Origin: Caldinitratiruptor microaerophilus
Lineage (GTDB): Bacteria > Bacillota > Sulfobacillia > Symbiobacteriales > ZC4RG38
Length of the DNA stretch: 64,000 nucleotides
Reading direction: 5' to 3'
NCBI RefSeq assembly: GCF_025999835.1
Contig: NZ_AP025628.1
Coordinates: forward strand, 2,170,001 to 2,234,000
Below, piece after piece: positions 1 through 64,000 of this stretch (its first letter is position 1; each line of letters starts with the position of its first letter). The position numbers and the translations under genes were made by a program. The notes under the pieces are model-generated. The model had not been told where the DNA came from. It made no database searches and saw nothing but the letters and a program-made list of their open reading frames with translations.

Positions 1-1
1 G

Positions 2-148
2 CAGGATGCCGTGCTCTGGGAAGGGGCGCGCGTGGGCCCCGGCGCTCAGCTGGAGAGTTCGGTCCTCGGCCGCGGGGCCTCCGTCCCCGGCGGGGTCCGG
101 TGCTGGGAGTGCCTGGTTGCCCCCTCCCCGGCCACGGCGGGGAGGTGA
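2..148 (+). CDS. Nucleotidyltransferase C-terminus (partial)
   Basis: The window opens inside a reading frame that runs from base 2 to a TGA at 146-148 and encodes 48 residues. It contains hexapeptide-like turns (DAVLWEGARVGPGAQLESSV, then LGRGASVPGGV), the pattern of the left-handed beta-helix that closes sugar-phosphate nucleotidyltransferases such as GlgC or mannose-1-phosphate guanylyltransferase. The catalytic domain lies outside the window. Its stop overlaps the ribosome binding site of the following glycosyltransferase, so the two are probably co-transcribed. Which sugar it activates cannot be read from this tail; the cupin two genes on would suit a mannose pathway (inference). Confidence 0.6.
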   Translation, partial: QDAVLWEGARVGPGAQLESSVLGRGASVPGGVRCWECLVAPSPATAGR

Positions 149-153
149 GACGT

Positions 154-1341
154 TTGAAGCTCGCGATCGTCTCGACGTGGCCCCCGCGCCGCTGCGGCCT
201 TGCCTCGTTCGCGGCCTGGCTGCGCGCCGGGCTGTCCGACGCCCGCCACGGGCCCCTGCCCGTGGTGGCGGTCTCGAAGCGGCCGGGCGAGTTCCCTTAC
301 GGCCCCGAGGTGATCTTCGAGATCGTTCAGGAGGATCCGGAGAGCTACCGTGAGGCCGCGCGCCTGCTGAACCAGGCCGCCGTCGATGCCGTGCTGCTCC
401 AGCACGAGTACGGGATCTACGGCGGCCAGGACGGGCGCATGGTGCTCGAGCTGGCATCCGAGCTGGAGGTCCCCCTCATCACCACTGCCCACACGGTGCG
501 GTCGGAGCCGACCCCGGGCCAGCGGGAGGTCCTCTCCCGGCTCGCGTACCGTTCCGAGCGGGTCGTGGTGATGGCCCGGCGGGCCGTGACCCTGATGGAG
601 TCGGTGTACGGGGTGCCGGCGAGCAAGACCGTCCCGATCCCCCACGGCGTGCCCGCCCCCCCACCGGCCCGGCGGGTGCGCGAGCTGCGGCGAACCCTCG
701 GCGCCCGGGGGCGCGTGCTCCTCATGACCCTGGGCCTCCTGGGCCCGGGCAAGGGAATCGAACTCGCCCTGGAGGCCGTGGCGCTTGCCCGGAAGAAGTG
801 CCCCGAGATCCTCTACCTGGTCATCGGCGCCACCCACCCGGGTGAACTCGCCTACCGGGGCGAGGCGTACCGCGAAGCGCTCGTGCGCCGGACCGAAGCC
901 CTGGGCCTCGAGGAGCACGTCCGCTTCATCAACCGGTATCTCGACGAGGACGAGGTCCTGGCCCACATGGCGGCGGCGGACATCTACATCACCCCATACC
1001 CGGGGCGTGAGCAGATCTCCAGCGGCACGCTGGCCTTCGCCGTCGGCCTGGGGCGCCCCGTGATCTCGACGCCGTACGCCTATGCCGAGGAACTCCTGAG
1101 CCGCGGCGCGGGGGTTCTCGTCCCCTTCGGCGATGCGGAGGCCATGGCCCGGGCCATCGAAGAGCTCGCGACGGATCCGTCCCTGCGCGAGGCGGTTTCG
1201 GAGCGTGCCGCGCGGGTGGGCGCGACCATGGGGTGGCCGCGCGTCGCCCGCCAGTACGCAGCCCTGGTGGCGGGGCTCCAGGAAACCCGGACTGCGCACG
1301 TGGAGGTGAAGGCCGATGTCCCCTCTCTCCGCTCCCGCTAG
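154..1341 (+). CDS. GT4-type glycosyltransferase
   Basis: A 395-residue protein with the two-Rossmann layout of GT-B glycosyltransferases of the GT4 group. Visible landmarks are the N-terminal strand LKLAIVSTWPPRRCG, an inter-domain PHGVP segment, a nucleotide-side GLLGPGKGIELALEA helix near the middle, and a donor-binding stretch DIYITPYPGREQISSGTLAF followed by GRPVISTPYAYAEELL. I chose TTG at 154 because GGAGGTGAG sits just upstream and the alternative GTG codons would add a non-conserved leader. It presumably transfers a hexose from an NDP-sugar to a glycan or lipid acceptor; donor and acceptor are unknown. It overlaps the next gene by 26 bases, which suggests translational coupling. Confidence 0.85.
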   Translation: MKLAIVSTWPPRRCGLASFAAWLRAGLSDARHGPLPVVAVSKRPGEFPYGPEVIFEIVQEDPESYREAARLLNQAAVDAVLLQHEYGIYGGQDGRMVLELASELEVPLITTAHTVRSEPTPGQREVLSRLAYRSERVVVMARRAVTLMESVYGVPASKTVPIPHGVPAPPPARRVRELRRTLGARGRVLLMTLGLLGPGKGIELALEAVALARKKCPEILYLVIGATHPGELAYRGEAYREALVRRTEALGLEEHVRFINRYLDEDEVLAHMAAADIYITPYPGREQISSGTLAFAVGLGRPVISTPYAYAEELLSRGAGVLVPFGDAEAMARAIEELATDPSLREAVSERAARVGATMGWPRVARQYAALVAGLQETRTAHVEVKADVPSLRSR

Positions 1342-2485
1342 GCCGCGGCTCCGGGATCCGCACCTGCCGGAGGCGGGCCGGTCCGCGCCGGTTCTCCCGG
1401 CGCCCCGCCTCGAGCACCTGCGGCGCATGACCGACGACACGGGTCTCATCCAGCACGCGCTGGGTCCCGTGCCCAACCGAAAGCTCGGCTACACCACGGA
1501 CGACAACGCGCGGGCTCTCCTGGTGGCCCTCCTCGCCTGGCAGCAGGGCGACCTGGGAGCCCGGGTCCTCGCCGACACCTACCTGGCCTTCCTGGCCTAC
1601 GCGCAGGAGCCGGACGGTTCCTTCCACAACCTCTTCGCCTACGACCGACGGCCGCTCGAGGAGGAACCCTCGGAGGACTGCCAGGGCCGGGCCCTGTGGG
1701 CCCTGGCGGCGGCCGCCCGGGCGTGGGGCGGCACCCCGGCCGGCACGGTCGCCGCCCGGCTGTTCGACCGGGGGCTCGACGCCTTCGCCCGCCCGGTGCA
1801 GCCGCGGGGGCAGGCGCAGCTGATCCTGGCCGGAGCCACCCTGCTCGACCCCGAAGGCGGGCCGTCCCTGACCGATACCCCGCCGGCCCTGCCGGAGAGC
1901 GTCCTGCAGCGGGTCCGCAGCGCCTTGATCCTGGCGGCCACGGATCTCGTCCTCCGGTACCGGCACGAGAGCGGGGAGGGCTGGCACTGGTTCGAGCCGG
2001 TGATGACCTACGACTGCGCCCTCCTGCCGGCGGCTCTCTTCTGGGCCTACCGGGTGACCGGCGCCGGCGAGTACCTGCAGGTGGCGCGGGAGAGCCTGGA
2101 GTTCTTCGCCGGCGCCACCGTGCGCAACGGGACGTTCTGGCCGGTCGGCAACCGGGGCTGGTTCCCCCGGGGCGGCCAGCCGGCCGAGTTCGACCAGCAG
2201 CCTCTCGAGGCGGCCGCCCTGGCGGTCGCCGCCGTCGCCGCCCAGCGCGCGACCGGGCAGAAGGGCTGGCGGGAACTGGGGCTCATCGCCGGCGAATGGT
2301 TTCTCGGCCGCAACGCCCTCGGGGTGCCGCTGTATGACCCCCGCACCGGGGGGTGCCGGGACGGGCTCTCGCCCGACGGCGTGAACGAGAACCAGGGTGC
2401 GGAGTCGACCCTGGCCTTCCTGCTGACACGGCTGATCCTGGAGAGCGAGCGGGAGCGCTGGGCCATGGAGGTGCGGGGCGCGTGA
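1316..2485 (+). CDS. Six-hairpin glycosidase-like protein
   Basis: 389 residues, starting at an ATG with GGAGGTGAA upstream. The segment LEHLRRMTDDTGLIQHA, followed by LGYTTDDNARALLVALL, is the hallmark of a conserved all-alpha domain often fused to or encoded beside GT4 glycosyltransferases. Repeating helical hairpins (AYAQEPDGSFHNLFAYDR, CDWHWFEPVMTYDCALLPAA-like stretches, LNENQGAEST-like end) fit an (alpha/alpha)6 toroid. No catalytic acid pair can be assigned with confidence. Position between a glycosyltransferase and a sugar-isomerase-like cupin points to a shared glycan or compatible-solute pathway, but the activity is unknown. No signal peptide, so it is probably cytoplasmic. Confidence 0.7.
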   Translation: MSPLSAPARPRLRDPHLPEAGRSAPVLPAPRLEHLRRMTDDTGLIQHALGPVPNRKLGYTTDDNARALLVALLAWQQGDLGARVLADTYLAFLAYAQEPDGSFHNLFAYDRRPLEEEPSEDCQGRALWALAAAARAWGGTPAGTVAARLFDRGLDAFARPVQPRGQAQLILAGATLLDPEGGPSLTDTPPALPESVLQRVRSALILAATDLVLRYRHESGEGWHWFEPVMTYDCALLPAALFWAYRVTGAGEYLQVARESLEFFAGATVRNGTFWPVGNRGWFPRGGQPAEFDQQPLEAAALAVAAVAAQRATGQKGWRELGLIAGEWFLGRNALGVPLYDPRTGGCRDGLSPDGVNENQGAESTLAFLLTRLILESERERWAMEVRGA

Positions 2486-2835
2486 GCGCGGAAGCGCTGC
2501 CCAAGATCGTCGAGAAGCCCTGGGGCCGGGAGATCTGGTACGCGGTCACCGACCGCTACGCCGGCAAGGTGCTGGAGGTGCGCGCCGGGCACGCCCTGAG
2601 CCTCCAGTACCACCGGCAGAAGAAGGAGACCCTCTACTTCCGCAAGGGTTCGGGGACCCTGGTCCTCGGGGACGAGGAGATCCCCATCCGGCCGGACCTC
2701 TCCGTCACGATCGAGCCGGGCACCCGGCACCGGATCGTGGCGGCGACGGACCTGGAGATCCTCGAGGTGTCGACCCCGGAACTCGACGACGTCGTCCGGC
2801 TGGAGGACCGCTACGGGCGAACGGCGCAGCCGTAG
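2482..2835 (+). CDS. Cupin, mannose-6-phosphate isomerase type II-like
   Basis: 117 residues forming a single cupin domain. It begins with VEKPWGREIWYAVTDRYAGK and contains the metal-binding first cupin motif in HALSLQYHRQKKETLYF and the second in IEPGTRHRIVA. This matches the C-terminal isomerase domain of bifunctional mannose-1-phosphate guanylyltransferase/mannose-6-phosphate isomerase enzymes, here as a stand-alone protein. The GTG start at 2482 overlaps the preceding stop (GTGA), a classic coupled junction. A perfect hairpin follows 13 bases after the stop. Likely interconverts fructose-6-phosphate and mannose-6-phosphate, or acts as a binding domain; the assignment rests on motif similarity only. 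Confidence 0.75.
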   Translation: MSAEALPKIVEKPWGREIWYAVTDRYAGKVLEVRAGHALSLQYHRQKKETLYFRKGSGTLVLGDEEIPIRPDLSVTIEPGTRHRIVAATDLEILEVSTPELDDVVRLEDRYGRTAQP

Positions 2836-2848
2836 TTGCTGGACGCGC

Positions 2849-2880
2849 ATACCCCCTGGGGCAGTGCTCCCAGGGGGTAT
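2849..2880. terminator. Bidirectional terminator hairpin
   Basis: A perfect 12-bp inverted repeat (ATACCCCCTGGG and its complement) around an 8-base loop lies exactly between the convergent cupin gene (ends 2835) and prkA (ends 2887). It could stop transcription from both sides. There is no long T-run on either strand. Confidence 0.75.
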
Positions 2881-2886
2881 CCTGTC

Positions 2887-4782
2887 CTACCGGCTCAGCA
2901 GCGTGCCCACGTACCGGAGAAGCTCGTTGGCGCACACCTGGCAGTACCCGTGCTTCTCGATCAGGCGGTTCGTGACCTCGTTGATCTTCTCCTGCTGCTC
3001 CGGGTCCGGCGTCTTCGTGCTGGTGAGCATCTTGACCACGTTCTTGAGGTCGGCGAAGAGCTTCTTCTCGATGGCCTCCTTCAGGCGCTCGTGGGAGGTG
3101 TAGTCGAACTTCTGGCCCTTGCGGGCGAGGGTGGAGATGCGGATGAGGATCTCCTCCCGGAACGCCTTCTTCGCGTTCTCCGTGACCCCGATCTGCTCCT
3201 CGATGGAGCGCATCAGCTTCTCGTCGGGGTCGACCTCCTCGCCGGTGATCGGGTCGGTGATCTTCTGCTTGTTCACGAAGGCCTCGACGTTGTCGAGATA
3301 CGCCTCCCACGTCGCCTTCGCCTGCTCCTCGAAGGAGTACACGAAGGCCCGCTGCACCTCGTTCTTGGCGATCTCGTCGTACTCCTTGCGCGCCTCGTAG
3401 ATGAAGTTGAGGTACTGCTCCTTCTCCTCCCGGGTGATGCCGGTGTGCTGCTCGAAGCCGTCCTTCAGCGCCCGCAGGGCGTCCAGTGGGCCGAGGCAGC
3501 GGACGTCGTCGTCCGCCAGCGCGGCGGACAGGCGGTTGATCACGTATCGGGGCGAGATGCCGATCATCCCTTCGCGGACGGCCTCTTCCTGCAGCTCCTT
3601 GATGTCCTTGCGCGTGAAGCCCTCCACCGACTCCCCGTTGTAGAGCTTGAGCTTCTTCATCAGGCTCATGCCGGCCTTCTTGGAGGGCTCCAGGCGGGTC
3701 AGGATCGCGAAGATGCTGGCGACCTTGAGGGTGTACGGCGCGATGTGCACGCCCCGGACCCCGCTCTCCCGCAGGAGCTTCTCGTAGATCTTGACCTCGT
3801 CGTCGACGCGCAGGTTGTAGGGCACCCGGATCAGGATGATCCGATCCTTCAGGGCTTCGTTCTTCTTGTTGTTGACAAAGGCGTTGTACTCGTTCTCGTT
3901 CGTGTGGCTGATGATGCACTCATCGGCATAGATCATGGCGAACCGGCCGGTCTTGATGCTCTGCTCCTGGGACAGGGTGAGAAGCCCGTACAGGAACTTC
4001 TCGTCGGACTTCAGCATCTCGATGAACTCCATGAGGCCGCGGTTGGCGATGTTCAGCTCGCCGTCGAACCGGTACGCCCGGGGATCCGACTCCGACCCGT
4101 ACTGGCCGATGGTGGACAGGTCCACCGAGCCGGTGAGCTCGGAGATGTCCTGGCTCTTCGGGTCGGACGGGCTGAAGGTCCCGATGCCGACGCGGTTCTT
4201 CTCCGAGAACACGATGCGCTGCACGATGACGTCCTCGATCCGGCCGTCGTACTTGTCCTGCAGCATCTGGCGGCAGTACGGGCAGAGGTCGCCCTCGATG
4301 TAGATGCCGTACTCCCGCTCGATCTCCGGACGCAGCGCATCCGGGACCAGATGGAGGGGCTCCTCGTGCATCGGGCACCCCTTGATCGCGTACACGGCGC
4401 CCTCGTCGGTACGGGAGAACCGCTCCATCCCGCGCTTGAGGAGGGTCACGATCGTGGACTTGCCGCCCCCGACCGGACCCATCAGGAGCAGGATCCGCTT
4501 GCGCACCTCCAGGCGCTTGGCGGCCGAAGCGAAGTACTCCACCAGCTGTTCGAGCGGCTTCTCCAGCCCGAACAGATCGTTCTCGAAGAACTTGTACCGG
4601 CGGACGTTGTCCTCCCCGGTCTCGACCCCGGCGGAGGCGATCATCCGGTAGATGCGCGCGTGGGCCAGGTCGGCGACGTGCGGGTTCTGGCGGACGATGT
4701 CGAAGTATTCCAGGAACGTACCTTCCCACTGGAGCTTTCTTTCCTCTGCCCGGTGCTGCTCCAGCCGTTCTCTGAGGTCCAT
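2887..4782 (-). CDS. prkA: Serine protein kinase PrkA
   Basis: 631 residues, the same length as Bacillus subtilis PrkA. An AAA-type core carries the Walker A GPVGGGKST at about residues 102-110; the C-terminal half holds the kinase-like region. ATG at 4782 is chosen because GGGAGGG precedes it and MDLRERLEQHRAEE is the usual start of the family. In Bacillus PrkA is linked to sporulation (kinase or Lon-type activity has been proposed), and in enterobacteria the orthologue YeaG acts with YeaH under starvation. In most spore-formers prkA, yhbH and spoVR are close neighbours; here yhbH and spoVR lie 6-10 kb away on the same strand. It is monocistronic: the liv operon ends upstream of it. Confidence 0.95.
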   Translation of the reverse strand: MDLRERLEQHRAEERKLQWEGTFLEYFDIVRQNPHVADLAHARIYRMIASAGVETGEDNVRRYKFFENDLFGLEKPLEQLVEYFASAAKRLEVRKRILLLMGPVGGGKSTIVTLLKRGMERFSRTDEGAVYAIKGCPMHEEPLHLVPDALRPEIEREYGIYIEGDLCPYCRQMLQDKYDGRIEDVIVQRIVFSEKNRVGIGTFSPSDPKSQDISELTGSVDLSTIGQYGSESDPRAYRFDGELNIANRGLMEFIEMLKSDEKFLYGLLTLSQEQSIKTGRFAMIYADECIISHTNENEYNAFVNNKKNEALKDRIILIRVPYNLRVDDEVKIYEKLLRESGVRGVHIAPYTLKVASIFAILTRLEPSKKAGMSLMKKLKLYNGESVEGFTRKDIKELQEEAVREGMIGISPRYVINRLSAALADDDVRCLGPLDALRALKDGFEQHTGITREEKEQYLNFIYEARKEYDEIAKNEVQRAFVYSFEEQAKATWEAYLDNVEAFVNKQKITDPITGEEVDPDEKLMRSIEEQIGVTENAKKAFREEILIRISTLARKGQKFDYTSHERLKEAIEKKLFADLKNVVKMLTSTKTPDPEQQEKINEVTNRLIEKHGYCQVCANELLRYVGTLLSR

Positions 4783-4911
4783 AGCCAGCCCTCCCTCATG
4801 TGCGGGGCCGCGGCCTAGGCCGCGGCGGACCTGCCGACGGCGGGGCCCCAGCACCGGCCCCTTTGCCCCATCATATGCGCCGACCGTCCCGGCCCCTGAC
4901 TCGCGCGCGAC

Positions 4912-4938
4912 GGACCGGCCGCAAGCCGCGGCCGGTCC
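4912..4938 (-). terminator. Terminator of the liv operon
   Basis: Perfect 11-bp stem GGACCGGCCGC / GCGGCCGGTCC with a 5-base loop, 32 bases past the livF stop on the minus strand. No T-run follows, which is common in high-GC genomes. Confidence 0.6.
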
Positions 4939-4969
4939 CGGGCGTCACGCACGGGCCTCGAGAACGGCG

Positions 4970-5680
4970 CTACGCGCCGCCTCCCAGGTACGCCGCGATC
5001 ACGCCCTCGTCCTGAAGGAGCTCGCTGCCCGGACCTTCCCGGGTGATCCGCCCGTTCTCGAGCACGTAGGCCCGGTCCGCCAGGGCGAGCGCCATGGCCG
5101 CGTTCTGCTCGGCCAGGAGCACCGCCGTGCCGGCGCTGCGGATCTCGCCGATCGTCCGGAACAGCTCGTCGACCAGGAGGGGCGCCAGCCCGAGGGAAGG
5201 CTCGTCGAGGAGGAGCAGCCGGGGTCGAGCCATCAGGCCGCGGCCGATCGCCAGCATCTGCTGCTCCCCGCCCGACAGCGACCACCCGTAGCTCCGGCTG
5301 CGGGCCCGCAGGCCCGGGAACAGGTCCAGCACGCGCCCCACGTCCTCACGGACCCGCGCCTCCGGCGCCCCGACGGCGTATGCCGCCACCTGCAGGTTCT
5401 CGACCACCGTGAGCCCGGGGAAGATGCGCCGCCCCTCCGGCACGTGGGCGACCCCCCGCCGGACGATCTGCTCCGGCGCCCGCCCCAGGAGCTCCTCGCC
5501 GGCGAAGCGCACGGACCCACAGGCGGGCACCAGGCCCGAGATCGCCCGCAGGAGCGTGCTCTTGCCGGCGCCGTTCCGGCCCACCAGGGTGACGATCTCC
5601 CCCGCCTCCACCCGGAGCGACACACCGAAGAGGGCCTGCACGGGACCGTAAAACACCTCAAGGTTCTCGACCTCAAGCAC
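4970..5680 (-). CDS. livF: Branched-chain amino acid ABC transporter ATPase LivF
   Basis: 236 residues, the usual size for LivF. Walker A is GRNGAGKST, the signature is LSGGEQQMLAIGRGL and Walker B is RLLLLDEPSLGLAP. The opening VLEVENLEVFYGPVQAL is the conserved LivF start, which places translation at the GTG at 5680 behind GGGAGG. The livG stop TGA lies inside the first codons, so the genes overlap by 8 bases. It hydrolyses ATP with LivG to drive uptake through LivH/LivM. Substrate specificity (leucine-type amino acids, urea or an acyl compound) is set by the binding protein and cannot be read here. Confidence 0.92.
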   Translation of the reverse strand: MLEVENLEVFYGPVQALFGVSLRVEAGEIVTLVGRNGAGKSTLLRAISGLVPACGSVRFAGEELLGRAPEQIVRRGVAHVPEGRRIFPGLTVVENLQVAAYAVGAPEARVREDVGRVLDLFPGLRARSRSYGWSLSGGEQQMLAIGRGLMARPRLLLLDEPSLGLAPLLVDELFRTIGEIRSAGTAVLLAEQNAAMALALADRAYVLENGRITREGPGSELLQDEGVIAAYLGGGA

Positions 5681-6479
5681 CGCTCCGGGCCTCCCTTGCG
5701 GCCGGGTCGGCAAAGCGAGTGCCCAGGTAGGCGCGCACGACCTCGGGGTGGCGCCGGACCTCCTGGGGGGTCCCTTCGGCGACCCGGGAGCCGAAGTTGA
5801 GGACCGTGATCCGGTCGCACGCCTGCATGACGAGGCTCATGTCGTGCTCGACCAGCACGACGGTCAGCCCGAACTCCCGGTTCAGCCGGCGGATGAGGGC
5901 CAGGAGCTCCTGCTTCTCGGCGGGGTTCATGCCCGCGGCCGGCTCGTCGAGGAGGAGCACCCGGGGTCCGGTCGCCAGCGCCCGGGCGATCTCGACCAGC
6001 CGCTGCTGCGCGTAGGGGAGGTCGCCCGGCAGGTCGGCGGCGCGCCGGCCGAGGCCCACGAGGTCGAGCAGTTCGAGGGACCTACGGCGGGCGGCCTCCT
6101 CCTCGCTGCGCATCGCCGGCGTCCGGGCGAGGACGGCGAGGAGACCGGCCCGCGTGCGGGGGTAGGTGGCGGCGAGCACGTTGTCGAGCACCGTCAGGTG
6201 GCGGAACAGGCGGATGTTCTGGAACGTGCGGGCGATGCCCAGGCGCACCCGGGCGGCGGCGCCCTGGCCGGTCACGTCCCGGCCCTCCAGGAGCACCTGC
6301 CCGCGGGTCGGGCGCAGGAGCCCCGAGATCAGGTTCAAGGTCGTGGACTTGCCCGAGCCGTTGGGGCCGATGAGGCCGTGGACCTCGCCGGGCCGGACCG
6401 CCATGTCGAGGCCGTCGACCGCGACGAGGCCGCCGAACGCCTTCGTGAGCCCGCGGAGGGCGAGGGCCGGGGTGGTCAT
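5673..6479 (-). CDS. livG: Branched-chain amino acid ABC transporter ATPase LivG
   Basis: 268 residues. Walker A is GPNGSGKST, Walker B is RVLLLDEPAAGMNP, and the segment TFQNIRLFRHLTVLDNVL is typical of LivG. The signature motif reads LPYAQQRLVEIARAL, a mild variant of the usual LSYGQQR form. Start at ATG 6479 overlaps the livM stop by four bases (ATGA), so translation is coupled. It pairs with LivF as the second ATPase of the importer. Confidence 0.92.
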   Translation of the reverse strand: MTTPALALRGLTKAFGGLVAVDGLDMAVRPGEVHGLIGPNGSGKSTTLNLISGLLRPTRGQVLLEGRDVTGQGAAARVRLGIARTFQNIRLFRHLTVLDNVLAATYPRTRAGLLAVLARTPAMRSEEEAARRRSLELLDLVGLGRRAADLPGDLPYAQQRLVEIARALATGPRVLLLDEPAAGMNPAEKQELLALIRRLNREFGLTVVLVEHDMSLVMQACDRITVLNFGSRVAEGTPQEVRRHPEVVRAYLGTRFADPAAREARSGA

Positions 6480-7429
6480 GCGGGTCGCCCCCTTCGCACC
6501 CGCACGCGGGCCGCGGCGCCGGCCAGTCCGCCGGGCAGGAAGACCAGGATCGCCAGGAGGCCCCCGCCGTAGATCGCCATGTACCAGTCCTGCAGGCCGC
6601 GCAGCGCCTCGGGCAGGTAGGTGAGCAGCACGGCGCCCGCGATGGCCCCGCCCAGGGAACGGCGCCCGCCCACCATGAGCATGGCGAGCATCTGCATCGT
6701 GTGGTCGAGAGTGAAGGCGTCGGGGCTCACGTACCGCTGCAGGTGGGCGTAGAGCGCCCCCGCCAGGCCGCTGAGGAGGGCCGACACGGAGAAGGCCAGC
6801 ACCTTGAGGCGGGCCGCGGGGATGCCGCTCGACTCGGCCGCCAGTTCGTCGTCCCGCACGGCCTCGAGCCCCCGCCCCAGGCGGGACCGGCGCAGCCGCT
6901 CCACGGCCACCGCCACCAGGACGAGCAGGGCGAGACCGAGGTAGTAGTAGAGGCGGTAAGGCGCCAGGCTGAGCCCCCCGAGCGACGGCGCGGGGATGCC
7001 CGAGATCCCGGACGGCCCCCGGGTGACCGGTTCCCAGTTCACCAGCACCAGCCGGGTCACCTCGGCGAAGCCGATGGTGGCGATCGTGAGGTAATGGGAC
7101 CGGAGCCCGAGGGTCGGCAGGGCCAGGGCGGCGCCGGCCAGGCCAGCGGCCGCCGGCGCGGCGACGAAGCCGAGCCACACGGGGAGATGCCCGTCCACGG
7201 TGAGGATCGCCGACGTGTAAGCGCCGATCGCCCAGAAGGCCGCCTGGGCCACGGAGAGGATCCCGGTCAGGCCGAAGAGGACGTAGAGTGCCACCGTGTT
7301 GATCGCGTTGATGACCGCCATGTTGAGCAGGACCTGGCTGTACGGCGCCCAGGCGAGCGCGGGGACGACGAGCGCCCCGGCGAGGGCGACCAGCCAGAGC
7401 GCCTCAGGCCTTGTCGGCGATGCGCTCAC
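6476..7429 (-). CDS. livM: Branched-chain amino acid ABC permease LivM
   Basis: 317 residues with about eight to nine hydrophobic membrane segments. It contains family landmarks ALYVLFGLTGILSVAQAAFW, HYLTIATIGFAEVTRLV, and the cytoplasmic coupling segment GRGLEAVRDDELAAESSGI followed by RLKVLAFSVSALLSGLAGAL. It forms the transmembrane channel together with LivH. The gene overlaps livH by 26 bases and livG by four. Confidence 0.92.
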   Translation of the reverse strand: MSASPTRPEALWLVALAGALVVPALAWAPYSQVLLNMAVINAINTVALYVLFGLTGILSVAQAAFWAIGAYTSAILTVDGHLPVWLGFVAAPAAAGLAGAALALPTLGLRSHYLTIATIGFAEVTRLVLVNWEPVTRGPSGISGIPAPSLGGLSLAPYRLYYYLGLALLVLVAVAVERLRRSRLGRGLEAVRDDELAAESSGIPAARLKVLAFSVSALLSGLAGALYAHLQRYVSPDAFTLDHTMQMLAMLMVGGRRSLGGAIAGAVLLTYLPEALRGLQDWYMAIYGGGLLAILVFLPGGLAGAAARVRVRRGRPA

Positions 7430-8282
7430 CGAAGATCCCCCTGGGCAGCAGGATCAGGAACAGCACGAGGATGAGGAACGCGAAGGCGTCCTTGTACTGC
7501 GACGACAGGTACGTCGCGGCGAGCACCTCCACCACGCCGACCACCAGCCCGCCGGCGATGGCCCCCGGCACGCTCCCCCATCCGCCGATGATGCTGGCCA
7601 CGAAGGCCTTGAGCCCCATGACGAAGCCCATGTCGAGGTTGACGAAGAACACGGGGGCCACCAGGACTCCGGCCAGCGCCCCCAGCGCGGCGGCGAGGGT
7701 GAAGGTGAGCGCCCCCAGGCGGGTGACCGGGATCCCGAGGAGCTGGGCCGCCTGCCGGTCCTGGGAGGCGGCGCGCAGCATCTTCCCCGTGCGGGTGTGG
7801 AAGAAGAAGACATAGAGGAGCCCCACGAGCAGCGCGGTGACCCCCAGGATGAGCACGTGCTGGGGCAGGATCACCACGCCGCCCACCTTCCAGACCCGAT
7901 CCCCGAACGGCTCCGTGAACGAGTACGGGACCGGGCCCCAGATCTGCTGGGCCAGGTTGCGGAGGAGCACGGACGCGGCCAGGGTCGCGACCAGGTGGGT
8001 GACGAGGTCCTCCCGGCGCAGGGGCCGGTACGCCAGCCGCTCGAACACCAGCCCGATCCCCGCCCCGAGTACCAGGACGGCAGGCAAGGCCGCCCAGAAG
8101 GGCAGCCCCGCGCCGGTCGCCACCGAGTAGATCAGGAACGCTCCGAGCATCGCGAACTCGCCCTGGGCGAAGTTCACGATGTTCACCGAGTTCACCAGGA
8201 GCACGAACCCCAGGGCGACCAGCCCGTAGATCGAGCCCATGGCCAGCCCGGTGACCAGGAGCTGGAGCAGGTACCCGTCCAC
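7404..8282 (-). CDS. livH: Branched-chain amino acid ABC permease LivH
   Basis: 292 residues, an integral membrane permease. Typical features are GSIYGLVALGFVLLVNSVNI near the N-terminus, NFAQGEFAMLGAF, and the coupling motif GKMLRAASQDRQAAQLLGI followed by FTLAAALGALAGVL. Starts with GTG at 8282, 32 bases after the binding-protein stop. It heterodimerises with LivM. Confidence 0.92.
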   Translation of the reverse strand: MDGYLLQLLVTGLAMGSIYGLVALGFVLLVNSVNIVNFAQGEFAMLGAFLIYSVATGAGLPFWAALPAVLVLGAGIGLVFERLAYRPLRREDLVTHLVATLAASVLLRNLAQQIWGPVPYSFTEPFGDRVWKVGGVVILPQHVLILGVTALLVGLLYVFFFHTRTGKMLRAASQDRQAAQLLGIPVTRLGALTFTLAAALGALAGVLVAPVFFVNLDMGFVMGLKAFVASIIGGWGSVPGAIAGGLVVGVVEVLAATYLSSQYKDAFAFLILVLFLILLPRGIFGERIADKA

Positions 8283-8314
8283 GCGCTCACCTCAGATCCG
8301 GCCGGCGCCGTCCG

Positions 8315-9514
8315 TCAGTCCGGCACGTTCACCGTCTTGAGGGGCACCAGCTTGCGGCCCTCCCACCGGGCGAGGACCCCCTGGTGGAGCCCGTTGCCGT
8401 CGGCGTCAAAGCTGTACGGGCCGCTCACCCCGGCGTAGCCCTTGACCTCGTGCAGCGCCCGGCGGATGGCCGCCGGGTCGGTACCGGCCTTCTCGATCGC
8501 CTGGAGTAGCATGTTGGCGCCGTCGTAGTTCGTGCTGACCACGAAGGAGACGGGGACGTCGGGGAAGTTCTTCTTCACGGCCTCGACGAAGGGCCTGGTC
8601 TTCTCGTCGAGGCCGACGGCGGCGTCGAGCAGCACGTGGATGCCGTCCGTCGCCTCCCCGGCGAGTTCGAGGTACTCCTCGGTCCCGAAGCCGGGCCCAC
8701 CGAGGATCGGGATCCCGAGGTCGAGCTGGCGGGCCTGCTTGGCCACCAGGCCCGAGTCGGCCGGCACGGTCCAGGCGATGAGGAGGTCCGCGCCGGCCCG
8801 CTTGATCTTGAGGAGCTGCGCGGAGACGTCCTTGTCGGTCTGCGTGAACGTCTCGGCCGCCACCGGCGGGGCGCCCAGCTCCTCCAGCGTGGTCTTGATC
8901 ACCTGGTAGCCGCCCTTGCCGTAGTCGTTGTTGGGGTACAGGATCCCGGGCCGCTTGGCCTTGAGCTCCTGCACCGCGTACTGGGCGATGATGCGGCCGG
9001 CCTTCTCGTCGTTCGTGCGCAGGCGGAAGAAGAGCTTCTCCGGCTGCTTCGTAATGGGAACCCCCGTCGCCGAGGTGAAGACAGGGAGGCCCGCCTGCTT
9101 GATGCCCTCGTACATCGCCATGACGAGCGGGGTGAAGGTGGGGGCGAACATCGCGACCGGCTTCCGGCCGAGGATCTTGTTGAACGCGTTCACCGCGGTG
9201 GACGGGTTGCCGGCGTCGTCCTCCACGACGACCTCGACCTGCCGCCCCTTCACACCGCCCTTCTCGTTCCACTCCTTGGCCGCCAGGCGGACGCCCGCAG
9301 CCACCTGAACGCCGGTCGCCGCCAGCGGGCCGGTCAGGGACGTGACCACCCCGATGACGATCGGCTCGCCGCCCGATGCGGCCTGCCCTGTGGTCTGGGC
9401 GGCGCCCGGTCCCTTCTGGGTGCCCGCGCCGCCTGACTGCGGCCCGCCACCGCACCCGGCCACGAACGAGAGCGCGGCCAGCAGGAGCGCGGCGGTCATC
9501 CTTCTTGCGTGCAC
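8315..9514 (-). CDS. livK: Branched-chain amino acid type substrate-binding lipoprotein
   Basis: 399 residues, a Leu/Ile/Val-binding-protein-like receptor (periplasmic-binding fold type I). The start GTG 9514 follows AGGGGGGC and gives a proper lipoprotein signal: charged VHARR, a hydrophobic core, and lipobox FVAGC with the acylated Cys at residue 21. The mature start is Gly/Ser/Gln-rich, then IVIGVVTSLTGPLAATGVQV. It is the first gene of livKHMGF and fixes the substrate, which is not identifiable by eye. Upstream on the minus strand a TATACA hexamer and an imperfect ACACA/TGTGT dyad (9536-9556) could be promoter and operator. Confidence 0.9.
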   Translation of the reverse strand: MHARRMTAALLLAALSFVAGCGGGPQSGGAGTQKGPGAAQTTGQAASGGEPIVIGVVTSLTGPLAATGVQVAAGVRLAAKEWNEKGGVKGRQVEVVVEDDAGNPSTAVNAFNKILGRKPVAMFAPTFTPLVMAMYEGIKQAGLPVFTSATGVPITKQPEKLFFRLRTNDEKAGRIIAQYAVQELKAKRPGILYPNNDYGKGGYQVIKTTLEELGAPPVAAETFTQTDKDVSAQLLKIKRAGADLLIAWTVPADSGLVAKQARQLDLGIPILGGPGFGTEEYLELAGEATDGIHVLLDAAVGLDEKTRPFVEAVKKNFPDVPVSFVVSTNYDGANMLLQAIEKAGTDPAAIRRALHEVKGYAGVSGPYSFDADGNGLHQGVLARWEGRKLVPLKTVNVPD

Positions 9515-9674
9515 GCACTTGCCCCCCTGCCACAACACAGGTTGTTTCTTGTGTATACGGCGCGGGCGGCGACATTCCTGTCCGGTGTGGATTGCCTCGC
9601 AGCGCGTAGCCGGGGCGCGCGCCAACCACACTAGCGCCGGAAAGCCACCCTTCGAGCACGAGGAGGTCAGTGCG

Positions 9675-10409
9675 GTGTCCGGCGGCGACTACATCGGCTC
9701 GGTGCTGCGGGCGGCGGTGCTGTTCGGCGTCCTGCTCGTGGCCACACGGATCATGGGCAAGAAGCAGCTGCGGGCGGTGACGGTCTTCGACTACATCGTG
9801 GGGATCACCATCGGATCGATCGCCGGCGACCTCACCACCAACCTGGAGCAGCCCCTGCTTCCCCGCCTGGCCGCGCTGGGTACCTGGGTGGGGCTGTCGC
9901 TCCTCATGCACCTGGTGGGGCTCAAGTCCCGGTGGTTCGCCAAGCTCACCCACGGCGAGCCGCTGATCCTCATCCACAACGGCAAGATCCTCGAGGACAA
10001 GCTCGCCCTCACCACCCTCACCACCGACGACCTCATGGGCATGCTGCGGGAGAGGGGGTACTTCGACCTGAACGAGATCGAGTTCGCGCTCCTCGAGACG
10101 AACGGGCAGCTGAGCGTGCTGCCGCGCTCGCAGGCCCGGCCCGTGACCCGGCAGGACCTCGGCCTGTCCACCCAGTACGAAGGGGTGGCAACGGAGGTGG
10201 TGTACGACGGGCGGATCCTGGCCTCGAACCTCAAGCGCTTCGGCCTGGACGAGCAGTGGCTCCTGGACAAGCTCAAGCAGAACGGCGTCGAGGACCCGAA
10301 GGAGGTCTTCTACGCCGCCCTGGACACGCGCGGGAACCTGTACATCGACCGGTACAGGGACCACATCAAGGTGGTGACCGACGTCAGCGACTACCCCGGC
10401 CCGAACTAG
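9675..10409 (+). CDS. DUF421 (YetF-like) membrane protein
   Basis: 244 residues. The start GTG 9675 has a textbook AGGAGGT seven bases upstream. Three N-terminal hydrophobic segments include GKKQLRAVTVFDYIVGITIG, the signature of the DUF421/YetF family; the soluble C-terminal half contains EPLILIHNGKILEDKL and a second small domain. Bacillus spores carry several such proteins, and YetF has been linked to spore-membrane or germination functions, but no biochemical role is settled. Divergent from livK with 160 bases between. Confidence 0.85.
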   Translation: MSGGDYIGSVLRAAVLFGVLLVATRIMGKKQLRAVTVFDYIVGITIGSIAGDLTTNLEQPLLPRLAALGTWVGLSLLMHLVGLKSRWFAKLTHGEPLILIHNGKILEDKLALTTLTTDDLMGMLRERGYFDLNEIEFALLETNGQLSVLPRSQARPVTRQDLGLSTQYEGVATEVVYDGRILASNLKRFGLDEQWLLDKLKQNGVEDPKEVFYAALDTRGNLYIDRYRDHIKVVTDVSDYPGPN

Positions 10410-10412
10410 AAG

Positions 10413-10433
10413 GCCCGGCCGGGCAGGCCGGGC
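10413..10433. terminator. Bidirectional terminator hairpin
   Basis: Perfect 8-bp stem GCCCGGCC / GGCCGGGC with loop GGGCA, filling the gap between the convergent DUF421 and spoVR genes. It ends one base before the spoVR stop. Confidence 0.6.
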
Positions 10434-11774
10434 TCAGAGGGTCTGGCGGCTCACCCGCTCGCCCTCGCACGTGAGCACGACGGTCCGGCCGCTGACCACG
10501 GTCTCCAGGTGCACGGGGCGCTGCCAGATGTGGTACACGTGCTGCAGGGTCTTCTCCGCGTACGGGACGTCGAGTTCGCGCCCGTCGAAGTGGTGCCGCA
10601 GGTACAGCTCCCGCCGCCCCCGGTAGTCGCCGTCGTCGACGGTGATGAGCGGGCGGCCGAAGTTGGTGAACGAGTCGACGATGGCGTCCCGTACCCGCTC
10701 CCACGTCTTGTCGGTGACCTTCCACTCGTCCCCTTCCAGCTTGAACAGGAAGAGATCGAGGTCCTTCACGAGCTCTTCGGTGAGGTACAGGCGCAGGAAC
10801 GAGGCGTCGTTCTCCAGTTCCCGCACCTCGAACAGGCGGTCCCGGCCGAACCGCTTCTCGATGTCCTCCCAGATTCGCAGGCCCACGTGATAGGGATTGA
10901 TGCGGGTTCCCCCCGGGGTGCAGACGGCCGCGTGCATCCGGGCGAAGTCCGTGAACTCCTCGTTCGTGAGCCCGATCTCCCGCAGGATCCGGCTGTGCCA
11001 GTAGCTGGCCCAGCCCTCGTTCATGATCTTGGTCATCATCTGGGGGACGAAGTACAGGGTCTCCTCCCGGACGATGGCGAGGATGTCCCGCTGCCACTCC
11101 TCCAGGTGGTCGCCGTACTCGAGGAAGAAGCGGAGCAGGTCCTGATCCGGCTCGGGCGGGACCCGCTTCCGGTCGGGCTTCCGGGGCTCGGCCCCGGCCC
11201 TGGCCGGGGGGAAGAGGTCGCTCCACGGGTCCCCGGCGGCCGGCGGCTCCTTCTCCTCCTCCGGAGGCTCCCGGCGCGGGAACGGGTCCACGTGCTCGGC
11301 CACCGACAGCACCGCGTCCAGGAAGCGCTCGACCTCGACGAAGCCCTCGTCCTGCGAGTACGCCCGGATGCGCCGGGCGTGCTCGGAGACGACGTCCACC
11401 ATCTCCCGGTTCGTCCCGCGGAACCAGATGTTGTTGCGGAAGAAGTCGCTGTGCCCGAACACGTGCGCCACCACGAACTTGTTCTGCAGGAGGGTGTTCG
11501 AGTCGAGCAGGAAGGCGAAGCAGGGGTTCGAGTTGATGACCAGCTCGTAGATCTTCGAGAGGCCGTAGTCATACTGGGTCTTCAGCTGGTAATAGGCCTT
11601 CCCGTGCGACCAGTGGCTGAACCGCCCGGGCAGGAGGTAAGCGCCGAACTCGTACATGATCGCCGGGGGGACGATCTCGAAGTGCACGGGGAACGGCTCG
11701 AGCCCGAACTCCCTGGCCTTGTCCCAGATCCGCTCGATGGCCGCCTCCAGGAGGGGAATCTCACGCTCTTCCAT
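10434..11774 (-). CDS. spoVR: SpoVR family protein
   Basis: 446 residues, close to the 468 of B. subtilis SpoVR. Conserved blocks include YEFGAYLLPGRFSHWSHGK, YELVINSNPCFAFLLDSN, LVAHVFGHSDFF-like FVVAHVFGHSDFFRNN, and NEGWASYWHSRIL. The ATG at 11774 has GGAGGGATGC upstream. In B. subtilis SpoVR contributes to spore cortex formation; in other bacteria it is co-expressed with YeaG/YeaH under stress. The acidic insert near residue 190 (PPEEEKEPPAAGD) is a variable linker. Together with prkA and yhbH in this window it supports a spore-forming host. Confidence 0.92.
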   Translation of the reverse strand: MEEREIPLLEAAIERIWDKAREFGLEPFPVHFEIVPPAIMYEFGAYLLPGRFSHWSHGKAYYQLKTQYDYGLSKIYELVINSNPCFAFLLDSNTLLQNKFVVAHVFGHSDFFRNNIWFRGTNREMVDVVSEHARRIRAYSQDEGFVEVERFLDAVLSVAEHVDPFPRREPPEEEKEPPAAGDPWSDLFPPARAGAEPRKPDRKRVPPEPDQDLLRFFLEYGDHLEEWQRDILAIVREETLYFVPQMMTKIMNEGWASYWHSRILREIGLTNEEFTDFARMHAAVCTPGGTRINPYHVGLRIWEDIEKRFGRDRLFEVRELENDASFLRLYLTEELVKDLDLFLFKLEGDEWKVTDKTWERVRDAIVDSFTNFGRPLITVDDGDYRGRRELYLRHHFDGRELDVPYAEKTLQHVYHIWQRPVHLETVVSGRTVVLTCEGERVSRQTL

Positions 11775-11836
11775 GCCGCATCCCTCCAGCCGCGGGACAG
11801 CGCCACCATCGGGGTGTGACTTCAGTGCCATGATAT

Positions 11837-11855
11837 GCCGCGACGGGAGCGCGGC
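11837..11855 (-). terminator. Possible terminator after the kinase gene
   Basis: A 6-bp GCCGCG / CGCGGC stem with a 7-base loop lies 28 bases past the histidine kinase stop on the minus strand. Short and without a T-run, so only tentative. Confidence 0.3.
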
Positions 11856-11882
11856 TTGCGGCCACGGCCCGTCCCTGCCCGG

Positions 11883-13007
11883 TCACGCGTGGGGCAGCGG
11901 CAGGGCCACCGTGAAGCGGCTGCCGCCCTCGGGCCGGTTCTCGGCCCAGATCCGCCCGCCGTGCAGCTGCACCAGCGACCGGGCGATGGCCAGGCCCAGC
12001 CCCGTGCCGCCGCCGGCGCTCCGGGTCCGGGCCGGGTCGGCGCGGTAAAACCGCTCGAACACGTGGGGCAGGTCGGCGGGGTCGATGCCGGGGCCGGTGT
12101 CGGCCACCTCGATGCGCACCTCGCTCCCCTGCTGCCAGGCGCGCAGGGTCACGCGCCCCCCTTCGGGCGTGTAGCGGAGCGCGTTGCTGAGAAGGTTCAC
12201 GAGCACCTGGCGGATCCGATCCGGGTCGACCTCCAGGACCGGCAACCCGGGCGCGATGTCCCGCTCCAGGGCGATCCGGCGCCCTGCGGCCACGGGCTCC
12301 AGGTTCGCCAGGAGGGGATCGACGACCTCCTCCAGGCGGACCGGCCGGAGCCGGAGGGACAGCGCGCCGGCATCGGCCAGGCTCAGGTCGCGCAGGTCGC
12401 CGATGAGCCGGCTCATCCGGACGACCTCGTCCTGCAGGGTGACGAGGGCTTCGGGGGTGGGCGCCTGGATGCCGTCCTGCATGAGCTCGAGCCGCCCGCG
12501 CAGCACGGAGAGCGGGTGCCCGAGCTCGTGGGCCACGTCGGCCAGGAGCTGCCGCCGGGCCCGGTCCTCGGCCTCGAGGCGCTCCGCCATCCGGTTGAAG
12601 GCGGCCGCCAGCTCAGCGACCTCGGTGTCGCCCTCCACCGGCACCCGGAGCGACAGGTCCCGCAGGCCGAGCTGCCGGGCCGCGTCGCGCAGCCGCCCCA
12701 GGGGACGGGTGATCCGCTCGGCCGCCCACACCCCGGCGCCGGCGGCGAGCACGAGCCCCGCCGCCCCGGACCACAGGCTCCAGCGGATGAGGCCCCCGGC
12801 CATGTCGACGGCGCCGGAGGCCTCCGGTGCGGGCACGACGCTGGCGCCCCATCCCATCCCCATGCCGTGGCCCATGCCCCACATGTGGCCCATGCCCATG
12901 CGGCGCATGGTGACCGCCATCCCGACGTTCACACCGGTCAGGGTCAGCACCATCACGGCCAGGGCCATGCCGGCGAAGGCCCAGGCGAGGCGGACGCGCA
13001 TGGACAC
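11883..13007 (-). CDS. Sensor histidine kinase with Met/His-rich loop
   Basis: About 374 residues. TM1 (about residues 9-33) is followed by an extracytoplasmic loop containing eight Met and two His within residues 30-51 (for example MGMGHMWGMGHG), then TM2 near residue 80, HAMP, HisKA with phospho-acceptor in DVAHELGHPLSVLRG, and HATPase with N box NLLSNALRYTPEGG and G boxes DTGPGI and GTGLGLAIA. Start: GTG 13007 sits eight bases after GGAGG; ATG 13001 is the alternative. The motif after the His is HELGHPLS instead of the usual HELRTPL. A Met/His loop suggests sensing of copper, silver or another soft metal (inference). Five bases after the regulator stop, same operon. Confidence 0.85.
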   Translation of the reverse strand: MSMRVRLAWAFAGMALAVMVLTLTGVNVGMAVTMRRMGMGHMWGMGHGMGMGWGASVVPAPEASGAVDMAGGLIRWSLWSGAAGLVLAAGAGVWAAERITRPLGRLRDAARQLGLRDLSLRVPVEGDTEVAELAAAFNRMAERLEAEDRARRQLLADVAHELGHPLSVLRGRLELMQDGIQAPTPEALVTLQDEVVRMSRLIGDLRDLSLADAGALSLRLRPVRLEEVVDPLLANLEPVAAGRRIALERDIAPGLPVLEVDPDRIRQVLVNLLSNALRYTPEGGRVTLRAWQQGSEVRIEVADTGPGIDPADLPHVFERFYRADPARTRSAGGGTGLGLAIARSLVQLHGGRIWAENRPEGGSRFTVALPLPHA

Positions 13008-13012
13008 CGGCC

Positions 13013-13705
13013 TCACCTCCCCGGCGGCACCAGCTTGTAGCCGACGCCCTGGACCGTCTGGATGAGGCTGGTCCCGCGGCCGTCCGGGTCGAGCTTGCGG
13101 CGCAGGTGGCTGATGTGGCTGTCGATGGTCCGGTCGTAGCCCTCGTAGTAGTCGCCGAGGGCCGCTTCCATGAGCTGGAGTCGCGAGAAGACGCGGCCGG
13201 GCGACCGGGCGAGAACCGAGAGCAGCTTGAACTCGGTCGGGGTGAGGGCGACCTCGCGGCCCCCGACGCTCACCACGTGCCCGCTGAAGTCGATCACCAC
13301 GTCGCCGAACTCGGCCACGTCCGGCTCCTCGCCGCGGCGCCCCCGCCGCAGGACGGCCCGGATGCGGGCCGCGACCTCCCGGAGGCTGAAAGGCTTGGTG
13401 ACGTAGTCGTCGGCGCCCAGCTCGAGGCCGAGCAGCTTGTCCGGCTCCTCGCCCCGGGCCGTGAGCATGACGATGAACACGCCCCGGTCCGTCTGCCGGA
13501 TCTCCCGGCACACGTCCAGGCCGCTCGTGCCGGGGAGCATCCAGTCGAGCAGGATGAGGTCCGGACGGGCCTCCCGCCAGGTCTTGAGCGCCTGCGGGCC
13601 GTCGTGGGCGGCGAGGACCCTGTAGCCCTCGCTGCGCAGGTAGTCCGTCAGAACCTGCACCAGCTCGCGGTCGTCGTCGACGATGAGAACCGTTTCTCCG
13701 GCCAC
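13013..13705 (-). CDS. OmpR/PhoB-type response regulator
   Basis: 230 residues. Receiver domain with acidic pair DDD at 10-12, phospho-acceptor Asp 54 (LILLDWMLPG), Thr in MLTARG and Lys in DDYVTKPFS. The C-terminal winged helix contains LTPTEFKLLSVLARSPGRVF and SHISHLRRKLDP. GTG 13705 was chosen because GGGGAGG lies eight bases upstream; an in-frame ATG at 13726 is possible. Two tandem 22-bp repeats directly upstream are likely its own binding sites. Cognate kinase follows immediately. Confidence 0.9.
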   Translation of the reverse strand: MAGETVLIVDDDRELVQVLTDYLRSEGYRVLAAHDGPQALKTWREARPDLILLDWMLPGTSGLDVCREIRQTDRGVFIVMLTARGEEPDKLLGLELGADDYVTKPFSLREVAARIRAVLRRGRRGEEPDVAEFGDVVIDFSGHVVSVGGREVALTPTEFKLLSVLARSPGRVFSRLQLMEAALGDYYEGYDRTIDSHISHLRRKLDPDGRGTSLIQTVQGVGYKLVPPGR

Positions 13706-13735
13706 CCGCGTTTCCTCCCCGGTCATTACCATACC

Positions 13736-13779
13736 ACGGGCGTGTGGTGACGCGGTGACGGGCGTGTGGAGAAGCGGTG
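13736..13779. promoter_or_regulatory. Tandem 22-bp direct repeat upstream of response regulator
   Basis: Two abutting 22-base units, 13736-13757 and 13758-13779, share ACGGGCGTGTGG at the left and GCGGTG at the right and differ at only three central positions. A 22-bp period equals two helical turns, the usual geometry for OmpR/PhoB-family dimers. They start 31 bases upstream of the regulator start, so autoregulation is likely (inference). Confidence 0.55.
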
Positions 13780-13796
13780 GAGTCTCGCCCGCGCGC

Positions 13797-13825
13797 CGGC
13801 CGGCCCGGCAGCACCGGGCCGGCCG
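13797..13825 (-). terminator. Terminator of the yhbH transcript
   Basis: Perfect 12-bp stem CGGCCGGCCCGG / CCGGGCCGGCCG with a CAGCA loop, 38 bases beyond the yhbH stop. Confidence 0.6.
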
Positions 13826-13862
13826 TGAGGTCGCCACCGCCGGGCGTGCGCCGGCGGCCGGC

Positions 13863-15014
13863 TCATACCTTCCCGAACTGCTCCCCGCGGCTGAACCACT
13901 TCTGCAGGGCCGGGTACACGTCCTTCTTGTCGGTGATGACCACGGCGACGAAGCGAGGGTCGTCGATCTGCCGGAACGCCTGCATGAGCGACGACGACGG
14001 GCCGGGCTCCCGCACCTCGCCGTAGCCGAAGAGGTTGGCGACCTGCAGGATCTGCTTCACGAGGTCGACCGATAGCCGGTTGTCCGCGTCCGACCAGTTG
14101 TCCCCGTCGGAGAAGTGGAACGGGTAGATGTTCCACCGGGCCGGGTCGTACCGCTCCTGGATGATCTGCCAGCAGAGGCTGTAGGCGGAGGAGACCCGGG
14201 TCCCGCCGGACTCGCCCAGCCGGAAGAACGTCTCCTCGTCCACCTCCCTCGCCTCGGCGTGGTGGACGATGAAGGCGATCTCCACGTCCTGGTACTTCGT
14301 GCGCAGGAACCGGACCATCCAGAAGAACAGGCTCCGGGTGAGGTACTTCTTGAACTCGCCCATGCTGCCCGAGGCATCGCGCATGGCGATGACCACGGCC
14401 GCCGACTGCCGGCGCATCTCCTGCTCCCACACCCGGAAGCGCAGGTCGTCCTGGTTCAGGCCGCGGAACTGCGCCTCGCCCTCCTCGCGGGCAACCCGCT
14501 TCATGCTCTCCAGGATGCTCCGCCGCTTGTCCAGGCTGGCGAAAGGCCCCTTGCGGCGGATGTCCGTGAAACGGTGCGCCTCGTCGGGGATCTCCTGCTC
14601 TGCCTTCGGGCGGAGGTTGGGCAGGCCGAGGTCCTCGAAGATGAGCTCCGCCAGCTCGTCGATGGTGATCTCCGCCTCGTAGTAGTCGATCCCGGGCCGG
14701 TCCCCGGCCTGACGCCCCTGGCCCGGGCCTTGCCCCTGCCCCGGCCGGCGGGCGATCACGTCGCCCACCTTCGTGTCGCCCGGACCCTGACCGACCTTCT
14801 CCCCCTGGTAGGGGTCGAAGCGGAAACGGTATTCTTCGAGACTCCGGATCGGCACCTTGACGAGGCGCTTCCCGTCGGAGGTGATGATGTTCTCCTCTGC
14901 GATGATCTCGGGGAGGTTCTTCTTGATGGCCTCCCGGATCTTCTCCATGTGGCGGGCCTGGTCGGCGGGACCCTTGCGGTGGAGCGACCAGTCGCCCCGG
15001 TACGGGGTGAACAT
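13863..15014 (-). CDS. yhbH: UPF0229 / YhbH (YeaH) family protein
   Basis: 383 residues (B. subtilis YhbH has 392). It contains a von Willebrand A-like domain with a MIDAS-type MRDASGSMGEFKK, preceded by the family N-terminus EIIAEENIITSDGK, a Gly/Gln-rich linker (RRPGQGQGPGQGRQ) and IDYYEAEITIDELAELIFED. ATG 15014 follows a G-rich site. In enterobacteria the homologue YeaH works with the kinase YeaG; in Bacillus yhbH is transcribed during sporulation next to prkA. Here prkA lies 9 kb away, so physical linkage has been lost but all three genes of the set remain on the minus strand. Confidence 0.92.
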   Translation of the reverse strand: MFTPYRGDWSLHRKGPADQARHMEKIREAIKKNLPEIIAEENIITSDGKRLVKVPIRSLEEYRFRFDPYQGEKVGQGPGDTKVGDVIARRPGQGQGPGQGRQAGDRPGIDYYEAEITIDELAELIFEDLGLPNLRPKAEQEIPDEAHRFTDIRRKGPFASLDKRRSILESMKRVAREEGEAQFRGLNQDDLRFRVWEQEMRRQSAAVVIAMRDASGSMGEFKKYLTRSLFFWMVRFLRTKYQDVEIAFIVHHAEAREVDEETFFRLGESGGTRVSSAYSLCWQIIQERYDPARWNIYPFHFSDGDNWSDADNRLSVDLVKQILQVANLFGYGEVREPGPSSSLMQAFRQIDDPRFVAVVITDKKDVYPALQKWFSRGEQFGKV

Positions 15015-15089
15015 GCGGGTCCCCCCTCGGGACACGTTCCCTACTCTAACGATATGCACGCCCGGGGGAGACTCGCCGGGCCGTTCACC

Positions 15090-15557
15090 TCAGGGCCGGT
15101 GGGAATGGGCGATCCGCGACGCGGCGGCCGCGGCGATGGCGGCGATCAGGTCGTCGAGGAAGGTGTGGCACTGGCCGTTCTTGCGAGAGTTCAGCTCGCC
15201 GATGATGAGCGGCTTGGTCTTGTCCAGGTAGCCGAAGTTCGTGAGCCCGATGCTGCCGTAGACGTTGGTGATGGCCAGCGCCAGGATCTCGTCCACGCCG
15301 TACAGGAAATCGTCGCGGGAGACGATCGACTGCAGGGGCTCGGGCAACTGCTTGCGCTCCGCGAGAACGTCCAGCGTGATGCCGGTGATCACCGCGTGCT
15401 GGACCTCGCGCTTCTGCAGCACCGCCTCCACGGCCCCCAGGCACTCCTCCAGGGTGAGGTCGGAGAAGTACCCCTTCTGGATCTCGAGCACCACCCGGGC
15501 GATCTCGATCGGGGGAACCCCCCGCTCGTTCAAGAGCGACACGGCTGCTTCAAGCAC
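15090..15557 (-). CDS. PgpA/YutG-like phosphatidylglycerophosphatase A
   Basis: 155 residues. Motifs IARVVLEIQKGYFSDLT, SRDDFLYGVDEILALAITNV, YGSIGLTNFGYLDK and the Ala-rich end AAIAAAAASRIAH are those of the Bacillus YutG branch of the PgpA family. Predicted to dephosphorylate phosphatidylglycerol phosphate in phospholipid synthesis, though direct biochemical support is for the enterobacterial branch. GTG 15557 has GGGAGGG eight bases upstream. Sits 58 bases after dnaE on the same strand, so it may be co-transcribed. Confidence 0.85.
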   Translation of the reverse strand: MLEAAVSLLNERGVPPIEIARVVLEIQKGYFSDLTLEECLGAVEAVLQKREVQHAVITGITLDVLAERKQLPEPLQSIVSRDDFLYGVDEILALAITNVYGSIGLTNFGYLDKTKPLIIGELNSRKNGQCHTFLDDLIAAIAAAAASRIAHSHRP

Positions 15558-15615
15558 TCGCGATTCCCTCCCGGTGATCTCACGCGTGGGGCTCCCGCCA
15601 GCGTATGGGCCGGAG

Positions 15616-18600
15616 CTACCGGTTGCGCACGGCCACCCCGTCCGGCCCCAGGACCTCCCGCAGCGCCGCCACGAGTTCCGGGGTGGTGCGGACCCGGTAG
15701 CGCGGCGCGAGCTCGAGCCAGCGCCCGCTCAGATCCAGTTTCACCCGAACGCGATCGGGACCCGGATGCCGGCCCAGCAGGGCCAGCACCGGTGCCAGCG
15801 CCGGGTCCTGCGGGTCGCGGGCGGCCACCCGGAGGTAGAGCACCTGCGCCGCTCCCGGACCGGCAGCCCGACCCGGGGCCGGCTCGCTGAGGACGAAGCC
15901 CAGCGCCTCCCGCTCCATCTCGCGCAGGGCAGCGGGATCGTCCCGGGCCGGCGCCGCCGGCGCCTGCCGGAGGCCCGGCGGGACGGCCACCGGTCCGGCC
16001 GGGTCTCCGGCCAGGTCGAAGAGGGTGGGCTGGCCCATGGGGGTTCGCCGCGGGTTCGACCCCGCGCTGCCGAGGGCGTCGTCCAGGCGCTGCAGGAGCG
16101 CGGACCGGGGCTCGCCGAGGGAGTCCAGCGCGCCCGCCTTGATCAGGAACTCGACCGACCGCCGGCCTGCCTCCCGGGCGCCCACTCGGGCCAGGAAGTC
16201 CTCGAACGAGCGGAAGGGGCCTCCGGCCGCCCGGGCGTCGACGACCCGGCCGGCCAGGCCCCGGCCGACGTTCTTGATGGCCGCCAGGCCGAACCGGATG
16301 GCCGGCGACCGTTCCGGCCCCGGCGCCACGGCGAAGTCGGCGAGGCTCGTCTGCACGTCCGGGGGCAGGACGTGCACCCCGAGGCGCCGGGCCTCGCTCA
16401 CGTAGAGTCGAACCTTCTCCTCGTCCCCGCTCACGCTGGAAAGGAGCGCCGCCAGAAACTCCGCCGGGTAGTGTCGCTTCAGGTACGCGGTCTGGTAGGC
16501 GATCACCGCGTAGGCGGCGGCGTGGGCGGCGTTGAAGCCGTAGCCGGCGAACCGGAGGATGTCCTCCCAGAGCTCTTCGGCCAGCTCCTGGCTGTAACCC
16601 CGCTCCCGCGCCCCGGCCAGGAAGCGGTCCCGATAGCGCTGCATGGCCTCCGGCTGCTTCTTCGACACCGCCCGGCGGAGGAGGTCGGCCTCGCCCAGGG
16701 AGAACCCCGCCACCGTGGCCGCGACCTGCATGATCTGCTCCTGGTAGATCATCACCCCGTAGGTGTCCCGCAGGATCGGCTCCAGGTCCGGGTGGCGGTA
16801 GTGCGGGGTGCCGTGGCGCGCCGCCAGGAAGTCGGGGATGTGCTCCATCGGCCCCGGCCGGCACAGCGAGATGCTCGCCACGATGTCGCCGAACCGCTCT
16901 GGCCGCAGCCGGCGCAGCACGTCGGCCACCCAGCCGGCCTCGAGCTGGAAGACGCCGGCCGTCTCGCCGGCGGCCAGAAGCGCGAAGGTGGCGGGATCGT
17001 CGGCAGGGATGGCGTGGAGATCGAAATCGGGCTCGCGCCGGCGGACGGCCTCGACCGTCTTGTGGATCACGGTCAGGGTGCGGAGCCCGAGGAAGTCCAT
17101 CTTGAGCAGGCCCAGCTCCTTCAGCTGGTCCATGTCGAACTGGGTCACGGTCACGCCCTCGGCGGTGCGGTACAGGGGCACGTAGTCGGTGAGGGGTCCG
17201 GGGGCGATCACGACCCCCGCCGCGTGGACCGAGGGGTGCCGGGGCAGCCCCTCCACCGCCCGGGCCAGGCCCAGCAACTCGGCCAGCCGGGGCGAGCGCT
17301 CCCGGATCCGGGCGACCTCGGGCAGGCGGGTGGCCTCCTCCAGGCTGGTGCCGTGGGGGATGGCCCGGGCGAGGCGGTCGACCTCCGGAAGCGGCAGCCC
17401 CAGCGCCCGGCCCACGTCCCGCACGGCGGCCCGGGCCCCGAGCGTACCGAACGTGATGATCTGGGCCACCCGGTCCGCGCCGTACCGCTGCACCACGTAG
17501 TCGATGACCTCGCCCCGGCGCTCGTAGCAGAAGTCGATGTCGAGATCGGGCATGTCCACCCGCTCGGGGTTGAGGAAGCGCTCGAAGAGGAGGCCGTGCC
17601 GCAGGGGGTCGACCCCGGTGATCCCCAGGACGTAGGCCACCAGGCTGCCGGCCCCGCTGCCCCGGCCGGGCCCGACGGGGATCCCGCGGCGGCGCGCGTG
17701 CTCGATGAAGTCCCAGACGATGAGGAAGTAGCTGGCGTAGCCCATCCGCGCGATGACACCCAGCTCGTGTTCGAGCCGGGCACGAACCGTCCCGTCGGGC
17801 GAGGGGTACCGGAGGGGCAGCCGCTCCTCGCAGAGCCGGCGGAGGTAGGCGTCCGCGTCCGGTTCCCCCGGCGGCAGCGGGAATCGGGGCAGCAGGCTCT
17901 GCCCCGTCGGGAGGGCCGCCGAACAGCGCTCCGCGATCTCGGCGGTGGTGCGGACCGCTTCGGGCAGTTCGCGGAAGCGGGCCTCCATCTCGGCCCCGGG
18001 GCGCAGGTGGTACTGGTGGTTGGGGAGCCGGGGCAGTGCCGGGTCGTCCACCGTCCGGCCCTCCCGGATGGCCACCAGCAGGTCGTGCAGGCGGGCCTCG
18101 CCGGGGTGCAGGTAGTGCACGTCGTTGGTCGCCACCAGGGATATCCCCAGCCGGCGAGCGAGGGCCACGAGCTGCCGGTTGGCCTGCGCCTCCGCCGCCA
18201 AGCCGTGGTCTTGCAGCTCCAGGAAGAAACTCTCCGGCCCGTAGATGTCCCGAAGCTCGCCCGCCACACGCTCGGCCTCGGCCGGCTGCTGCCGCAGGAG
18301 TGCGGCGGCCACGGGACCGCCGGGTCCGCCGCTGAGGCACAGGAGGCCTCTGGCGTGGGCGGCGAGGACCTCGGGGGTGGCAGCGGGCTCCGGCCCGCCC
18401 GCCCCGAGGTGGAGGGCCGAGAGGAGCCGGGAAAGGCTGCGGTATCCGTCCGCATCCGCGGCAAGGAGGATGACGGAATTCGGCGCCTGCGACCCGGAAG
18501 CGGCACCGCCCGCCCGGGCGGCAGGGCGGGAGTCCGTCACCGGCACCTCCGCGCCGAGGATTGGACGGATGCCCTCGGCCTCGCAAGCGCGCACGAAGGG

Positions 18601-18747
18601 AACCGCGCCGAAGAGAACGGCCCGGTCGGTCATCGCCAGGGAGCGGAATCCAGCCGCCCGCGCGGCCCGGGCGAGGTCCTCCACGCGGCAGGTGCTGTCG
18701 AGGAGGCTGTACTCCGTGTGTACGTGCAGGTGGACGAACTCGGGCAA
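15616..18747 (-). CDS. dnaE: DNA polymerase III alpha subunit, short DnaE
   Basis: 1043 residues, shorter than the 1100-1160 typical of DnaE. N-terminal PHP domain (HLHVH at residues 6-10), but the usual TDH of the PHP metal site reads TDR at 40-42. The polymerase core is intact: GPGRGSGAGSLVAYVLGI, catalytic PDLDIDF near 395-400 and KMDFLGL near 550. A clamp-binding-like GQPTLFDL is near 906. After EREALGFVLSEP (about 945) only some 15 residues precede the final domain (VLYLRVAARD), so the OB-fold normally found there is missing. TTG 18747 fits GGAGGGGGG. Chromosomal replicase or a second DnaE; an ImuC-type enzyme seems less likely from the N-terminus. Confidence 0.9.
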   Translation of the reverse strand: MPEFVHLHVHTEYSLLDSTCRVEDLARAARAAGFRSLAMTDRAVLFGAVPFVRACEAEGIRPILGAEVPVTDSRPAARAGGAASGSQAPNSVILLAADADGYRSLSRLLSALHLGAGGPEPAATPEVLAAHARGLLCLSGGPGGPVAAALLRQQPAEAERVAGELRDIYGPESFFLELQDHGLAAEAQANRQLVALARRLGISLVATNDVHYLHPGEARLHDLLVAIREGRTVDDPALPRLPNHQYHLRPGAEMEARFRELPEAVRTTAEIAERCSAALPTGQSLLPRFPLPPGEPDADAYLRRLCEERLPLRYPSPDGTVRARLEHELGVIARMGYASYFLIVWDFIEHARRRGIPVGPGRGSGAGSLVAYVLGITGVDPLRHGLLFERFLNPERVDMPDLDIDFCYERRGEVIDYVVQRYGADRVAQIITFGTLGARAAVRDVGRALGLPLPEVDRLARAIPHGTSLEEATRLPEVARIRERSPRLAELLGLARAVEGLPRHPSVHAAGVVIAPGPLTDYVPLYRTAEGVTVTQFDMDQLKELGLLKMDFLGLRTLTVIHKTVEAVRRREPDFDLHAIPADDPATFALLAAGETAGVFQLEAGWVADVLRRLRPERFGDIVASISLCRPGPMEHIPDFLAARHGTPHYRHPDLEPILRDTYGVMIYQEQIMQVAATVAGFSLGEADLLRRAVSKKQPEAMQRYRDRFLAGARERGYSQELAEELWEDILRFAGYGFNAAHAAAYAVIAYQTAYLKRHYPAEFLAALLSSVSGDEEKVRLYVSEARRLGVHVLPPDVQTSLADFAVAPGPERSPAIRFGLAAIKNVGRGLAGRVVDARAAGGPFRSFEDFLARVGAREAGRRSVEFLIKAGALDSLGEPRSALLQRLDDALGSAGSNPRRTPMGQPTLFDLAGDPAGPVAVPPGLRQAPAAPARDDPAALREMEREALGFVLSEPAPGRAAGPGAAQVLYLRVAARDPQDPALAPVLALLGRHPGPDRVRVKLDLSGRWLELAPRYRVRTTPELVAALREVLGPDGVAVRNR

Positions 18748-18884
18748 CAGCCGTCCCCCCTCCTGCCTCAGTTCTTTCTGCAACCCGCTTCACAGGCCCT
18801 CCCGCCCTGCCCGGGCCGGCGCGCAGGGAATGCTGCGCCCGGGGACGAATACATTGCCGCACGAGCCGGAAGGGGATGAGTCCC

Positions 18885-19448
18885 GTGGACCAGCGACTCT
18901 ATGAGGGCATGTCCCTCCGGGAGGTCACGGAGTTCCTCTTTCTGGAGGACACGCCGCAACCGGCTGACCTCATCCTCGTATTTGGCGGCAAACACAATGA
19001 GCGCGCCGAGAAGGCCGCGGAACTGTACCACCAGGGGCTGGCCCCCCGCGTCCTCATCGTGGGGGGTGACGCGCGGGCGACGCAGGTGCCGGAGGCGGAG
19101 GCGCTCCGGCAACACTGCGTCGCGCTCGGAGTGCCCGACGAAGCCATCTGGACCGAGACGCGATCGGTTCGCACCCTGGAGCACGTCCTGGCAGCCACCC
19201 GGATCATCGCGGAACGCCTCGGCTGGGACCGGGTCCGGCGGATCCTGTGCGTCTCCGCACCTGCCCACATGCGGCGGGTCAAGCAGGTCCTGACCCGCCA
19301 CATCCCCGAAGGGGTTGAGGTCCTGTGCTGCCCGGACCGGCGTGAGGACGTGAACCGGGACAACTGGTGGACCACCGAGAAGGGGCGACGGGAAGTCTTG
19401 CGGGAGCTGGAGAAGGTTCGCACGTACGCACTCCAGGGAGAGCTCTAG
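18885..19448 (+). CDS. YdcF/SanA-like DUF218 protein
   Basis: 187 residues. The segment PADLILVFGGKHNERAEKAA followed by LYHQGLAPRVLIVGGD and ending with a SAPAHMRRVKQVL block is the DUF218 pattern (YdcF, ElyC, SanA). Many relatives are membrane-bound and tied to envelope synthesis; this one has no membrane anchor, so it resembles cytoplasmic YdcF, which binds S-adenosylmethionine in E. coli. GTG 18885 lies nine bases after GGGG; ATG 18876 is an alternative nine bases upstream. Divergent from dnaE. Confidence 0.8.
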   Translation: MDQRLYEGMSLREVTEFLFLEDTPQPADLILVFGGKHNERAEKAAELYHQGLAPRVLIVGGDARATQVPEAEALRQHCVALGVPDEAIWTETRSVRTLEHVLAATRIIAERLGWDRVRRILCVSAPAHMRRVKQVLTRHIPEGVEVLCCPDRREDVNRDNWWTTEKGRREVLRELEKVRTYALQGEL

Positions 19449-19506
19449 GTCGGGCCGCCACGGCCGGGGCCACGTGGCCTCCGGAGGCACGCGAAGGGCG
19501 GAGGAA

Positions 19507-19536
19507 AAGCCCCCGCCCTGTTCCCGTTCCGGGCTT
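19507..19536 (-). terminator. Possible terminator of a small minus-strand gene
   Basis: On the minus strand AAGCCC pairs with GGGCTT across an 18-base loop and is followed by TTTT. It overlaps the TAA stop of the small reading frame at 19535-19771, which gives that frame some support. Confidence 0.35.
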
Positions 19537-19771
19537 ACTCGGCCCCGGTCCGCCTCACGGCCGTTCCGGCCGGCGCCCCCGGCGACGCAGGGGGAGTCCA
19601 GCGCTGTGCCGTGGTCCGGTGACCAAACCACCGCGCCCAGGCGAGGCGCGCCGGGCGAAGCACGTACCAGCGCAAGAGTGCCAGCCACCGGGTGGACCAG
19701 CGCCGGCCCTTGCGGGCACGTGGCGCGGGAGCCCGGGGCAAGGCGGCGGTGGAAAACCCCCGCAGCGTCAT
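19535..19771 (-). CDS. Hypothetical Arg/Trp-rich small protein
   Basis: A 78-residue frame from ATG 19771 to TAA. The middle is very basic and Trp-rich (KGRRWSTRWLALLRWYVLR, then LAWARWFGHR). Third codon positions are mostly G or C, as in the real genes around it. The upstream GGCGGAG is a weak ribosome binding site, and a terminator-like hairpin overlaps the stop. No family recognised; it may be spurious. Confidence 0.3.
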   Translation of the reverse strand: MTLRGFSTAALPRAPAPRARKGRRWSTRWLALLRWYVLRPARLAWARWFGHRTTAQRWTPPASPGAPAGTAVRRTGAE

Positions 19772-20050
19772 CGGCCTCGTACTCCGCCTCCGCCCCGCCG
19801 CGCCGCCGGGCCAGGGCGGCATGTTCCCGTTGCCAGACGTCCGCCGCCCACCCATCGACCTCACCCCCGCGACCCGCTATCGCACGGCAAGTGTCTCCAC
19901 GGGGGGCTGCACCCATGCGCCCCGCAGGGGAGAACCAACTCCCGCGCGTAGTATTCGTCCGTTGTCCCGCCGCTTCCTGGCATGACTTGTGCAGGGAACG
20001 GGTGGACTCGCCCCCATGCCCGGTTCCCGAACCGGAAGGAGGGGCAACCC

Positions 20051-21109
20051 CTGCGATTCTCGACCATGGCCGCCACGGCGCTGGCAGCGGCGTCCCTCCT
20101 TCTTGCGTTCGCAGGCTGCTCGGGCCGGAAGGCCTCATCCCCTCCCCCTGTCGGGGAACCGCCGCCCCCGTCCGGCACCGCCCCGACGTCGCCTCCGCCA
20201 GCCCCCCGGTCCGCTGCGCCGTCTCCGCCGGCACCGGCCGCCCAGGCGCTCCCGGGGGCGCTGTGGGTGATCGTCGAGAACGGCCCCGGCTCCCGCCCCC
20301 AGGCAGGGATCGAACGCGCCCGGGTGGTGTACGAGCTGGAGGCGGAGGGCGGCATCACGCGGTTTCTGGCGGCGTTCACCGAGGGCCCGGTCGAACGGAT
20401 CGGCCCGGTCCGGAGCGTCCGGTACTACTTTCTCCACATCGTCAAGCCGTACGGGGGTCCCATCGCGCACGCCGGCGGCAGCACCGACGCGCTCGAGTGG
20501 CTCGCCCGCGATCCCTCGTATCAGGACATGGACGAGATCTACAACAGCGGCGCCTACTTCTGGCGGAGCAAGGAACGGAAGATGCCGCACAACCTGTACA
20601 CGAGCACGGACCTGCTCCTGAAGGGCGCCCGGGCCCGGAAGTTCGCCCTGCGCCCGCTGCCGGACTGGCCCCGCGGCGAGATGCCCGGGGGTGAACCGTA
20701 CACGCAGGTCCGCCTCCGCTTCCCTCTGGACTTCACCCGGGTCGAGTACCGGTGGGAGCAGGACCGCTGGCTCCGCTACCAGGACGGCGACCCACACCGC
20801 GTCGAGGGCGGCACCCAGCTCGGAGCAGACAACCTGCTCGTCCTCTTCCCGACCGAGTACCGCGTCCAGGTCGCCGGCAAGCAGGAGAGCCGGCGGATCG
20901 GTATCATCGGCGAGGGGGACGGCATGCTCTTCGCGCGCGGGAAGGGCTGGGCCATCCGGTGGGAGAAGCCCAGCCCCGACAAACCCTTTGCATTCACGGC
21001 CGCCGGCAAGCCTGCGTTGCTGGCCCCGGGGAACACCTGGGTCGTGGTGGTACCCGGGCCCCGGTGGCTCACTGCTTCCAGCACCGGTGCCGCACCGGCG
21101 GGCTCGTAG
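20051..21109 (+). CDS. DUF3048 (YerB-like) lipoprotein
   Basis: About 352 residues. Lipoprotein signal with lipobox LAFAGC, then a Pro/Ser-rich linker of about 45 residues, then the DUF3048 fold: ENGPGSRPQAGIERARVVYE, then EGGITRFLAAFTEG, then IGPVRSVRYYFL, and a second domain with FTRVEYRWEQDRWLRYQDG. AGGAGGGG (20037-20044) sits six bases before CTG 20051; the ATG at 20066 is 21 bases away and would remove the only positive charge before the hydrophobic core, so CTG is my preferred start. Function of YerB-type proteins is unknown. Expressed alone. Confidence 0.8.
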   Translation: MRFSTMAATALAAASLLLAFAGCSGRKASSPPPVGEPPPPSGTAPTSPPPAPRSAAPSPPAPAAQALPGALWVIVENGPGSRPQAGIERARVVYELEAEGGITRFLAAFTEGPVERIGPVRSVRYYFLHIVKPYGGPIAHAGGSTDALEWLARDPSYQDMDEIYNSGAYFWRSKERKMPHNLYTSTDLLLKGARARKFALRPLPDWPRGEMPGGEPYTQVRLRFPLDFTRVEYRWEQDRWLRYQDGDPHRVEGGTQLGADNLLVLFPTEYRVQVAGKQESRRIGIIGEGDGMLFARGKGWAIRWEKPSPDKPFAFTAAGKPALLAPGNTWVVVVPGPRWLTASSTGAAPAGS

Positions 21110-21140
21110 GGGCCGACCGCACGTTCCTGGATGAACGGCG

Positions 21141-23873
21141 CTAGGCTCCGATGAACGGCGTCAGGCCCGGACCGAGGCGGCTCGCCCGGCGGGTCCCCTT
21201 GCGGTGGTAGAGGAAGCGGTCCGCCTGGCCGACGAGCTCCCGCGGGGTCCCGCCGTCCTCCGGAAAGACGGCGAGGCCCACCGAGGCGTGTGGCAGCCGG
21301 ACGTTACGCTTGCCGACACGAAAAGTCCGCCTGGCTGCCCGGTCGATGCGCTCCATGAGGTCGGCTGCCTCCTCCCGGCCCATGCCCGGGAGGATGAGGG
21401 CGAACTCGTCCCCGCCGTACCGGGCGACTTGTCCCCCCGGGGGCACGTGGGTCCGCAGGAGCTCGGCCCACTGCCGAAGGGCCTCGTCGCCCGCCAGGTG
21501 GCCCTGGGCGTCGTTCACCGCCTTGAGCCCGTCCACGTCCAGGAGGACGACGGCGACCGGCTCGCCGGTGCGGCGCGCGCTCTCCAGGGTCGTACCCAGC
21601 CGGTCGTAGAAGGCAGAATGGTTGAGAAGGCCGGTCAACCCGTCGTGAGAGGCAGCATGCGCCAGCTGCTCCTGGTGGCGGCCGAGCCACACCGCGATCC
21701 CCAGCACGTGCCGGACGGAATCCAGGAGGTACATCTCGTCCGCCCCGATGCCGCCCAAAAGCGGCGACTCGACGGCCAGCACCCCTGATGTTGACCCTCC
21801 GTACCGGATGGGGATCGCGCAGGCAGCGTGAGAGGTCGGCAGGACCGGTGCCGGCCCCGGGGGACTCTCCTGTCCGGACACCACGAGGGGCTGGTCGGTG
21901 CGGGCCACGTGTTCCGGCACCGTCACGCCGTACTCCAGGCGTTCGGGCACGACTGCCTGCCCGCCGGGGCCGTCGGCCGCAGCGAGCCGCAGGGCACCCG
22001 TCCCGTCGTCCCACAGATAGACCATGTAGGTGTACTCGCCGATGATCTCCGCGCAGATCCTGAGGATGCCGTGCAACACCTGAGGGAACGGGGTTCGCAC
22101 GTCGGTTTCGTGGATGATCCGGTAGAGGAGCGCGACCTCCTTGTGGTGCACGGGCTGGATCACGCCGGGGGCCAGTGCGGGGGCGACCTGCGGCACCGGT
22201 ACCGCTTCCTCGGACGGCGGCGCCGGAACCGGCGGCGCGACCCGCGCCGCGGCTTCGATCTCGCCCACTTCGAAGGCGCGGGCGAACGCCTCCACCACAA
22301 TCGGGTCGAACTGGACCCCCTGGCCCTCCTGTAGCTGCGCGAGCGCCTGCGCCGGACTCAGCGCCGGGCGGTAAGGCCGGTCGGACGTCATGGCGTCGAA
22401 CGCGTCCGCCACCCCGATGATGCGGGCGTCCAGCGGGATCGCCTCGCCCGCCAGCCCATCCGGGTAGCCGCCGCCGTTGTACCACTCGTGGTGGTGTCGC
22501 ACACCCGCCATGACTTCCTCGAAAACGCCAGCCTTCTCCAGCAGCTGGGCACCGATGACCGGGTGCTCCATCATCGCCGCCCGCTCCGCGGCGTTCAGCG
22601 GGCCGCGCTTGCGCAGTACCCGGTCATCGACGCCCAGCTTGCCGATGTCGTGCAGGAGCGCCGCGTACCGCAGACGCTCGATGTCCTGCGGGGAGAGGCC
22701 CATCTGGCGTGCAATCGCCACCGTGTACTCGGCGACCCGGTTGGAGTGGCCGTGCGTGTACGGGTCTCTCGCGTCGATCGCGGCGGTCAGCGTGTGCAGC
22801 ACCGCCCGGTGAGCCCTGCGGAGCTCCTCCTCGGCCTCCTTGAGGAGTGTGGCGTCCGTCAAAACGTACACCGTCGCGCCCGACGGCGCCTCGGGATAGC
22901 GGAATGCACCCCGGTAGAATTCTACGTACCGTACGCGGTTGTGGCCAAACGGCACAACGCTGCGCGCTGTGCCGCTTCTGGGAACGTGGGTGTCCGACTC
23001 CACCAAGGCCAGCAGCTTGTCTCCACCAGGGTACCCTACTAAGTCCTTTAGGTGTTTTCCCAGATGCTGGTTAACAGCCTCACCGATCTCAACGAATCGA
23101 GAAACCTCCTTGTTCATGTGCAAGATCCGTCCGTGATCATCCGTGACGATCAGAGCGCTTCCGACGGAATTGAGCACAGCCTCCAGTTCTTGGCCTCGCA
23201 GTTCACTATTCTCGTAGAGAACCATGTATTCCTTATATGACCAGCGAAGTAGCAACAGCATCATAACCACAACTAATAGCCAGGCCAGTGAGCCCTTAAT
23301 TATCGTAAACGCACCGAGCAGGGCCACCAGTTGGCCAACGATAAACGTTGTACCAGAGTTTTTGCCAACTACGTCTCTGATCACGTCAAGAACTGGCTTA
23401 CGTCTGAGCAACGAGAACAGGTAAGAGACAAGCAGAGTGCTGACTCCAAAGTAAGTAAGCGCCGCAACCAACCCGGGCAGTGGGGAATCGAGTTGCCTCA
23501 GATGCGACCAACCTGTGAGTCGTAGGGCAAGATACGCCGAAAACGTGGCCAGAACCGAATGAGCCGTGTTGTACGATACCTGCATATACGACAACGCTCG
23601 AAGGAGACTGGCAGCCGATGTACCTATCGCAACAGCCCATACCGCGGACGGAAACCCACTGACGAGAACAGCTATGAGATTGACCGCAGCCTTGAGGCTC
23701 ATCGAGCGATCGCGGCCAATACGGATGGTTAGTTTCTCAAATACCACCGCCAACACGGAAAAGACCAGTACATTTTTCCAGTCTTCGTGCTTAACAAACT
23801 GGCCGTATCGAAGCAAAATGAGGGCAGCCAAAGCGGAAAGGAGCGTTACGTACGCTGCGATCGGCCTGCGCAG
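21141..23873 (-). CDS. Membrane-bound HD-GYP / GGDEF cyclic-di-GMP enzyme
   Basis: About 910 residues. The N-terminal six or seven membrane segments (to about 225) form a MASE-like sensor. Then follow PAS (LEAVLNSVGSALIVTDDHGR), HD-GYP (HDIGKLG, HHHEWYNGGGYPDGL), GAF, and GGDEF (SHDGLTGLLNH, RYGGDEFALI). Both catalytic motifs are intact, so it may both make and degrade c-di-GMP; no RxxD inhibitory site precedes GGDEF. The frame has TTG 23831 and CTG 23873 as starts. CTG is better placed: GGGGGAG lies six bases upstream and it keeps the charged LRR before TM1. The frame is open further up to a TAA at 24027-24029. The first 280 codons have clearly lower G+C than the rest. Confidence 0.88.
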   Translation of the reverse strand: MRRPIAAYVTLLSALAALILLRYGQFVKHEDWKNVLVFSVLAVVFEKLTIRIGRDRSMSLKAAVNLIAVLVSGFPSAVWAVAIGTSAASLLRALSYMQVSYNTAHSVLATFSAYLALRLTGWSHLRQLDSPLPGLVAALTYFGVSTLLVSYLFSLLRRKPVLDVIRDVVGKNSGTTFIVGQLVALLGAFTIIKGSLAWLLVVVMMLLLLRWSYKEYMVLYENSELRGQELEAVLNSVGSALIVTDDHGRILHMNKEVSRFVEIGEAVNQHLGKHLKDLVGYPGGDKLLALVESDTHVPRSGTARSVVPFGHNRVRYVEFYRGAFRYPEAPSGATVYVLTDATLLKEAEEELRRAHRAVLHTLTAAIDARDPYTHGHSNRVAEYTVAIARQMGLSPQDIERLRYAALLHDIGKLGVDDRVLRKRGPLNAAERAAMMEHPVIGAQLLEKAGVFEEVMAGVRHHHEWYNGGGYPDGLAGEAIPLDARIIGVADAFDAMTSDRPYRPALSPAQALAQLQEGQGVQFDPIVVEAFARAFEVGEIEAAARVAPPVPAPPSEEAVPVPQVAPALAPGVIQPVHHKEVALLYRIIHETDVRTPFPQVLHGILRICAEIIGEYTYMVYLWDDGTGALRLAAADGPGGQAVVPERLEYGVTVPEHVARTDQPLVVSGQESPPGPAPVLPTSHAACAIPIRYGGSTSGVLAVESPLLGGIGADEMYLLDSVRHVLGIAVWLGRHQEQLAHAASHDGLTGLLNHSAFYDRLGTTLESARRTGEPVAVVLLDVDGLKAVNDAQGHLAGDEALRQWAELLRTHVPPGGQVARYGGDEFALILPGMGREEAADLMERIDRAARRTFRVGKRNVRLPHASVGLAVFPEDGGTPRELVGQADRFLYHRKGTRRASRLGPGLTPFIGA

Positions 23874-24026
23874 GTGGATCTCCCCCTGTGGCTGCGCGCA
23901 GACTTCGAAAGGAATTGGATAAACGGTCGACGAGAAAATGGGATGGGGCGGGGAGGTAACAAAAACGTCACAACAATACTCTAAAGTCGCTTCATCTTCA
24001 GATGACTCACACGTCAGTTCAGTTCC

Positions 24027-24104
24027 TTAACCCCAGCTGTAATCCCCCAAACTTGCAAGCGCTAGGGTCAGAACGAAGAGAAGCGTCCACACCCACGGCC
24101 GCAT
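24027..24104 (-). CDS. 25-residue hydrophobic peptide gene
   Basis: ATG 24104 is preceded by GGAGGG with a 7-base spacer, one of the best ribosome binding sites in the area. It encodes 25 residues: MRPWVWTLLFVLTLALAS plus LGDYSWG. That is a charged start, a 14-residue hydrophobic core and an aromatic polar tail, like a secreted or membrane-inserted peptide. The TAA stop is in the same frame as the downstream HD-GYP/GGDEF gene, and no other in-frame stop intervenes. It lies 61 bases after the DUF5317 gene, so the three probably form one operon. I do not recognise the peptide. Confidence 0.5.
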   Translation of the reverse strand: MRPWVWTLLFVLTLALASLGDYSWG

Positions 24105-24165
24105 GAGCCTTCCCTCCTTCCCCTCTAAGGCGGGATGGCCAGTCTAGTGGGACACAAAAGCGAGC

Positions 24166-24702
24166 CTACCCCCCAGGCCCCAAATCGATCTCGAGGCGTC
24201 TGCCCATGAGATCCTGAATCAGCAGAAACAGCCCCAGCGAAATCGCGATGTCACCGACGCTGATGACCCTGCGGACCAGTGGCACCGGAATCACGTCCCC
24301 GAGGAAAGAGAGGCGCGTTTCCGGGCCGGCCACGACGTGTTTGGCCTCCGCACCCGCAAGAACAGACTCGATGTTGACCCCGGACGCTTGCGCGGCTCTT
24401 GGATCCACCGGCATGCGGCCGCCGTTGGCGGCGATGACCAGCATGTTCAGGATGACCCCGAGAAGCACCAGCCGAAGGCTCTGAAGATGGCTGTTCCGGA
24501 CAAGTCCGTACACGAGCAGGGAATAGGAGGTGAGGATGAGGACGGCATTTAGCAGCGTGCCGGGGGCCACAAAAGAAAACAGTTGCAGCGCGAGGGCGGC
24601 AGGAGCCACCCACATCGCGCGCAACCCCACATCCTCGATCCGGAGCTTTCCCCCGCGCAGAAGCGCCACGACTATGCCAGTCCCCACGACAAGCCAGAGC
24701 AC
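24166..24702 (-). CDS. DUF5317 membrane protein
   Basis: 178 residues with about five hydrophobic segments: LWLVVGTGIVVALLRG, LRAMWVAPAALALQLFSFV, LNAVLILTSYSLLVYGLV, LRLVLLGVILNMLVIAANGG and ISVGDIAISLGLFLLIQDLM. The NGGRMPVDP block and GDVIPVP before the last segment are typical of DUF5317 proteins, which in Bacillota often neighbour HD-GYP genes. GTG 24702 follows GGAGGAGG. Role unknown; its place as first gene of a c-di-GMP operon suggests a membrane partner of the sensor. Confidence 0.75.
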   Translation of the reverse strand: MLWLVVGTGIVVALLRGGKLRIEDVGLRAMWVAPAALALQLFSFVAPGTLLNAVLILTSYSLLVYGLVRNSHLQSLRLVLLGVILNMLVIAANGGRMPVDPRAAQASGVNIESVLAGAEAKHVVAGPETRLSFLGDVIPVPLVRRVISVGDIAISLGLFLLIQDLMGRRLEIDLGPGG

Positions 24703-25001
24703 TGGCTCGCTCCTCCTCCCCCGCGACCCAGAGCGAGCACGTTTGCACGGCGTCTCTGCGTATGACGCCTCTGCAACCGTGCAACACCGCGAAATTACGG
24801 TGGGTTGAGCGTAGCTCCTCCGCGCCGATCGGAAAAAACTTCCCGTGATCCGGCGTTTTCCAGGAGAATACACCTCGCGTTGTCGTTCGGTAGTGAACAC
24901 CACCCCGCCGGCGACTGTGGACACCGCCCTGTCCCCTACTGACCGCGTACGCGGCACGGCACTGGTCGCACCGGCCGGCGATCAGCGGTCATGAACCCGG
25001 A
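24703..25001. other. Intergenic leader region
   Basis: Three hundred bases upstream of the DUF5317 gene without a convincing reading frame. It contains the hairpin at 24743-24784 and AT-rich patches near 24835-24870. I looked for GEMM-type c-di-GMP riboswitch signatures because of the downstream enzyme and found none. Confidence 0.5.
24743..24784 (-). promoter_or_regulatory. Structured leader hairpin upstream of DUF5317 operon
   Basis: On the minus-strand RNA, TTGCAC pairs with GTGCAA and, stacked inside, GGCGTC pairs with GACGCC, leaving a nine-base asymmetric bulge. The 42-base element ends 41 bases before the GTG start. It could be a leader structure of the operon; no known riboswitch class matched. 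Confidence 0.35.
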
Positions 25002-25026
25002 AGCCCGCCGGAGTTCCCGGCGGGCT
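25002..25026 (-). terminator. Terminator of hydrolase transcript
   Basis: Perfect 10-bp stem AGCCCGCCGG / CCGGCGGGCT with loop AGTTC, 15 bases beyond the hydrolase stop on the minus strand. Confidence 0.6.
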
Positions 25027-25041
25027 CCCGATCGTCTTCCC

Positions 25042-25911
25042 TCACAACATCCGTGCGGGAACGGGGTTCGGAGCGCCGATGGCGGCGAGGAAGCGGGCAA
25101 CGGCGGAATGCAGTCGCTCCGGCTCCTCGAGCAGCGCCACGTGCCCGGCCCCGGGGACGACCTCGAGAATGCTGTTCCCGAGCCCGCGACAGAGGTTACG
25201 GGCTCCCTCGGGCGGGGTGATCCGATCCTCCGTTCCCGACAGCACCAGGGCGGGGGCCCGTACCCGCCGCGGCAGGCCGCTGGCGCGGAAGTTTGCGCAG
25301 GCCAACATGTCGGCGTAGCGGACCTCGGGCCGGGTCTGCAACCAGCAGATCTGGTTGAGGCGTACCACCTCTTCCCTGGCGTGGGGACCCAGCTGGCCCT
25401 GCCAGAACGCCTCGGACCAGAGACCGGCCCGGGCCATCGCCAGGGCGTCTTCGTCGACCGCGAAACGGTCCGCGATGCCGCTCAGCACGAGACCGGCCAC
25501 GCGGTCAGGCCAGCGTGCGGCGAACTCGAGCGCAACGGCGGCTCCCAGGCACATGCCCGCCAGCACCACGGGCTGACGCACGCCAAGGGCATCCAGGAAC
25601 CGATCCAGAAACACCGCGTACTCCCGGGCGTCCGCGTAGCCCTCGCCCTCCGACCGGCCATGCCCCGGCAGGTCCACCGCCACGGTGTAGGCGAGCCGGC
25701 CTACCGCCGCGATCTGCTCCCGCCAGCATGCGGACGAGGATGCCATCCCGTGCAGGAAGACCACGGTGTGGTGCTCGACTTCGCAGGAACCGGTGGTCTG
25801 GTAGTACGTGCTGCTGCCATCGACCTGTACGGTACCGGCGAGAAGGAACTCCCCTGGCAGCGACCTGTACTCTCGCCAGCGTGAGGATCGGACCACAGTG
25901 CGGGATGCCAT
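25042..25911 (-). CDS. Alpha/beta hydrolase with Cys nucleophile
   Basis: 289 residues, a classic alpha/beta hydrolase: oxyanion strand VVFLHGMASSSACW, DLPGHGRS, acid in LVLSGTEDRITPP (Asp 229) and base in GAGHVALLEEPE (His 257). The nucleophile elbow reads AGMCLGAA, so Cys 121 replaces the usual Ser of GxSxG. Cys-type elbows are known in dienelactone hydrolases and some inactive or thiol-dependent relatives. ATG 25911 chosen; GGAG lies close and GGGAGG farther up. Downstream of the hydroxyacyl-CoA dehydrogenase by 98 bases on the same strand, so it may belong to the beta-oxidation set. Substrate unknown. Confidence 0.85.
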   Translation of the reverse strand: MASRTVVRSSRWREYRSLPGEFLLAGTVQVDGSSTYYQTTGSCEVEHHTVVFLHGMASSSACWREQIAAVGRLAYTVAVDLPGHGRSEGEGYADAREYAVFLDRFLDALGVRQPVVLAGMCLGAAVALEFAARWPDRVAGLVLSGIADRFAVDEDALAMARAGLWSEAFWQGQLGPHAREEVVRLNQICWLQTRPEVRYADMLACANFRASGLPRRVRAPALVLSGTEDRITPPEGARNLCRGLGNSILEVVPGAGHVALLEEPERLHSAVARFLAAIGAPNPVPARML

Positions 25912-26009
25912 CCGCTCCAAGTCCTCCCGCTCCGGATTTCCTGCGGTCCCGGCCAGCAGGCACCGGCACCCTTTACGGTCACCCGCCGCCCCCCGTGCCG
26001 GACCCGGCT

Positions 26010-26873
26010 TCACTTACCCTCGTAGTCGTAGAACCCCTTGCCGGTCTTCCGCCCGAGCCGGCCCGCTCGGACGAGCGTCCGCAGCAGCTGGGGTGGCGCG
26101 TACTGCGGCTGGTTGAACTCCTGCCAGAAGTACTGCATGACGTTGTGGCACACGTCGATCCCCGTGAAGTCGATGAGCTCCAGCGGCCCCATCGGGTGGT
26201 TGAGGCCGAGCTTCACGGCCTTGTCGACGTCCTCCGGGCTGGCGATCCCCTCCTCCACCACCCGGACGGCCTCGATGAGAAGCGGCATCAGGATCCGGTT
26301 GACGATGAAGCCCGGGCTGTCCTTCTTCACCTCCACGACCGTCTTCCCCATCGCCTCGGCCACGGCCCGGGCCGTCGCCACCGTCTCGCTGCTGGTGCTG
26401 TACCCACGGATCACCTCCACCAGCTTCATGACCGGTACCGGATTGAAGAAGTGCATGCCGCAGACCCGAGACGGCCGCGAAGTGGCGGCCCCGAGATCCG
26501 TGATGGAGATTGACGAGGTGTTGGACGCCAGGATGACTTCCGGGCGGCAGATCCGGTCGAGCTCCCTGAAGATCGCCCGCTTGGCCTCGGGGTCCTCGAA
26601 GATCGCCTCGATGACGAAGTCGACACCCGCGAACCCGTCCAGGTCCGTCGTGGTCTCGACCCGGGCGAGGGTGGCGCGGCGGTCCTCGTCCGTCAGGCGG
26701 CCCTTGGCCACCGACCGTTGAAGTATCTGGTCCATGTTTCGCAGCGAGCTGTCCAGCCGCCCTTGTTCGATGTCCCGCAGGAGCACGTCGTAACCGCTCT
26801 GTGCGGCCACCAGCGCGATGCCGGTTCCCATCGCCCCGGCCCCGACCACGCCGATCTTGCGGATCTCGCTCAC
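26010..26873 (-). CDS. 3-hydroxyacyl-CoA (3-hydroxybutyryl-CoA) dehydrogenase
   Basis: 287 residues. N-terminal Rossmann NAD site GVVGAGAMGTGIA, then SNTSSISIT, HFFNPVPVMKLVEV with the catalytic His, and C-terminal NHPMGPLELIDFTGID followed by GRKTGKGFYDYEGK. The length and motifs match single-domain Hbd/PaaH enzymes that oxidise (S)-3-hydroxybutyryl-CoA to acetoacetyl-CoA. GTG 26873 starts the conserved SEIRKIGVVG. It supplies the third beta-oxidation step for the enzymes encoded just upstream (27.6-29.6 kb). Confidence 0.92.
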   Translation of the reverse strand: MSEIRKIGVVGAGAMGTGIALVAAQSGYDVLLRDIEQGRLDSSLRNMDQILQRSVAKGRLTDEDRRATLARVETTTDLDGFAGVDFVIEAIFEDPEAKRAIFRELDRICRPEVILASNTSSISITDLGAATSRPSRVCGMHFFNPVPVMKLVEVIRGYSTSSETVATARAVAEAMGKTVVEVKKDSPGFIVNRILMPLLIEAVRVVEEGIASPEDVDKAVKLGLNHPMGPLELIDFTGIDVCHNVMQYFWQEFNQPQYAPPQLLRTLVRAGRLGRKTGKGFYDYEGK

Positions 26874-27042
26874 CGCGGTCGCCCGCTCCCTTCGTGTTCT
26901 CTGCAATTTAGAAAAGAGCCAATATTAAGTGGAACGGAGGCTAGACGTCCTTCCGGCGCGACACCGTGCGGGTCCCCCAGCAGCCCCGGGGCGGGGGTGT
27001 CCAGTACGTATACTAACGCCGCTCTGCTGCCCCGTTCCAGTC

Positions 27043-27057
27043 CCGAACAGTGTTCGG
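27043..27057. promoter_or_regulatory. 15-bp palindrome, candidate operator
   Basis: CCGAACA-G-TGTTCGG is a perfect palindrome about 170 bases upstream of the hydroxyacyl-CoA dehydrogenase start, near a TAGTAT hexamer on the minus strand. A related sequence occurs in front of the acyl-CoA dehydrogenase gene, so a shared fatty-acid regulator is possible (inference). Confidence 0.35.
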
Positions 27058-27076
27058 ATCGGGTCCGAAAGTCGTA

Positions 27077-27102
27077 AGACCCCGGTCCCGGGACCGGGGT
27101 CT
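27077..27102 (-). terminator. Terminator palindrome after thioesterase gene
   Basis: A perfect 26-bp palindrome with half-site AGACCCCGGTCCC lies 37 bases past the thioesterase stop on the minus strand. It could also serve as a protein-binding site, but position favours a terminator. Confidence 0.55.
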
Positions 27103-27139
27103 GCGGGATCACGGACGCCGCGACAGGCACCCGGGCACC

Positions 27140-27622
27140 TCACGTGCCGGGAATCTGACCCTCCACGCGCGCGATGGCCTCCCGGATGACGGGTGGGATG
27201 GGTCGGGACCGGCGGGTGCGGGCGTCATAGTTCACGTACGTCAACTGTGCCTCCAGGATGACGGTGCCTTCGGGCTCGTCGTCCCGCCAGATGCAGTACC
27301 GCACGTCGAACGAGCTGTTCCCGAGGCGGGTCGCCTGAACCCCCACGTAAAGCACGTCGTCCAGGAGGGCCGGCGCCCGGAAGTCGAGCACCGCCCGTAC
27401 CACCGCCACGTCGAACTCGTACTTCTCCATCTCCCGCCAGGGGAACCCGAGGTACCGGAAGTACTCGGTGAAGCCGTAATCGATGTAGGCCATGTAGTTG
27501 GCGTTGAAGACCTGACCCTGCTGGTCGATGTCCCGGTAGGGCACCCGGAAGGCGTGGCAGAACCGGTACCCGCGCTCGGCGAGGCCCCGGGGGAGCGGCG
27601 CATCCGGTCGGATCCCCACCAT
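27140..27622 (-). CDS. 4-hydroxybenzoyl-CoA thioesterase family protein
   Basis: 160 residues with a hotdog fold of the YbgC/FadM type. The active-site helix region reads VPYRDIDQQGQVFNANY, with the Asp of YRDID as expected; the His often found after Gly is Gln here. It ends with AQLTYVNYDARTRRSRPIP. ATG 27622 lies two bases after the stop of the enoyl-CoA hydratase gene, so translation is coupled. Likely hydrolyses acyl-CoA intermediates during beta-oxidation; chain-length preference unknown. Confidence 0.85.
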   Translation of the reverse strand: MVGIRPDAPLPRGLAERGYRFCHAFRVPYRDIDQQGQVFNANYMAYIDYGFTEYFRYLGFPWREMEKYEFDVAVVRAVLDFRAPALLDDVLYVGVQATRLGNSSFDVRYCIWRDDEPEGTVILEAQLTYVNYDARTRRSRPIPPVIREAIARVEGQIPGT

Positions 27623-27624
27623 GG

Positions 27625-28401
27625 CTACCGGCCCACCCACCGCGGCGCCCGCTTCTCCAGGAACGCCTGCACGCCCTCCCGGGCGTCCGCCGTGGCGAAG
27701 ACCTCCGCGAAGAGGCGCGCCTCCAGCGCGGTCCCCTCCGCCAGGGTCGTGGCCAGCCCCCCGTACACGGCCCGCTTGATGAGCCGGGCCGCTACCGGCG
27801 CCTTGCCGGCGAGCTTGGCGGCCAGCTCTCTGGCGCGGGGTAGAAGCTCGGCGTCCGGGACGACCAGGTCCACCAGACCGATCCGAAGCGCCTCCGCCGC
27901 GCTCACCGGATCGCCGGTCAGACACATGAGCAGGGCCCGGGACGGGCCGACGAGGCGCGGCAACCGCTGCGTGCCGCCGTAGCCGGGGAGGATGCCGAGG
28001 TTGATCTCCGGCTGGCCCAGCCGGGCGGACTCGGCGGCGATGCGGATGTCGCACGCCATGGCCAGCTCGCACCCGCCCCCCAGGGCGTAGCCGTGGACGG
28101 CAGCGATCACGGGCTTGGGCAGGGCCGAAAGGCGGTCGAAGATCGCCTGCCCGCGGCGGGAGAGCGATTCCGCCTGGTCCGGAGACAGGCGCGGAAACTC
28201 GGTGATGTCCGCTCCGGCCGCGAACGCCTTCTCGCCGGCTCCGTGGATGATGACGGCACGGACGGACTCATCCCCCTCGAGCTCTGCCACGACCGCTTCC
28301 AGCTCGGTCAGAAGCGGCGCGTTCAGCGCGTTCACCGGCGGGTGGTCCAGGGTGACGACCGCGTACCCGTCCTCGCGCGCCAGCTTCACAAGCTGTCCCA
28401 C
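27625..28401 (-). CDS. Enoyl-CoA hydratase/isomerase
   Basis: 258 residues, crotonase family. HPPVNALNAPLLTELEAVV, the oxyanion loop AFAAGADITEF, AAVHGYALGGGCELAMACD and INLGILPGYGGTQRLPRLVG are all present. The two acidic residues expected for hydratase activity fit the ELAMACD and PEINLG segments. Starts with GTG 28401 behind AAGGGAG. Converts trans-2-enoyl-CoA to 3-hydroxyacyl-CoA, the step between the acyl-CoA dehydrogenase upstream and the hydroxyacyl-CoA dehydrogenase downstream. Confidence 0.92.
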   Translation of the reverse strand: MGQLVKLAREDGYAVVTLDHPPVNALNAPLLTELEAVVAELEGDESVRAVIIHGAGEKAFAAGADITEFPRLSPDQAESLSRRGQAIFDRLSALPKPVIAAVHGYALGGGCELAMACDIRIAAESARLGQPEINLGILPGYGGTQRLPRLVGPSRALLMCLTGDPVSAAEALRIGLVDLVVPDAELLPRARELAAKLAGKAPVAARLIKRAVYGGLATTLAEGTALEARLFAEVFATADAREGVQAFLEKRAPRWVGR

Positions 28402-28439
28402 GCACCCCACTCCCTTGACGGCACCGGATGGATCTTCGC

Positions 28440-29612
28440 TCACAGGCCGAGGAGGCTGCGGGCGATGACCAGCCGCTGGATCTGGTTGGTACCCTCGTAG
28501 ATCTGCGTGATCTTCGCGTCGCGCATCATCCGCTCGACCGGGTAGTCGCGGATGTAGCCATACCCGCCGAGCACCTGCACCGCGTCGGTGGTGACAGCCA
28601 TGGCGCTGTCCGAGCAGAAGGCCTTGGCCATGGCCGAGAACCGGTTGATCTCGGCCGGGAGCCGCTCCCGGCCCCGCTCCTCGATGCCGAGCTCGTCGAT
28701 CATCGAGGCCGCCCGGTACAGGAGGTAGCGCCCGGCCTCCACCTTCATGGCCATGTCGGCGAGCATGAACTGGATCCCCTGGAACTCGGCGATGGGACGG
28801 CCGAACTGGCGGCGCTCCCTGGCGTACTGCACCGCGAAGTCCAGCGCACCCTGGGCGATGCCGAGCGCCTGAGCCGCGATGGTCGTCCGGCTCTGGTCGA
28901 GGGTCATCATCGCGTATTTGAAGCCCTCGCCTTCCTTCCCCACGAGGTTCTCCGCCGGCACCCGGCAGTCCTCGAAGAGCAGTTCGGCGGTGGGCGAGCC
29001 CCGGATGCCCATCTTCTCCTCGTGGCGGCCGATGGAGAAACCGGGCGTGCCCTTCTCCACCAGGAAGCACGAGATCCCCCTCGCGCCTTTCTCCGGGTCG
29101 GTGACCGCGAAGACCGTATACCAGTCGGAGACCCCGGCGCCGGTGATGAACCGCTTGGTCCCGTTCAGGACGTAGTGGTCGCCCTCGCGGCGCGCCGTGG
29201 TCTTGATGCTCGCCGCGTCCGAACCGGCCTCGGGTTCGGTGAGCCCGAAGGAGATCAGCTTCTCTCCCCGGGCGATGGGCGGGAGCCACTTCTGCTTCTG
29301 CTCTTCGGTGCCGCCGACGAGGATCGGCAGAAGGCCGAGCTCCTGCACCGCGAGGATGAGCGACGAGCTGGCGCAGACCCGGGCCACTTCCTCGACCGCC
29401 AGGCACAGGGAGAGCACGCCGGCTCCGGCGCCGCCGTACTTCTCCGGAACCCCGAGGCCCAGCAGCTCCTGCTCGCGGAAGACCTGCAGGACGTCCCACG
29501 GGAACTCGCCCGTACGGTCGATCTCCGCCGCACGGGGGGCGACGGCCTTCTCCGCCACTTCCCGGACCATCTGGCGCAGCGCCTCTTGCTCCGCCGTCAG
29601 CGCGAACGGCAT
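28440..29612 (-). CDS. Acyl-CoA dehydrogenase (short/butyryl-CoA type)
   Basis: 390 residues with the full acyl-CoA dehydrogenase layout: [50 protein letters not shown], and the catalytic base Glu in [20 protein letters not shown] 29612 is preceded by GGAGGG. FAD-dependent oxidation of acyl-CoA to enoyl-CoA, with electrons leaving through electron-transfer flavoprotein, which is encoded divergently 254 bases away. First gene of a minus-strand operon with enoyl-CoA hydratase and thioesterase. Confidence 0.93.
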
Positions 29613-29866
29613 GTGGAAATCCCTCCGGCAGGAGTTTTCGCCGACGACACCGAACCAGTCCTCGTGTTACCGAACGTTTGGTAGAATGTTCGCCACCGCC
29701 GGCCGGCGTCCTGCTTCCCGGCCCGCGATCCGCCCTGCGCCGGCAAAGGAATTCCGGCGGTCCCGCTCGAACCAGTCCTGCAGCAGAGACCCCTGCCTGG
29801 TCTCCCGGGTGCGGCCCCGGGGTCTGCGCGCAAGTGAAAATGGTGTCAAGATAGGGGGAGAGCGCC
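29613..29866. promoter_or_regulatory. Divergent acd/etf control region
   Basis: The 254 bases between the divergent acyl-CoA dehydrogenase and etfB starts hold a near-palindrome ACCGAACGTTTGGT (29669-29682, one mismatch), another ACCGAAC copy at 29649, and a 12-base direct repeat CGAACCAGTCCT at 29651-29662 and 29768-29779. TAGAAT at 29682-29687 could be a -10 box for the plus strand. Such a layout suits shared control by one repressor of fatty-acid genes (inference). Confidence 0.4.
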
Positions 29867-30661
29867 CTGAAGATCGTCGTCTGCCTGAAGCAGGTCCTGG
29901 ACCCGGAGATCCCGCCGAAGGACTTCCGGATCGACCCGGCCACCCGCAGGCCGGTCCAGGGCAGCGCCAAGATGGTCATGGACTCCTACGCGGAGTACGC
30001 CCTGGAGGTCGCCATCCAGCTCAAGGAGAAGCACCCCGGCACCGAGGTGACCGCCCTCTGCGTGGGCGACAAGCCCGCCGACGAGGTGCTGCGCCGCGCC
30101 CTGGCCCTCACCGCCGACCAGGCGGTGCGGGTGTGGGACGCGGGCTGGGCCGACCTGGACGCCCCGGCCGTCGCCCACGTGCTCGCCGCGGCGATCCGCA
30201 AGCTCGGCGGCGCCGACCTGGTGCTCGTCGGGCGGCAGGGCAGCGACGTCGAGCGGGGCCTGGTGGGCCCCATGCTCGCCGAGGAACTGGGGGCCGCCTG
30301 CACCACCCTGGTGGCCCGGGTGGAGGTGCAGGGGGACCGCCTGCGGCTGCGCCGGGAAGCCGACGGCGGCTTCGCCGTGGTGGAGAGCCGCCTGCCGGCC
30401 GTCCTGAGCATCACGAACGACGAGACGAACGTGCCGCGCCTGCCCAAGGTCAAGGACCTCATGATGGCCACCCGCAAGCCCATCCAGGTCCTGGGCCCCG
30501 CCGACCTCGACCTGGACCCGGCCCGCCTGGCGCCCGGCGTCGAGCTGCGGGACCTCTACATCCCGACCCAGGAGGGCGCCTGCGAGATCATCGAGGGCGA
30601 CGACGGCCCCAGCCGGGCGGCGGCCCTGGCCCAGCGGCTGCGCGAGCTGAAGGTCCTCTGA
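29867..30661 (+). CDS. etfB: Electron transfer flavoprotein beta subunit (CTG start)
   Basis: 264 residues. The family N-terminus KIVVCLKQVLDPEIPPKDFR begins right after CTG 29867. An in-frame TAG at 29852 rules out any upstream ATG, GTG or TTG, and the first downstream ATG codons would cut off the conserved first 35 residues. GGGGGAG lies six bases upstream. So a CTG start is strongly indicated. EtfB binds AMP/FAD and accepts electrons from acyl-CoA dehydrogenases. Forms an operon with etfA and the membrane Fe-S oxidoreductase. Confidence 0.93.
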   Translation: MKIVVCLKQVLDPEIPPKDFRIDPATRRPVQGSAKMVMDSYAEYALEVAIQLKEKHPGTEVTALCVGDKPADEVLRRALALTADQAVRVWDAGWADLDAPAVAHVLAAAIRKLGGADLVLVGRQGSDVERGLVGPMLAEELGAACTTLVARVEVQGDRLRLRREADGGFAVVESRLPAVLSITNDETNVPRLPKVKDLMMATRKPIQVLGPADLDLDPARLAPGVELRDLYIPTQEGACEIIEGDDGPSRAAALAQRLRELKVL

Positions 30662-30685
30662 CCGACGAGCAGGAGGGAACGGACG

Positions 30686-31669
30686 TTGCGCGAGATCCTC
30701 GTCTACGCCGCCAGCCAGGGCGGCGAACTCACCAAGCCCGCGCTGGAAGCCCTCGGCACCGGCCGCCGCCTGGCCGGCGAGGCCGGGGTGCCCCTTTCCG
30801 CCGTCGTGCTGGGGGCGGACACCGACGGTCCCGCCCGGGCGGCCATCGCCTGCGGGGCCGGGAAGGTCTACGCCGCCCGGAACCCGATCCTCGCCAACTT
30901 CCAGCCGGACCTCTACCTGCGGGGGCTCGAGGCCGCCGCGGCCGCCTCGGGCGCCGACGTGCTCCTCTTCCCCGGCGACGGGCCCGGCCGCGAGCTGGCC
31001 GGCCGCCTGGCACACCGGCTCGGGGCGGGCGCCGTCACCGAGGTCGTGGGCTACCGGTTGGACGGCGGCGTGCCCCTCTGGGTGCGGCCGGTGTACGGCG
31101 GCAAGGCGATGGCGGTCTACGCCCCGGCCCGGGAGCGGGTGGTGGTGGCGCTGCGGCCCAAGACCCAGGACCCGGCGGTGCCCGACCCGTCCCGGCAGGG
31201 CGAGGTCGTGCCCCTCGCCTTCGAGGTGAGCGAGGCGGAGGCCGTCACCCGGGTGGTGGAGAAGATCCAGGAAGCCCTGAGCGGGGTGCGGCTCGAAGAC
31301 GCCCGGGTGGTCGTGGCCGGCGGCCGGGGCCTGGGCGGGCCGGAGCCGTTCAAGGACCTGGAGGAGCTGGCCCGGATCCTGGGCGGGGCGGTGGGGGCAT
31401 CCCGGGCGGCGTGCGACGCCGGCTGGGTGCCGCCGACCCTGCAGGTCGGCCAGACGGGCGCGATCGTGGCGCCGGACCTGTACATCGCCATCGGCATCTC
31501 GGGGGCCAGCCAGCACCTGGCGGGGATCAGCGGCGCCAAGACGGTGATCGCCATCAACAAGGACCCGGAGGCGCCGATCTTCAAGCGGGCGAACCTGGGC
31601 ATCGTGGCGGACTACAAGACCGTCCTGCCCGCCCTCACCGCCGAGCTGAAGAAGCTGGTGGGCGCGTGA
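30686..31669 (+). CDS. etfA: Electron transfer flavoprotein alpha subunit
   Basis: 327 residues, TTG start at 30686 with AGGAGGGA upstream. The C-terminal FAD domain shows VVAGGRGLGGPEPFKDLEEL, ASRAACDAGWVPPTLQVGQT, IYIAIGISGASQHLAGI-like LYIAIGISGASQHLAGIS, and INKDPEAPIFKRANLGIVAD. Partner of EtfB, 24 bases downstream of it. Together they carry electrons from acyl-CoA dehydrogenase to the next gene product. Confidence 0.94.
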   Translation: MREILVYAASQGGELTKPALEALGTGRRLAGEAGVPLSAVVLGADTDGPARAAIACGAGKVYAARNPILANFQPDLYLRGLEAAAAASGADVLLFPGDGPGRELAGRLAHRLGAGAVTEVVGYRLDGGVPLWVRPVYGGKAMAVYAPARERVVVALRPKTQDPAVPDPSRQGEVVPLAFEVSEAEAVTRVVEKIQEALSGVRLEDARVVVAGGRGLGGPEPFKDLEELARILGGAVGASRAACDAGWVPPTLQVGQTGAIVAPDLYIAIGISGASQHLAGISGAKTVIAINKDPEAPIFKRANLGIVADYKTVLPALTAELKKLVGA

Positions 31670-31743
31670 TCCAGGGGCCGCTGCACCCCGTGACAGCCGG
31701 GGGACGGCGGCCCTCGTGTCTCATCTCCTGGAGGTGACGGGGC

Positions 31744-33840
31744 GTGCCCGAAGCGACGCGGCCCATCTACTGGCACATCACCGGCGTCTGGGTCATGTAC
31801 GCCCTGCTGGTGCCCACCCTCGCCGTCTTCGCGTACGGGCTTAAGCGCCGGTACCGGCTGTGGCGGCTGGGCGGGGCGGAGGCGCGCCTGGACCGCATCC
31901 CGGAGCGGCTCCGGCTCGTCTGGACGTATGTCCTGGGGCACCGCCGGCTCCTCCGGGAGGCCGTCGCCGGCTGGATGCACGCCGCCCTGTTCTGGTCGAT
32001 GGTCCTGCTCTTCCTGGGCACCGTGGTGGTCATGATCCACCAGGACCTGCGGCTGCCCATCATGAACGGCTGGTTCTACCTCGTCTTCCAGAGCCTCGTG
32101 CTCGACGTCGTCGGTGCCTTCGGCGTGGCCGCCTTCGCCGTCGCCCTCATCCGGCGCTACGTGGTGCGGGTGCGCCGGCTGCAGCACAACCGGGAAGGCG
32201 TTCCGCCCGACCGGAGCGACGGGATCAGCCTGGTCGCGCTCCTCCTCATCTTCCTGCAGGGCTTCGCCCTGGAGGGCATCCGGATCGCCGCCAACCCGCA
32301 GCCCTGGGATGGGTGGTCGCCGGTGGGGTACGCCCTGGGGCTGGCGCTCCGTGGCCTGGGTGAGCCGGCGCTCATCGGCGCCTACCAGTTCACCTGGTGG
32401 TTCCACCTGGTGACCGTCTTCGCCTGGATCGCCTACCTGCCGTACTCGAAGATGCTCCACGTCTTCACCGGGGCGCTGAACGTCTTCTTCTCCGACCTGG
32501 GACCCCGGGCGGCGCTCCTTCAGCCGATCGACTTCGAGAAGGCGGAGCGGCTCGGCGCCAGCGCCATCACCGACTTCTCCTGGAAGGACCTCCTGGACCT
32601 CGACGCCTGCACGAACTGCGGCCGCTGCCAGGAGGCCTGCCCGGCGTACAATAGCGGGCAGCCGCTCTCGCCCAAGAACCTCATCCTCGACCTGCGGGAC
32701 TACCTGCACCGGTACGGCCCGGCCCTCGTGCTGGCCGGGGCCGGCGGCGGCCGGCTGCCGGACCCGGAGACGCTGGCCGCCCGGGGGCTGGAGCTGCCGG
32801 CCCTGGTGGGCGAGACCATCCGGGACGAGACCCTCTGGGCCTGCACCACCTGCCGGGCGTGCATGGAGGAGTGCCCGGTGCACATCGAGCACGTGCCGAA
32901 GATCCTGGAGATGCGCCGGCACCTGACCATGGAGGAGGCCCGGGTGCCGGAGACGCTCCAGGACGCGCTCCGCAGCCTCGAGGACCGCTTCCACCCCTAC
33001 AAGGGCACCAGCGCCTCCCGCACCGACTGGTGCGAGGGGCTGGACGTGCCGGTCGCCGCCGAGGCCGGCGAGTTCGACGTGCTCTACTGGGTGGGCTGCG
33101 CGGCGGCCTTCGACCCACGGGGGCAGAAGATCGCCCGGGCCTTCGCCCGGCTCCTGCAGATCGCCGGGGTGAAGTTCGCCATCCTCGGCAACGAGGAGAG
33201 CTGCAGCGGCGACCCGGCCCGGCGGATGGGGAACGAGTTCCTGTTCGAGCAGATCGCCCGGGCGAACATCGAGGTGCTGAACCGGTACCGGCCCAAGGTG
33301 ATCGTGACGACCTGCCCGCACTGCCTGAACACGATCGGCACGGAGTACCGGCAGTTCGGCGGCGAGTTCACGGTCAAGCACCACACGCAATTCCTGCAGG
33401 AACTGGTCGACTCCGGCCGGCTACGGGTGAAGCCGGGCCGGCTCCGCACGGAACGGGGCGGGGCGCCCCTCGTCACCTACCACGACCCCTGCTACCTGGG
33501 CCGCTACGCCGGCGAGTACGAAGCGCCGCGCGCGCTCATCCACGGGACCGGGGTGGGCCTGGCCGAGATGGCGCGCTCCCGCTCGAAGAGCTTCTGCTGC
33601 GGCGCCGGCGGCGCCCACGCCTGGATGGAGGAGAGCGGCCCCGGACCGCGGGTGAACCAGATCCGGGCCCGGGAGGCCGTGGAGACGGGGGCGAACGTGA
33701 TCGCCACCGCCTGCCCGTTCTGCATGCAGATGATGGAAGACGGCGTGAAGACCACCGCCGGCGAGGACGGGCCGGCGGTCCGGGACGTCGCCGAACTGCT
33801 CCTGGAGGCGGTCGAGAGCACGGCGCCGTCGCCGCGCTGA
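31744..33840 (+). CDS. EtfD-like membrane Fe-S oxidoreductase (ETF:menaquinone)
   Basis: 698 residues. About five N-terminal membrane helices form a respiratory nitrate reductase gamma-like cytochrome domain. They are followed by two [4Fe-4S] motifs, CTNCGRCQEACP (about 289-300) and CTTCRACMEECP (about 367-378), then two CCG-type cysteine-rich domains (TCPHCLNTIG and FCCGAGGAHAWMEE). This is the layout of EtfD (mycobacteria) and of the ETF-linked oxidoreductases of syntrophs, which pass electrons from EtfAB to menaquinone. GTG 31744 with TGGAGGTGA upstream. The gene ends the etfBA operon and completes the path from acyl-CoA to the quinone pool. Confidence 0.9.
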   Translation: MPEATRPIYWHITGVWVMYALLVPTLAVFAYGLKRRYRLWRLGGAEARLDRIPERLRLVWTYVLGHRRLLREAVAGWMHAALFWSMVLLFLGTVVVMIHQDLRLPIMNGWFYLVFQSLVLDVVGAFGVAAFAVALIRRYVVRVRRLQHNREGVPPDRSDGISLVALLLIFLQGFALEGIRIAANPQPWDGWSPVGYALGLALRGLGEPALIGAYQFTWWFHLVTVFAWIAYLPYSKMLHVFTGALNVFFSDLGPRAALLQPIDFEKAERLGASAITDFSWKDLLDLDACTNCGRCQEACPAYNSGQPLSPKNLILDLRDYLHRYGPALVLAGAGGGRLPDPETLAARGLELPALVGETIRDETLWACTTCRACMEECPVHIEHVPKILEMRRHLTMEEARVPETLQDALRSLEDRFHPYKGTSASRTDWCEGLDVPVAAEAGEFDVLYWVGCAAAFDPRGQKIARAFARLLQIAGVKFAILGNEESCSGDPARRMGNEFLFEQIARANIEVLNRYRPKVIVTTCPHCLNTIGTEYRQFGGEFTVKHHTQFLQELVDSGRLRVKPGRLRTERGGAPLVTYHDPCYLGRYAGEYEAPRALIHGTGVGLAEMARSRSKSFCCGAGGAHAWMEESGPGPRVNQIRAREAVETGANVIATACPFCMQMMEDGVKTTAGEDGPAVRDVAELLLEAVESTAPSPR

Positions 33841-33857
33841 CGCCGGGGGCCGTGGCC

Positions 33858-35996
33858 CTACACGGCGCGGCCCGCTCGCCCGTTCCAGGCGCCGGTGAGG
33901 CCGCGCAGGTACCGCCCCTCCAGAACCACCGGGAATTCGGGGCCGGCAGCCTTGGGCTGCACCTTCAGGACCAGCCACGGCCCGGCGCCGACCCAGTCGA
34001 GGATCCAGCCCTCGACCTCGGGGTCGACCGGCCGGGCCTCCGGGTCGCCGGGGCGGAAGCGGTAGAGGCGGTTGTCCGCGCCCTGACCCACCACCCACGG
34101 GCCGATGCGCATGAAGGGGACGGGGAAGTCCCGGCCCCGCAGGGCTTCGGGCACCGCCTCCGGCACCGCACCCGCCGCCGCCTTCAGGAGGAGGGGCGCA
34201 CGGGGACTGGCGTCGGCCCCTGAACCCTGGTCGTACAGGACGAGCCAGTCGGGGCCCAGCCAGTTCACCGTCACCACCCGGCGGCCGGGGTTCTCCCACA
34301 GCACGCCGACCTTCCCTTCGGGGGTTCCCAGGTAGATCGGCCCGCCGGCCAGCTCCCAGTCGCGCTCGTCCCGGGAGGGTCCGCGGTACGCGGCCCCCAC
34401 GAGGACGAGCCGCTTGCCGTCGGGCGACCAGGCGACTTCGCGGAGCAGCCCGCCGTCGGGCGGCGCCAGCCGGGCCAGGCGGGTGCCCCGCTCGTCCAGG
34501 ATGTAGACCGCGTTGGACAGCACGAAGTCGCCGTCCTCGCCCTCGATGCGGACGTAGGGGCGGTCGGGCTCCGCCGCGAGGTAGGCGAACCGCCGGCCGT
34601 CCGGAGCCGCCACGGGGGCGTGGAAGATCGGGAGCACCACGCCCTCGGGCGTGAGGACGGCTACCCCGCCGGTCTTGAGATCCAGGAGGCGCACCGGACC
34701 GGAGGCCTGCTGGCCGAAGAGGAGCCGCCAGCCGTCGCCGACCGGCTCGACCTCCGGCACCCCGCTGAACTTCCCCGGGGGCAGGCTGACGCGGGGACGG
34801 TGCACCGTCCCGGTTTGCAGGTCGACCCGGACCAGGCCGGTCCCCTGCACGAGGAAGAGGGCCTGCCGGTCGCGGGTGAGCCATACACGGCCCAGCACGT
34901 CGCCGAAGGAGTCCAGCGGCACCCAGGCGATCTGCCGGTCGGCGCTCCGGACGACGTCCACCTCGACCACGGCAAGCCCCGGCGCCTCGTAGAAGCTGCC
35001 GCCGGCGGCGGGCGCCGGGGCGGTGGCCGCCAGGAGGCCCGGGCGCGCGCGGCCGGCCGAGGCGATGACCGTGTGCGGCGGCCACGGGTAGACGGGCTGC
35101 TGGTCGCCGGGCCCCGCTCCGGGCTGGGGGGTCGCGTCGGGCTCGCCCTCGCCGGGCGCAGGGGCACGGGTCGCGGCGCCCCCGACGGGAGCCAGGACCA
35201 CCAGCCGGTCCTCGTCCAGCCACCCGGCCGGGGTCAGCGTCAGGGCGGGAGCCGCCTCGCCGGGCGCGGTCGGGCCGTAGCCGTACGCGACGGCGGCCAG
35301 GAGGGGCCGCAGCGGGCCCGGCGCGGGGCCCGCCTCGCCCAGGTCGAGGACGGCGAGTCCCACGGCCCGGACGTCCGCCCCACCCGGTACCGCGACGGGC
35401 GCCTCGTAGGTCACGGCCAGACGCGTCCCGCCCGGCGAGGGCCACCAGCCCAGCACGCTGTCGGCGGGCCCCAGCCGCCAGGCCGCCGCATCCGCGCGCT
35501 CGACCGCGGGCGCCGCCAGGGCGAGGGCCTCCAGCAGGGCCGCGTCCCGGTACTCCGGCGGGGGCTGCGCCGGGCCTTCTCCGGGCTGGGACGGACCGGC
35601 GGGCCCGGGCGGTGGGGTGGACCCGCCCGCCGCGCTGGGCGTGCCGGGACCCGGGGCGGGCAGCGGTGGGGAGCTGTCCGACGTTCCGCCGGCGGCGCCA
35701 TCTTGGGGTGGCGCCGGGGGCGGCTTCGCGGCAGTTCCGGGCGGCGGGGTGGAAGGCGCAACGCTACCTGCCCCGCCGGCTGCGGGAGGCGGGCTCAGTT
35801 CGGACGACGGCTGCGGGCCCCCGGCCGTCTCGGGGCCGGGCCGGGCGGGCTCGCTCTCGGAAGGCGCGGCCGGGGCCGGCGGCGCCGGCCGGCCTTTGCC
35901 GGGCTCCCGGGCGCAGCCCGCGGACATCGCCAGGGCGGCGGTGAGGCTCACCGAGGCGATGCGCCGCAGGGACAGGAGCGTTCTGTGACGGAGCAC
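33858..35996 (-). CDS. Proline-rich beta-propeller lipoprotein
   Basis: 712 residues. Lipoprotein signal with MSAGC (Cys 28), then about 115 residues of Pro/Gly/Ser/Ala-rich linker, then TolB/WD40-like blades (WWPSPGGTRLAVTYEA, RVWLTRDRQALFLVQG, APVAAPDGRRFAYLAAE, EVAWSPDGKRLVLVGA). Exported and lipid-anchored, with a propeller held away from the membrane. GTG 35996 follows GAGGAGGGAGAGC. Only 24 bases separate it from the polyferredoxin gene, so it is probably the last gene of the sigma-54-dependent molybdoenzyme operon. Its role there is unknown. Confidence 0.75.
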   Translation of the reverse strand: MLRHRTLLSLRRIASVSLTAALAMSAGCAREPGKGRPAPPAPAAPSESEPARPGPETAGGPQPSSELSPPPAAGGAGSVAPSTPPPGTAAKPPPAPPQDGAAGGTSDSSPPLPAPGPGTPSAAGGSTPPPGPAGPSQPGEGPAQPPPEYRDAALLEALALAAPAVERADAAAWRLGPADSVLGWWPSPGGTRLAVTYEAPVAVPGGADVRAVGLAVLDLGEAGPAPGPLRPLLAAVAYGYGPTAPGEAAPALTLTPAGWLDEDRLVVLAPVGGAATRAPAPGEGEPDATPQPGAGPGDQQPVYPWPPHTVIASAGRARPGLLAATAPAPAAGGSFYEAPGLAVVEVDVVRSADRQIAWVPLDSFGDVLGRVWLTRDRQALFLVQGTGLVRVDLQTGTVHRPRVSLPPGKFSGVPEVEPVGDGWRLLFGQQASGPVRLLDLKTGGVAVLTPEGVVLPIFHAPVAAPDGRRFAYLAAEPDRPYVRIEGEDGDFVLSNAVYILDERGTRLARLAPPDGGLLREVAWSPDGKRLVLVGAAYRGPSRDERDWELAGGPIYLGTPEGKVGVLWENPGRRVVTVNWLGPDWLVLYDQGSGADASPRAPLLLKAAAGAVPEAVPEALRGRDFPVPFMRIGPWVVGQGADNRLYRFRPGDPEARPVDPEVEGWILDWVGAGPWLVLKVQPKAAGPEFPVVLEGRYLRGLTGAWNGRAGRAV

Positions 35997-36020
35997 GCTC
36001 TCCCTCCTCGGGCCGTCCGA

Positions 36021-37181
36021 TCAAAAGAAAGACGGCCCGGGAGGCGGCGGGGTTCCGTCGTTGCCGCCGCCAGCGATCGCTGCAAGAAGTTCTGCCCGGG
36101 TCTCGCAGGCCCGGCACAGCGCGCCCTCCCCGGGCCACAGCGGTCGCCCGCAGCGCCGGCAAGCCGCCGCAGCTCCCCGCGCCAGTTCGCGCCGCGCCGG
36201 CGTCCTCCCGGCGGCAGGCGGGCGGAGGTCGCAGGCGACGGCCATCACCCCCTCCGGGCAGCGCATCGCGCAGAGGCCGCACCCGGTGCAGGCGCCCTCG
36301 TCGACCTCCAGCCTGATCGCCTGACCGGTCCGCACGACCAGGGCCCCGGTGGGGCAGGCCGCGGCGCACACCCCGCAGAACGTGCACCGGTCGGGTGGTG
36401 CGAGGAGGGGAAGCCCGGAGTCCGCCACGTGCGGGACGACCGGCCGGCCGGCCGCCTCCAGGGCGGCGAGGAGGGCACGACGCCAGGGCGGAGGTTGCCG
36501 GGCGCTGCGGACCGCCGGGGCGGAGGCCGGCGAACCGCCCGAAGCCACACCTGCCTGCGGGGGAAGAAGCGCCGCGGCGGCCTGCGCCGCACCCCGCGCC
36601 CACCGGGCGAGGAGGTCGCGCCGTGAGAGGGGCGCGGGCCGGCGCGGGGAAGAGGCCGCAGGAAGGTCCAGGCGGCTCAGGCGGGCCCGGACCTCCTCCA
36701 CCACCTCCCGGGCCCGCGCCCCGGCCCCGACCGGACACGTCCCGCAGTCACCGGCGTGGAGCGCCAGGGTACCGGGTCCGTCCGGGTGGACGGCCACCGC
36801 CACGGCCGTCTCCGGGTGGAGCGCGGCGAGGCAGGGGAGGCGCACGGCTCCCGGCGGAACCGCATCGGCAGGCGCCGCCGCACAGGCGATCGACTCCGTC
36901 CCGGCCGCCTGCAGGCTCCCGAGGAGCTCGCCCGGCCCGGCTCCGGGCAGGGAGATGGCGCCGGCGGGGCAGGCGGGGACGCACGCGCCGCAGCCGCGGC
37001 AGCGATCGGGGTCGACCCGGGGCGGGGCGCCGGGGCCGGCCTCCGCCGCCACCGCAATCGCCCCGGCCGGGCACGCGCCCGAGCACGCGTCGCACCCCTC
37101 GCCGGCCGGCCCGGCGCGCAGGCAGCGCTCCGGGTCTGCGGCCGCCGCCGGCGCCAGGAACCGGGCCACGAGCCCCACCAT
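36021..37181 (-). CDS. Polyferredoxin with internal twin-Arg segment
   Basis: 386 residues. Four [4Fe-4S] sites: two near the N-terminus (CDACSGACPAGAI and CRGCGACVPACPAGAI) and two near the C-terminus (CTFCGVCAAACPTGAL and CTGCGLCAMRCPEGVM). Between them are a GDCGTCPVG cluster-like motif and a segment LSRRDLLARWARGAAQAAAA resembling a twin-arginine signal placed at about residue 190. A zinc-ribbon-like CRRCGRPLWPG / CRAC pair closes the protein. ATG 37181 is eight bases after GGAGG. It sits 18 bases after the catalytic subunit gene and probably relays electrons to or from it. Confidence 0.75.
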   Translation of the reverse strand: MVGLVARFLAPAAAADPERCLRAGPAGEGCDACSGACPAGAIAVAAEAGPGAPPRVDPDRCRGCGACVPACPAGAISLPGAGPGELLGSLQAAGTESIACAAAPADAVPPGAVRLPCLAALHPETAVAVAVHPDGPGTLALHAGDCGTCPVGAGARAREVVEEVRARLSRLDLPAASSPRRPAPLSRRDLLARWARGAAQAAAALLPPQAGVASGGSPASAPAVRSARQPPPWRRALLAALEAAGRPVVPHVADSGLPLLAPPDRCTFCGVCAAACPTGALVVRTGQAIRLEVDEGACTGCGLCAMRCPEGVMAVACDLRPPAAGRTPARRELARGAAAACRRCGRPLWPGEGALCRACETRAELLAAIAGGGNDGTPPPPGPSFF

Positions 37182-37199
37182 GCCGGGCACCTCCCCCGC

Positions 37200-40100
37200 T
37201 CAGACGATCCGCTCGACCTCGACCCGCGTGTCCAGCTGCGAGGCCCCGCCGCCGATCGGGTCGGTGAGGCCGCCGCCGCCCGTGACGACATCGTCCCGGA
37301 GGAGGCTGTTCACCAGGAATCCGGTCCCCCGACCCCCGGCCAGGCCGGCCTCTTCGTGGAGCGGCGGGGCGAGGTCGTAGGGCGTGTGGCCGTAGCCGCG
37401 CACGGGCTCGTGGCGCTTCCCGTCGATCTCCACCGCCTCTGCGCCGTAGCCGACGTGCCCGTAGCTGAAGTCGGCCCCCACCACCCCGGGGCGGATGCCC
37501 TCCGTCACCCACACCCGAGCCTCGACGGCCGCCGAGGCCGACCGCACCCGCACGCGGTCGCCCGTCCGGATGCCCCGGGCGGCGGCGTCGGCGGGGTTCA
37601 TCCACAGGTGGTTCTCCGGCCGGACCTCCCGCAGCCACGCGGCGGCGACGGTCCGGTGGGTGCCGTGCTGGCGGGCCTTCCAGTTGATGAGGACGAGGGG
37701 CAGGGCGTCGTCCACGGGGCGGCCGTCGGCGAAGCGGACGGGCTCCACCCGGGGCAGGCCGTCCCAGAACTCGCCGGTGATCGAGTCCCGGACAGCCGCC
37801 GCGCCCTCGTCGTACAAGGAGCACTGGGCGCCGAAGCGGTAGCGGATCCACTCGCCCTCGTACTCCCGTCCGGGCCCTTCGAAGCGGCCCCCGCGGTTCA
37901 GCACGTAGACGACCTTCCGCCACTCCTCCGGCTTGACCGCCCGCCGCCAGGCCGCCTCGTCCCAGGAAGGCCCGAGGGCGCGCCGGCGGGCCTCGGCGAA
38001 GAGGCGCAGCTCCTCGTCGCTCGCGTCGGGGACCGGTGTTCCGTCGTAGGCGATGTTGGCCGCCACCTTGAGGTAGAAGTCCTCCGGGGTGTCCAGCGGG
38101 CTGCCGTCCGGGAAGGCTCCCGGCCCCACGCCGGGGAGGCCCATCGCCTTGAGCAGGTCGATCCAGAACTGCTCCGCCGGGCGGGGCCCGTCGAAGGCCC
38201 GGGTGACCGGCTGGCCCAGGAGGGAGACCTTGTACGGCTGGTTCGGGTAGATCGACTCCAGCCCCCACCGCTCGAGGTAGGTGACGTCGGGGAGGATGTA
38301 GTCGGCGAAGCGGGACGTGTCCCCGATCTCGACGTCGAAGGCCACGACGAGGCCCACCGCGTTCGGGTCCTTCAGGATCTCCGCCTGCCGGATGCCGCCC
38401 GGGCTGGAGTCGACGGGGGAGTGCCGCTGGATGAACAGCGCCTTCAGCGCGTACGGGTAGGCCGCCTTCGCGCTGGGCAGCACCTCGTGCACGAGGTTGG
38501 CCGGGAAGGGGTACCAGCGACGCTTCGCCGGGTAGCCGTCCCGCTGGAAGAGCGTGCTCTTCTCGTAGACCGACTTCTCCCGGGTGATCGGGATCCCCCA
38601 CGGCTTCAGGCCGCCCGGAACCGTGGTGAGGTCGTACCGGCCCTTCAGCTCGGCGTACCGGGCCCCGGCGCTGATCTCCCCGCCCTTCCAGTCGTGGTTG
38701 CCGATCAGGAAGTTCAGGACGTTGATGGCACGGACGTTGTAGTATCCGTTCGTGTGCATGGCGGGGCCGCGGTAGCTCATGACGACGGCCCGCTTGCCGT
38801 ACGACGTGAACTCCCGCGCCAGGGTGGCGATGAGGTCCTCGCTGACCCCGGCGAGTTCGGCGTACTCCGCCAGCGTCTTCTCCTGCACCCGCTCCCGCAA
38901 GAGGGTGAAGACGGACTTCACCCGGATGGGCCCCTTGGGACCGGCCAGTTCGGTGTCGACCTCCAGGTCCGCCGGGCCGGCGGTGTCGTGCGGGGCCGGG
39001 CGGCCGTCCACCAGGACGACGAACTGGTCGCCCTCCAGGCCCAGGTCCTTCATCCGCAGCTTGGGCCGCTTCGGGTCGCTCAGGTTGACGAGGTGGGTGG
39101 CGTCCGACCACGTGGGCTCGCCCGCCGCCTTCGCCGCCGCCGGGCCGGGACAGCGGAGGTACTTCTCGTCGTAGCGGCGGTTCTCGATGATCCACCGGGC
39201 CATGCCCAGCGCCAGCGCGGCGTCCCCACCCGGAAGGATCGGCACCCAGCGGTGGGCCTTCTCCGCGGTCTTGGAGAGGCGCGGGTCCACGACGACGAGC
39301 TTCATCCCGCGCTGCAGGGCGTTCGTGAGGCGGGGGGCCAGCCAGGTCGGGCCCTTGTTGGCCGTGAGGGGCTCCGTGCCCCAGACGATGAGGTACTCGC
39401 AGTGGTCGAGGTCGGCGTACATGCGGGGGTGCTGCTTGCCCGCGTGCGAGCGGTTGTTCGCCACCACGCCCTGGATGCCGCACACGCCGCCGTGGTTGAA
39501 CGTGTTGACGGTGCCCAGCCCCTGGCGGGCGAAGCGGTCGACGACGAGGTTCCCGCGGTCGCCGGCCATGACGGCGAGCAGGTTCGCGCGCGGCCCCAGG
39601 TCGGGATGGCGGGGGTCGATCAGCTTGTCCCCCCACCGCGCCTCGAACTCGGCCTGGGTCATCTCGCCCTTGCGGACCTTCTCCCAGTCGGCCATGACCG
39701 GCTCCTGGGGCGCGTACGCCCACCAGGAGCGGATGCCCGGGGTGCCCAGGTCGGGGGCCCCGTCCAGGATCTCCTTCAGGGCCTGCTCCCAGGAGATGGT
39801 CTGCCAGCGGCCGCTGCCGCGGGGCCCCACGCGCTTGAGAGGCTGGGTGACACGACGGGCGTCGTGGACGATCTGGATGCCCGCCTGGCCCTTCAGACAC
39901 GTCCGCCCGCCCCGGCGGGAACGGCCGTCCCGGGTGAGGCTGCCGAGGCCCTGCACGGCCAGGGCCGGCGGGGTGTCGTAAGGGATGGGGCCTTCCGGCT
40001 GGGTCGTGAGCGGGCTGTAGGGGTTGCCGGCGATCTTGCGCACCAGCGCCGTGGCACCGGTCCCCTCGCCCGGCCGCAGCACGACCTTGATGGTGCAGAA

Positions 40101-40328
40101 CGTCTGACACTGCTGGCACACGGTGTAGATGACGTCCTGCGGCCCGTAGGCGTCCGTGGCCGTCCCCACGCCGTGGGGCTCGTCGTGGAACACCCGGGAG
40201 ACGGCGCGCTCCAGCGGCTCCCGGGAGGCGGGGACGGCTGCGGCGGCCGCGGTGAAGGCCGCGGCGCCGGCCAGGAAGCCCCGCCGGGTCACCTGCGGAG
40301 CGCCCTGCGCGTTCTTGGTCTCGTTCAT
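37200..40328 (-). CDS. Tetrathionate reductase-like molybdopterin catalytic subunit
   Basis: 1042 residues. Twin-arginine signal TRRGFLAG (14-21) implies export. A [4Fe-4S] motif C71-x2-C74-x3-C78 with Cys 144 (RRGGRTCLKG) is followed by the large molybdopterin domain (FNHGGVCGIQG with a candidate Mo-ligand Cys, YLIVWGTEPLTANKGPTW, VVVDPRLSKTAEKAHRWVPI, ILPGGDAALALG) and the C-terminal pterin-binding barrel. Spacing of the Fe-S cysteines and neighbour order (Fe-S, NrfD, catalytic) resemble TtrBCA; arsenate or polysulfide reductases are alternatives. ATG 40328 overlaps the NrfD gene stop by four bases. Terminal reductase of an anaerobic respiratory chain; substrate unproven. Confidence 0.8.
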   Translation of the reverse strand: MNETKNAQGAPQVTRRGFLAGAAAFTAAAAAVPASREPLERAVSRVFHDEPHGVGTATDAYGPQDVIYTVCQQCQTFCTIKVVLRPGEGTGATALVRKIAGNPYSPLTTQPEGPIPYDTPPALAVQGLGSLTRDGRSRRGGRTCLKGQAGIQIVHDARRVTQPLKRVGPRGSGRWQTISWEQALKEILDGAPDLGTPGIRSWWAYAPQEPVMADWEKVRKGEMTQAEFEARWGDKLIDPRHPDLGPRANLLAVMAGDRGNLVVDRFARQGLGTVNTFNHGGVCGIQGVVANNRSHAGKQHPRMYADLDHCEYLIVWGTEPLTANKGPTWLAPRLTNALQRGMKLVVVDPRLSKTAEKAHRWVPILPGGDAALALGMARWIIENRRYDEKYLRCPGPAAAKAAGEPTWSDATHLVNLSDPKRPKLRMKDLGLEGDQFVVLVDGRPAPHDTAGPADLEVDTELAGPKGPIRVKSVFTLLRERVQEKTLAEYAELAGVSEDLIATLAREFTSYGKRAVVMSYRGPAMHTNGYYNVRAINVLNFLIGNHDWKGGEISAGARYAELKGRYDLTTVPGGLKPWGIPITREKSVYEKSTLFQRDGYPAKRRWYPFPANLVHEVLPSAKAAYPYALKALFIQRHSPVDSSPGGIRQAEILKDPNAVGLVVAFDVEIGDTSRFADYILPDVTYLERWGLESIYPNQPYKVSLLGQPVTRAFDGPRPAEQFWIDLLKAMGLPGVGPGAFPDGSPLDTPEDFYLKVAANIAYDGTPVPDASDEELRLFAEARRRALGPSWDEAAWRRAVKPEEWRKVVYVLNRGGRFEGPGREYEGEWIRYRFGAQCSLYDEGAAAVRDSITGEFWDGLPRVEPVRFADGRPVDDALPLVLINWKARQHGTHRTVAAAWLREVRPENHLWMNPADAAARGIRTGDRVRVRSASAAVEARVWVTEGIRPGVVGADFSYGHVGYGAEAVEIDGKRHEPVRGYGHTPYDLAPPLHEEAGLAGGRGTGFLVNSLLRDDVVTGGGGLTDPIGGGASQLDTRVEVERIV

Positions 40329-41563
40329 GCGGGCACCTCCTCGCCCTGGTACTCGCGCGCTTCGTCATGGATGGGGAGGACCTCCGCCGCCACCGAGTAG
40401 CCCAGAAGGCCGGCGGCGATGAGACCGGCGCTCAGGAGCCACTCGTTGGCGCTGGGAAGGTAGTGGCCCTCCGGCAGCCCGGCCATGACCGGCGGGATGA
40501 GGGGCGGGACCACGATGTGGAAGCGCACGGCCGCGATCCCGACCACCACGAGCCCGGAGGCGATCGCCACCCAGGCGGGGGACCCCCGGAGGGCGGGGGT
40601 CAGGAGGATCGCCGCCGGCACCAGCGACCCGGGCACGACCTGGACCCACCAGAACGCCCAGGCCATCGGGCCCGTGGCCATGAGGCGGATGATCTCGGTG
40701 TCGTGGGGGGCGAAGCCCAGGAGGGGCACGAGGAACTCGTAGAACTCGAGGCCCAGGTCCACCAGCAGGAACCCCGCCAGGAGGCCGCCGAGCCCGCGCA
40801 TCAGGCCCTCGTCGGGCTGCCGGCCGCTGACCCGCGCGTGCACGTAGTCGATGAGGGTCAGGAGGGCAGTCCCGGACACCAGCGCCGACGCCACGAAGAT
40901 CACGGGGAATAGCCCGCCGAACCACATGCCCCGGGCCTTGACCACCGCAAAGATCGTGCCGGTCCCGCCGTGCACGCCGAAGATGGCGATCGGGATGCCG
41001 AGCGTCCCCAGCACCCGCAGCCACCGGCGCAGGTGGGGAGGCGCATCCGGGCCCGCCCGGTGGAGCCGGATGGCCAGCGCCAGTTCAGCGCTCAGGAGCA
41101 GGATGTAGAGGACGTAGAAGCGCACCTCCCAGGCCAGGGGGCTCGTCCAGTTGAAGAAGACGAGCGGGTAGAAGGCCCGGTCGAGCCGGCCCAGGTCGAT
41201 GGCAACAAAGCCCAGAGCCACCCCCATGCTCACGATCGCCATGAGGAGGGCAGCGCGGCCGATCCGCTCGTACCGCTCCAGGCCGAACACGTACACGAGC
41301 GACGAGAGCAGGAACGCCCCCGCGCTCAGCCCGACGAAGTAGATGTAGAACGCCACCCACGCCCCCCAGGGCGTGACGCTGGTCAGGTGGGTGACCCGCA
41401 GCCCGCCCGCGAGGCGCTGGGCAAAGGCCCACACGCCTGCCAGGATCACGATACCCAGCACCGTGTACCATCCCGTCCGGAGGGCGGGCGACACGCCGGG
41501 AGCCGCCGAGGGGCGGCCTGCCACCCGCCGCGCCGGGCTCCCGGACGAAACCGTCGTTGCCAC
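40325..41563 (-). CDS. NrfD/TtrC-like membrane quinol-oxidising subunit
   Basis: 412 residues with nine to ten membrane helices in the NrfD/PsrC pattern: SVTPWGAWVAFYIYFVGLSA, FLLSSLVYVFGLERYERIGR, FYVLYILLLSAELALA, FGVHGGTGTIFAVVKARGMW and VQVVPGSLVPAAILLTPA. GTG 41563 has GGGAGGGAT upstream. Expected to oxidise menaquinol and hand electrons to the Fe-S subunit. Lies between Fe-S and catalytic genes as in ttrBCA. Confidence 0.88.
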   Translation of the reverse strand: MATTVSSGSPARRVAGRPSAAPGVSPALRTGWYTVLGIVILAGVWAFAQRLAGGLRVTHLTSVTPWGAWVAFYIYFVGLSAGAFLLSSLVYVFGLERYERIGRAALLMAIVSMGVALGFVAIDLGRLDRAFYPLVFFNWTSPLAWEVRFYVLYILLLSAELALAIRLHRAGPDAPPHLRRWLRVLGTLGIPIAIFGVHGGTGTIFAVVKARGMWFGGLFPVIFVASALVSGTALLTLIDYVHARVSGRQPDEGLMRGLGGLLAGFLLVDLGLEFYEFLVPLLGFAPHDTEIIRLMATGPMAWAFWWVQVVPGSLVPAAILLTPALRGSPAWVAIASGLVVVGIAAVRFHIVVPPLIPPVMAGLPEGHYLPSANEWLLSAGLIAAGLLGYSVAAEVLPIHDEAREYQGEEVPA

Positions 41564-41610
41564 GGGGATCCCTCCCTGGCTCGTCAGCTTCTCTGACACG
41601 AGGCCGCACT

Positions 41611-42267
41611 TCAGCGCAGGTAGATGACCCGGGGATGCGTCCCCAGTTCCTCCTTGAGGCGGAAGGCCCGGGGGCTGGCCGCCAGCCGGGCGACGACGCT
41701 GTGGGGGTCGCTCAGGTCGCCGAAGAAGCGGGCGTCGCCGGTGCACGTCTCCACGCACGCCGGCTCCTCGCCGCGCTGGAGGCGGTGCAGGCAGAAGGTG
41801 CACTTGCGCACCGTGCCGACGGGTGCCTTCCCGGGGCGGCGCGGCCCCCGGTCGACGCCGAACTCGGGCGCCTGTACCTCGTCGGCCCCCTGCATCTCGT
41901 CGGCATAGCTCTCGCCGAAGTCGAAGTAGCGGGCCCCGTACGGGCAGGCGGCGATGCAGTACCGGCACCCGATGCAGCGGTCATGGTCGATGACGACGAT
42001 CCCGTCCTCCCGCTTGTACGTCGCCTTCACCGGGCAGACGGCCACGCAGGGCGGGTTGTCGCACTGCATGCAGGGCCGGGGCACGTTCACGTGGCCGACG
42101 TTCGGGTACTCGCCCAGCTCCATCTCCAGGACGACGTTGTAGGTGACCCCGGGCGGGGTCCGGTTCTCCGCCTTGCAGCTGACCGTACAGGTGTCACAGC
42201 CGATGCACTTCTGCAGGTCGATGACCATCGCCCACTGCGGGCCGCGCCGGGCGGCGGTCTCGTTCAC
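41611..42267 (-). CDS. Four-cluster Fe-S electron-transfer subunit (TtrB/DmsB type)
   Basis: 218 residues with the four cysteine groups of the DmsB/TtrB family: CIGCDTCTVSC, CMQCDNPPCVAVCP, CIGCRYCIAACPYGARYF and CTFC/CVETCTGDARFFGDL. No signal peptide of its own, so it is probably exported in complex with the twin-arginine catalytic subunit, or works inside. GTG 42267 follows AGGAGGAGGG. First gene of the operon, 57 bases from the predicted sigma-54 start site. Confidence 0.92.
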   Translation of the reverse strand: MNETAARRGPQWAMVIDLQKCIGCDTCTVSCKAENRTPPGVTYNVVLEMELGEYPNVGHVNVPRPCMQCDNPPCVAVCPVKATYKREDGIVVIDHDRCIGCRYCIAACPYGARYFDFGESYADEMQGADEVQAPEFGVDRGPRRPGKAPVGTVRKCTFCLHRLQRGEEPACVETCTGDARFFGDLSDPHSVVARLAASPRAFRLKEELGTHPRVIYLR

Positions 42268-42334
42268 CGGCGATCCCTCCTCCTTGAGCGCGGGCCTGCG
42301 CCCCACGCGGTGGCTGGCTGCGCCCGACCGGTCT

Positions 42335-42350
42335 AGCAAGGCGCGTGCCA
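42335..42350 (-). promoter_or_regulatory. Sigma-54 (-24/-12) promoter of the molybdoenzyme operon
   Basis: The minus strand reads TGGCACGCGCCTTGCT, a full match to the -24/-12 consensus TGGCACG-N4-TTGCW with correct GG-to-GC spacing. It lies about 68 bases upstream of the Fe-S subunit start, and an NtrC-type activator gene with an intact GAFTGA motif is directly upstream. Confidence 0.85.
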
Positions 42351-42408
42351 GGTGGCGCGGCCCGCCGCCACCCGCCCCCGGGCGCTCTCCGGTCCCACCG
42401 CGCGGAAC

Positions 42409-42433
42409 GCGGCGGGCGAAGAGCGCCCGCCGC
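42409..42433 (-). terminator. Terminator of the activator gene
   Basis: Perfect 10-bp stem GCGGCGGGCG / CGCCCGCCGC with loop AAGAG, 65 bases after the activator stop and between the palindrome and the sigma-54 promoter. It would isolate the regulated operon from read-through. Confidence 0.55.
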
Positions 42434-42437
42434 GCCG

Positions 42438-42471
42438 GGTGACATTCTGGCATGCCTGCCAAAGTGTCACC
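42438..42471. promoter_or_regulatory. 34-bp palindrome, candidate enhancer for the NtrC-type activator
   Basis: Outer arms GGTGACA / TGTCACC and inner arms TGGCA / TGCCA are perfectly paired around a 4-base centre, with only two mismatched arm positions. The centre lies about 130 bases upstream of the predicted start site, the normal distance for an enhancer-binding-protein site. Confidence 0.65.
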
Positions 42472-42497
42472 CTCGTGCAACCGTGAGCCCTGGGGCG

Positions 42498-43846
42498 TCA
42501 TGCCCCGGGGCTCAGCCGGTACTCGTCGATCTTGCGGTACAGGTTGCGGACGCTGACCCCCAAGAGTCGGGCGGCCTGGGCCCGGTTCCAGCCGGTTCGC
42601 TCCAGCGCCCGGCGGATGTGCTCCCGCTCCACCTCCTCGAGGGTCGGAAACCGGTCCCCGGCGGTCGGGCCGGGGACCGGCGCCCCCCCGGCCGGACGCT
42701 CCGCCAGCCGGACCGCCCCCGGCAGGAGCAGGTCCCCCTCCTGGATGACCTCGCCCGAGGCCAGGATCGCCCCCCGCTCGACGATGTTGAAGAGCTCCCG
42801 GACGTTTCCCGGGTAGTGGTACCGCATGAGGGCGTCCAGGGCGGCTGGAGAGAGGCTCCGCGGCCCCCGGGCGCGCCGGCGCAGGAAGTGGTCGACCAGG
42901 AGCGGGATGTCCTCGCGCCGCTCCCTGAGGGGCGGGACCTCGATGCGCACCACGCAGAGGCGGTAGTAGAGGTCCTCACGGAAGCGGCCGGCCGCCACCT
43001 CGTCCGCCAGCCGGCGATTGGTCGCCGACACGATCCGCACGCTCACCCGGCGGAGCCGGGTCTCGCCCACCCGGCGGAACTCACCGGTCTCGGCGAAGCG
43101 CAGGAGCTTGGGCTGGAGTTCGGCGGGCATCTCGCCGACCTCGTCGAGGAAGAGGGTGCCACGGTGGCCAAGCTCGACGAGACCGGGCTTGTCGGCCGCC
43201 GCGCCGGTGAAGGCACCCCGGGCGTGGCCGAACAGCTCGCTCTCCAGCAGGTGGGCGGGCAGCGCGGCGGCGTTCACCGCGAGGAAGGGTCCCCGGGCGC
43301 GCCCGGACCAGCGGTGCAGCGCCCGGGCGACGAGCTCCTTGCCGGTTCCGCTCTCCCCTTCGATGAGCACGTTCGAGTCGGCAGCCGCCACCCGCCGCGT
43401 GAGCTCCAGGAGTTGCCGGATGGCCGGGCTCTCCCCCACGATCTCCACCTGCTCCTGGCGCCACAGGGCCGCCCGCAGGCCGGTGTTCTCGTCGGCAAGG
43501 CGCCGCCGCTCCAGCGCCTTCTGCAGGACGAGGTCCAGCTCGGACAGGTTGCAGGGCTTGGTGAGGAAGTCGTAGGCACCCTCTTTCATCGCCTGGATCG
43601 CCGTCTCGATGGTCCCGTGCCCGGTGAGGATCACGACCTCCAGGGCAGGCTGCATCTCCCGGGCCCGGCGCAGCACCTCGAGCCCGTCCGGGCCGGGCAT
43701 GCGGATGTCGACCACCGCCAGGTCGAACTCCTGCTCCGCCAGCGCCGCCAGGGCTTCGTGCCCGTCGGCCGCGCCCACCGGGCGCCAGCCCCGGCGCTGC
43801 ATCCGCTGCACCAGCAGCTCCCGGAAGGCGTCCTCGTCGTCGGCGA

Positions 43847-43871
<25 letters not shown>
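42498..43871 (-). CDS. NtrC-type sigma-54-dependent response regulator
   Basis: 457 residues. Receiver domain with phospho-acceptor Asp 55 (LAVVDIRMPG); AAA+ domain with Walker A GESGTGKE, the sigma-54-contacting GAFTGA loop, Walker B GTLFLDEVGEM and the arginine-finger region; C-terminal Fis-type helix-turn-helix ALERTGWNRAQAARLLGVS. TTG 43871 follows GGAGGTGGGG and overlaps the kinase gene by 25 bases. Activates the downstream sigma-54 promoter, very probably through the 34-bp palindrome. Confidence 0.94.
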
Positions 43872-45813
<1,942 letters not shown>

Positions 45814-45817
<4 letters not shown>

Positions 45818-46863
45818 CGCGCACCACCCCCACCAGCCTCCGTCCGGTCGAACGGCCCGACGGGAAGGCCCTCCACCGGTACGGCGAACGCCAGGCCGGT
45901 AGGGGACAGCTCCAGACCCAGCGCGCGGGCGACGTCGCGGTTCACCACGAAGAGCGGCCGGTCCGGGGTCTCGACGGGGATGGACCCGGGGTCCTCCCCG
46001 AGCAGCACCTTGGCCACGAGGCGGGCCGCCTGCCGGCCCTGCTCCTCGAAGGGGACGCCGTACGAGGCGAGGAGACCCGCCTGCGCCTCCTCGGGGTACA
46101 GGCCCATCGCCGGCACGCCGCTTGCCAGGCTCGCCGCGGCCAGCGCGGGTGCCGCCTCCTCGAGCACGAACCCCGGCAGGACGACGATCCCGTCAAAGGC
46201 CGCCCGCGAGATCCCTCCCAGGGCACGCTCGAGGTCGCCCGCCCCGGCCACGGGCCGGGCCACCAGCTCCAGGCCGAGGCGGGGCGCGACCTCCTGGGCC
46301 AGACGCAGTCCCTCGCGGCTCGGTTCCACCCTGGGGTCGTACAGGAGGAGCACCCGCCGCAGCCCGGGGAGTAGCTTCTGGAACAGCTCGAGGCGCTTCG
46401 GGGTCAGCTCGGCGTGGAAGTTGTCAACCCCGGTCAGGTTGCCGCCCGGCCGGCGCTCGTCTGCCACCACTCCTGCCGCACGCGGGGTCGCCGTGCCGGC
46501 CACGACGATGGGGATGGTGCGGGTGACCGCCACCAGGGCCTTCGCCTCGATGTTGCCCCCCGCCACGAGCACGTCCGGACCCGCAAGCACGAGCTCGCGC
46601 GCGGCCACGGGCAGGCGGGACCGGTCCCCGCCCACCTCGCGCACGTCCATCCGCACCTGGAGCCCGAGGGCCGCCAGCCCCGCCGAGAGGCCCTCCACCT
46701 TCGCGCGGCGGCCCGGGCTGGCGAGCAGCACCCCGACCCGGGGTGGCGGGGCGGAGTCCGTCCGGCCCGTCGGCCCGCAGCCGGCCGCCACGACGCCGAG
46801 CAGCATCGCCGTCAGGGCCGCGCCCGCGGCCCTCCGGGACCGCCGGGAAAGTCCACCTGGCAC
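45814..46863 (-). CDS. Orphan ABC-type substrate-binding lipoprotein (PF04392-like)
   Basis: 349 residues. Signal with lipobox VVAAGC (Cys 29), then a two-lobed binding protein with RVGVLLASPGRRAKVEGLSA, GPDVLVAGGNIEAKALVAVT, TIPIVVAGTATP, LTGVDNFHAELTPKRLELFQ and PVETPDRPLFVVNRDVARAL, the pattern of the TrpX-like ABC substrate-binding family. No permease or ATPase gene accompanies it. Co-transcription and overlap with the kinase gene suggest a sensory role. GTG 46863 preferred because it gives a proper signal peptide. Confidence 0.85.
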
Positions 46864-46963
46864 CGGCCTCACCCCGGGTCCTACACTTCGCGCCCCCTCC
46901 CGGGCGGTTCCTGCGAACACCGAGTGCCACTGACGGAAACCGCCTCCGAAAGAACAACGTGCA

Positions 46964-46995
46964 CAGTGACCGGCCCCTCCCGGGGCCGGTCACTG
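46964..46995 (-). terminator. Terminator of the cstA-Get3-like operon
   Basis: Perfect 14-bp stem (CAGTGACCGGCCCC and complement) with loop TCCC, 34 bases after the last stop of the operon on the minus strand. Confidence 0.75.
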
Positions 46996-47029
46996 CCTGT
47001 AGCCCGTCTCGACCTGCCGGACGGCGGTT

Positions 47030-47389
47030 CTAGGCGCTCAGGGCCTGCTCCACGGTACGCCGCACGGCCTCGTAGCCGTCGGCCAGCCGTACGGCGCGGC
47101 CCCGCACGACCACCACGACCTCCCCGGCGCGCAGGCCGTGGCGGAGCGAGAGCCACAATCCCCGCAGGGACGGCAGCCCCACGCTCACCGGGAGGACGCG
47201 CCCGCCGAAGTCGAACAGGAGCCGCTCGTACAGTTCCTGGATCTGCCGCCCCTGCTCGCGCACTTCCGGCGGATAGTCGGCCAGCTGTTCCTGGTCCTCC
47301 GTCATCCCGCACAACCCCACGCTGCGGTGGCACAGGCGGTAATTCTCGGGGAACATCCCCACCAGCTCGACGAGAAGCGGGCGCCCCAC
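47030..47389 (-). CDS. Conserved-looking hypothetical protein, last gene of Get3-like operon
   Basis: 119 residues, GTG 47389 behind GAGGGGGG. It opens with LLVELVGMFPENYRLCHRSV and a second Cys (GLCGMTED), then a helical acidic part and a strand-rich end LRAGEVVVVVRGRAVRLADG. The spacing of strands and the paired Cys loosely recall a thioredoxin-like fold, but I cannot assign a family. It is 13 bases after the preceding gene. A redox or chaperone-adaptor role with the ATPases is only a guess. Confidence 0.65.
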   Translation of the reverse strand: MGRPLLVELVGMFPENYRLCHRSVGLCGMTEDQEQLADYPPEVREQGRQIQELYERLLFDFGGRVLPVSVGLPSLRGLWLSLRHGLRAGEVVVVVRGRAVRLADGYEAVRRTVEQALSA

Positions 47390-47402
47390 CGGAGTTCCCC
47401 CC

Positions 47403-47924
47403 TCAGTGGCACCTCAGCCCCGCTGCCAGGGTGTCCAGCCACGGGCGCAGGTCGGCCTCGCCCTCCAGGAGGAGCTCCACGTGGCGGCCGGTGTGGTTGC
47501 ACACGTAGGACAGGGCCAGCGCCGGCACGAGCCGGCGCGGGAAGCCCCGGCGCACCACGCCGAGGGCCCAGCGGGCCGTGTGGCCGGCCACCTCCACGTC
47601 GCCCGACAGGTCCACCCGGGCCATGGGCCCCGGGGCGGTCGCGCCGGCAGGGGCCGGTTCCGCTCCCGCAGCTCCGGCCGCTCCGCCCTCCCGCACGGGT
47701 CGGAACCGCAGGCTCGCCTCCACGACGCCACCCCGCTCCGGGCCGACGAGGCGGTAGGAGCCGCGCCCCTCGGTGGCCCAGCTCACGTCGCCCCGGAGCC
47801 GCCAGGTGTCCACCTCCGGCGGCGCGATGCCGTCGGCCAGCCGCCACCCTTCCGGGACGGGCAGGACGACCAGGTTGCACGTCCCGAACACCACGCTGCG
47901 GGCGGCCAGGACGTGGGGCCTCAT
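47403..47924 (-). CDS. Hypothetical protein of Get3-like operon
   Basis: 173 residues, starting at an ATG that overlaps the ATPase gene stop by four bases (ATGA). Beta-rich sequence with LAARSVVFGTCNLVVLPVPE, GDVSWATEGRGSYRLVGPE, VDLSGDVEVAGHTARWALGV and YVCNHTGRHVELLLEGEAD. It contains an Ala/Pro linker in the middle. No family recognised. The tight coupling suggests it works with the ATPase pair. Confidence 0.65.
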   Translation of the reverse strand: MRPHVLAARSVVFGTCNLVVLPVPEGWRLADGIAPPEVDTWRLRGDVSWATEGRGSYRLVGPERGGVVEASLRFRPVREGGAAGAAGAEPAPAGATAPGPMARVDLSGDVEVAGHTARWALGVVRRGFPRRLVPALALSYVCNHTGRHVELLLEGEADLRPWLDTLAAGLRCH

Positions 47925-48946
47925 ACCAGCGCCAGCGCCCACTCCTGGTCCGGGTCGAACATGTCCCGGGCCGCCTGGCGCAGGGCGTCCAGACCGTGGA
48001 TCTCCGACTTGTACAGCGGCACGTAGCACCGCACCAGGTCGCCCAGCTGCTCCTGGATGATCCGCAGGTAGTTGGCCTGCTCCCTGAACTTGTTCTGCAG
48101 GTACTCGTCGTCCCGCGCCCGGTCGGCCTCCTCCCGGCTGATGACGCCGTTCACCACGACGCCGCCCACCGGGATGTCGTATGCCGTGACCTGCTTGATG
48201 AAGCGGGTGACCACCGAGATCGGGAGCATGAGCGGCAGCGTGACGAAGAAGAAGGCCGTTTTCTCCGGGTCGATGAGGACCTTCTTCACCCGCTCGAACC
48301 GCTCGTTCATCCCGATGAGGTCGGCCAGCATCGGGTCCTTCTTCACTTCCTCCATGATCTTCTCCTTGCGGAAGCTGAGCTGGACCCGCAGGCTGAGCGC
48401 CTCCTTCCGGCTCTCGATCATCCGCTGCAGCCACAGGCCGTAGATCTTGCTCAGGCCGATCAGCCGGATCGCGTTCGCCACCGCCGCCGTGTCGAAGACG
48501 AGCTTGTCGTACTGCTGGCCCTCCTGGAGCATGATGTCGACCATCTTGTCGAACATGGCCGACTCCTCGAAGGCCGGGTTGGTGACCGCGATGTCGACGA
48601 ACGGCTTGGAGTCGACGGGGATGTCAGCGTACTTCAGGAACTCCCGCACGCGGACGGCGATGTTCTCGCGGTAGCGCGCCACCACGTCCGAGGCGTCGAC
48701 CTCCACGGCGTAGAGGTTCGGGACGCCCTGGACCTGCTTGATCTGGCCACCGGAGAGGTCCTGGCCGAACACCGACGTGAGCGAGTGCACCGGGTTCAAG
48801 GAGGCCAGGAGCGTACGCTTGCCCTCCTGGGCGAACTGGTACGCCAGGGCGGCAGCGCCGATCGTCTTGCCCACGCCGCCCTTGCCACCGGTGAAGATGT
48901 AGCGCAGGTCCGGGTGGGCACGAAGGAAATCGGTGATGTGCTGCAA
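47921..48946 (-). CDS. ArsA/Get3-family ATPase, degenerate partner (BagB-like)
   Basis: 341 residues. The deviant Walker A GGKGGVGKTIG is intact, but the switch I motif reads ASLNPVHSL, with Asn 51 where active Get3/ArsA proteins have the catalytic Asp of STDPxxS. Switch II reads FDTAAVANAIRL instead of the usual FDTxPxGHxLR. ATP binding is likely, hydrolysis doubtful. A helical subdomain (about 125-215) corresponds to the client-binding region of Get3. TTG 48946 follows AGGTG. Paired with the intact ATPase gene upstream, as in the mycobacterial Rv3679-Rv3680 pair. Confidence 0.88.
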   Translation of the reverse strand: MQHITDFLRAHPDLRYIFTGGKGGVGKTIGAAALAYQFAQEGKRTLLASLNPVHSLTSVFGQDLSGGQIKQVQGVPNLYAVEVDASDVVARYRENIAVRVREFLKYADIPVDSKPFVDIAVTNPAFEESAMFDKMVDIMLQEGQQYDKLVFDTAAVANAIRLIGLSKIYGLWLQRMIESRKEALSLRVQLSFRKEKIMEEVKKDPMLADLIGMNERFERVKKVLIDPEKTAFFFVTLPLMLPISVVTRFIKQVTAYDIPVGGVVVNGVISREEADRARDDEYLQNKFREQANYLRIIQEQLGDLVRCYVPLYKSEIHGLDALRQAARDMFDPDQEWALALV

Positions 48947-48968
48947 CTCACCGCACCTACCTTAGCGC

Positions 48969-49979
48969 TCAGTACTCGATCGCAATCTGCGGGGTCATGA
49001 GGTGTTCGGAGGCGGTCGAGATCATCTCCGCTCCCTTGGGCTCCCGGGTGAACATGGGCACGATGGACTTGACCCGGTCGCCGAACTTCCGGGCGATCTC
49101 CCGCAGGTGCTCCTGCTGCATCTCCACCCGGTTGCGCAGGTACTCCGACGTGCCCGGCTTGTCCAGGAGGTCGGCGGGGTACACCTGGTTCACCACCAGG
49201 CCCGACATCTCCATCCCCAGCGAGCCGAACATCTGCAGTGCCCGCTCGGTGTCGAGGATCGCCATCTTCTCCGGGATCAGGACCATGAAGAAGGCGGTCC
49301 GCTTCTTGTCGGTGATCAGGTCGGTGAAGGACTTGATCTTGTTGCGGATGTCGATGAGCTCGTTCATGACTGCGTCCTCGTGGCCCTTCTCACCCTTGAG
49401 GGTCGCGGCGATGGCGTCGTACTCGGCGACCTTGCTGCGCGCTTCGGTGATCTTCTCGACCCACTTCGACAGGATGTCGGCCATCGCGACCATCCGCACG
49501 CCGTGGCCGAACGGCGGCATGTCGAAGATGTAGATGTCGTACTTGTGCGCGGCCACCAGCTCCGCCATGGCGTCGTACGTCGCCGACTCGTACATCGCCG
49601 GCTCTGCCGACGTGGAGTCGATGTACTCCTCGATCTCCTTCGGGACTGCGTCCAGCCCGTACATTTCCTTGATCTTCTTCTTGACGCTTGCCTGGTAGTC
49701 CGCCACCCGGCGGTCGGCGTCGATCTCCACCACGAAGAGGTTGGGGAGGATCTCCACCTCGCCCTTGCCGTAGAAGTCCTGCTCCCAGATGTCGGACAGG
49801 GACGCCTGGGGGTCGGTGCTGAACAGGAGGGTCTTCCGCTTCTTGACCTGGCTCATGTACCAGGCAAGGGACGAGCTCGAGGTGGTCTTGCCCAGCCCGC
49901 CCTTGCCCGCGAAGATCACGATCTCCGCCTCGGGGTGCTGATCGAAGTACTGCTTGAGGCCCTTGGGCTCCAGCCGCAC
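48969..49979 (-). CDS. ArsA/Get3-family ATPase, intact subunit (BagA-like)
   Basis: 336 residues. Walker A AGKGGLGKTT, switch I FSTDPQASLSD with catalytic Asp 56, and switch II FDMPPFGHGVRM are all present. A long helical subdomain around residues 120-215 matches the position of the client groove of Get3. No arsenite-binding Cys triad is visible, so arsenite export is unlikely. GTG 49979 is eight bases after AGGAG; a GTG nine bases upstream is possible. Likely forms a heterodimer with the next gene product to handle membrane or envelope proteins (inference from the mycobacterial pair). Confidence 0.88.
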   Translation of the reverse strand: MRLEPKGLKQYFDQHPEAEIVIFAGKGGLGKTTSSSSLAWYMSQVKKRKTLLFSTDPQASLSDIWEQDFYGKGEVEILPNLFVVEIDADRRVADYQASVKKKIKEMYGLDAVPKEIEEYIDSTSAEPAMYESATYDAMAELVAAHKYDIYIFDMPPFGHGVRMVAMADILSKWVEKITEARSKVAEYDAIAATLKGEKGHEDAVMNELIDIRNKIKSFTDLITDKKRTAFFMVLIPEKMAILDTERALQMFGSLGMEMSGLVVNQVYPADLLDKPGTSEYLRNRVEMQQEHLREIARKFGDRVKSIVPMFTREPKGAEMISTASEHLMTPQIAIEY

Positions 49980-50000
49980 CGCTGTCACTCCTCGTGCAGA

Positions 50001-50291
50001 TCAGTAGATGGCGTCGGTGAAGTCCCGCTCGCGGAACACCCGCTGCTTCCACGACTCGATGTTGGGGACGGCGTAGGGCAGGATCCGCAGGCTGTAGTAG
50101 GGCGGCAGCACCGGGATGCCCAGCATGTCCCCGAGCGTGATGAACATGAACAGGTGTTCGAGATGCATCCGGGTGCGCAGGGCTGCCGTGACGTTTCCGT
50201 GCGACGCCATCCCGTACAGGACGCCCTTCAGGATGGTGCCGAGTCCGGCCTTCTTCTCGCCTTCGCCGCCGTTCTTCTTCTTGCTGAACAA
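50001..50291 (-). CDS. 96-residue hypothetical protein between cstA and the ATPases
   Basis: TTG 50291 behind GAGGTGG. A basic, Lys/Gly-rich start (FSKKKNGGEGEKKAG) is followed by a helical core ILKGVLYGMASHGNVTAALR, RMHLEHLFMFITLGDMLGI, and PVLPPYYSLRILPYAVPNI, ending in WKQRVFRERDF. The hydrophobic run MFITLGDMLGIPVLPPYY is moderate, so it may be membrane-associated. I do not recognise the family. It ends 22 bases before the first ATPase gene. Confidence 0.7.
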   Translation of the reverse strand: MFSKKKNGGEGEKKAGLGTILKGVLYGMASHGNVTAALRTRMHLEHLFMFITLGDMLGIPVLPPYYSLRILPYAVPNIESWKQRVFRERDFTDAIY

Positions 50292-50331
50292 GGGGACCAC
50301 CTCGATCTCTTGCGAAGATGGCTTGGCGGAA

Positions 50332-50368
50332 CTCCGGCCGGCCTGGCGGGAGGCCAGGCCGGCCGGAG
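50332..50368 (-). terminator. Strong hairpin between cstA and the downstream genes
   Basis: A perfect 16-bp GC-rich stem (CTCCGGCCGGCCTGGC and complement) with loop GGGAG, 31 bases after the cstA stop and 41 bases before the next start. No T-run follows. With so little room for a promoter, it is more likely an attenuating or RNA-stabilising element than a full terminator. Confidence 0.6.
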
Positions 50369-50398
50369 ACCCGCAGGATCGCTTGGATCCGATCGGGA

Positions 50399-52123
50399 TC
50401 AGTCGTCCCCGCTGACCGTGGTGGGCTGGGGCATGGCGCCGCTGACCGCCCGGCCATACGCCTGGTAGGTGAGGACTGCCATGCGAATCCCCAGGACGAA
50501 CAGTGCCAGGCCGATGAGCACCGACACCCAGTCGAGCGCGTTCGCCACCGCCGGGGCCGCGCTCTTGAGCGGCTCCATCACCTTGGTCGCCTTGGGGCCG
50601 GCCATGGCCGCCTGCAGGAACACCCACGTCTGGAACAGCAGCGCGGACAGCGTGGTGACGATCATGAACGTGGCCGGGATGAGCGTGTAGATGCTCGGGG
50701 ACTTCACCCGGGCCAGGTGGATGGTGATGAGCATGAGCGCCAGGCCGGCCAGGAGCTGGTTGGAGCCGCCGAAGTACAGCCAGATGTTGTTCCACGTGCC
50801 GCTCACGGCCAGGACCCACGGGATCAGCAGGCCGATGAACGTCGACACGTGCTTCTGCGCCAGCGGCGACTGGCCGAACACCTCGGCGGATACCAGCCGC
50901 CAGAACCGGGTGACCAGGGCCTGCACCGTGATGGCGTAAATCACCAGCACGGTGCCGTAGAACACCCGCAGTGCCGCATCACTGAACGGCAGCCACTTCG
51001 TGAGCAGCGTGGCCCCGAAGACCCAGGCGCCGACGCTCGAATTCTTGAGGTCGGCGATCTGCTGGGGGCTCAGTACCATGTAGGCCGCCAGGGAGGCCAG
51101 CGCCAGCAGGCCCTCCGATAGCATGGCGCCGGCGCCCACCGGGTGCGCGTCCGTCTCGATGTCCAGCTGCTTGGAGGTCGAGGACGAGCCCACCAGGCTG
51201 TGCCAGCCCGAGATGGAGCCGCAGGCGATGGCCACGAACATCATCGGCCACATGGGACCGGCCGGGCTGGTGAAGCCCTTCCACGCCGGCTGGGCGAGCG
51301 TGACGCCCGTCGCCGGGCTCAGGAGCGCCCCCAGGAGGATGAAGATGACCGCCAGGAACGCCGGGAAGAAGGAGACGTAGTTGAACGGCTGGATGAAGGT
51401 CGGCAGCGGCAGCACCGAGGCAACCCAGAGGATGGCCGCTACGATCAGGGCCCAGGTCGCGTGGTTCCACGCACCGAAGGGCAGCTTCCACTGGAAGGCC
51501 GGTATGGTGCCGAGCCAGAAGCTGATGATCATCAGCACGAAGGCGATGAGCGTCGTGGCCCCGACGCCCATCTTCACCTTGTACATCAGCTGGCCCACGA
51601 CGACGCCCGTGACGATGATGCCCAGGGTGGCGAAGAAGGAGCCGGGGAAGATGTTCCAGAACGTGGCGATCAGCTGGATGAACGTGGCCGAGATGATCAC
51701 CAGGTAGAACAGGATGAACCCCAGAAGAGTGCTGCGCCCGCCCGCACCGGTGAACTCGTAGGTGATCGGGCCGAAGGAGCGCCCCTGGTTGCGGATGGAC
51801 ACCATGATGGCCCCGTAGTCCTGGAGCCAGCCGATGAAGAAGTTGCCCAGGATGATCCAGGCCAGAGCCGGCGCCCAACCGTAGTTCAACGCGATGAAAG
51901 GCCCGAGGATGGGCCCGAGGGCGGCCACGCTCTTGTACTGGTAGCCCCAGAGCACGTACTTGCTGACGGGGAAGTACTCGACGCCGTCGGTGTACATGTG
52001 GGCCGGCGTCGTGCGGTTCGGATCCGGCTTCCACACGGTCCGGTCGTACCACTTGCCGTAACCCCAGAAGGCGATGCCGTACGCGATGAGAGCCAGGAGG
52101 ACGAACCAGAAGGGCGTGCTCAC
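50399..52123 (-). CDS. cstA: CstA family carbon-starvation transporter
   Basis: 574 residues with about 16 membrane helices. Family landmarks are VLWGYQYKSVAALGPILGPF, WGYGKWYDRTVWKPD, IACGSISGWHSLVGSSSTSK (the CstA signature), and GTWNNIWLYFGGSNQLLAGL. CstA-type proteins import pyruvate or peptides when carbon is scarce. GTG 52123 has GGGGG seven bases upstream. First gene of a minus-strand unit that continues, past a hairpin, into the Get3-like ATPase genes. Confidence 0.95.
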   Translation of the reverse strand: MSTPFWFVLLALIAYGIAFWGYGKWYDRTVWKPDPNRTTPAHMYTDGVEYFPVSKYVLWGYQYKSVAALGPILGPFIALNYGWAPALAWIILGNFFIGWLQDYGAIMVSIRNQGRSFGPITYEFTGAGGRSTLLGFILFYLVIISATFIQLIATFWNIFPGSFFATLGIIVTGVVVGQLMYKVKMGVGATTLIAFVLMIISFWLGTIPAFQWKLPFGAWNHATWALIVAAILWVASVLPLPTFIQPFNYVSFFPAFLAVIFILLGALLSPATGVTLAQPAWKGFTSPAGPMWPMMFVAIACGSISGWHSLVGSSSTSKQLDIETDAHPVGAGAMLSEGLLALASLAAYMVLSPQQIADLKNSSVGAWVFGATLLTKWLPFSDAALRVFYGTVLVIYAITVQALVTRFWRLVSAEVFGQSPLAQKHVSTFIGLLIPWVLAVSGTWNNIWLYFGGSNQLLAGLALMLITIHLARVKSPSIYTLIPATFMIVTTLSALLFQTWVFLQAAMAGPKATKVMEPLKSAAPAVANALDWVSVLIGLALFVLGIRMAVLTYQAYGRAVSGAMPQPTTVSGDD

Positions 52124-52235
52124 ACCCCTACCCCCTTTCCGCTTGTTGGCACGACACAGCGCCCGCCGCGGCCTGCGCGCCCGTTTCGATCGGCTCCCCC
52201 CTTTCGCGGGCTCACAGGGGCGACTCGCCTTGACC

Positions 52236-52285
52236 ATTGTATTTTGGGTTGATGCCTGAAATCCTCCAATGTGATCAAACGCACA
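52236..52285 (-). promoter_or_regulatory. cstA promoter region with CRP-like site
   Basis: On the minus strand TACAAT (52241-52236) is a good -10 hexamer; the -35 is weak. About 40 bases upstream is a 16-base site (52270-52285) reading TGTGC-N6-TCACA, one base off the TGTGA-N6-TCACA recognised by CRP/FNR-type proteins. A weak -35 plus an activator site is a common combination. CRP control of cstA is known in E. coli; whether it applies here is inference. Confidence 0.4.
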
Positions 52286-52309
52286 ACCTACCGGCCAGTA
52301 GCAACACGC

Positions 52310-52343
52310 AAGACGCCGCCCCCAATACCTGGGACGGCGTCTT
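52310..52343 (-). terminator. Terminator of the AOR-MoaD transcript
   Basis: A 9-bp stem AAGACGCCG / CGGCGTCTT encloses a 16-base loop whose ends can also pair, 43 bases beyond the MoaD-like stop on the minus strand. Confidence 0.55.
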
Positions 52344-52385
52344 CGCGTCTTCGATCCGAGCGAGGCGGCGTGGCAGGGGCGGTGC

Positions 52386-52610
52386 TCAGGCCCCGCCCTC
52401 CGCCCGGCGCAGGATGGCCACCTCGGCCCCGTCCTCCAGCGGGCGGTCCGGGGGGACATAGCGGCCGTTCACGAGCAGGGCCAGGTCGGGTTCCTTGAGC
52501 CCGAGGCGCTCCAGCAGGCCGGCGGGGGTGGTGCCGTCGGGCACGTCCTCCTCCCCTCGCCAGATCCGCTCCCCGCGGAAGGGCAGGTACACCTCCAGGC
52601 GAATGCGCAC
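52386..52610 (-). CDS. MoaD/ThiS-like ubiquitin-fold protein ending Gly-Gly-Ala
   Basis: 74 residues with a beta-grasp pattern: IRLEVYLPFRGE, LLERLGLKEPDLALLVNGRYVPPD, LEDGAEVAILRRAEGGA. MoaD/ThiS proteins normally end in Gly-Gly, whose carboxylate is adenylated and thiocarboxylated; here an extra Ala follows. GTG 52610 directly abuts the stop of the aldehyde oxidoreductase gene, so it is probably the dedicated sulfur carrier for the tungsten/molybdenum cofactor of that enzyme. The MoeB-rhodanese protein at 61.5-62.7 kb could activate it. Confidence 0.8.
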   Translation of the reverse strand: MRIRLEVYLPFRGERIWRGEEDVPDGTTPAGLLERLGLKEPDLALLVNGRYVPPDRPLEDGAEVAILRRAEGGA

Positions 52611-54314
52611 CTAGTAGCCCTCCCAGATGCGGTCGAGCTCTTCCTCCGGCACGTCGAACACCGCGCCGTGCGGCGGCAGCGGCTCCGTGCGCAGCCACTC
52701 CGGCAGCCGGTCCGTCTCCGGACCGAGCCCCGCCCGGCGGTTGAACTCGATCTCTTCCTTTATCACGTCTACGGCGTAGCGCCGGATCTCTTCGGGGGTG
52801 AAGTTCGTCCCCATCCGGGCGTTGAACAGGTCAGCGAAGGTCTGCGGGGTCGCACTCATGACGCCCCGGGCGAAGTTGCAGAAGCCCAGCACGTCGAGCG
52901 CCGTGGCGACGATCTGCATCTCCCGGGACACGGCCACCTTGTCGGAGGGGTCGAGGTGGTCGATGGGAAGGGCGATGGTGTTCCCGCACGTGTGGTCGGC
53001 CCCCATGGGGCTCGTCGCGTAGGTCACGCCGTTGCCCTTCACGGCCCGGGGGTCGTACGCGGAGATCGTCTGGTTCTTCACGACCGGCACCCGCTGCACG
53101 CCCAGGACCTTGCCGGCGATGCCGGCACCCGCTCCCAGCACCCGGCCGAGCACGGTGCCCGCCCGGATCTCCCCCATCAGGCGCATGACGCCCTCCGCGT
53201 CGCCCCACCGGATGACACCCGCTTCCATCGCCACGCCCATGGCGCCTCCGGTCTCGATGGTGTCCACCCCGAGGTCGTTGCACTCGCGGGTGAAGCGGGC
53301 GATCCAGTCGACGTCGAAGATCTCCAGGTTGGAGCCCAGGAGGCCGTGGGTCTCGAACTCCATCGAGGAGGCGACCTCCTGGCCCTCCTTGTCGACGAAC
53401 ACGTTCGAGCACTGGATGATGCAGCCGGTCATGCACGAGTGCGTGGTCTGGCCGCCCCGCTCCAGGATGATCTCCCGCACCCGGATCCCGCCGATCTCCA
53501 GCGCCCGCTCGTCCTGCCCCCAGCGGAAGTTGTGGACCGGCAGCCCGCCGACCTTGTTCACCAGCTCCAGCACGCCCAGGGTGCCGAGCTTGGGGTACCG
53601 CTCGGCCGTGGCGGGCTGCGTGCGCAGTTCCTGGACGTACGCCTTGCTGGCCGCCTTCCAGACGGCCTCGTCCAGGCTCCTCGGCGGGTTCCACCCCACG
53701 TCCTCGTAGACGATCGCCTTGAGCCCCTTCGACCCCATCACGGCACCGAGGCCGCCCCGCGCGCACATCCGGCCGGGCCGGCCCTCCGGGTCGGTGTTGC
53801 CGATCCCGGCGATGTTCATCTTCATCTCGCCCGCCGGCCCGATGACCGAGAGCCCCACCTTGCGGCCGAACCGCTCGAAGAGCCGCCGCGCCGTCTCGTA
53901 CTGCCCGAGCCCGGCCAGGTCGTCCGCGCGCTCGAACCGGACCGACTCCGGCCCGATCACCAGGAGCCACCAGCCCGGCTCGCGCGGTTGACCCTCGATG
54001 ATCACCGCGCGGTAGCCGAGCTGGGCCAGCTTCAGCCCGCTCTGGCCACCGCCGTTCGACTCCTTGATCCCCCCGGTGAGCGGACTCTTGGCCCCCGCGG
54101 AGATGCGGCTGGAACTGCTGAGGGTGGTCCCGGACAGGAGGCCGGGCGCCAGCACCAGCTTGTTGTTCGGGCCGAGGGGGTCGCAGAGCGGGTCCACTTC
54201 CGTCGCGACGATGCGGCTCGTGATCGCACGGCCGCCCAGGAGGCGCCACGCCTCCGGCAGCGGCTCGATGCGGTAGCTCCGGTCCGTCATGTTCACGCGC
54301 AGGATTCGCTCCAC
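52611..54314 (-). CDS. Tungsten-type aldehyde:ferredoxin oxidoreductase
   Basis: 567 residues, AOR family. N-terminal pterin domain with SSSSRISAGAKSPLTGGIKE, SNGGGQSGLKLAQLGYRAVI, GNTDPEGRPGRMCARGGLGA and MGSKGLKAIV. The Fe-S cysteines are TTHSCMTGCIIQC and a distant Cys in VLGFCNFARG. Oxidises aldehydes to acids with ferredoxin, or the reverse. GTG 54314 follows GAGGAGG. No signal peptide: cytoplasmic. The aldehyde is unknown; partner MoaD gene follows without a gap. Confidence 0.9.
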   Translation of the reverse strand: MERILRVNMTDRSYRIEPLPEAWRLLGGRAITSRIVATEVDPLCDPLGPNNKLVLAPGLLSGTTLSSSSRISAGAKSPLTGGIKESNGGGQSGLKLAQLGYRAVIIEGQPREPGWWLLVIGPESVRFERADDLAGLGQYETARRLFERFGRKVGLSVIGPAGEMKMNIAGIGNTDPEGRPGRMCARGGLGAVMGSKGLKAIVYEDVGWNPPRSLDEAVWKAASKAYVQELRTQPATAERYPKLGTLGVLELVNKVGGLPVHNFRWGQDERALEIGGIRVREIILERGGQTTHSCMTGCIIQCSNVFVDKEGQEVASSMEFETHGLLGSNLEIFDVDWIARFTRECNDLGVDTIETGGAMGVAMEAGVIRWGDAEGVMRLMGEIRAGTVLGRVLGAGAGIAGKVLGVQRVPVVKNQTISAYDPRAVKGNGVTYATSPMGADHTCGNTIALPIDHLDPSDKVAVSREMQIVATALDVLGFCNFARGVMSATPQTFADLFNARMGTNFTPEEIRRYAVDVIKEEIEFNRRAGLGPETDRLPEWLRTEPLPPHGAVFDVPEEELDRIWEGY

Positions 54315-54400
54315 AGCCTGCAGGCCTCCTCTCCCTTTCTTGTGGAACGATTCGAGGTAGAGGCGCCGTCCCCTTCTCCGACCGGCGCGCCCGGATGTGG

Positions 54401-54406
54401 TACAAT
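54401..54406 (+). promoter_or_regulatory. Possible -10 box
   Basis: TACAAT at 54401-54406, 36 bases before the preferred start of the PNPOx-like gene. The -35 is not evident. Confidence 0.3.
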
Positions 54407-54441
54407 CGCCTCGGTATCGCATTGGAAGGGAGGGCGGACCG

Positions 54442-54897
54442 CTGGCGAAGGAGGCCCTGAGCGAGATGCCACAGGAGCTCGTCGGGTTCCTGCAGGAGCC
54501 CCGCATCACGGTGCTCACCACGCTCGACGGCGAGGGCTCCCCGTTCGTCAACGTGATCTCCTGGGTGCTGGCGAAGGACGCCCGGACCCTGCGGCTGATG
54601 GGCGACGGCCGGACCCAGTTCCTCAAGAATATCCGCAACGACCCGCGGGTCGCCGTGACCGTCCTGGGCGCCGGCACGGCGTGGACGATCTACGGGCGGG
54701 CGACCGTCCTGGCCGACAAGACTCCCGGCGTCCCCCTGAACCTCTGCCTGGTGGAGGTCACCGATCTGCGGGTGTACGAGGCGTTGTTCTGGGGGGCCAG
54801 GCTCACCCGGCCCCCCGAGTGGGACGTGACCTATTCCCCGGAACAGGCGCACAGGCTGGACGTGCAGGTCTTCGAGGCGATGCGGTCGTTCCGTTGA
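54442..54897 (+). CDS. Pyridoxamine 5'-phosphate oxidase family protein
   Basis: About 151 residues, split-barrel flavin-binding fold: LVGFLQEPRITVLTTLDGEG, PFVNVISWVLAKDARTLRLM, TQFLKNIRNDPRVAVTVLGA, AWTIYGRATVLAD. Small members bind FMN, F420 or heme, so the cofactor is open. GGGAGGG sits seven bases before CTG 54442; ATG 54466 has AAGGAGG twelve bases upstream and is the safer canonical start. Divergent from the aldehyde oxidoreductase gene. Confidence 0.8.
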   Translation: MAKEALSEMPQELVGFLQEPRITVLTTLDGEGSPFVNVISWVLAKDARTLRLMGDGRTQFLKNIRNDPRVAVTVLGAGTAWTIYGRATVLADKTPGVPLNLCLVEVTDLRVYEALFWGARLTRPPEWDVTYSPEQAHRLDVQVFEAMRSFR

Positions 54898-54913
54898 GGG
54901 GCCGCGCCCCTCA
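54895..54913 (+). terminator. Short terminator hairpin
   Basis: An 8-bp stem TGAGGGGC / GCCCCTCA with a 3-base loop begins in the stop codon of the PNPOx-like gene. Confidence 0.45.
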
Positions 54914-55035
54914 CGCCCGCCGCCCGCCGGCCGCCCGGACGCGCAGCGGCTGGACGGAACCCGGCCGGTGTAGCTCTTCGTCCCGGTGGACCGGCCGTGT
55001 ACGCCTGTTCGGCGGCGCCCTGCAGGGCAGCGGTT

Positions 55036-55755
55036 TCACTCCAGTTGCACGAGGCCCGTCTTGATGGCGAACTTGGTGAGCTCGACGGCGTCGTGGAGGT
55101 CCAGCTTCTCCATGATGTTCGCCCGGTGCGCCTGCACCGTCTTGATCGAGATGAACAGGCGCTGGGCGATCTCCTGGTTCGTGAGCCCCTGCGCGATGAG
55201 GGTCAACACCTCGCGTTCCCGCTCGGTCAGGGGCGCCAGGGCCGGATGCCCGGGCGCCCGACCGGCCCCCGCCGCCCCGCCGGGGGCACCGGCCCCCGCC
55301 CGCCCGGCGGCGCCAGCGCCTCCACCGGTGCTGCCGATGCTCTCCATCACCCGCTTGGCGACGTCCGGGTGGAGGATCGTGTGGCCCTGGACCGCCGCGC
55401 GCAGGGCCGAGACGAGCTCCTGGGCGGCGGCCCGCTTGAGGACGTAGCCCGAGGCGCCCGCCTTGAGGATCGGCAGGATGTACTCCTCGCTGTCGTGCAT
55501 CGACAGGATGAGCACGGGCAGGTCGGGGTGTGCGGCCTTGATGGCGCGGGTCGCCTCGATGCCGTTCATCCGGGGCATCGCCACGTCCATCAGCACCACG
55601 TCCGGGGCGAGCTGCTCGACCTTCTCGATGGCCTGCTGGCCGTCCTCGGCCTCGCCCACCACCTCGATGTCCGGGGCGCTGCTGAGGAGGGAACGGATGC
55701 CTTCACGGAGGATCGCATGGTCGTCCACGAGCAGCACCTTGATCCTGTCAGCCAC
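55036..55755 (-). CDS. NarL/LiaR-type response regulator
   Basis: 239 residues. Receiver with Asp 57 (VVLMDVAMPRMNG) and Lys in GASGYVLKRA; an Ala/Gly-rich linker (GAGAAGRAGAGAPGGAAGAG) longer than usual; LuxR helix-turn-helix LTEREREVLTLIAQGLTNQE. GTG 55755 follows GGAGGTG and overlaps the kinase stop by 8 bases. Target genes unknown; nothing in the immediate surroundings is an obvious regulon. Confidence 0.92.
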   Translation of the reverse strand: MADRIKVLLVDDHAILREGIRSLLSSAPDIEVVGEAEDGQQAIEKVEQLAPDVVLMDVAMPRMNGIEATRAIKAAHPDLPVLILSMHDSEEYILPILKAGASGYVLKRAAAQELVSALRAAVQGHTILHPDVAKRVMESIGSTGGGAGAAGRAGAGAPGGAAGAGRAPGHPALAPLTEREREVLTLIAQGLTNQEIAQRLFISIKTVQAHRANIMEKLDLHDAVELTKFAIKTGLVQLE

Positions 55756-56767
55756 CGATGGGCACCTCCACTTCCACCACCGATCCCCGCCCGGGCTCCG
55801 ATTCCACCCGCAGGTTCGCCCCCCGGACCAGAGCCGCCCGCTCCCGCATCCCGAGGAGGCCGAGCCCCCGGCCACGGGCGTCGGCATGGAACGCCTCCTC
55901 TGTGCTGAAGCCGATGCCGTTGTCCGCCACCCGGGCGTGCAGCCGCCCCGGCGTCAGCCAGATCCGCACCGTGACCTCCGTGGCCCGGCTGTGCTTGCGC
56001 ACGTTGGTCAGCGCCTCCTGGACGATGCGGAAGAGCGTGATCTCCGTCTCCTCGGGCAGCCGGACCTCCTCGGCCTCCGGGGCCACGTCGAGCGTGATGC
56101 GCAGCCCGTCCGCGGCCAGGCGGTTCTTCAGGTACCAGCGGATGGCCGGGACCAGGCCCAGGTCGTCGAGGATGGAAGGCCGCAGGTCGAAGGTGAGCCG
56201 GCGGATCTCCTCGAGCGTCCGCAGGGTGTACTCCCGGGCAAACCGCACCCGCTCACGGAGCGGATCCCCCTCCGGCAGCCCCTGTTCCACCATCTCCTGG
56301 GCGATGATGATGCTGGTGAGCGCCTGGCTCGTCTCGTCGTGCAGCTCCCGGGCGATGCGCTTGCGCTCGTCCTCGAGCGCCCGCAGGATCTGGGAGGAGA
56401 CCGACTGACGGTACTCGTTCAGGCGGTCGAGCATGAGGTTGAACGCCTCGGTGAGGCGGGATACGTCCGGGTCACCGGGGATCTGGGGGCTGCGGGCGGT
56501 GAACTCGCCCGAGCGCACGGCCTCGATGACGGAGTGGAGCCGGAACAGGGGGTCGAAGGCCACCCGCAACAGGGCGAAGTTGACGACGAGCGTGAAGATG
56601 AGGCCGGCGGCGATGAAGAGCAGGACGTCGTTCCCGGTGAGGCCGAACCTCGCGATCGCGTACCCGCCCAGGGCACCGGTGACGATGAAGAACCCGTTCG
56701 CCCCGAGCACCTTCACGAAGAGCGGGGTCCGGTTGTGAAGTTCGACGAGCCACTTCAGGCCGCGCAT
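55748..56767 (-). CDS. Sensor histidine kinase, HisKA_3 (NarX/LiaS) type
   Basis: 339 residues. Two membrane segments with a very short outside loop (FVKVLGANGFFIVTGALGGY and VLLFIAAGLIFTLVVNFALL), then HAMP, HisKA_3 with RIARELHDETSQALTSII, and HATPase with EALTNVRKHSRA and DNGIGF. The missing sensor domain suggests it reads the membrane or a partner protein. Followed by its regulator in the same operon. ATG 56767. Confidence 0.92.
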   Translation of the reverse strand: MRGLKWLVELHNRTPLFVKVLGANGFFIVTGALGGYAIARFGLTGNDVLLFIAAGLIFTLVVNFALLRVAFDPLFRLHSVIEAVRSGEFTARSPQIPGDPDVSRLTEAFNLMLDRLNEYRQSVSSQILRALEDERKRIARELHDETSQALTSIIIAQEMVEQGLPEGDPLRERVRFAREYTLRTLEEIRRLTFDLRPSILDDLGLVPAIRWYLKNRLAADGLRITLDVAPEAEEVRLPEETEITLFRIVQEALTNVRKHSRATEVTVRIWLTPGRLHARVADNGIGFSTEEAFHADARGRGLGLLGMRERAALVRGANLRVESEPGRGSVVEVEVPIGG

Positions 56768-56823
56768 GCGCCACCCCCGCCGGGGGAGAATCGTACCACA
56801 CTATTTTAGCATGGCTTGACGAA

Positions 56824-56849
56824 AAAGCGCCCCGCTTCGGGGGCGCTTT
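56824..56849 (-). terminator. Rho-independent terminator of the subtilase gene
   Basis: A 10-bp stem AAAGCGCCCC / GGGGCGCTTT with a 6-base loop, followed on the minus strand by a run of five T. It lies 41 bases past the protease stop and is the most classical terminator in the window. Confidence 0.85.
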
Positions 56850-56890
56850 GTGAGCATGGTAACAAGTGTGCGGCCTGGCAGGCGATCCGG

Positions 56891-58156
56891 TCACCGGCCG
56901 CCGTAGCGAGGGTTGCCGTACCCCGAGGCGATGTCGTAGCCCGGCCCGGCACCGCCGCCGCTGGCCCGGGTGATGTCGTACTGCTTGGCCCGATTCCGGA
57001 GCCATTCGCGCACCCGGCGGGCGTCGCCGTCCAGTTCGTCCCAGACGAGGGCGGCCAGGCCGGTCACGTGGGGCGTCGCCATGGACGTGCCGGAGAGGAC
57101 GACGTAGCCGCCGTCCTTCCACGTCGACTCGACTTCGTACCCGGGCGCCGCCACTTCCACCTCGCCCTCGGAGATGGTCCGGTCGTCGCCGTCGTCGACG
57201 CCCCGGGCCGACCAGCTGTTCACCGAAAGGTTGTCCGCGCGCACGTCGTGCGGCTCCACCTGGTAGAGAGAGGCGACCGCGACGACCTCCGGGAAGGCCG
57301 CCGGGTAGAGGACGGTACCGGGGTCGGGACCCGTGTTGCCGGCCGCCGCGACGATGAGGACGCCCCGCGCCGCCGCCTCGCGGATGGCCTCCTGCTCCAG
57401 CGCGTCGGGTTCTTCGCCGCCGAGCGACATCGAGATGATGTTCGCGCCGCTGCGGACCGCTTCCCGGATGGCGGCGGCCACGTCGTCGCCGAAGCACAGG
57501 GAGTTGCAGACCTTGTACGAGTAGTACCGGATGCCCGGCGCGACCCCGAAGATCCCCGTCCCGGACTCCCCGCCGGTGGCGGCGATGGTCCCGGTCACGT
57601 GGGTACCGTGGCCGTCCCTGTCGGCGCAGCGGCCATCCACGTAGGGCGCCCTGCCCGTGAAGTCCCGGCACTGGGCGGGCGGTTCGAGATCCGGGTGGGG
57701 GGCCACCCCGGTGTCGAGGATCGCCACGACCGCGCGGCCGCCATAACGGGGGACGGCCTCCAGCGCGGGATCATCGTAGACGACCTCGACCCCCCAGGGA
57801 GTCCGGTCCTGCGGCCGCGGAGTGGAGGCGGGCTTCCCGGCCTTGCCCGCGCCCGGCCCCAGGGGCTCCCGCACGGCCACCGGCCTCACGGTCACGCCCT
57901 GGCGCCTGGCGAGCTCGTCCGCCACGTGACGGGGTACGTCGGCGCTGAAGCCCCTGGGAAAGCGGTGCCGGACCCCGATCTCCTTCTCGAGCGCCTCGGC
58001 GATGGAACCGGCAGCCTCGACGTAGACCCGCACGGTCTGTCCGGCCGCACCGTCTCCGGAGGTACCCGGGGGCACCGCGCCCTGGGCCGGCACCGCCGCG
58101 GCGCTCAAGAGCAGGGTCACGAGAAGGGCCAGGAATCCCTTCGACGTCCTGCACAT
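56891..58156 (-). CDS. Secreted S8 subtilisin-like protease
   Basis: 421 residues. Signal peptide (GFLALLVTLLLSAAAVPAQG), a propeptide to about residue 115, then the catalytic domain with Asp 148 (VAILDTGVAPHP), His 183 (DGHGTHVTGT), oxyanion Asn 274 (AAAGNTG) and Ser 358 (LSGTSMATPHV). All essential residues present, so probably active. ATG 58156. Two Cys pairs (KVCNSLCF and CRDF/CADR) may form disulfides. Likely a nutritional or spore-associated protease; monocistronic. Confidence 0.93.
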   Translation of the reverse strand: MCRTSKGFLALLVTLLLSAAAVPAQGAVPPGTSGDGAAGQTVRVYVEAAGSIAEALEKEIGVRHRFPRGFSADVPRHVADELARRQGVTVRPVAVREPLGPGAGKAGKPASTPRPQDRTPWGVEVVYDDPALEAVPRYGGRAVVAILDTGVAPHPDLEPPAQCRDFTGRAPYVDGRCADRDGHGTHVTGTIAATGGESGTGIFGVAPGIRYYSYKVCNSLCFGDDVAAAIREAVRSGANIISMSLGGEEPDALEQEAIREAAARGVLIVAAAGNTGPDPGTVLYPAAFPEVVAVASLYQVEPHDVRADNLSVNSWSARGVDDGDDRTISEGEVEVAAPGYEVESTWKDGGYVVLSGTSMATPHVTGLAALVWDELDGDARRVREWLRNRAKQYDITRASGGGAGPGYDIASGYGNPRYGGR

Positions 58157-58539
58157 GCCCGGTCAGCCTGCCTCCTCTCTCCTCGTGAGCCATCCGCCGG
58201 AGGTGCGGTACGTGGGTCCGGAAGAAACGGACAGGGCCCCCGACCCGGCTGGAGGCCCCCCGTCGCCACGCCTTCTCTCTCGTCTTGTCCGCTGACTCGC
58301 CGGTGGCGGCCGGACGGCGGCCACCGCAGGTTCCCGATATCACACTACCCCGTCCCCCAGTCCATTCACAATAGGACCCGAGTCCCGATCGCATCGCACG
58401 GGTCCCGGTCGCAATCCCGCTTTGCACGCCGTTTCCGGCACACCCCCCTGCAGGAGGTCCCATGGGACCCCCATGGGACCTCCCCGGTGGAACCCCTTCC
58501 GATTCCCGTCCGTCCTCGAAATGGAGGTGCTCGCAGAAG
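58157..58539. other. Divergent intergenic region
   Basis: 383 bases between the minus-strand protease and the plus-strand phosphoesterase fusion. No gene is seen. It contains the perfect hairpin at 58453-58483 and an AT-richer patch at 58335-58375 (GATATCACACTA, CACAATAGGA) that may hold promoters. Confidence 0.5.
58453..58483. promoter_or_regulatory. Perfect 14-bp inverted repeat in 5' leader
   Basis: GGAGGTCCCATGGG is followed by ACC and then its exact complement. It ends 56 bases before the start of the phosphoesterase fusion gene. In RNA it would bury an AGGAGGT sequence and an AUG. Could be an mRNA leader structure or an operator. Confidence 0.5.
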
Positions 58540-61473
58540 ATGTCATACATTGCCAGGACGGCCCGGCCCGGTACCCTGGCACGGGTCCTCGCACGGGTTC
58601 TGGCTGCCGCCCTGATCAGCGCTGCTACTCTGCGGGGGGTGGCCAGGGCAGAGGAGGGGTCTCCCTCACCCCCGCCGCCCCCACCGCCCCCGGAACTGCG
58701 GGTGGTCCACCTCACGGACACCCACTGGGTGGCGGGCGGAGCGAACGAAGGTACCCGTGCGGTCCTGGCCGAGGTCGCCGCGCTCGCTCCCACGCCCGAC
58801 CTCGTGATCCACGGCGGCGACGTCACCGAAATGGGGCGCCCGCAGGAGTACCGGGAGTTCCTCACGGCAGTCGCGCCCCTGGGCATCCCGCTCGAGGCGG
58901 TTCCCGGCAATCACGACGCGCGCTGGCTGGACGCCGGCAAGCGCGGCTTCCGTGAGGCGTTCGGACAGCCTTACCGCTCCTTCGACCGGGGCGGCGTCCA
59001 TTTCGTCCTGCTCGACTCCACCGTGGAGGCCGAGACCCATGGCCACTTCGATCCGTCCCTCCTGGAGTGGCTGGAAGAGGACCTCCGGCGGGTCGGGCCC
59101 GACCGGCCGGTGGTCGTCTTCTTCCACCACCCCGTGGCCTACACGCCCCTCTCGTTCACGGACTCCGACGACGAGCTCCTGTCCGTTCTCGCCCGCTACA
59201 ACGTCCGCGCCGTCCTGACCGGACACGGGCACCTGCACATGGCGTGGGAGCGCAACGGCATCCCCTTCTTCATGACCCGGGCGGCGGACGAGCGGGGCTA
59301 CAAGGTTCTCGACTTCGCCGGGGGAATCCTGCGGGTGTACGACGGCGAGGCCGGCGCCCCCCTGCGTCTGGCGGCGCACATTCCGCTCAGACGCCCGCAG
59401 GAGGCCGGCCGCCTCCGGCTGGGCCGGCTGGACCTCGTCGGGGGCCGGCTGCGTTTCTCCGTCGAGGCGCGAGGGCTCGCTCCGGACGCGCAGATCGGGT
59501 ACCGGGTCGACCTCCAGCCCTGGCAACCGCTCACCGGGCAAGCGGGCCGGCTGGCGGCGGAGGTCGACCTGACCGGCCTCCTGCCGGGCCTGCACCGCCT
59601 CCGCGTCTGGGCCGCGCCCGCAGGGGCCGCGCTGCCCGGGGCGGCCGCCACGGCGGCGCAGTGGGAGGCGCGGGACCTGGGCCCGTCGTGGAGCGACTTT
59701 GCGGACTTCGAGACCGCCGCGCCCCAGAAACCGGAGGGACCCGAGCAGCCCGGGGTACTGTGGCGCCAGGTCACCCCGGCCGGGATCCAGGCCGCCCCGG
59801 CGGTCGACACCGGAGCCGTGTACGTGGCCGACCGGTCGGGCCGGGTCGCCGCGGTGGACCCGGCCACCGGTCGGGTGCGCTGGCAGTTCCAGGCCCGTGG
59901 CGGAGTGGTGGGCTCCCCGCTGCTCGACACCGGCCGCGTTCTCGTCGGCGACCTGGCCGGGAATCTCTACGCGCTCGACGCGGCGACGGGCCGCACGGTG
60001 TGGCGGCGCGAACTCGGCGCGCCGGTGCTCGCCGAACCGCTCGCCGCCGCCGGCCTTCTCTTCGTCGGCGATGCGGACGGCGTGCTGCACGCGCTCGACC
60101 CGGCGACGGGCCGTGAGCGCTGGCAGTACCGGGCCGGCGGCCTCATCCGGGCCCGGGCGACCTACGCGGCCGGGCGCGTGTACGTCGGCGCCTGGGATCG
60201 CACCGTGCACGCGGTCGACGCCTTCACCGGGGAGCCCGTCTGGACGCGGGAACTGCCGGGGAGCACGTACTACTCTCCGGCGAACACGCCCTTCCTGTAC
60301 TACCGGGGCCGGCTGTTCGTGACCCGCAGCATGCCCCCGGGGGAAGCCGGCCTCTACGCGCTGGACGCGCGGGACGGCCGGGTGCTGTGGTCGGCCCCAG
60401 GGGGGTACGGTTACAGCACGCCCGTGCTTCACGGCGGGCTCGTGGCAGCGGCGACCGGCGACGGAACGGTCCGGGCGTTCGACCCGATGACCGGCGCCGT
60501 CCGCTGGGAAACCCGCACGGGCCTCACGACCTTCGACGGCGCCCTCACCTCCTTCGGCGGCAGCCTCGTCCTGGCGGGGCTCTCCGGCCAGGTGGCGGCC
60601 GTCGTCCCGCCACCCCCGACCGTTCCCGGCGCGGACGCCCCCACAGCCCCCGGGCAGGAGGCGCCGGCCCGTCCCCCTGCCGGGGTCCCGCCGCAGGGCA
60701 CGGTGGCCTGGCGCTTCGCCGCCGGCCCCGGCTACCTGTTCGCCCGCCCGGCCGCCGGCGGCGATCGGGTCTACCTCGCCTCCCTGAGCGGCCTGCTCGT
60801 CGCAGTGCGGGCGCCCGCCGCAGCCTCCCTTCCGCTCACGACGGGCTCGCCCGGCCTGCAGGCGCGCGTCGCCCCCGCTCCCGGGTTCCCCGACGTGGTG
60901 ACACACTGGGCGCGGGATAGCGTGGCCCTCGCCCGGGCGATGGGCCTGGCCACGGGACGGCCGGACGGGGGCTTCCATCCCGACGGCCCCCTCACCCGCG
61001 CCGAGATGGCCGCACTGGTGGTCCGGTACCTGGGCCTCGCGCCGGCGACCTCGCCGCCGGGCCCGGGCACGGGTCCGGCGCCGCAACCCTCGCCGGAAGC
61101 GCCGCCCCATCTCGCGGATATCGAGGGCCACTGGGGCGCTCCCTACATCCGCGCCCTAGAGGCCGAGGGGCTGGTCGGCGGGATACCGGGGCCGGACGGC
61201 AAGCGCCTCTTCCAGCCGGACCGCCCCGTCACCCGCGCGGAGATGGCCACCCTGCTGGCGCGCGTCGTAGCGCGCACCGCTCCGTCCCGCGGGTTCGACA
61301 GCCGTCTCCGCGACCTCGGGGGCCACTGGGCGGCGGAGCCCGTGCGTTCCCTGGAGGAACTGCGGATCGTGAGCGGCACCCGGCGGCCCGACGGGACCTT
61401 CGCCTTCGAGCCCGATCGCCCGGTCACACGGGCGGAGGCGGCTGTCCTCCTGGTGCGGCTGGCACTGCCCTGA
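58540..61473 (+). CDS. S-layer-anchored metallophosphoesterase / PQQ-propeller fusion
   Basis: 977 residues. Signal peptide, Pro-rich linker, calcineurin-like phosphoesterase (HLTDTHW, HGGDVTEMG, PGNHDAR, FFHHPVAY, TGHGHLHM; all metal ligands present), a linker domain, a PQQ-type beta-propeller (VYVADRSGRVAAVDPATGRV and related blades such as LYALDAATGRTVWRREL), and three C-terminal SLH repeats (GRPDGGFHPDGPLTRAEMAA; LFQPDRPVTRAEMATLLA; FEPDRPVTRAEAAVLLV). It is exported and tied to cell-wall polymer. ATG 58540 with GGAGGTG upstream. Substrate unknown; phosphodiester hydrolysis outside the cell is expected. Confidence 0.9.
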   Translation: MSYIARTARPGTLARVLARVLAAALISAATLRGVARAEEGSPSPPPPPPPPELRVVHLTDTHWVAGGANEGTRAVLAEVAALAPTPDLVIHGGDVTEMGRPQEYREFLTAVAPLGIPLEAVPGNHDARWLDAGKRGFREAFGQPYRSFDRGGVHFVLLDSTVEAETHGHFDPSLLEWLEEDLRRVGPDRPVVVFFHHPVAYTPLSFTDSDDELLSVLARYNVRAVLTGHGHLHMAWERNGIPFFMTRAADERGYKVLDFAGGILRVYDGEAGAPLRLAAHIPLRRPQEAGRLRLGRLDLVGGRLRFSVEARGLAPDAQIGYRVDLQPWQPLTGQAGRLAAEVDLTGLLPGLHRLRVWAAPAGAALPGAAATAAQWEARDLGPSWSDFADFETAAPQKPEGPEQPGVLWRQVTPAGIQAAPAVDTGAVYVADRSGRVAAVDPATGRVRWQFQARGGVVGSPLLDTGRVLVGDLAGNLYALDAATGRTVWRRELGAPVLAEPLAAAGLLFVGDADGVLHALDPATGRERWQYRAGGLIRARATYAAGRVYVGAWDRTVHAVDAFTGEPVWTRELPGSTYYSPANTPFLYYRGRLFVTRSMPPGEAGLYALDARDGRVLWSAPGGYGYSTPVLHGGLVAAATGDGTVRAFDPMTGAVRWETRTGLTTFDGALTSFGGSLVLAGLSGQVAAVVPPPPTVPGADAPTAPGQEAPARPPAGVPPQGTVAWRFAAGPGYLFARPAAGGDRVYLASLSGLLVAVRAPAAASLPLTTGSPGLQARVAPAPGFPDVVTHWARDSVALARAMGLATGRPDGGFHPDGPLTRAEMAALVVRYLGLAPATSPPGPGTGPAPQPSPEAPPHLADIEGHWGAPYIRALEAEGLVGGIPGPDGKRLFQPDRPVTRAEMATLLARVVARTAPSRGFDSRLRDLGGHWAAEPVRSLEELRIVSGTRRPDGTFAFEPDRPVTRAEAAVLLVRLALP

Positions 61474-61481
61474 GACGGCGC

Positions 61482-61512
61482 CGGGCGGGTCCCCGTCAGG
61501 AGGGCCCGCCCG
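61482..61512. terminator. Bidirectional terminator between convergent genes
   Basis: CGGGCGGG pairs with CCCGCCCG, extended by three inner pairs (one G-T), around a 9-base loop. It overlaps the last codons of the MoeB-like gene and follows the SLH protein stop by eight bases. Confidence 0.55.
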
Positions 61513-62746
61513 ACTCGGTCTTCAGCTGGAGGTTCACCCAGGCGGCCATGCCGCCGCGGAGGTTGTACACCTGCTGGTACCCTGCCCGCCGGAGGGCCCG
61601 GGTCGCCAGGCCGCTGCGCTCCCCCACGGCGCAGACCAGGATGGCCGGGCGATCCGGGTCGATCTCCCGCCAGCGGTCGTTGAGGTCCGGCAGCGGGATG
61701 AGCCGGGCCCCGGGGATGTGCTGGAGCTCGTACTCGTACGGCTGGCGGACGTCGATCCACTGCACCTCGGGGCTTCCCAGGTAGCGCGCCGCCTCCTCCG
61801 GCTCGATCTCCCACTCCCCGGCCGGTGGGCGCTCCCAGGCCGCGCGCGGCGCCGCCGGAGCCGGCGGAGTCGCCGCCGCGCCCACCGCCGCCTCCACGTT
61901 GCTCCGGGGGGCCGGCACGCCGCAGAACTGCTCGTAATCGACCAGTTCGGTGATGGTCGGGTGGTCGCCGCACACCGGGCACTCGGGGTTGCGCTGGCGC
62001 CGGAGCACCCGGTAGTCGCCGTACAGGGCGTCGAAGAGGAGGAGCCGGCTATCCATCGTCTCGCCCAGGCCCAGCAGGATCTTGATCGCCTCGAGGGCCT
62101 GGAGCGTCCCGACATGGCCGACCATGGCGCCCATCACCCCGGCGTCGCCGCACGACGGAACCGCCCCCGGCGGCGGCGGGGTGGGGTACAGGCAGCGGTA
62201 ACAGCCCTTCCCGGGCATGAAGACGGCCATCTGCGCCTCCCACATGAGGACGGAGGCGTCGACCAGCGGCCTCTTCAGGAGCACGCAGGCGTCGTTGACC
62301 AGGTACCGGGTGGGGAAGTTGTCGCTGCCGTTCACCACCACGTCATACTCCCGGATGATGTCCAGGGCGTTCTGGCTGGAGAGCACGGTGGGGTAGGTGC
62401 GCACCTGCACGTCCGGGTTGAGGGCGGCGATGGTGCGCGCGGCGGACTCGACCTTCGGGCTGCCGACCCGGTCGGTCGTGTGGATCACCTGCCGCTGGAG
62501 GTTGTTCAGCTCCACGCGGTCGCCGTCCACGACCCCGATGGTTCCAACCCCGGCCGCCGCAAGGTACAGAAGGGCCGGCGAGCCGAGGCCCCCCGCCCCC
62601 ACCACGAGGACGCGGCTGTCCAGGAGCCGGCGCTGTCCCTGCACCCCCACCTCCCGGAGCAGGATGTGCCGGCTGTACCGCTCCATCTGCTCGTCGGTCA
62701 AGAGCGGGCGGGCCGCGGTGGCGGCACCCGCCGGAGCACCCGTCAC
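61496..62746 (-). CDS. MoeB/ThiF-type adenylyltransferase fused to rhodanese
   Basis: 416 residues. N-terminal E1-like domain: ERYSRHILLREVGVQGQRRL, nucleotide loop VVGAGGLGSPAL, DGDRVELNNLQRQVIH, zinc ligands CYRCLYP and CPVCGD. The C-terminal rhodanese has QWIDVRQPYEYELQHIPGA and the active-site Cys in ILVCAVGERSG. Same domain order as eukaryotic MOCS3/Uba4 and some bacterial MoeB/ThiF proteins: it adenylates a MoaD/ThiS C-terminus and delivers sulfur from its rhodanese Cys. A candidate partner, the MoaD-like protein, lies 9 kb away. GTG 62746. Confidence 0.92.
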   Translation of the reverse strand: MTGAPAGAATAARPLLTDEQMERYSRHILLREVGVQGQRRLLDSRVLVVGAGGLGSPALLYLAAAGVGTIGVVDGDRVELNNLQRQVIHTTDRVGSPKVESAARTIAALNPDVQVRTYPTVLSSQNALDIIREYDVVVNGSDNFPTRYLVNDACVLLKRPLVDASVLMWEAQMAVFMPGKGCYRCLYPTPPPPGAVPSCGDAGVMGAMVGHVGTLQALEAIKILLGLGETMDSRLLLFDALYGDYRVLRRQRNPECPVCGDHPTITELVDYEQFCGVPAPRSNVEAAVGAAATPPAPAAPRAAWERPPAGEWEIEPEEAARYLGSPEVQWIDVRQPYEYELQHIPGARLIPLPDLNDRWREIDPDRPAILVCAVGERSGLATRALRRAGYQQVYNLRGGMAAWVNLQLKTESGGPS

Positions 62747-62796
62747 GGAGGACCACCTCGCGCACCCATTCTAGCACAAGGGCTTCTCGGGGCCAC

Positions 62797-63003
62797 TCAG
62801 AGCGGCGGCCGGTTCTTCCCCTTGAGCCCGTGGCCGGCCTCCTCCGCCTCGTGACGGCTCTTGCCGGAGCACATGGGGCAGATCCACACTGCCCTGGCCG
62901 GACTGCCGGTGACCTTGGCCCGCTCCGCCGCCTCCCGCTCCCGCGCGGCCGCCACCGGATCGTCCCCGGCGGGTCGTCCGCACAGCATGCACCGAAGCAC
63001 CAC
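62797..63003 (-). CDS. Small zinc-ribbon protein (DUF2197-like)
   Basis: 68 residues with two CxxC knuckles, RCMLCGRPAGDD and WICPMCSGKSRHEAEEAG, a probable zinc ribbon. The CxxCSGKxRHEA block resembles small Bacillota proteins of the DUF2197 group, though I am not certain of the family number. GTG 63003 with GGGAG upstream. Function unknown. Confidence 0.7.
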   Translation of the reverse strand: MVLRCMLCGRPAGDDPVAAAREREAAERAKVTGSPARAVWICPMCSGKSRHEAEEAGHGLKGKNRPPL

Positions 63004-63053
63004 TACACCACTCCCGCCCGGGCGCGGCCCGACCCGTGACAGGGCCGGGGCGC

Positions 63054-63305
63054 TCAGAACAGCCCGCTCTGCCCCAGGGCACCCGGGCGCAGGTAGCGCG
63101 CGCTCGGCGCCACCCTGCGGACCAGGAAGCGCGCCACGTCCTCGTCGCTCAGGAGGTCCACCGGTGTCCGGTAGAACGCCTCGAGCTCCCGGGCCTGGCT
63201 CAGGCGAGCCTCCTCGACCTCGGTCAGCGGGACCTCGAATTCCCACCCCACGGGAACCGTCCGCCCGGGGCGGGCGGCCGTCTTTCCGGACCCTCGTTTC
63301 GCCAA
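63054..63305 (-). CDS. Hypothetical 83-residue protein
   Basis: TTG 63305 behind GGAGGCGG. Basic N-terminus (AKRGSGKTAARPGR), then helical VEEARLSQARELEAFYRTPV and LSDEDVARFLVRRVAPSARY. No membrane segment and no motif recognised. It is 50 bases upstream of the zinc-ribbon gene on the same strand, so the two may be co-transcribed. Confidence 0.55.
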   Translation of the reverse strand: MAKRGSGKTAARPGRTVPVGWEFEVPLTEVEEARLSQARELEAFYRTPVDLLSDEDVARFLVRRVAPSARYLRPGALGQSGLF

Positions 63306-63428
63306 CCCATACCGCCTCCGTGTTCGCCGGGCCGTCCCGGCCCCGGTCTGGCGATATGGTACCAGATCATAAGAGCAGCAGCAAGTTCCGGTCGATTCCT
63401 GTTGGCAATCGCGACGATTACCGCCGCC

Positions 63429-64000
63429 TCACGGAGAACGGCTCTCGTCGTCGGACGGGCCCGTTTCCTGCACCAGCCCCTCCCGGAAGGCGAACCGGAT
63501 CGCCTCGGAGCGGTTGCGCAGGTGCAGCTTCTCCATGATGTGACGCATGTGGTTCTTGACCGTGCTCTCGGCGACGTACAGCCGGGCGGCGATCTCCTTG
63601 TACGTGAGCCCCTGGCTGGCCAGCTGCAGCACCTCGACCTCGCGGGGGCTCAGGTTGTGCGAGTCCTCCGGCGCGCCCCCGGCCGCCTTGCCCTGGCGGA
63701 ACTCCTTCAGCACCTTGGCCGCCATGAGCGGGGAGACCGGCGCCTCTCCGGCGCCGGCGGCGCGAACCGCCGCGACGAGCTCCTCCGGCCCCAGGTTCTT
63801 GAGCAGATAGCCGTCGGCTCCGGCCTTGATGGCCTCGAACAGGTCGCGGTCGATGTCCGACACGGTCAGGATCACGATCCGGGTCTCCGGCACCTGCTGC
63901 TTGATGAGCCGGGTGGCCTGTACCCCGTTCATCTGCGGCATGTTGATGTCCATGAGCACCAGATCGGGCCGATAGCGCACTGCCAGGTCGACCGCTTCCT
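63429..64000 (-). CDS. NarL-type response regulator (partial)
   Basis: At least 190 residues; the N-terminus lies beyond the window end. It shows the phospho-acceptor DLVLMDINMPQMNG, the conserved Lys in GADGYLLKNLGPEE, and a LuxR helix-turn-helix LSPREVEVLQLASQGLTYKE followed by VAESTVKNHMRHIMEKL. A second LuxR-type regulator distinct from that at 55.0-55.8 kb. Its kinase is probably outside the window. Confidence 0.9.
   Translation of the reverse strand, partial: EAVDLAVRYRPDLVLMDINMPQMNGVQATRLIKQQVPETRIVILTVSDIDRDLFEAIKAGADGYLLKNLGPEELVAAVRAAGAGEAPVSPLMAAKVLKEFRQGKAAGGAPEDSHNLSPREVEVLQLASQGLTYKEIAARLYVAESTVKNHMRHIMEKLHLRNRSEAIRFAFREGLVQETGPSDDESRSP

Follow-up and report, generated by a model that had tools for sequence, protein, structure and literature searches.

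The window, a stretch of 64,000 nucleotides from Caldinitratiruptor microaerophilus, carries on its minus strand, between positions 47030 and 52123, a set of six genes that constitutes an operon. The first gene, cstA (50399 to 52123, GTG start), encodes a CstA-family transporter of 574 aa (Pfam CstA PF02554, E = 4e-97) and is the sole CstA gene of the genome. It is followed by cstX (50001 to 50291, TTG start), whose 96-aa product belongs to the cory-CC-star family in the broad sense, by two genes for Get3/ArsA-like ATPases, A1 (48969 to 49988, 339 aa) and A2 (47921 to 48946, TTG start, 341 aa), and by two genes for small proteins of 173 aa (47403 to 47924) and 119 aa (47030 to 47389). This order on one strand had been given by a first-pass annotation, and all six reading frames were indeed open. 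From cstA to the 119-aa gene, the spacing calculated from the coordinates is 107, 12, and 22 bp, a 4-bp overlap between A2 and the 173-aa gene, and 13 bp.

Two hairpins lie on the same strand. A near-perfect hairpin of 22 bp (50326 to 50374), detected by repeat search and RNA folding and overlooked by the first-pass annotation, is located inside the 107-bp gap between cstA and cstX, which folds at -64 kcal/mol (z = -5.9); its one other genomic copy occurs only beside the duplicated cstX. The only Rfam match, to a microRNA on this hairpin, was far under its cut-off and was discarded as spurious. Downstream of the last gene, a perfect 14-bp inverted repeat with a 4-nt loop (46964 to 46995, RNA fold z = -4.4) had been annotated as a terminator; the repeat stands, but a terminator role is only plausible, since a proper T run is missing and the terminator scan did not call it. 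A simple scan of the locus for sigma-70 promoters and terminators gave no call at all.

A gene set shared by bacteria and archaea

CstA, CstX, A1, and A2 were found together in 44 of the 45 well-flanked CstX-A1-A2 loci of bacteria and archaea, a tally that is new here, and because the same order recurs in distant members of both domains, the gene array is not a matter of chance. CstA was present in all 18 CstX-bearing Bacillota genomes, compared with 139 of 299 overall (p ~ 5e-7, with species that are not independent). The 173-aa family was detected in five of the 299 Bacillota genomes, always within a CstA-CstX-A1-A2 operon; these five genomes also account for the 119-aa family, apart from one further marginal match. 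Gene-neighbourhood and profile comparison placed homologues of all three small proteins next to the same ATPase pair elsewhere, which bears out the earlier grouping of the Get3-like pair with cstA and these proteins.

An accidental linkage of genes with unrelated roles could be argued from some archaea, in which CstA lies after A2 or is divergent, and from this genome, in which CstX-CstY have moved to another site. Such an accident is, in our estimation, very improbable, being strongly contradicted by the close gene order kept in both bacteria and archaea and by the 173-aa and 119-aa families, which occur essentially nowhere else in the Bacillota. The occurrence of CstY in bacteria, in addition to the archaea from which it was previously known, is new here. 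Aldehyde ferredoxin oxidoreductase was rejected as a member of the system, as it was nearby in only four of the fetched loci, and no CstX was found on plasmids.

The linkage to cstA, which the first-pass annotation had not recognised, was in fact published in 2010 for the same family of bacteria. In the available text, Castillo & Saier (PMC2963123) described CstA-CstX-ArsA operons by computer analysis, reported the co-evolution of CstA, CstX, and ArsA, and proposed that the ArsA homologues energise CstA; their cluster 15 comprises the pairs of S. thermophilum and Pyrobaculum. Those operons agree with the present one in CstA, in a CstX of about 90 aa, in single-domain ArsA homologues of about 330 aa, and in the absence of ars genes, judged here by profile for the six genes and by translation for the neighbours. 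Position, size, and shared organisms served to equate our CstX with theirs. By contrast, the available text suggests homodimers, notes the Asp of the SXD motif only as possibly Asn, includes neither a strict A1/A2 split nor the 173-aa and 119-aa families, and gives CstY from archaea only. The 2010 statement that operons with CstX always include cstA is contradicted by several Bacillota, in which CstX lies beside one ATPase with cstA elsewhere in the genome. We located no experiment in the literature on transport, binding, or ATPase activity in CstA-linked ArsA systems.

Two unequal Get3/ArsA-like ATPases

Both ATPases passed TIGR00345, the model of the Get3/TRC40/ArsA subfamily (221.6 bits for A1 and 209.1 bits for A2, with a curated cut-off of 135), A1 also matched PF02374, and archaeal Get3 structures were the best or second-best PDB match for each. 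They share subfamily model and fold with Get3/TRC40 but differ from it in having two unequal subunits, in lacking CXXC, and in lying in an operon with CstA. In A1, the P-loop, switch I, and switch II motifs are intact. A2 retains the P-loop lysines, whereas its switch I reads SLNP, with N for the catalytic D, and its switch II reads DTAAVANA instead of DTAPTGHT, as expected from its earlier description as degenerate.

This difference is general: among 42 non-redundant proteins of each kind from bacteria and archaea, switch I has D in every one of the 42 A1 proteins and N in every one of the 42 A2 proteins, the G of switch II is replaced by A in 42/42 A2, and both P-loop lysines are retained throughout. 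The same D-to-N change is reported to render TRC40/Get3 ATPase-deficient (PMC6633398), and the deposited ArsA chains 9nbl and 9nbo differ by STDP/STNP. In the phylogenetic tree, the A1 proteins fall into one clade and the A2 proteins into another (98 and 99), both with bacteria and archaea inside, indicating that one duplication gave rise to the asymmetric pair. The single-ATPase modules have complete catalytic residues in 8/8 cases, which is what a homodimer would need. The strict split into a putatively live A1 and a putatively dead A2, as read from these motifs, is new here.

The Pfam ArsA_ATPase match might suggest that the two proteins are subunits of an arsenite pump, and the ArsA-ArsB-ArsD pump likewise pairs an ArsA-fold ATPase with a secondary transporter; ArsD is thioredoxin-like, and a predicted thioredoxin-fold partner is encoded here too. 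Nevertheless, a pump function is contradicted by scores of only 91.8 and 110.4 bits on TIGR04291, against a cut-off of 650, and by the missing metal-binding cysteines of ArsA (no cysteine in A1 and one in A2), which single-domain homologues generally lack. Further, the present system has two half-size ATPases, one with a dead site, and neither ArsB, ArsD, nor ArsR; the translations of neighbouring reading frames revealed no recognisable ars gene, consistent with the first-pass annotation, which had reported no arsenic genes. The parallel it drew with mycobacterial Rv3679-Rv3680 (BagA-BagB) extends to the presence of two adjacent Get3-like ATPases, but these are not the same pair, as A1 and A2 scored 29–50 bits on the respective models, at most 50 (NF053622) and 37 (NF053621) against cut-offs of 400 and 521, and the gene context is different.

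The small partner proteins

CstX matched the cory-CC-star model NF041419 with E = 8e-8 and 32.1 bits, under the cut-off of 80, while a relative from other Bacillota, whose gene neighbours are cstA and one ATPase gene, reached 125.8 bits, indicating that the CstX of the window is a distant relative of this family; 449 CstX relatives were found in a search of genome contigs. Some 20 residues before the C terminus of CstX lies a hydrophobic stretch whose mean peak of 1.49 makes it a borderline membrane segment; CstY contains a single such segment, at its N-terminal end. The CstX of the window terminates in DAIY with no Cys-Cys, whereas a Cys-Cys end is present in the CstX proteins of single-ATPase systems as well as in E. 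coli YbdD/YjiX. The possibility that CstX is a divergent YbdD/YjiX (PF04328) was dismissed, given an hhalign probability of 0.6% and no Pfam match. Despite the lack of detectable homology, CstX and YbdD both sit after cstA and both can end in CC.

The 173-aa protein is tentatively predicted to adopt a Mog1/PsbP/EagR-type fold, an assignment that is new here. Its AF2 model (pLDDT 89.7) gave many Foldseek matches of this one fold class (probability 0.9–1.00, E only ~2e-3, TM ~0.5), including EagT6 and SciW, with no sequence match to EagR, PsbP, or Mog1. Unlike those proteins, its family has a conserved Cys/His set of its own, with invariant H115, C142, R147, C172, and H173 and a C-terminal CH in 34 of 38 members. 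For the 119-aa protein, the structural model (AF2, pLDDT 88) predicts a thioredoxin fold, also new here: the top PDB matches by Foldseek were thioredoxins (for the first of them, probability 1.00, E only 4.6e-3, TM ~0.5), and Thioredoxin_3 matched 4 of 25 family members. Across the family, HCxHC occurs in 15/49 and CxxC in 8/49 (23/49 together), while the copy of the window has single cysteines without the CxxC of its relatives.

The likeness of the 173-aa protein to EagT6 and SciW, chaperones that hold transmembrane domains (PMC7773334), together with the Get3-type scores and structural matches of the ATPases, would fit membrane-protein targeting, in which A1-A2 shields or delivers the hydrophobic segments of CstX (and CstY and CstA) with the 173-aa protein as an EagR-like co-chaperone. 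We consider this unlikely, as a general targeting factor is not needed for a system serving one transporter, and the CstX stretch that would be its client is itself borderline. The hydrophobic fraction of the client insert is 0.19 in A1 and 0.32 in A2 against 0.42 in two archaeal Get3s, a weak contrast given about 0.28, by eye, in fungal Get3, and no scanned A1 or A2 has CXXC, which is not decisive because plant Get3a also lacks it.

The Cys/His residues of both families and the Cys-Cys ends of single-ATPase CstX and of YbdD/YjiX would fit cofactor or redox loading, whereby a SIMIBI pair with the thioredoxin-fold and Cys/His proteins would load a metal or repair a thiol on CstX/CstA in the manner of metallochaperone NTPases. 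In E. coli BtsT-YjiX-YjiA, a CstA-type transporter and a small protein are likewise directly followed by a P-loop NTPase gene, yjiA, whose product is a GTPase of another family and a member of the COG0523 putative metal chaperones (PMC2770081); Rahnella has a comparable CstA-DUF466-GTPase arrangement. Loading seems rather improbable, however, since the 119-aa protein of the window has lost CxxC, its CstX has no CC tail, and A1 and A2 are nearly cysteine-free.

A possible ATPase-assisted CstA transport system

Our favoured reading, to which we assign a probability of about 0.45, is that the asymmetric ATPase acts by way of CstX to gate or energise CstA. In such an ATPase-assisted system, CstA would be the membrane transporter, A1 and A2 would pair as a heterodimer, with A1 as the hydrolysing subunit and A2 limited to binding ATP, and CstX would connect this dimer to the transporter; the cycle of ATP binding and hydrolysis might then gate or drive CstA, as ArsA does for ArsB, with the thioredoxin-fold and Cys/His proteins as accessories, probably tuning the system by redox state or bound metal. 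The substrate is probably pyruvate or a peptide, by analogy with E. coli CstA. Gene linkage, co-occurrence, the motif loss in A2, the descent of A1 and A2 each from one ancestor, and the predicted folds are the parts of this model in evidence.

The ATPase-assisted model is favoured by the near-constant presence of CstA in the loci and CstX-bearing genomes described above, by the D/N split with its reported effect in TRC40/Get3, and by the single clades of A1 and A2, the catalytically complete single-ATPase modules, and the reported co-evolution. ArsA acting on ArsB is the nearest precedent of an NTPase serving a secondary transporter, within the same ATPase fold family. In addition, E. coli CstA depends for uptake on YbdD, a small protein whose gene immediately follows cstA (PMC5847655); CstX occupies this position here, and no YbdD was found in this genome.

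Several observations speak against the ATPase-assisted model. The CstX-ATPase pair is not adjacent to cstA in several Bacillota whose genomes have cstA, E. coli CstA functions although its operon encodes no ArsA homologue, and simple energisation leaves the extra proteins unexplained. The first-pass annotation had proposed membrane- or envelope-protein handling, which the predicted fold of the 173-aa protein renders possible, but transport coupling is likelier because the partner that recurs throughout is the transporter CstA. Its suggestion that carbon limitation switches the set on gained no support here.

A more far-reaching version, which we regard as doubtful, is that of a CstA-family importer driven or gated by an obligate live/dead Get3/ArsA heterodimer under redox or metal control by the thioredoxin-fold and Cys/His proteins, an ATP-assisted family of its own in archaea and bacteria. 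No ArsA/Get3-family ATPase is known to power an importer; if this one does, SIMIBI ATPases would be tied to the uptake of carbon by many uncultured members of the archaea and bacteria. With the strict split between A1 and A2, a single residue predicts which subunit hydrolyses ATP. The unnamed 173-aa and 119-aa families can now each be described by a predicted fold, by conserved residues, and by a constant set of partners.

The cstA operon and its published core

The minus strand of the window carries a run of six genes (47030-52123), in the order cstA (50399-52123), the gene of a 96-aa protein termed CstX (50001-50291), those of two Get3/ArsA-like ATPases, A1 (48969-49988) and A2 (47921-48946), and those of a 173-aa (47403-47924) and a 119-aa protein (47030-47389). 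The first three junctions are gaps of 107, 12 and 22 bp; the A2 and 173-aa genes overlap by 4 bp, and 13 bp separate the last two. The operon proposed in the first-pass annotation was thereby confirmed, including its lack of arsenic genes. Profile searches identified CstA by PF02554 (E = 4e-97), and both A1 and A2 exceeded the cut-off of the TRC40/GET3/ArsA subfamily; CstX matched NCBIfam cory-CC-star weakly and under the cut-off (E = 8e-8), and no known family was matched by the 173-aa and 119-aa proteins. A 14-bp hairpin is located 3' of the last gene. The cstA-cstX gap holds a stronger, near-perfect 22-bp hairpin (50326-50374), a possible attenuator that could lower expression of the ATPase genes relative to cstA. 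Upstream, on the same strand (52386-54677), lie genes for a ThiS/MoaD-like protein and an aldehyde ferredoxin oxidoreductase, divided from cstA by a hairpin; similar oxidoreductases were observed near the module at loci L042/L090, L085 and L092.

The linkage to cstA, which had appeared unfamiliar at first, was already published as a prediction by Castillo and Saier (2010, PMC2963123), who found an ArsA homologue accompanying CstA in 26 instances, of which 24 also included a CstX of ~90 aa, and proposed that CstA is energised by ArsA with CstX as the linker. Their cluster 15 includes adjacent ATPases of S. thermophilum (345 and 339 aa, 25% identical); Symbiobacterium is among the nearest relatives, so the host, whose genome is a single 3.6-Mb contig, probably belongs to that family. 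Among later open-licence papers that mention both proteins, none was relevant, a search that could miss subscription papers. Two items extend the published core: the ATPase pair with its strict live/dead division, and the new accessory families of 173 and 119 aa.

Distribution of CstX and its neighbors

A CstX profile detected 449 relatives in genome contigs, of which the best 80 were 52-96% identical to the window protein and came from Bacillota, Chloroflexota, Acidobacteria, Deltaproteobacteria, others and many archaea. All 45 loci flanked by 3.5 kb or more on each side contained A1 and A2, and 44 contained CstA. CstY (a small CstA-linked protein) was present at 29 of them, the 119-aa family and a second CstX were each found at 28, and the 173-aa family at 19. 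All three small proteins of the operon have homologues beside the same ATPase pair elsewhere. The loci had been ranked on how closely their CstX resembled that of the window, so these counts describe this branch only. In a less biased sample of 299 evenly drawn Bacillota genomes, CstX occurred in 18, all of which encoded CstA somewhere, compared with 139 of the 299 overall (p about 5e-7, ignoring shared ancestry). Wherever the contig permitted a view, CstX adjoined one or two ATPases, with the exception of extra CstX copies; some loci had one ATPase and no adjacent cstA. The 173-aa family was found in five of these genomes, each time inside this operon, and the 119-aa family in the same five, plus one marginal match with an internal stop. 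At L045, L046 and L049, all from a single Bacillota family, CstX has a Cys-Cys C terminus and stands beside a single intact ATPase, cstA is not nearby, and two of the three loci carry a Cys-rich ORF upstream of CstX.

A stretch of moderate hydrophobicity in CstX is borderline as a membrane segment. CstY, previously described from archaea and present in bacteria too, has a clear N-terminal one; its name rests on size, this single segment and context, and not on sequence comparison to the 2010 set. In the host genome, a second CstX with a His-rich tail, followed by CstY, lies off the operon at 2.10 Mb (G000:C1, about 2102781-2103591; L036, 8149-9591), and in four relatives (L038-L041) the two adjoin the operon. 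Further, a 406-bp segment (50019-50424) that runs from the end of cstA through the 22-bp hairpin and over most of cstX has a second copy, 85% identical, 65 kb away (G000:C1, about 2285372-2285776; L035, 9373-9776), where the cstX copy terminates early (FRERDIF) and no ATPases are present.

The unequal ATPase pair

The second ATPase proved to be degenerate, as the first-pass annotation had claimed. Among non-redundant proteins, the switch-I residue was Asp in 42/42 A1 and Asn in 42/42 A2, and Asp in all eight single ATPases. In A2, the switch-II Gly was replaced by Ala in 42/42 and the His by Asn in 37/42, and the residue after the P-loop Thr was Val, Ile or Ala. The P-loop lysines were retained everywhere, including the one that in Get3 reaches across the dimer. 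An identical Asp-to-Asn change has been reported to give an ATPase-deficient TRC40/Get3 (PMC6633398), and the deposited ArsA chains 9nbl (STDP) and 9nbo (STNP) differ in just this motif. In a tree built by a quick method, with long branches near the root, A1 and A2 each formed one clade (SH-aLRT 98 and 99, respectively) with bacterial as well as archaeal members, and single ATPases lay apart from these two clades. Therefore, judging from these sequences, the live/dead split probably arose once and was then kept. This conserved split is consistent with an obligate A1-A2 heterodimer whose A2 subunit would bind ATP without hydrolysing it. The same genome encodes a third ArsA/Get3 homologue (G000:C1:440445-441344, 409-aa frame).

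Accessory proteins and a putative action on CstA

Concerning the 173-aa family, G14, P24, G53, H115, C142, R147, C172 and H173 were invariant in 23/23 aligned members, and Cys-His occurred within the final six residues in 34 of 38 matches. Its predicted structure (pLDDT 89.7, pTM 0.85) resembles the Mog1/PsbP/LpqN/EagR fold, with 3lyd, PsbP 2vu4, EagT6 6xrf and SciW 6xrb as best matches (prob 1.00, E about 2e-3); EagR proteins hold effector transmembrane helices (PMC7773334). As a rival to the CstA reading given below, the ATPase pair may handle hydrophobic segments as Get3 does; compared with two archaeal Get3 proteins, A1 has few hydrophobic residues in the region corresponding to the client-binding insert of Get3. 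The 119-aa family, alignable across domains of life, has HCxHC in 15/49 and CxxC in 8/49 members; its predicted structure (pLDDT 88, pTM 0.80) matched thioredoxins best, and four members matched Thioredoxin_3. The window's own copy lacks CxxC. A second possible rival is cofactor or thiol loading by the operon's proteins.

Pyruvate uptake by E. coli CstA requires YbdD, encoded directly downstream (PMC5847655). CstX occupies the same position after cstA, although profile comparison revealed no homology between the two; the window's genome encodes a single CstA, and YbdD was not found in it. In E. coli (L146), yjiX, a YbdD/YjiX gene that comes after a CstA-type transporter gene, is followed directly by yjiA, which encodes a GTPase; Rahnella (L158) has the order CstA-DUF466-GTPase, and both parallel CstA-CstX-ATPase; no GTPase gene lies directly at that position in Pseudomonas, Xanthomonas and Paraburkholderia. 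The repeated pattern, a transporter with a small partner and a P-loop NTPase, is suggestive, not proven. The best-supported reading is a putative one in which A1-A2 would act through CstX on CstA, gating or driving it, because CstA is the constant partner, the operon is without ars genes, and the closest precedent in the family for pairing an ATPase with a secondary transporter is ArsA-ArsB.
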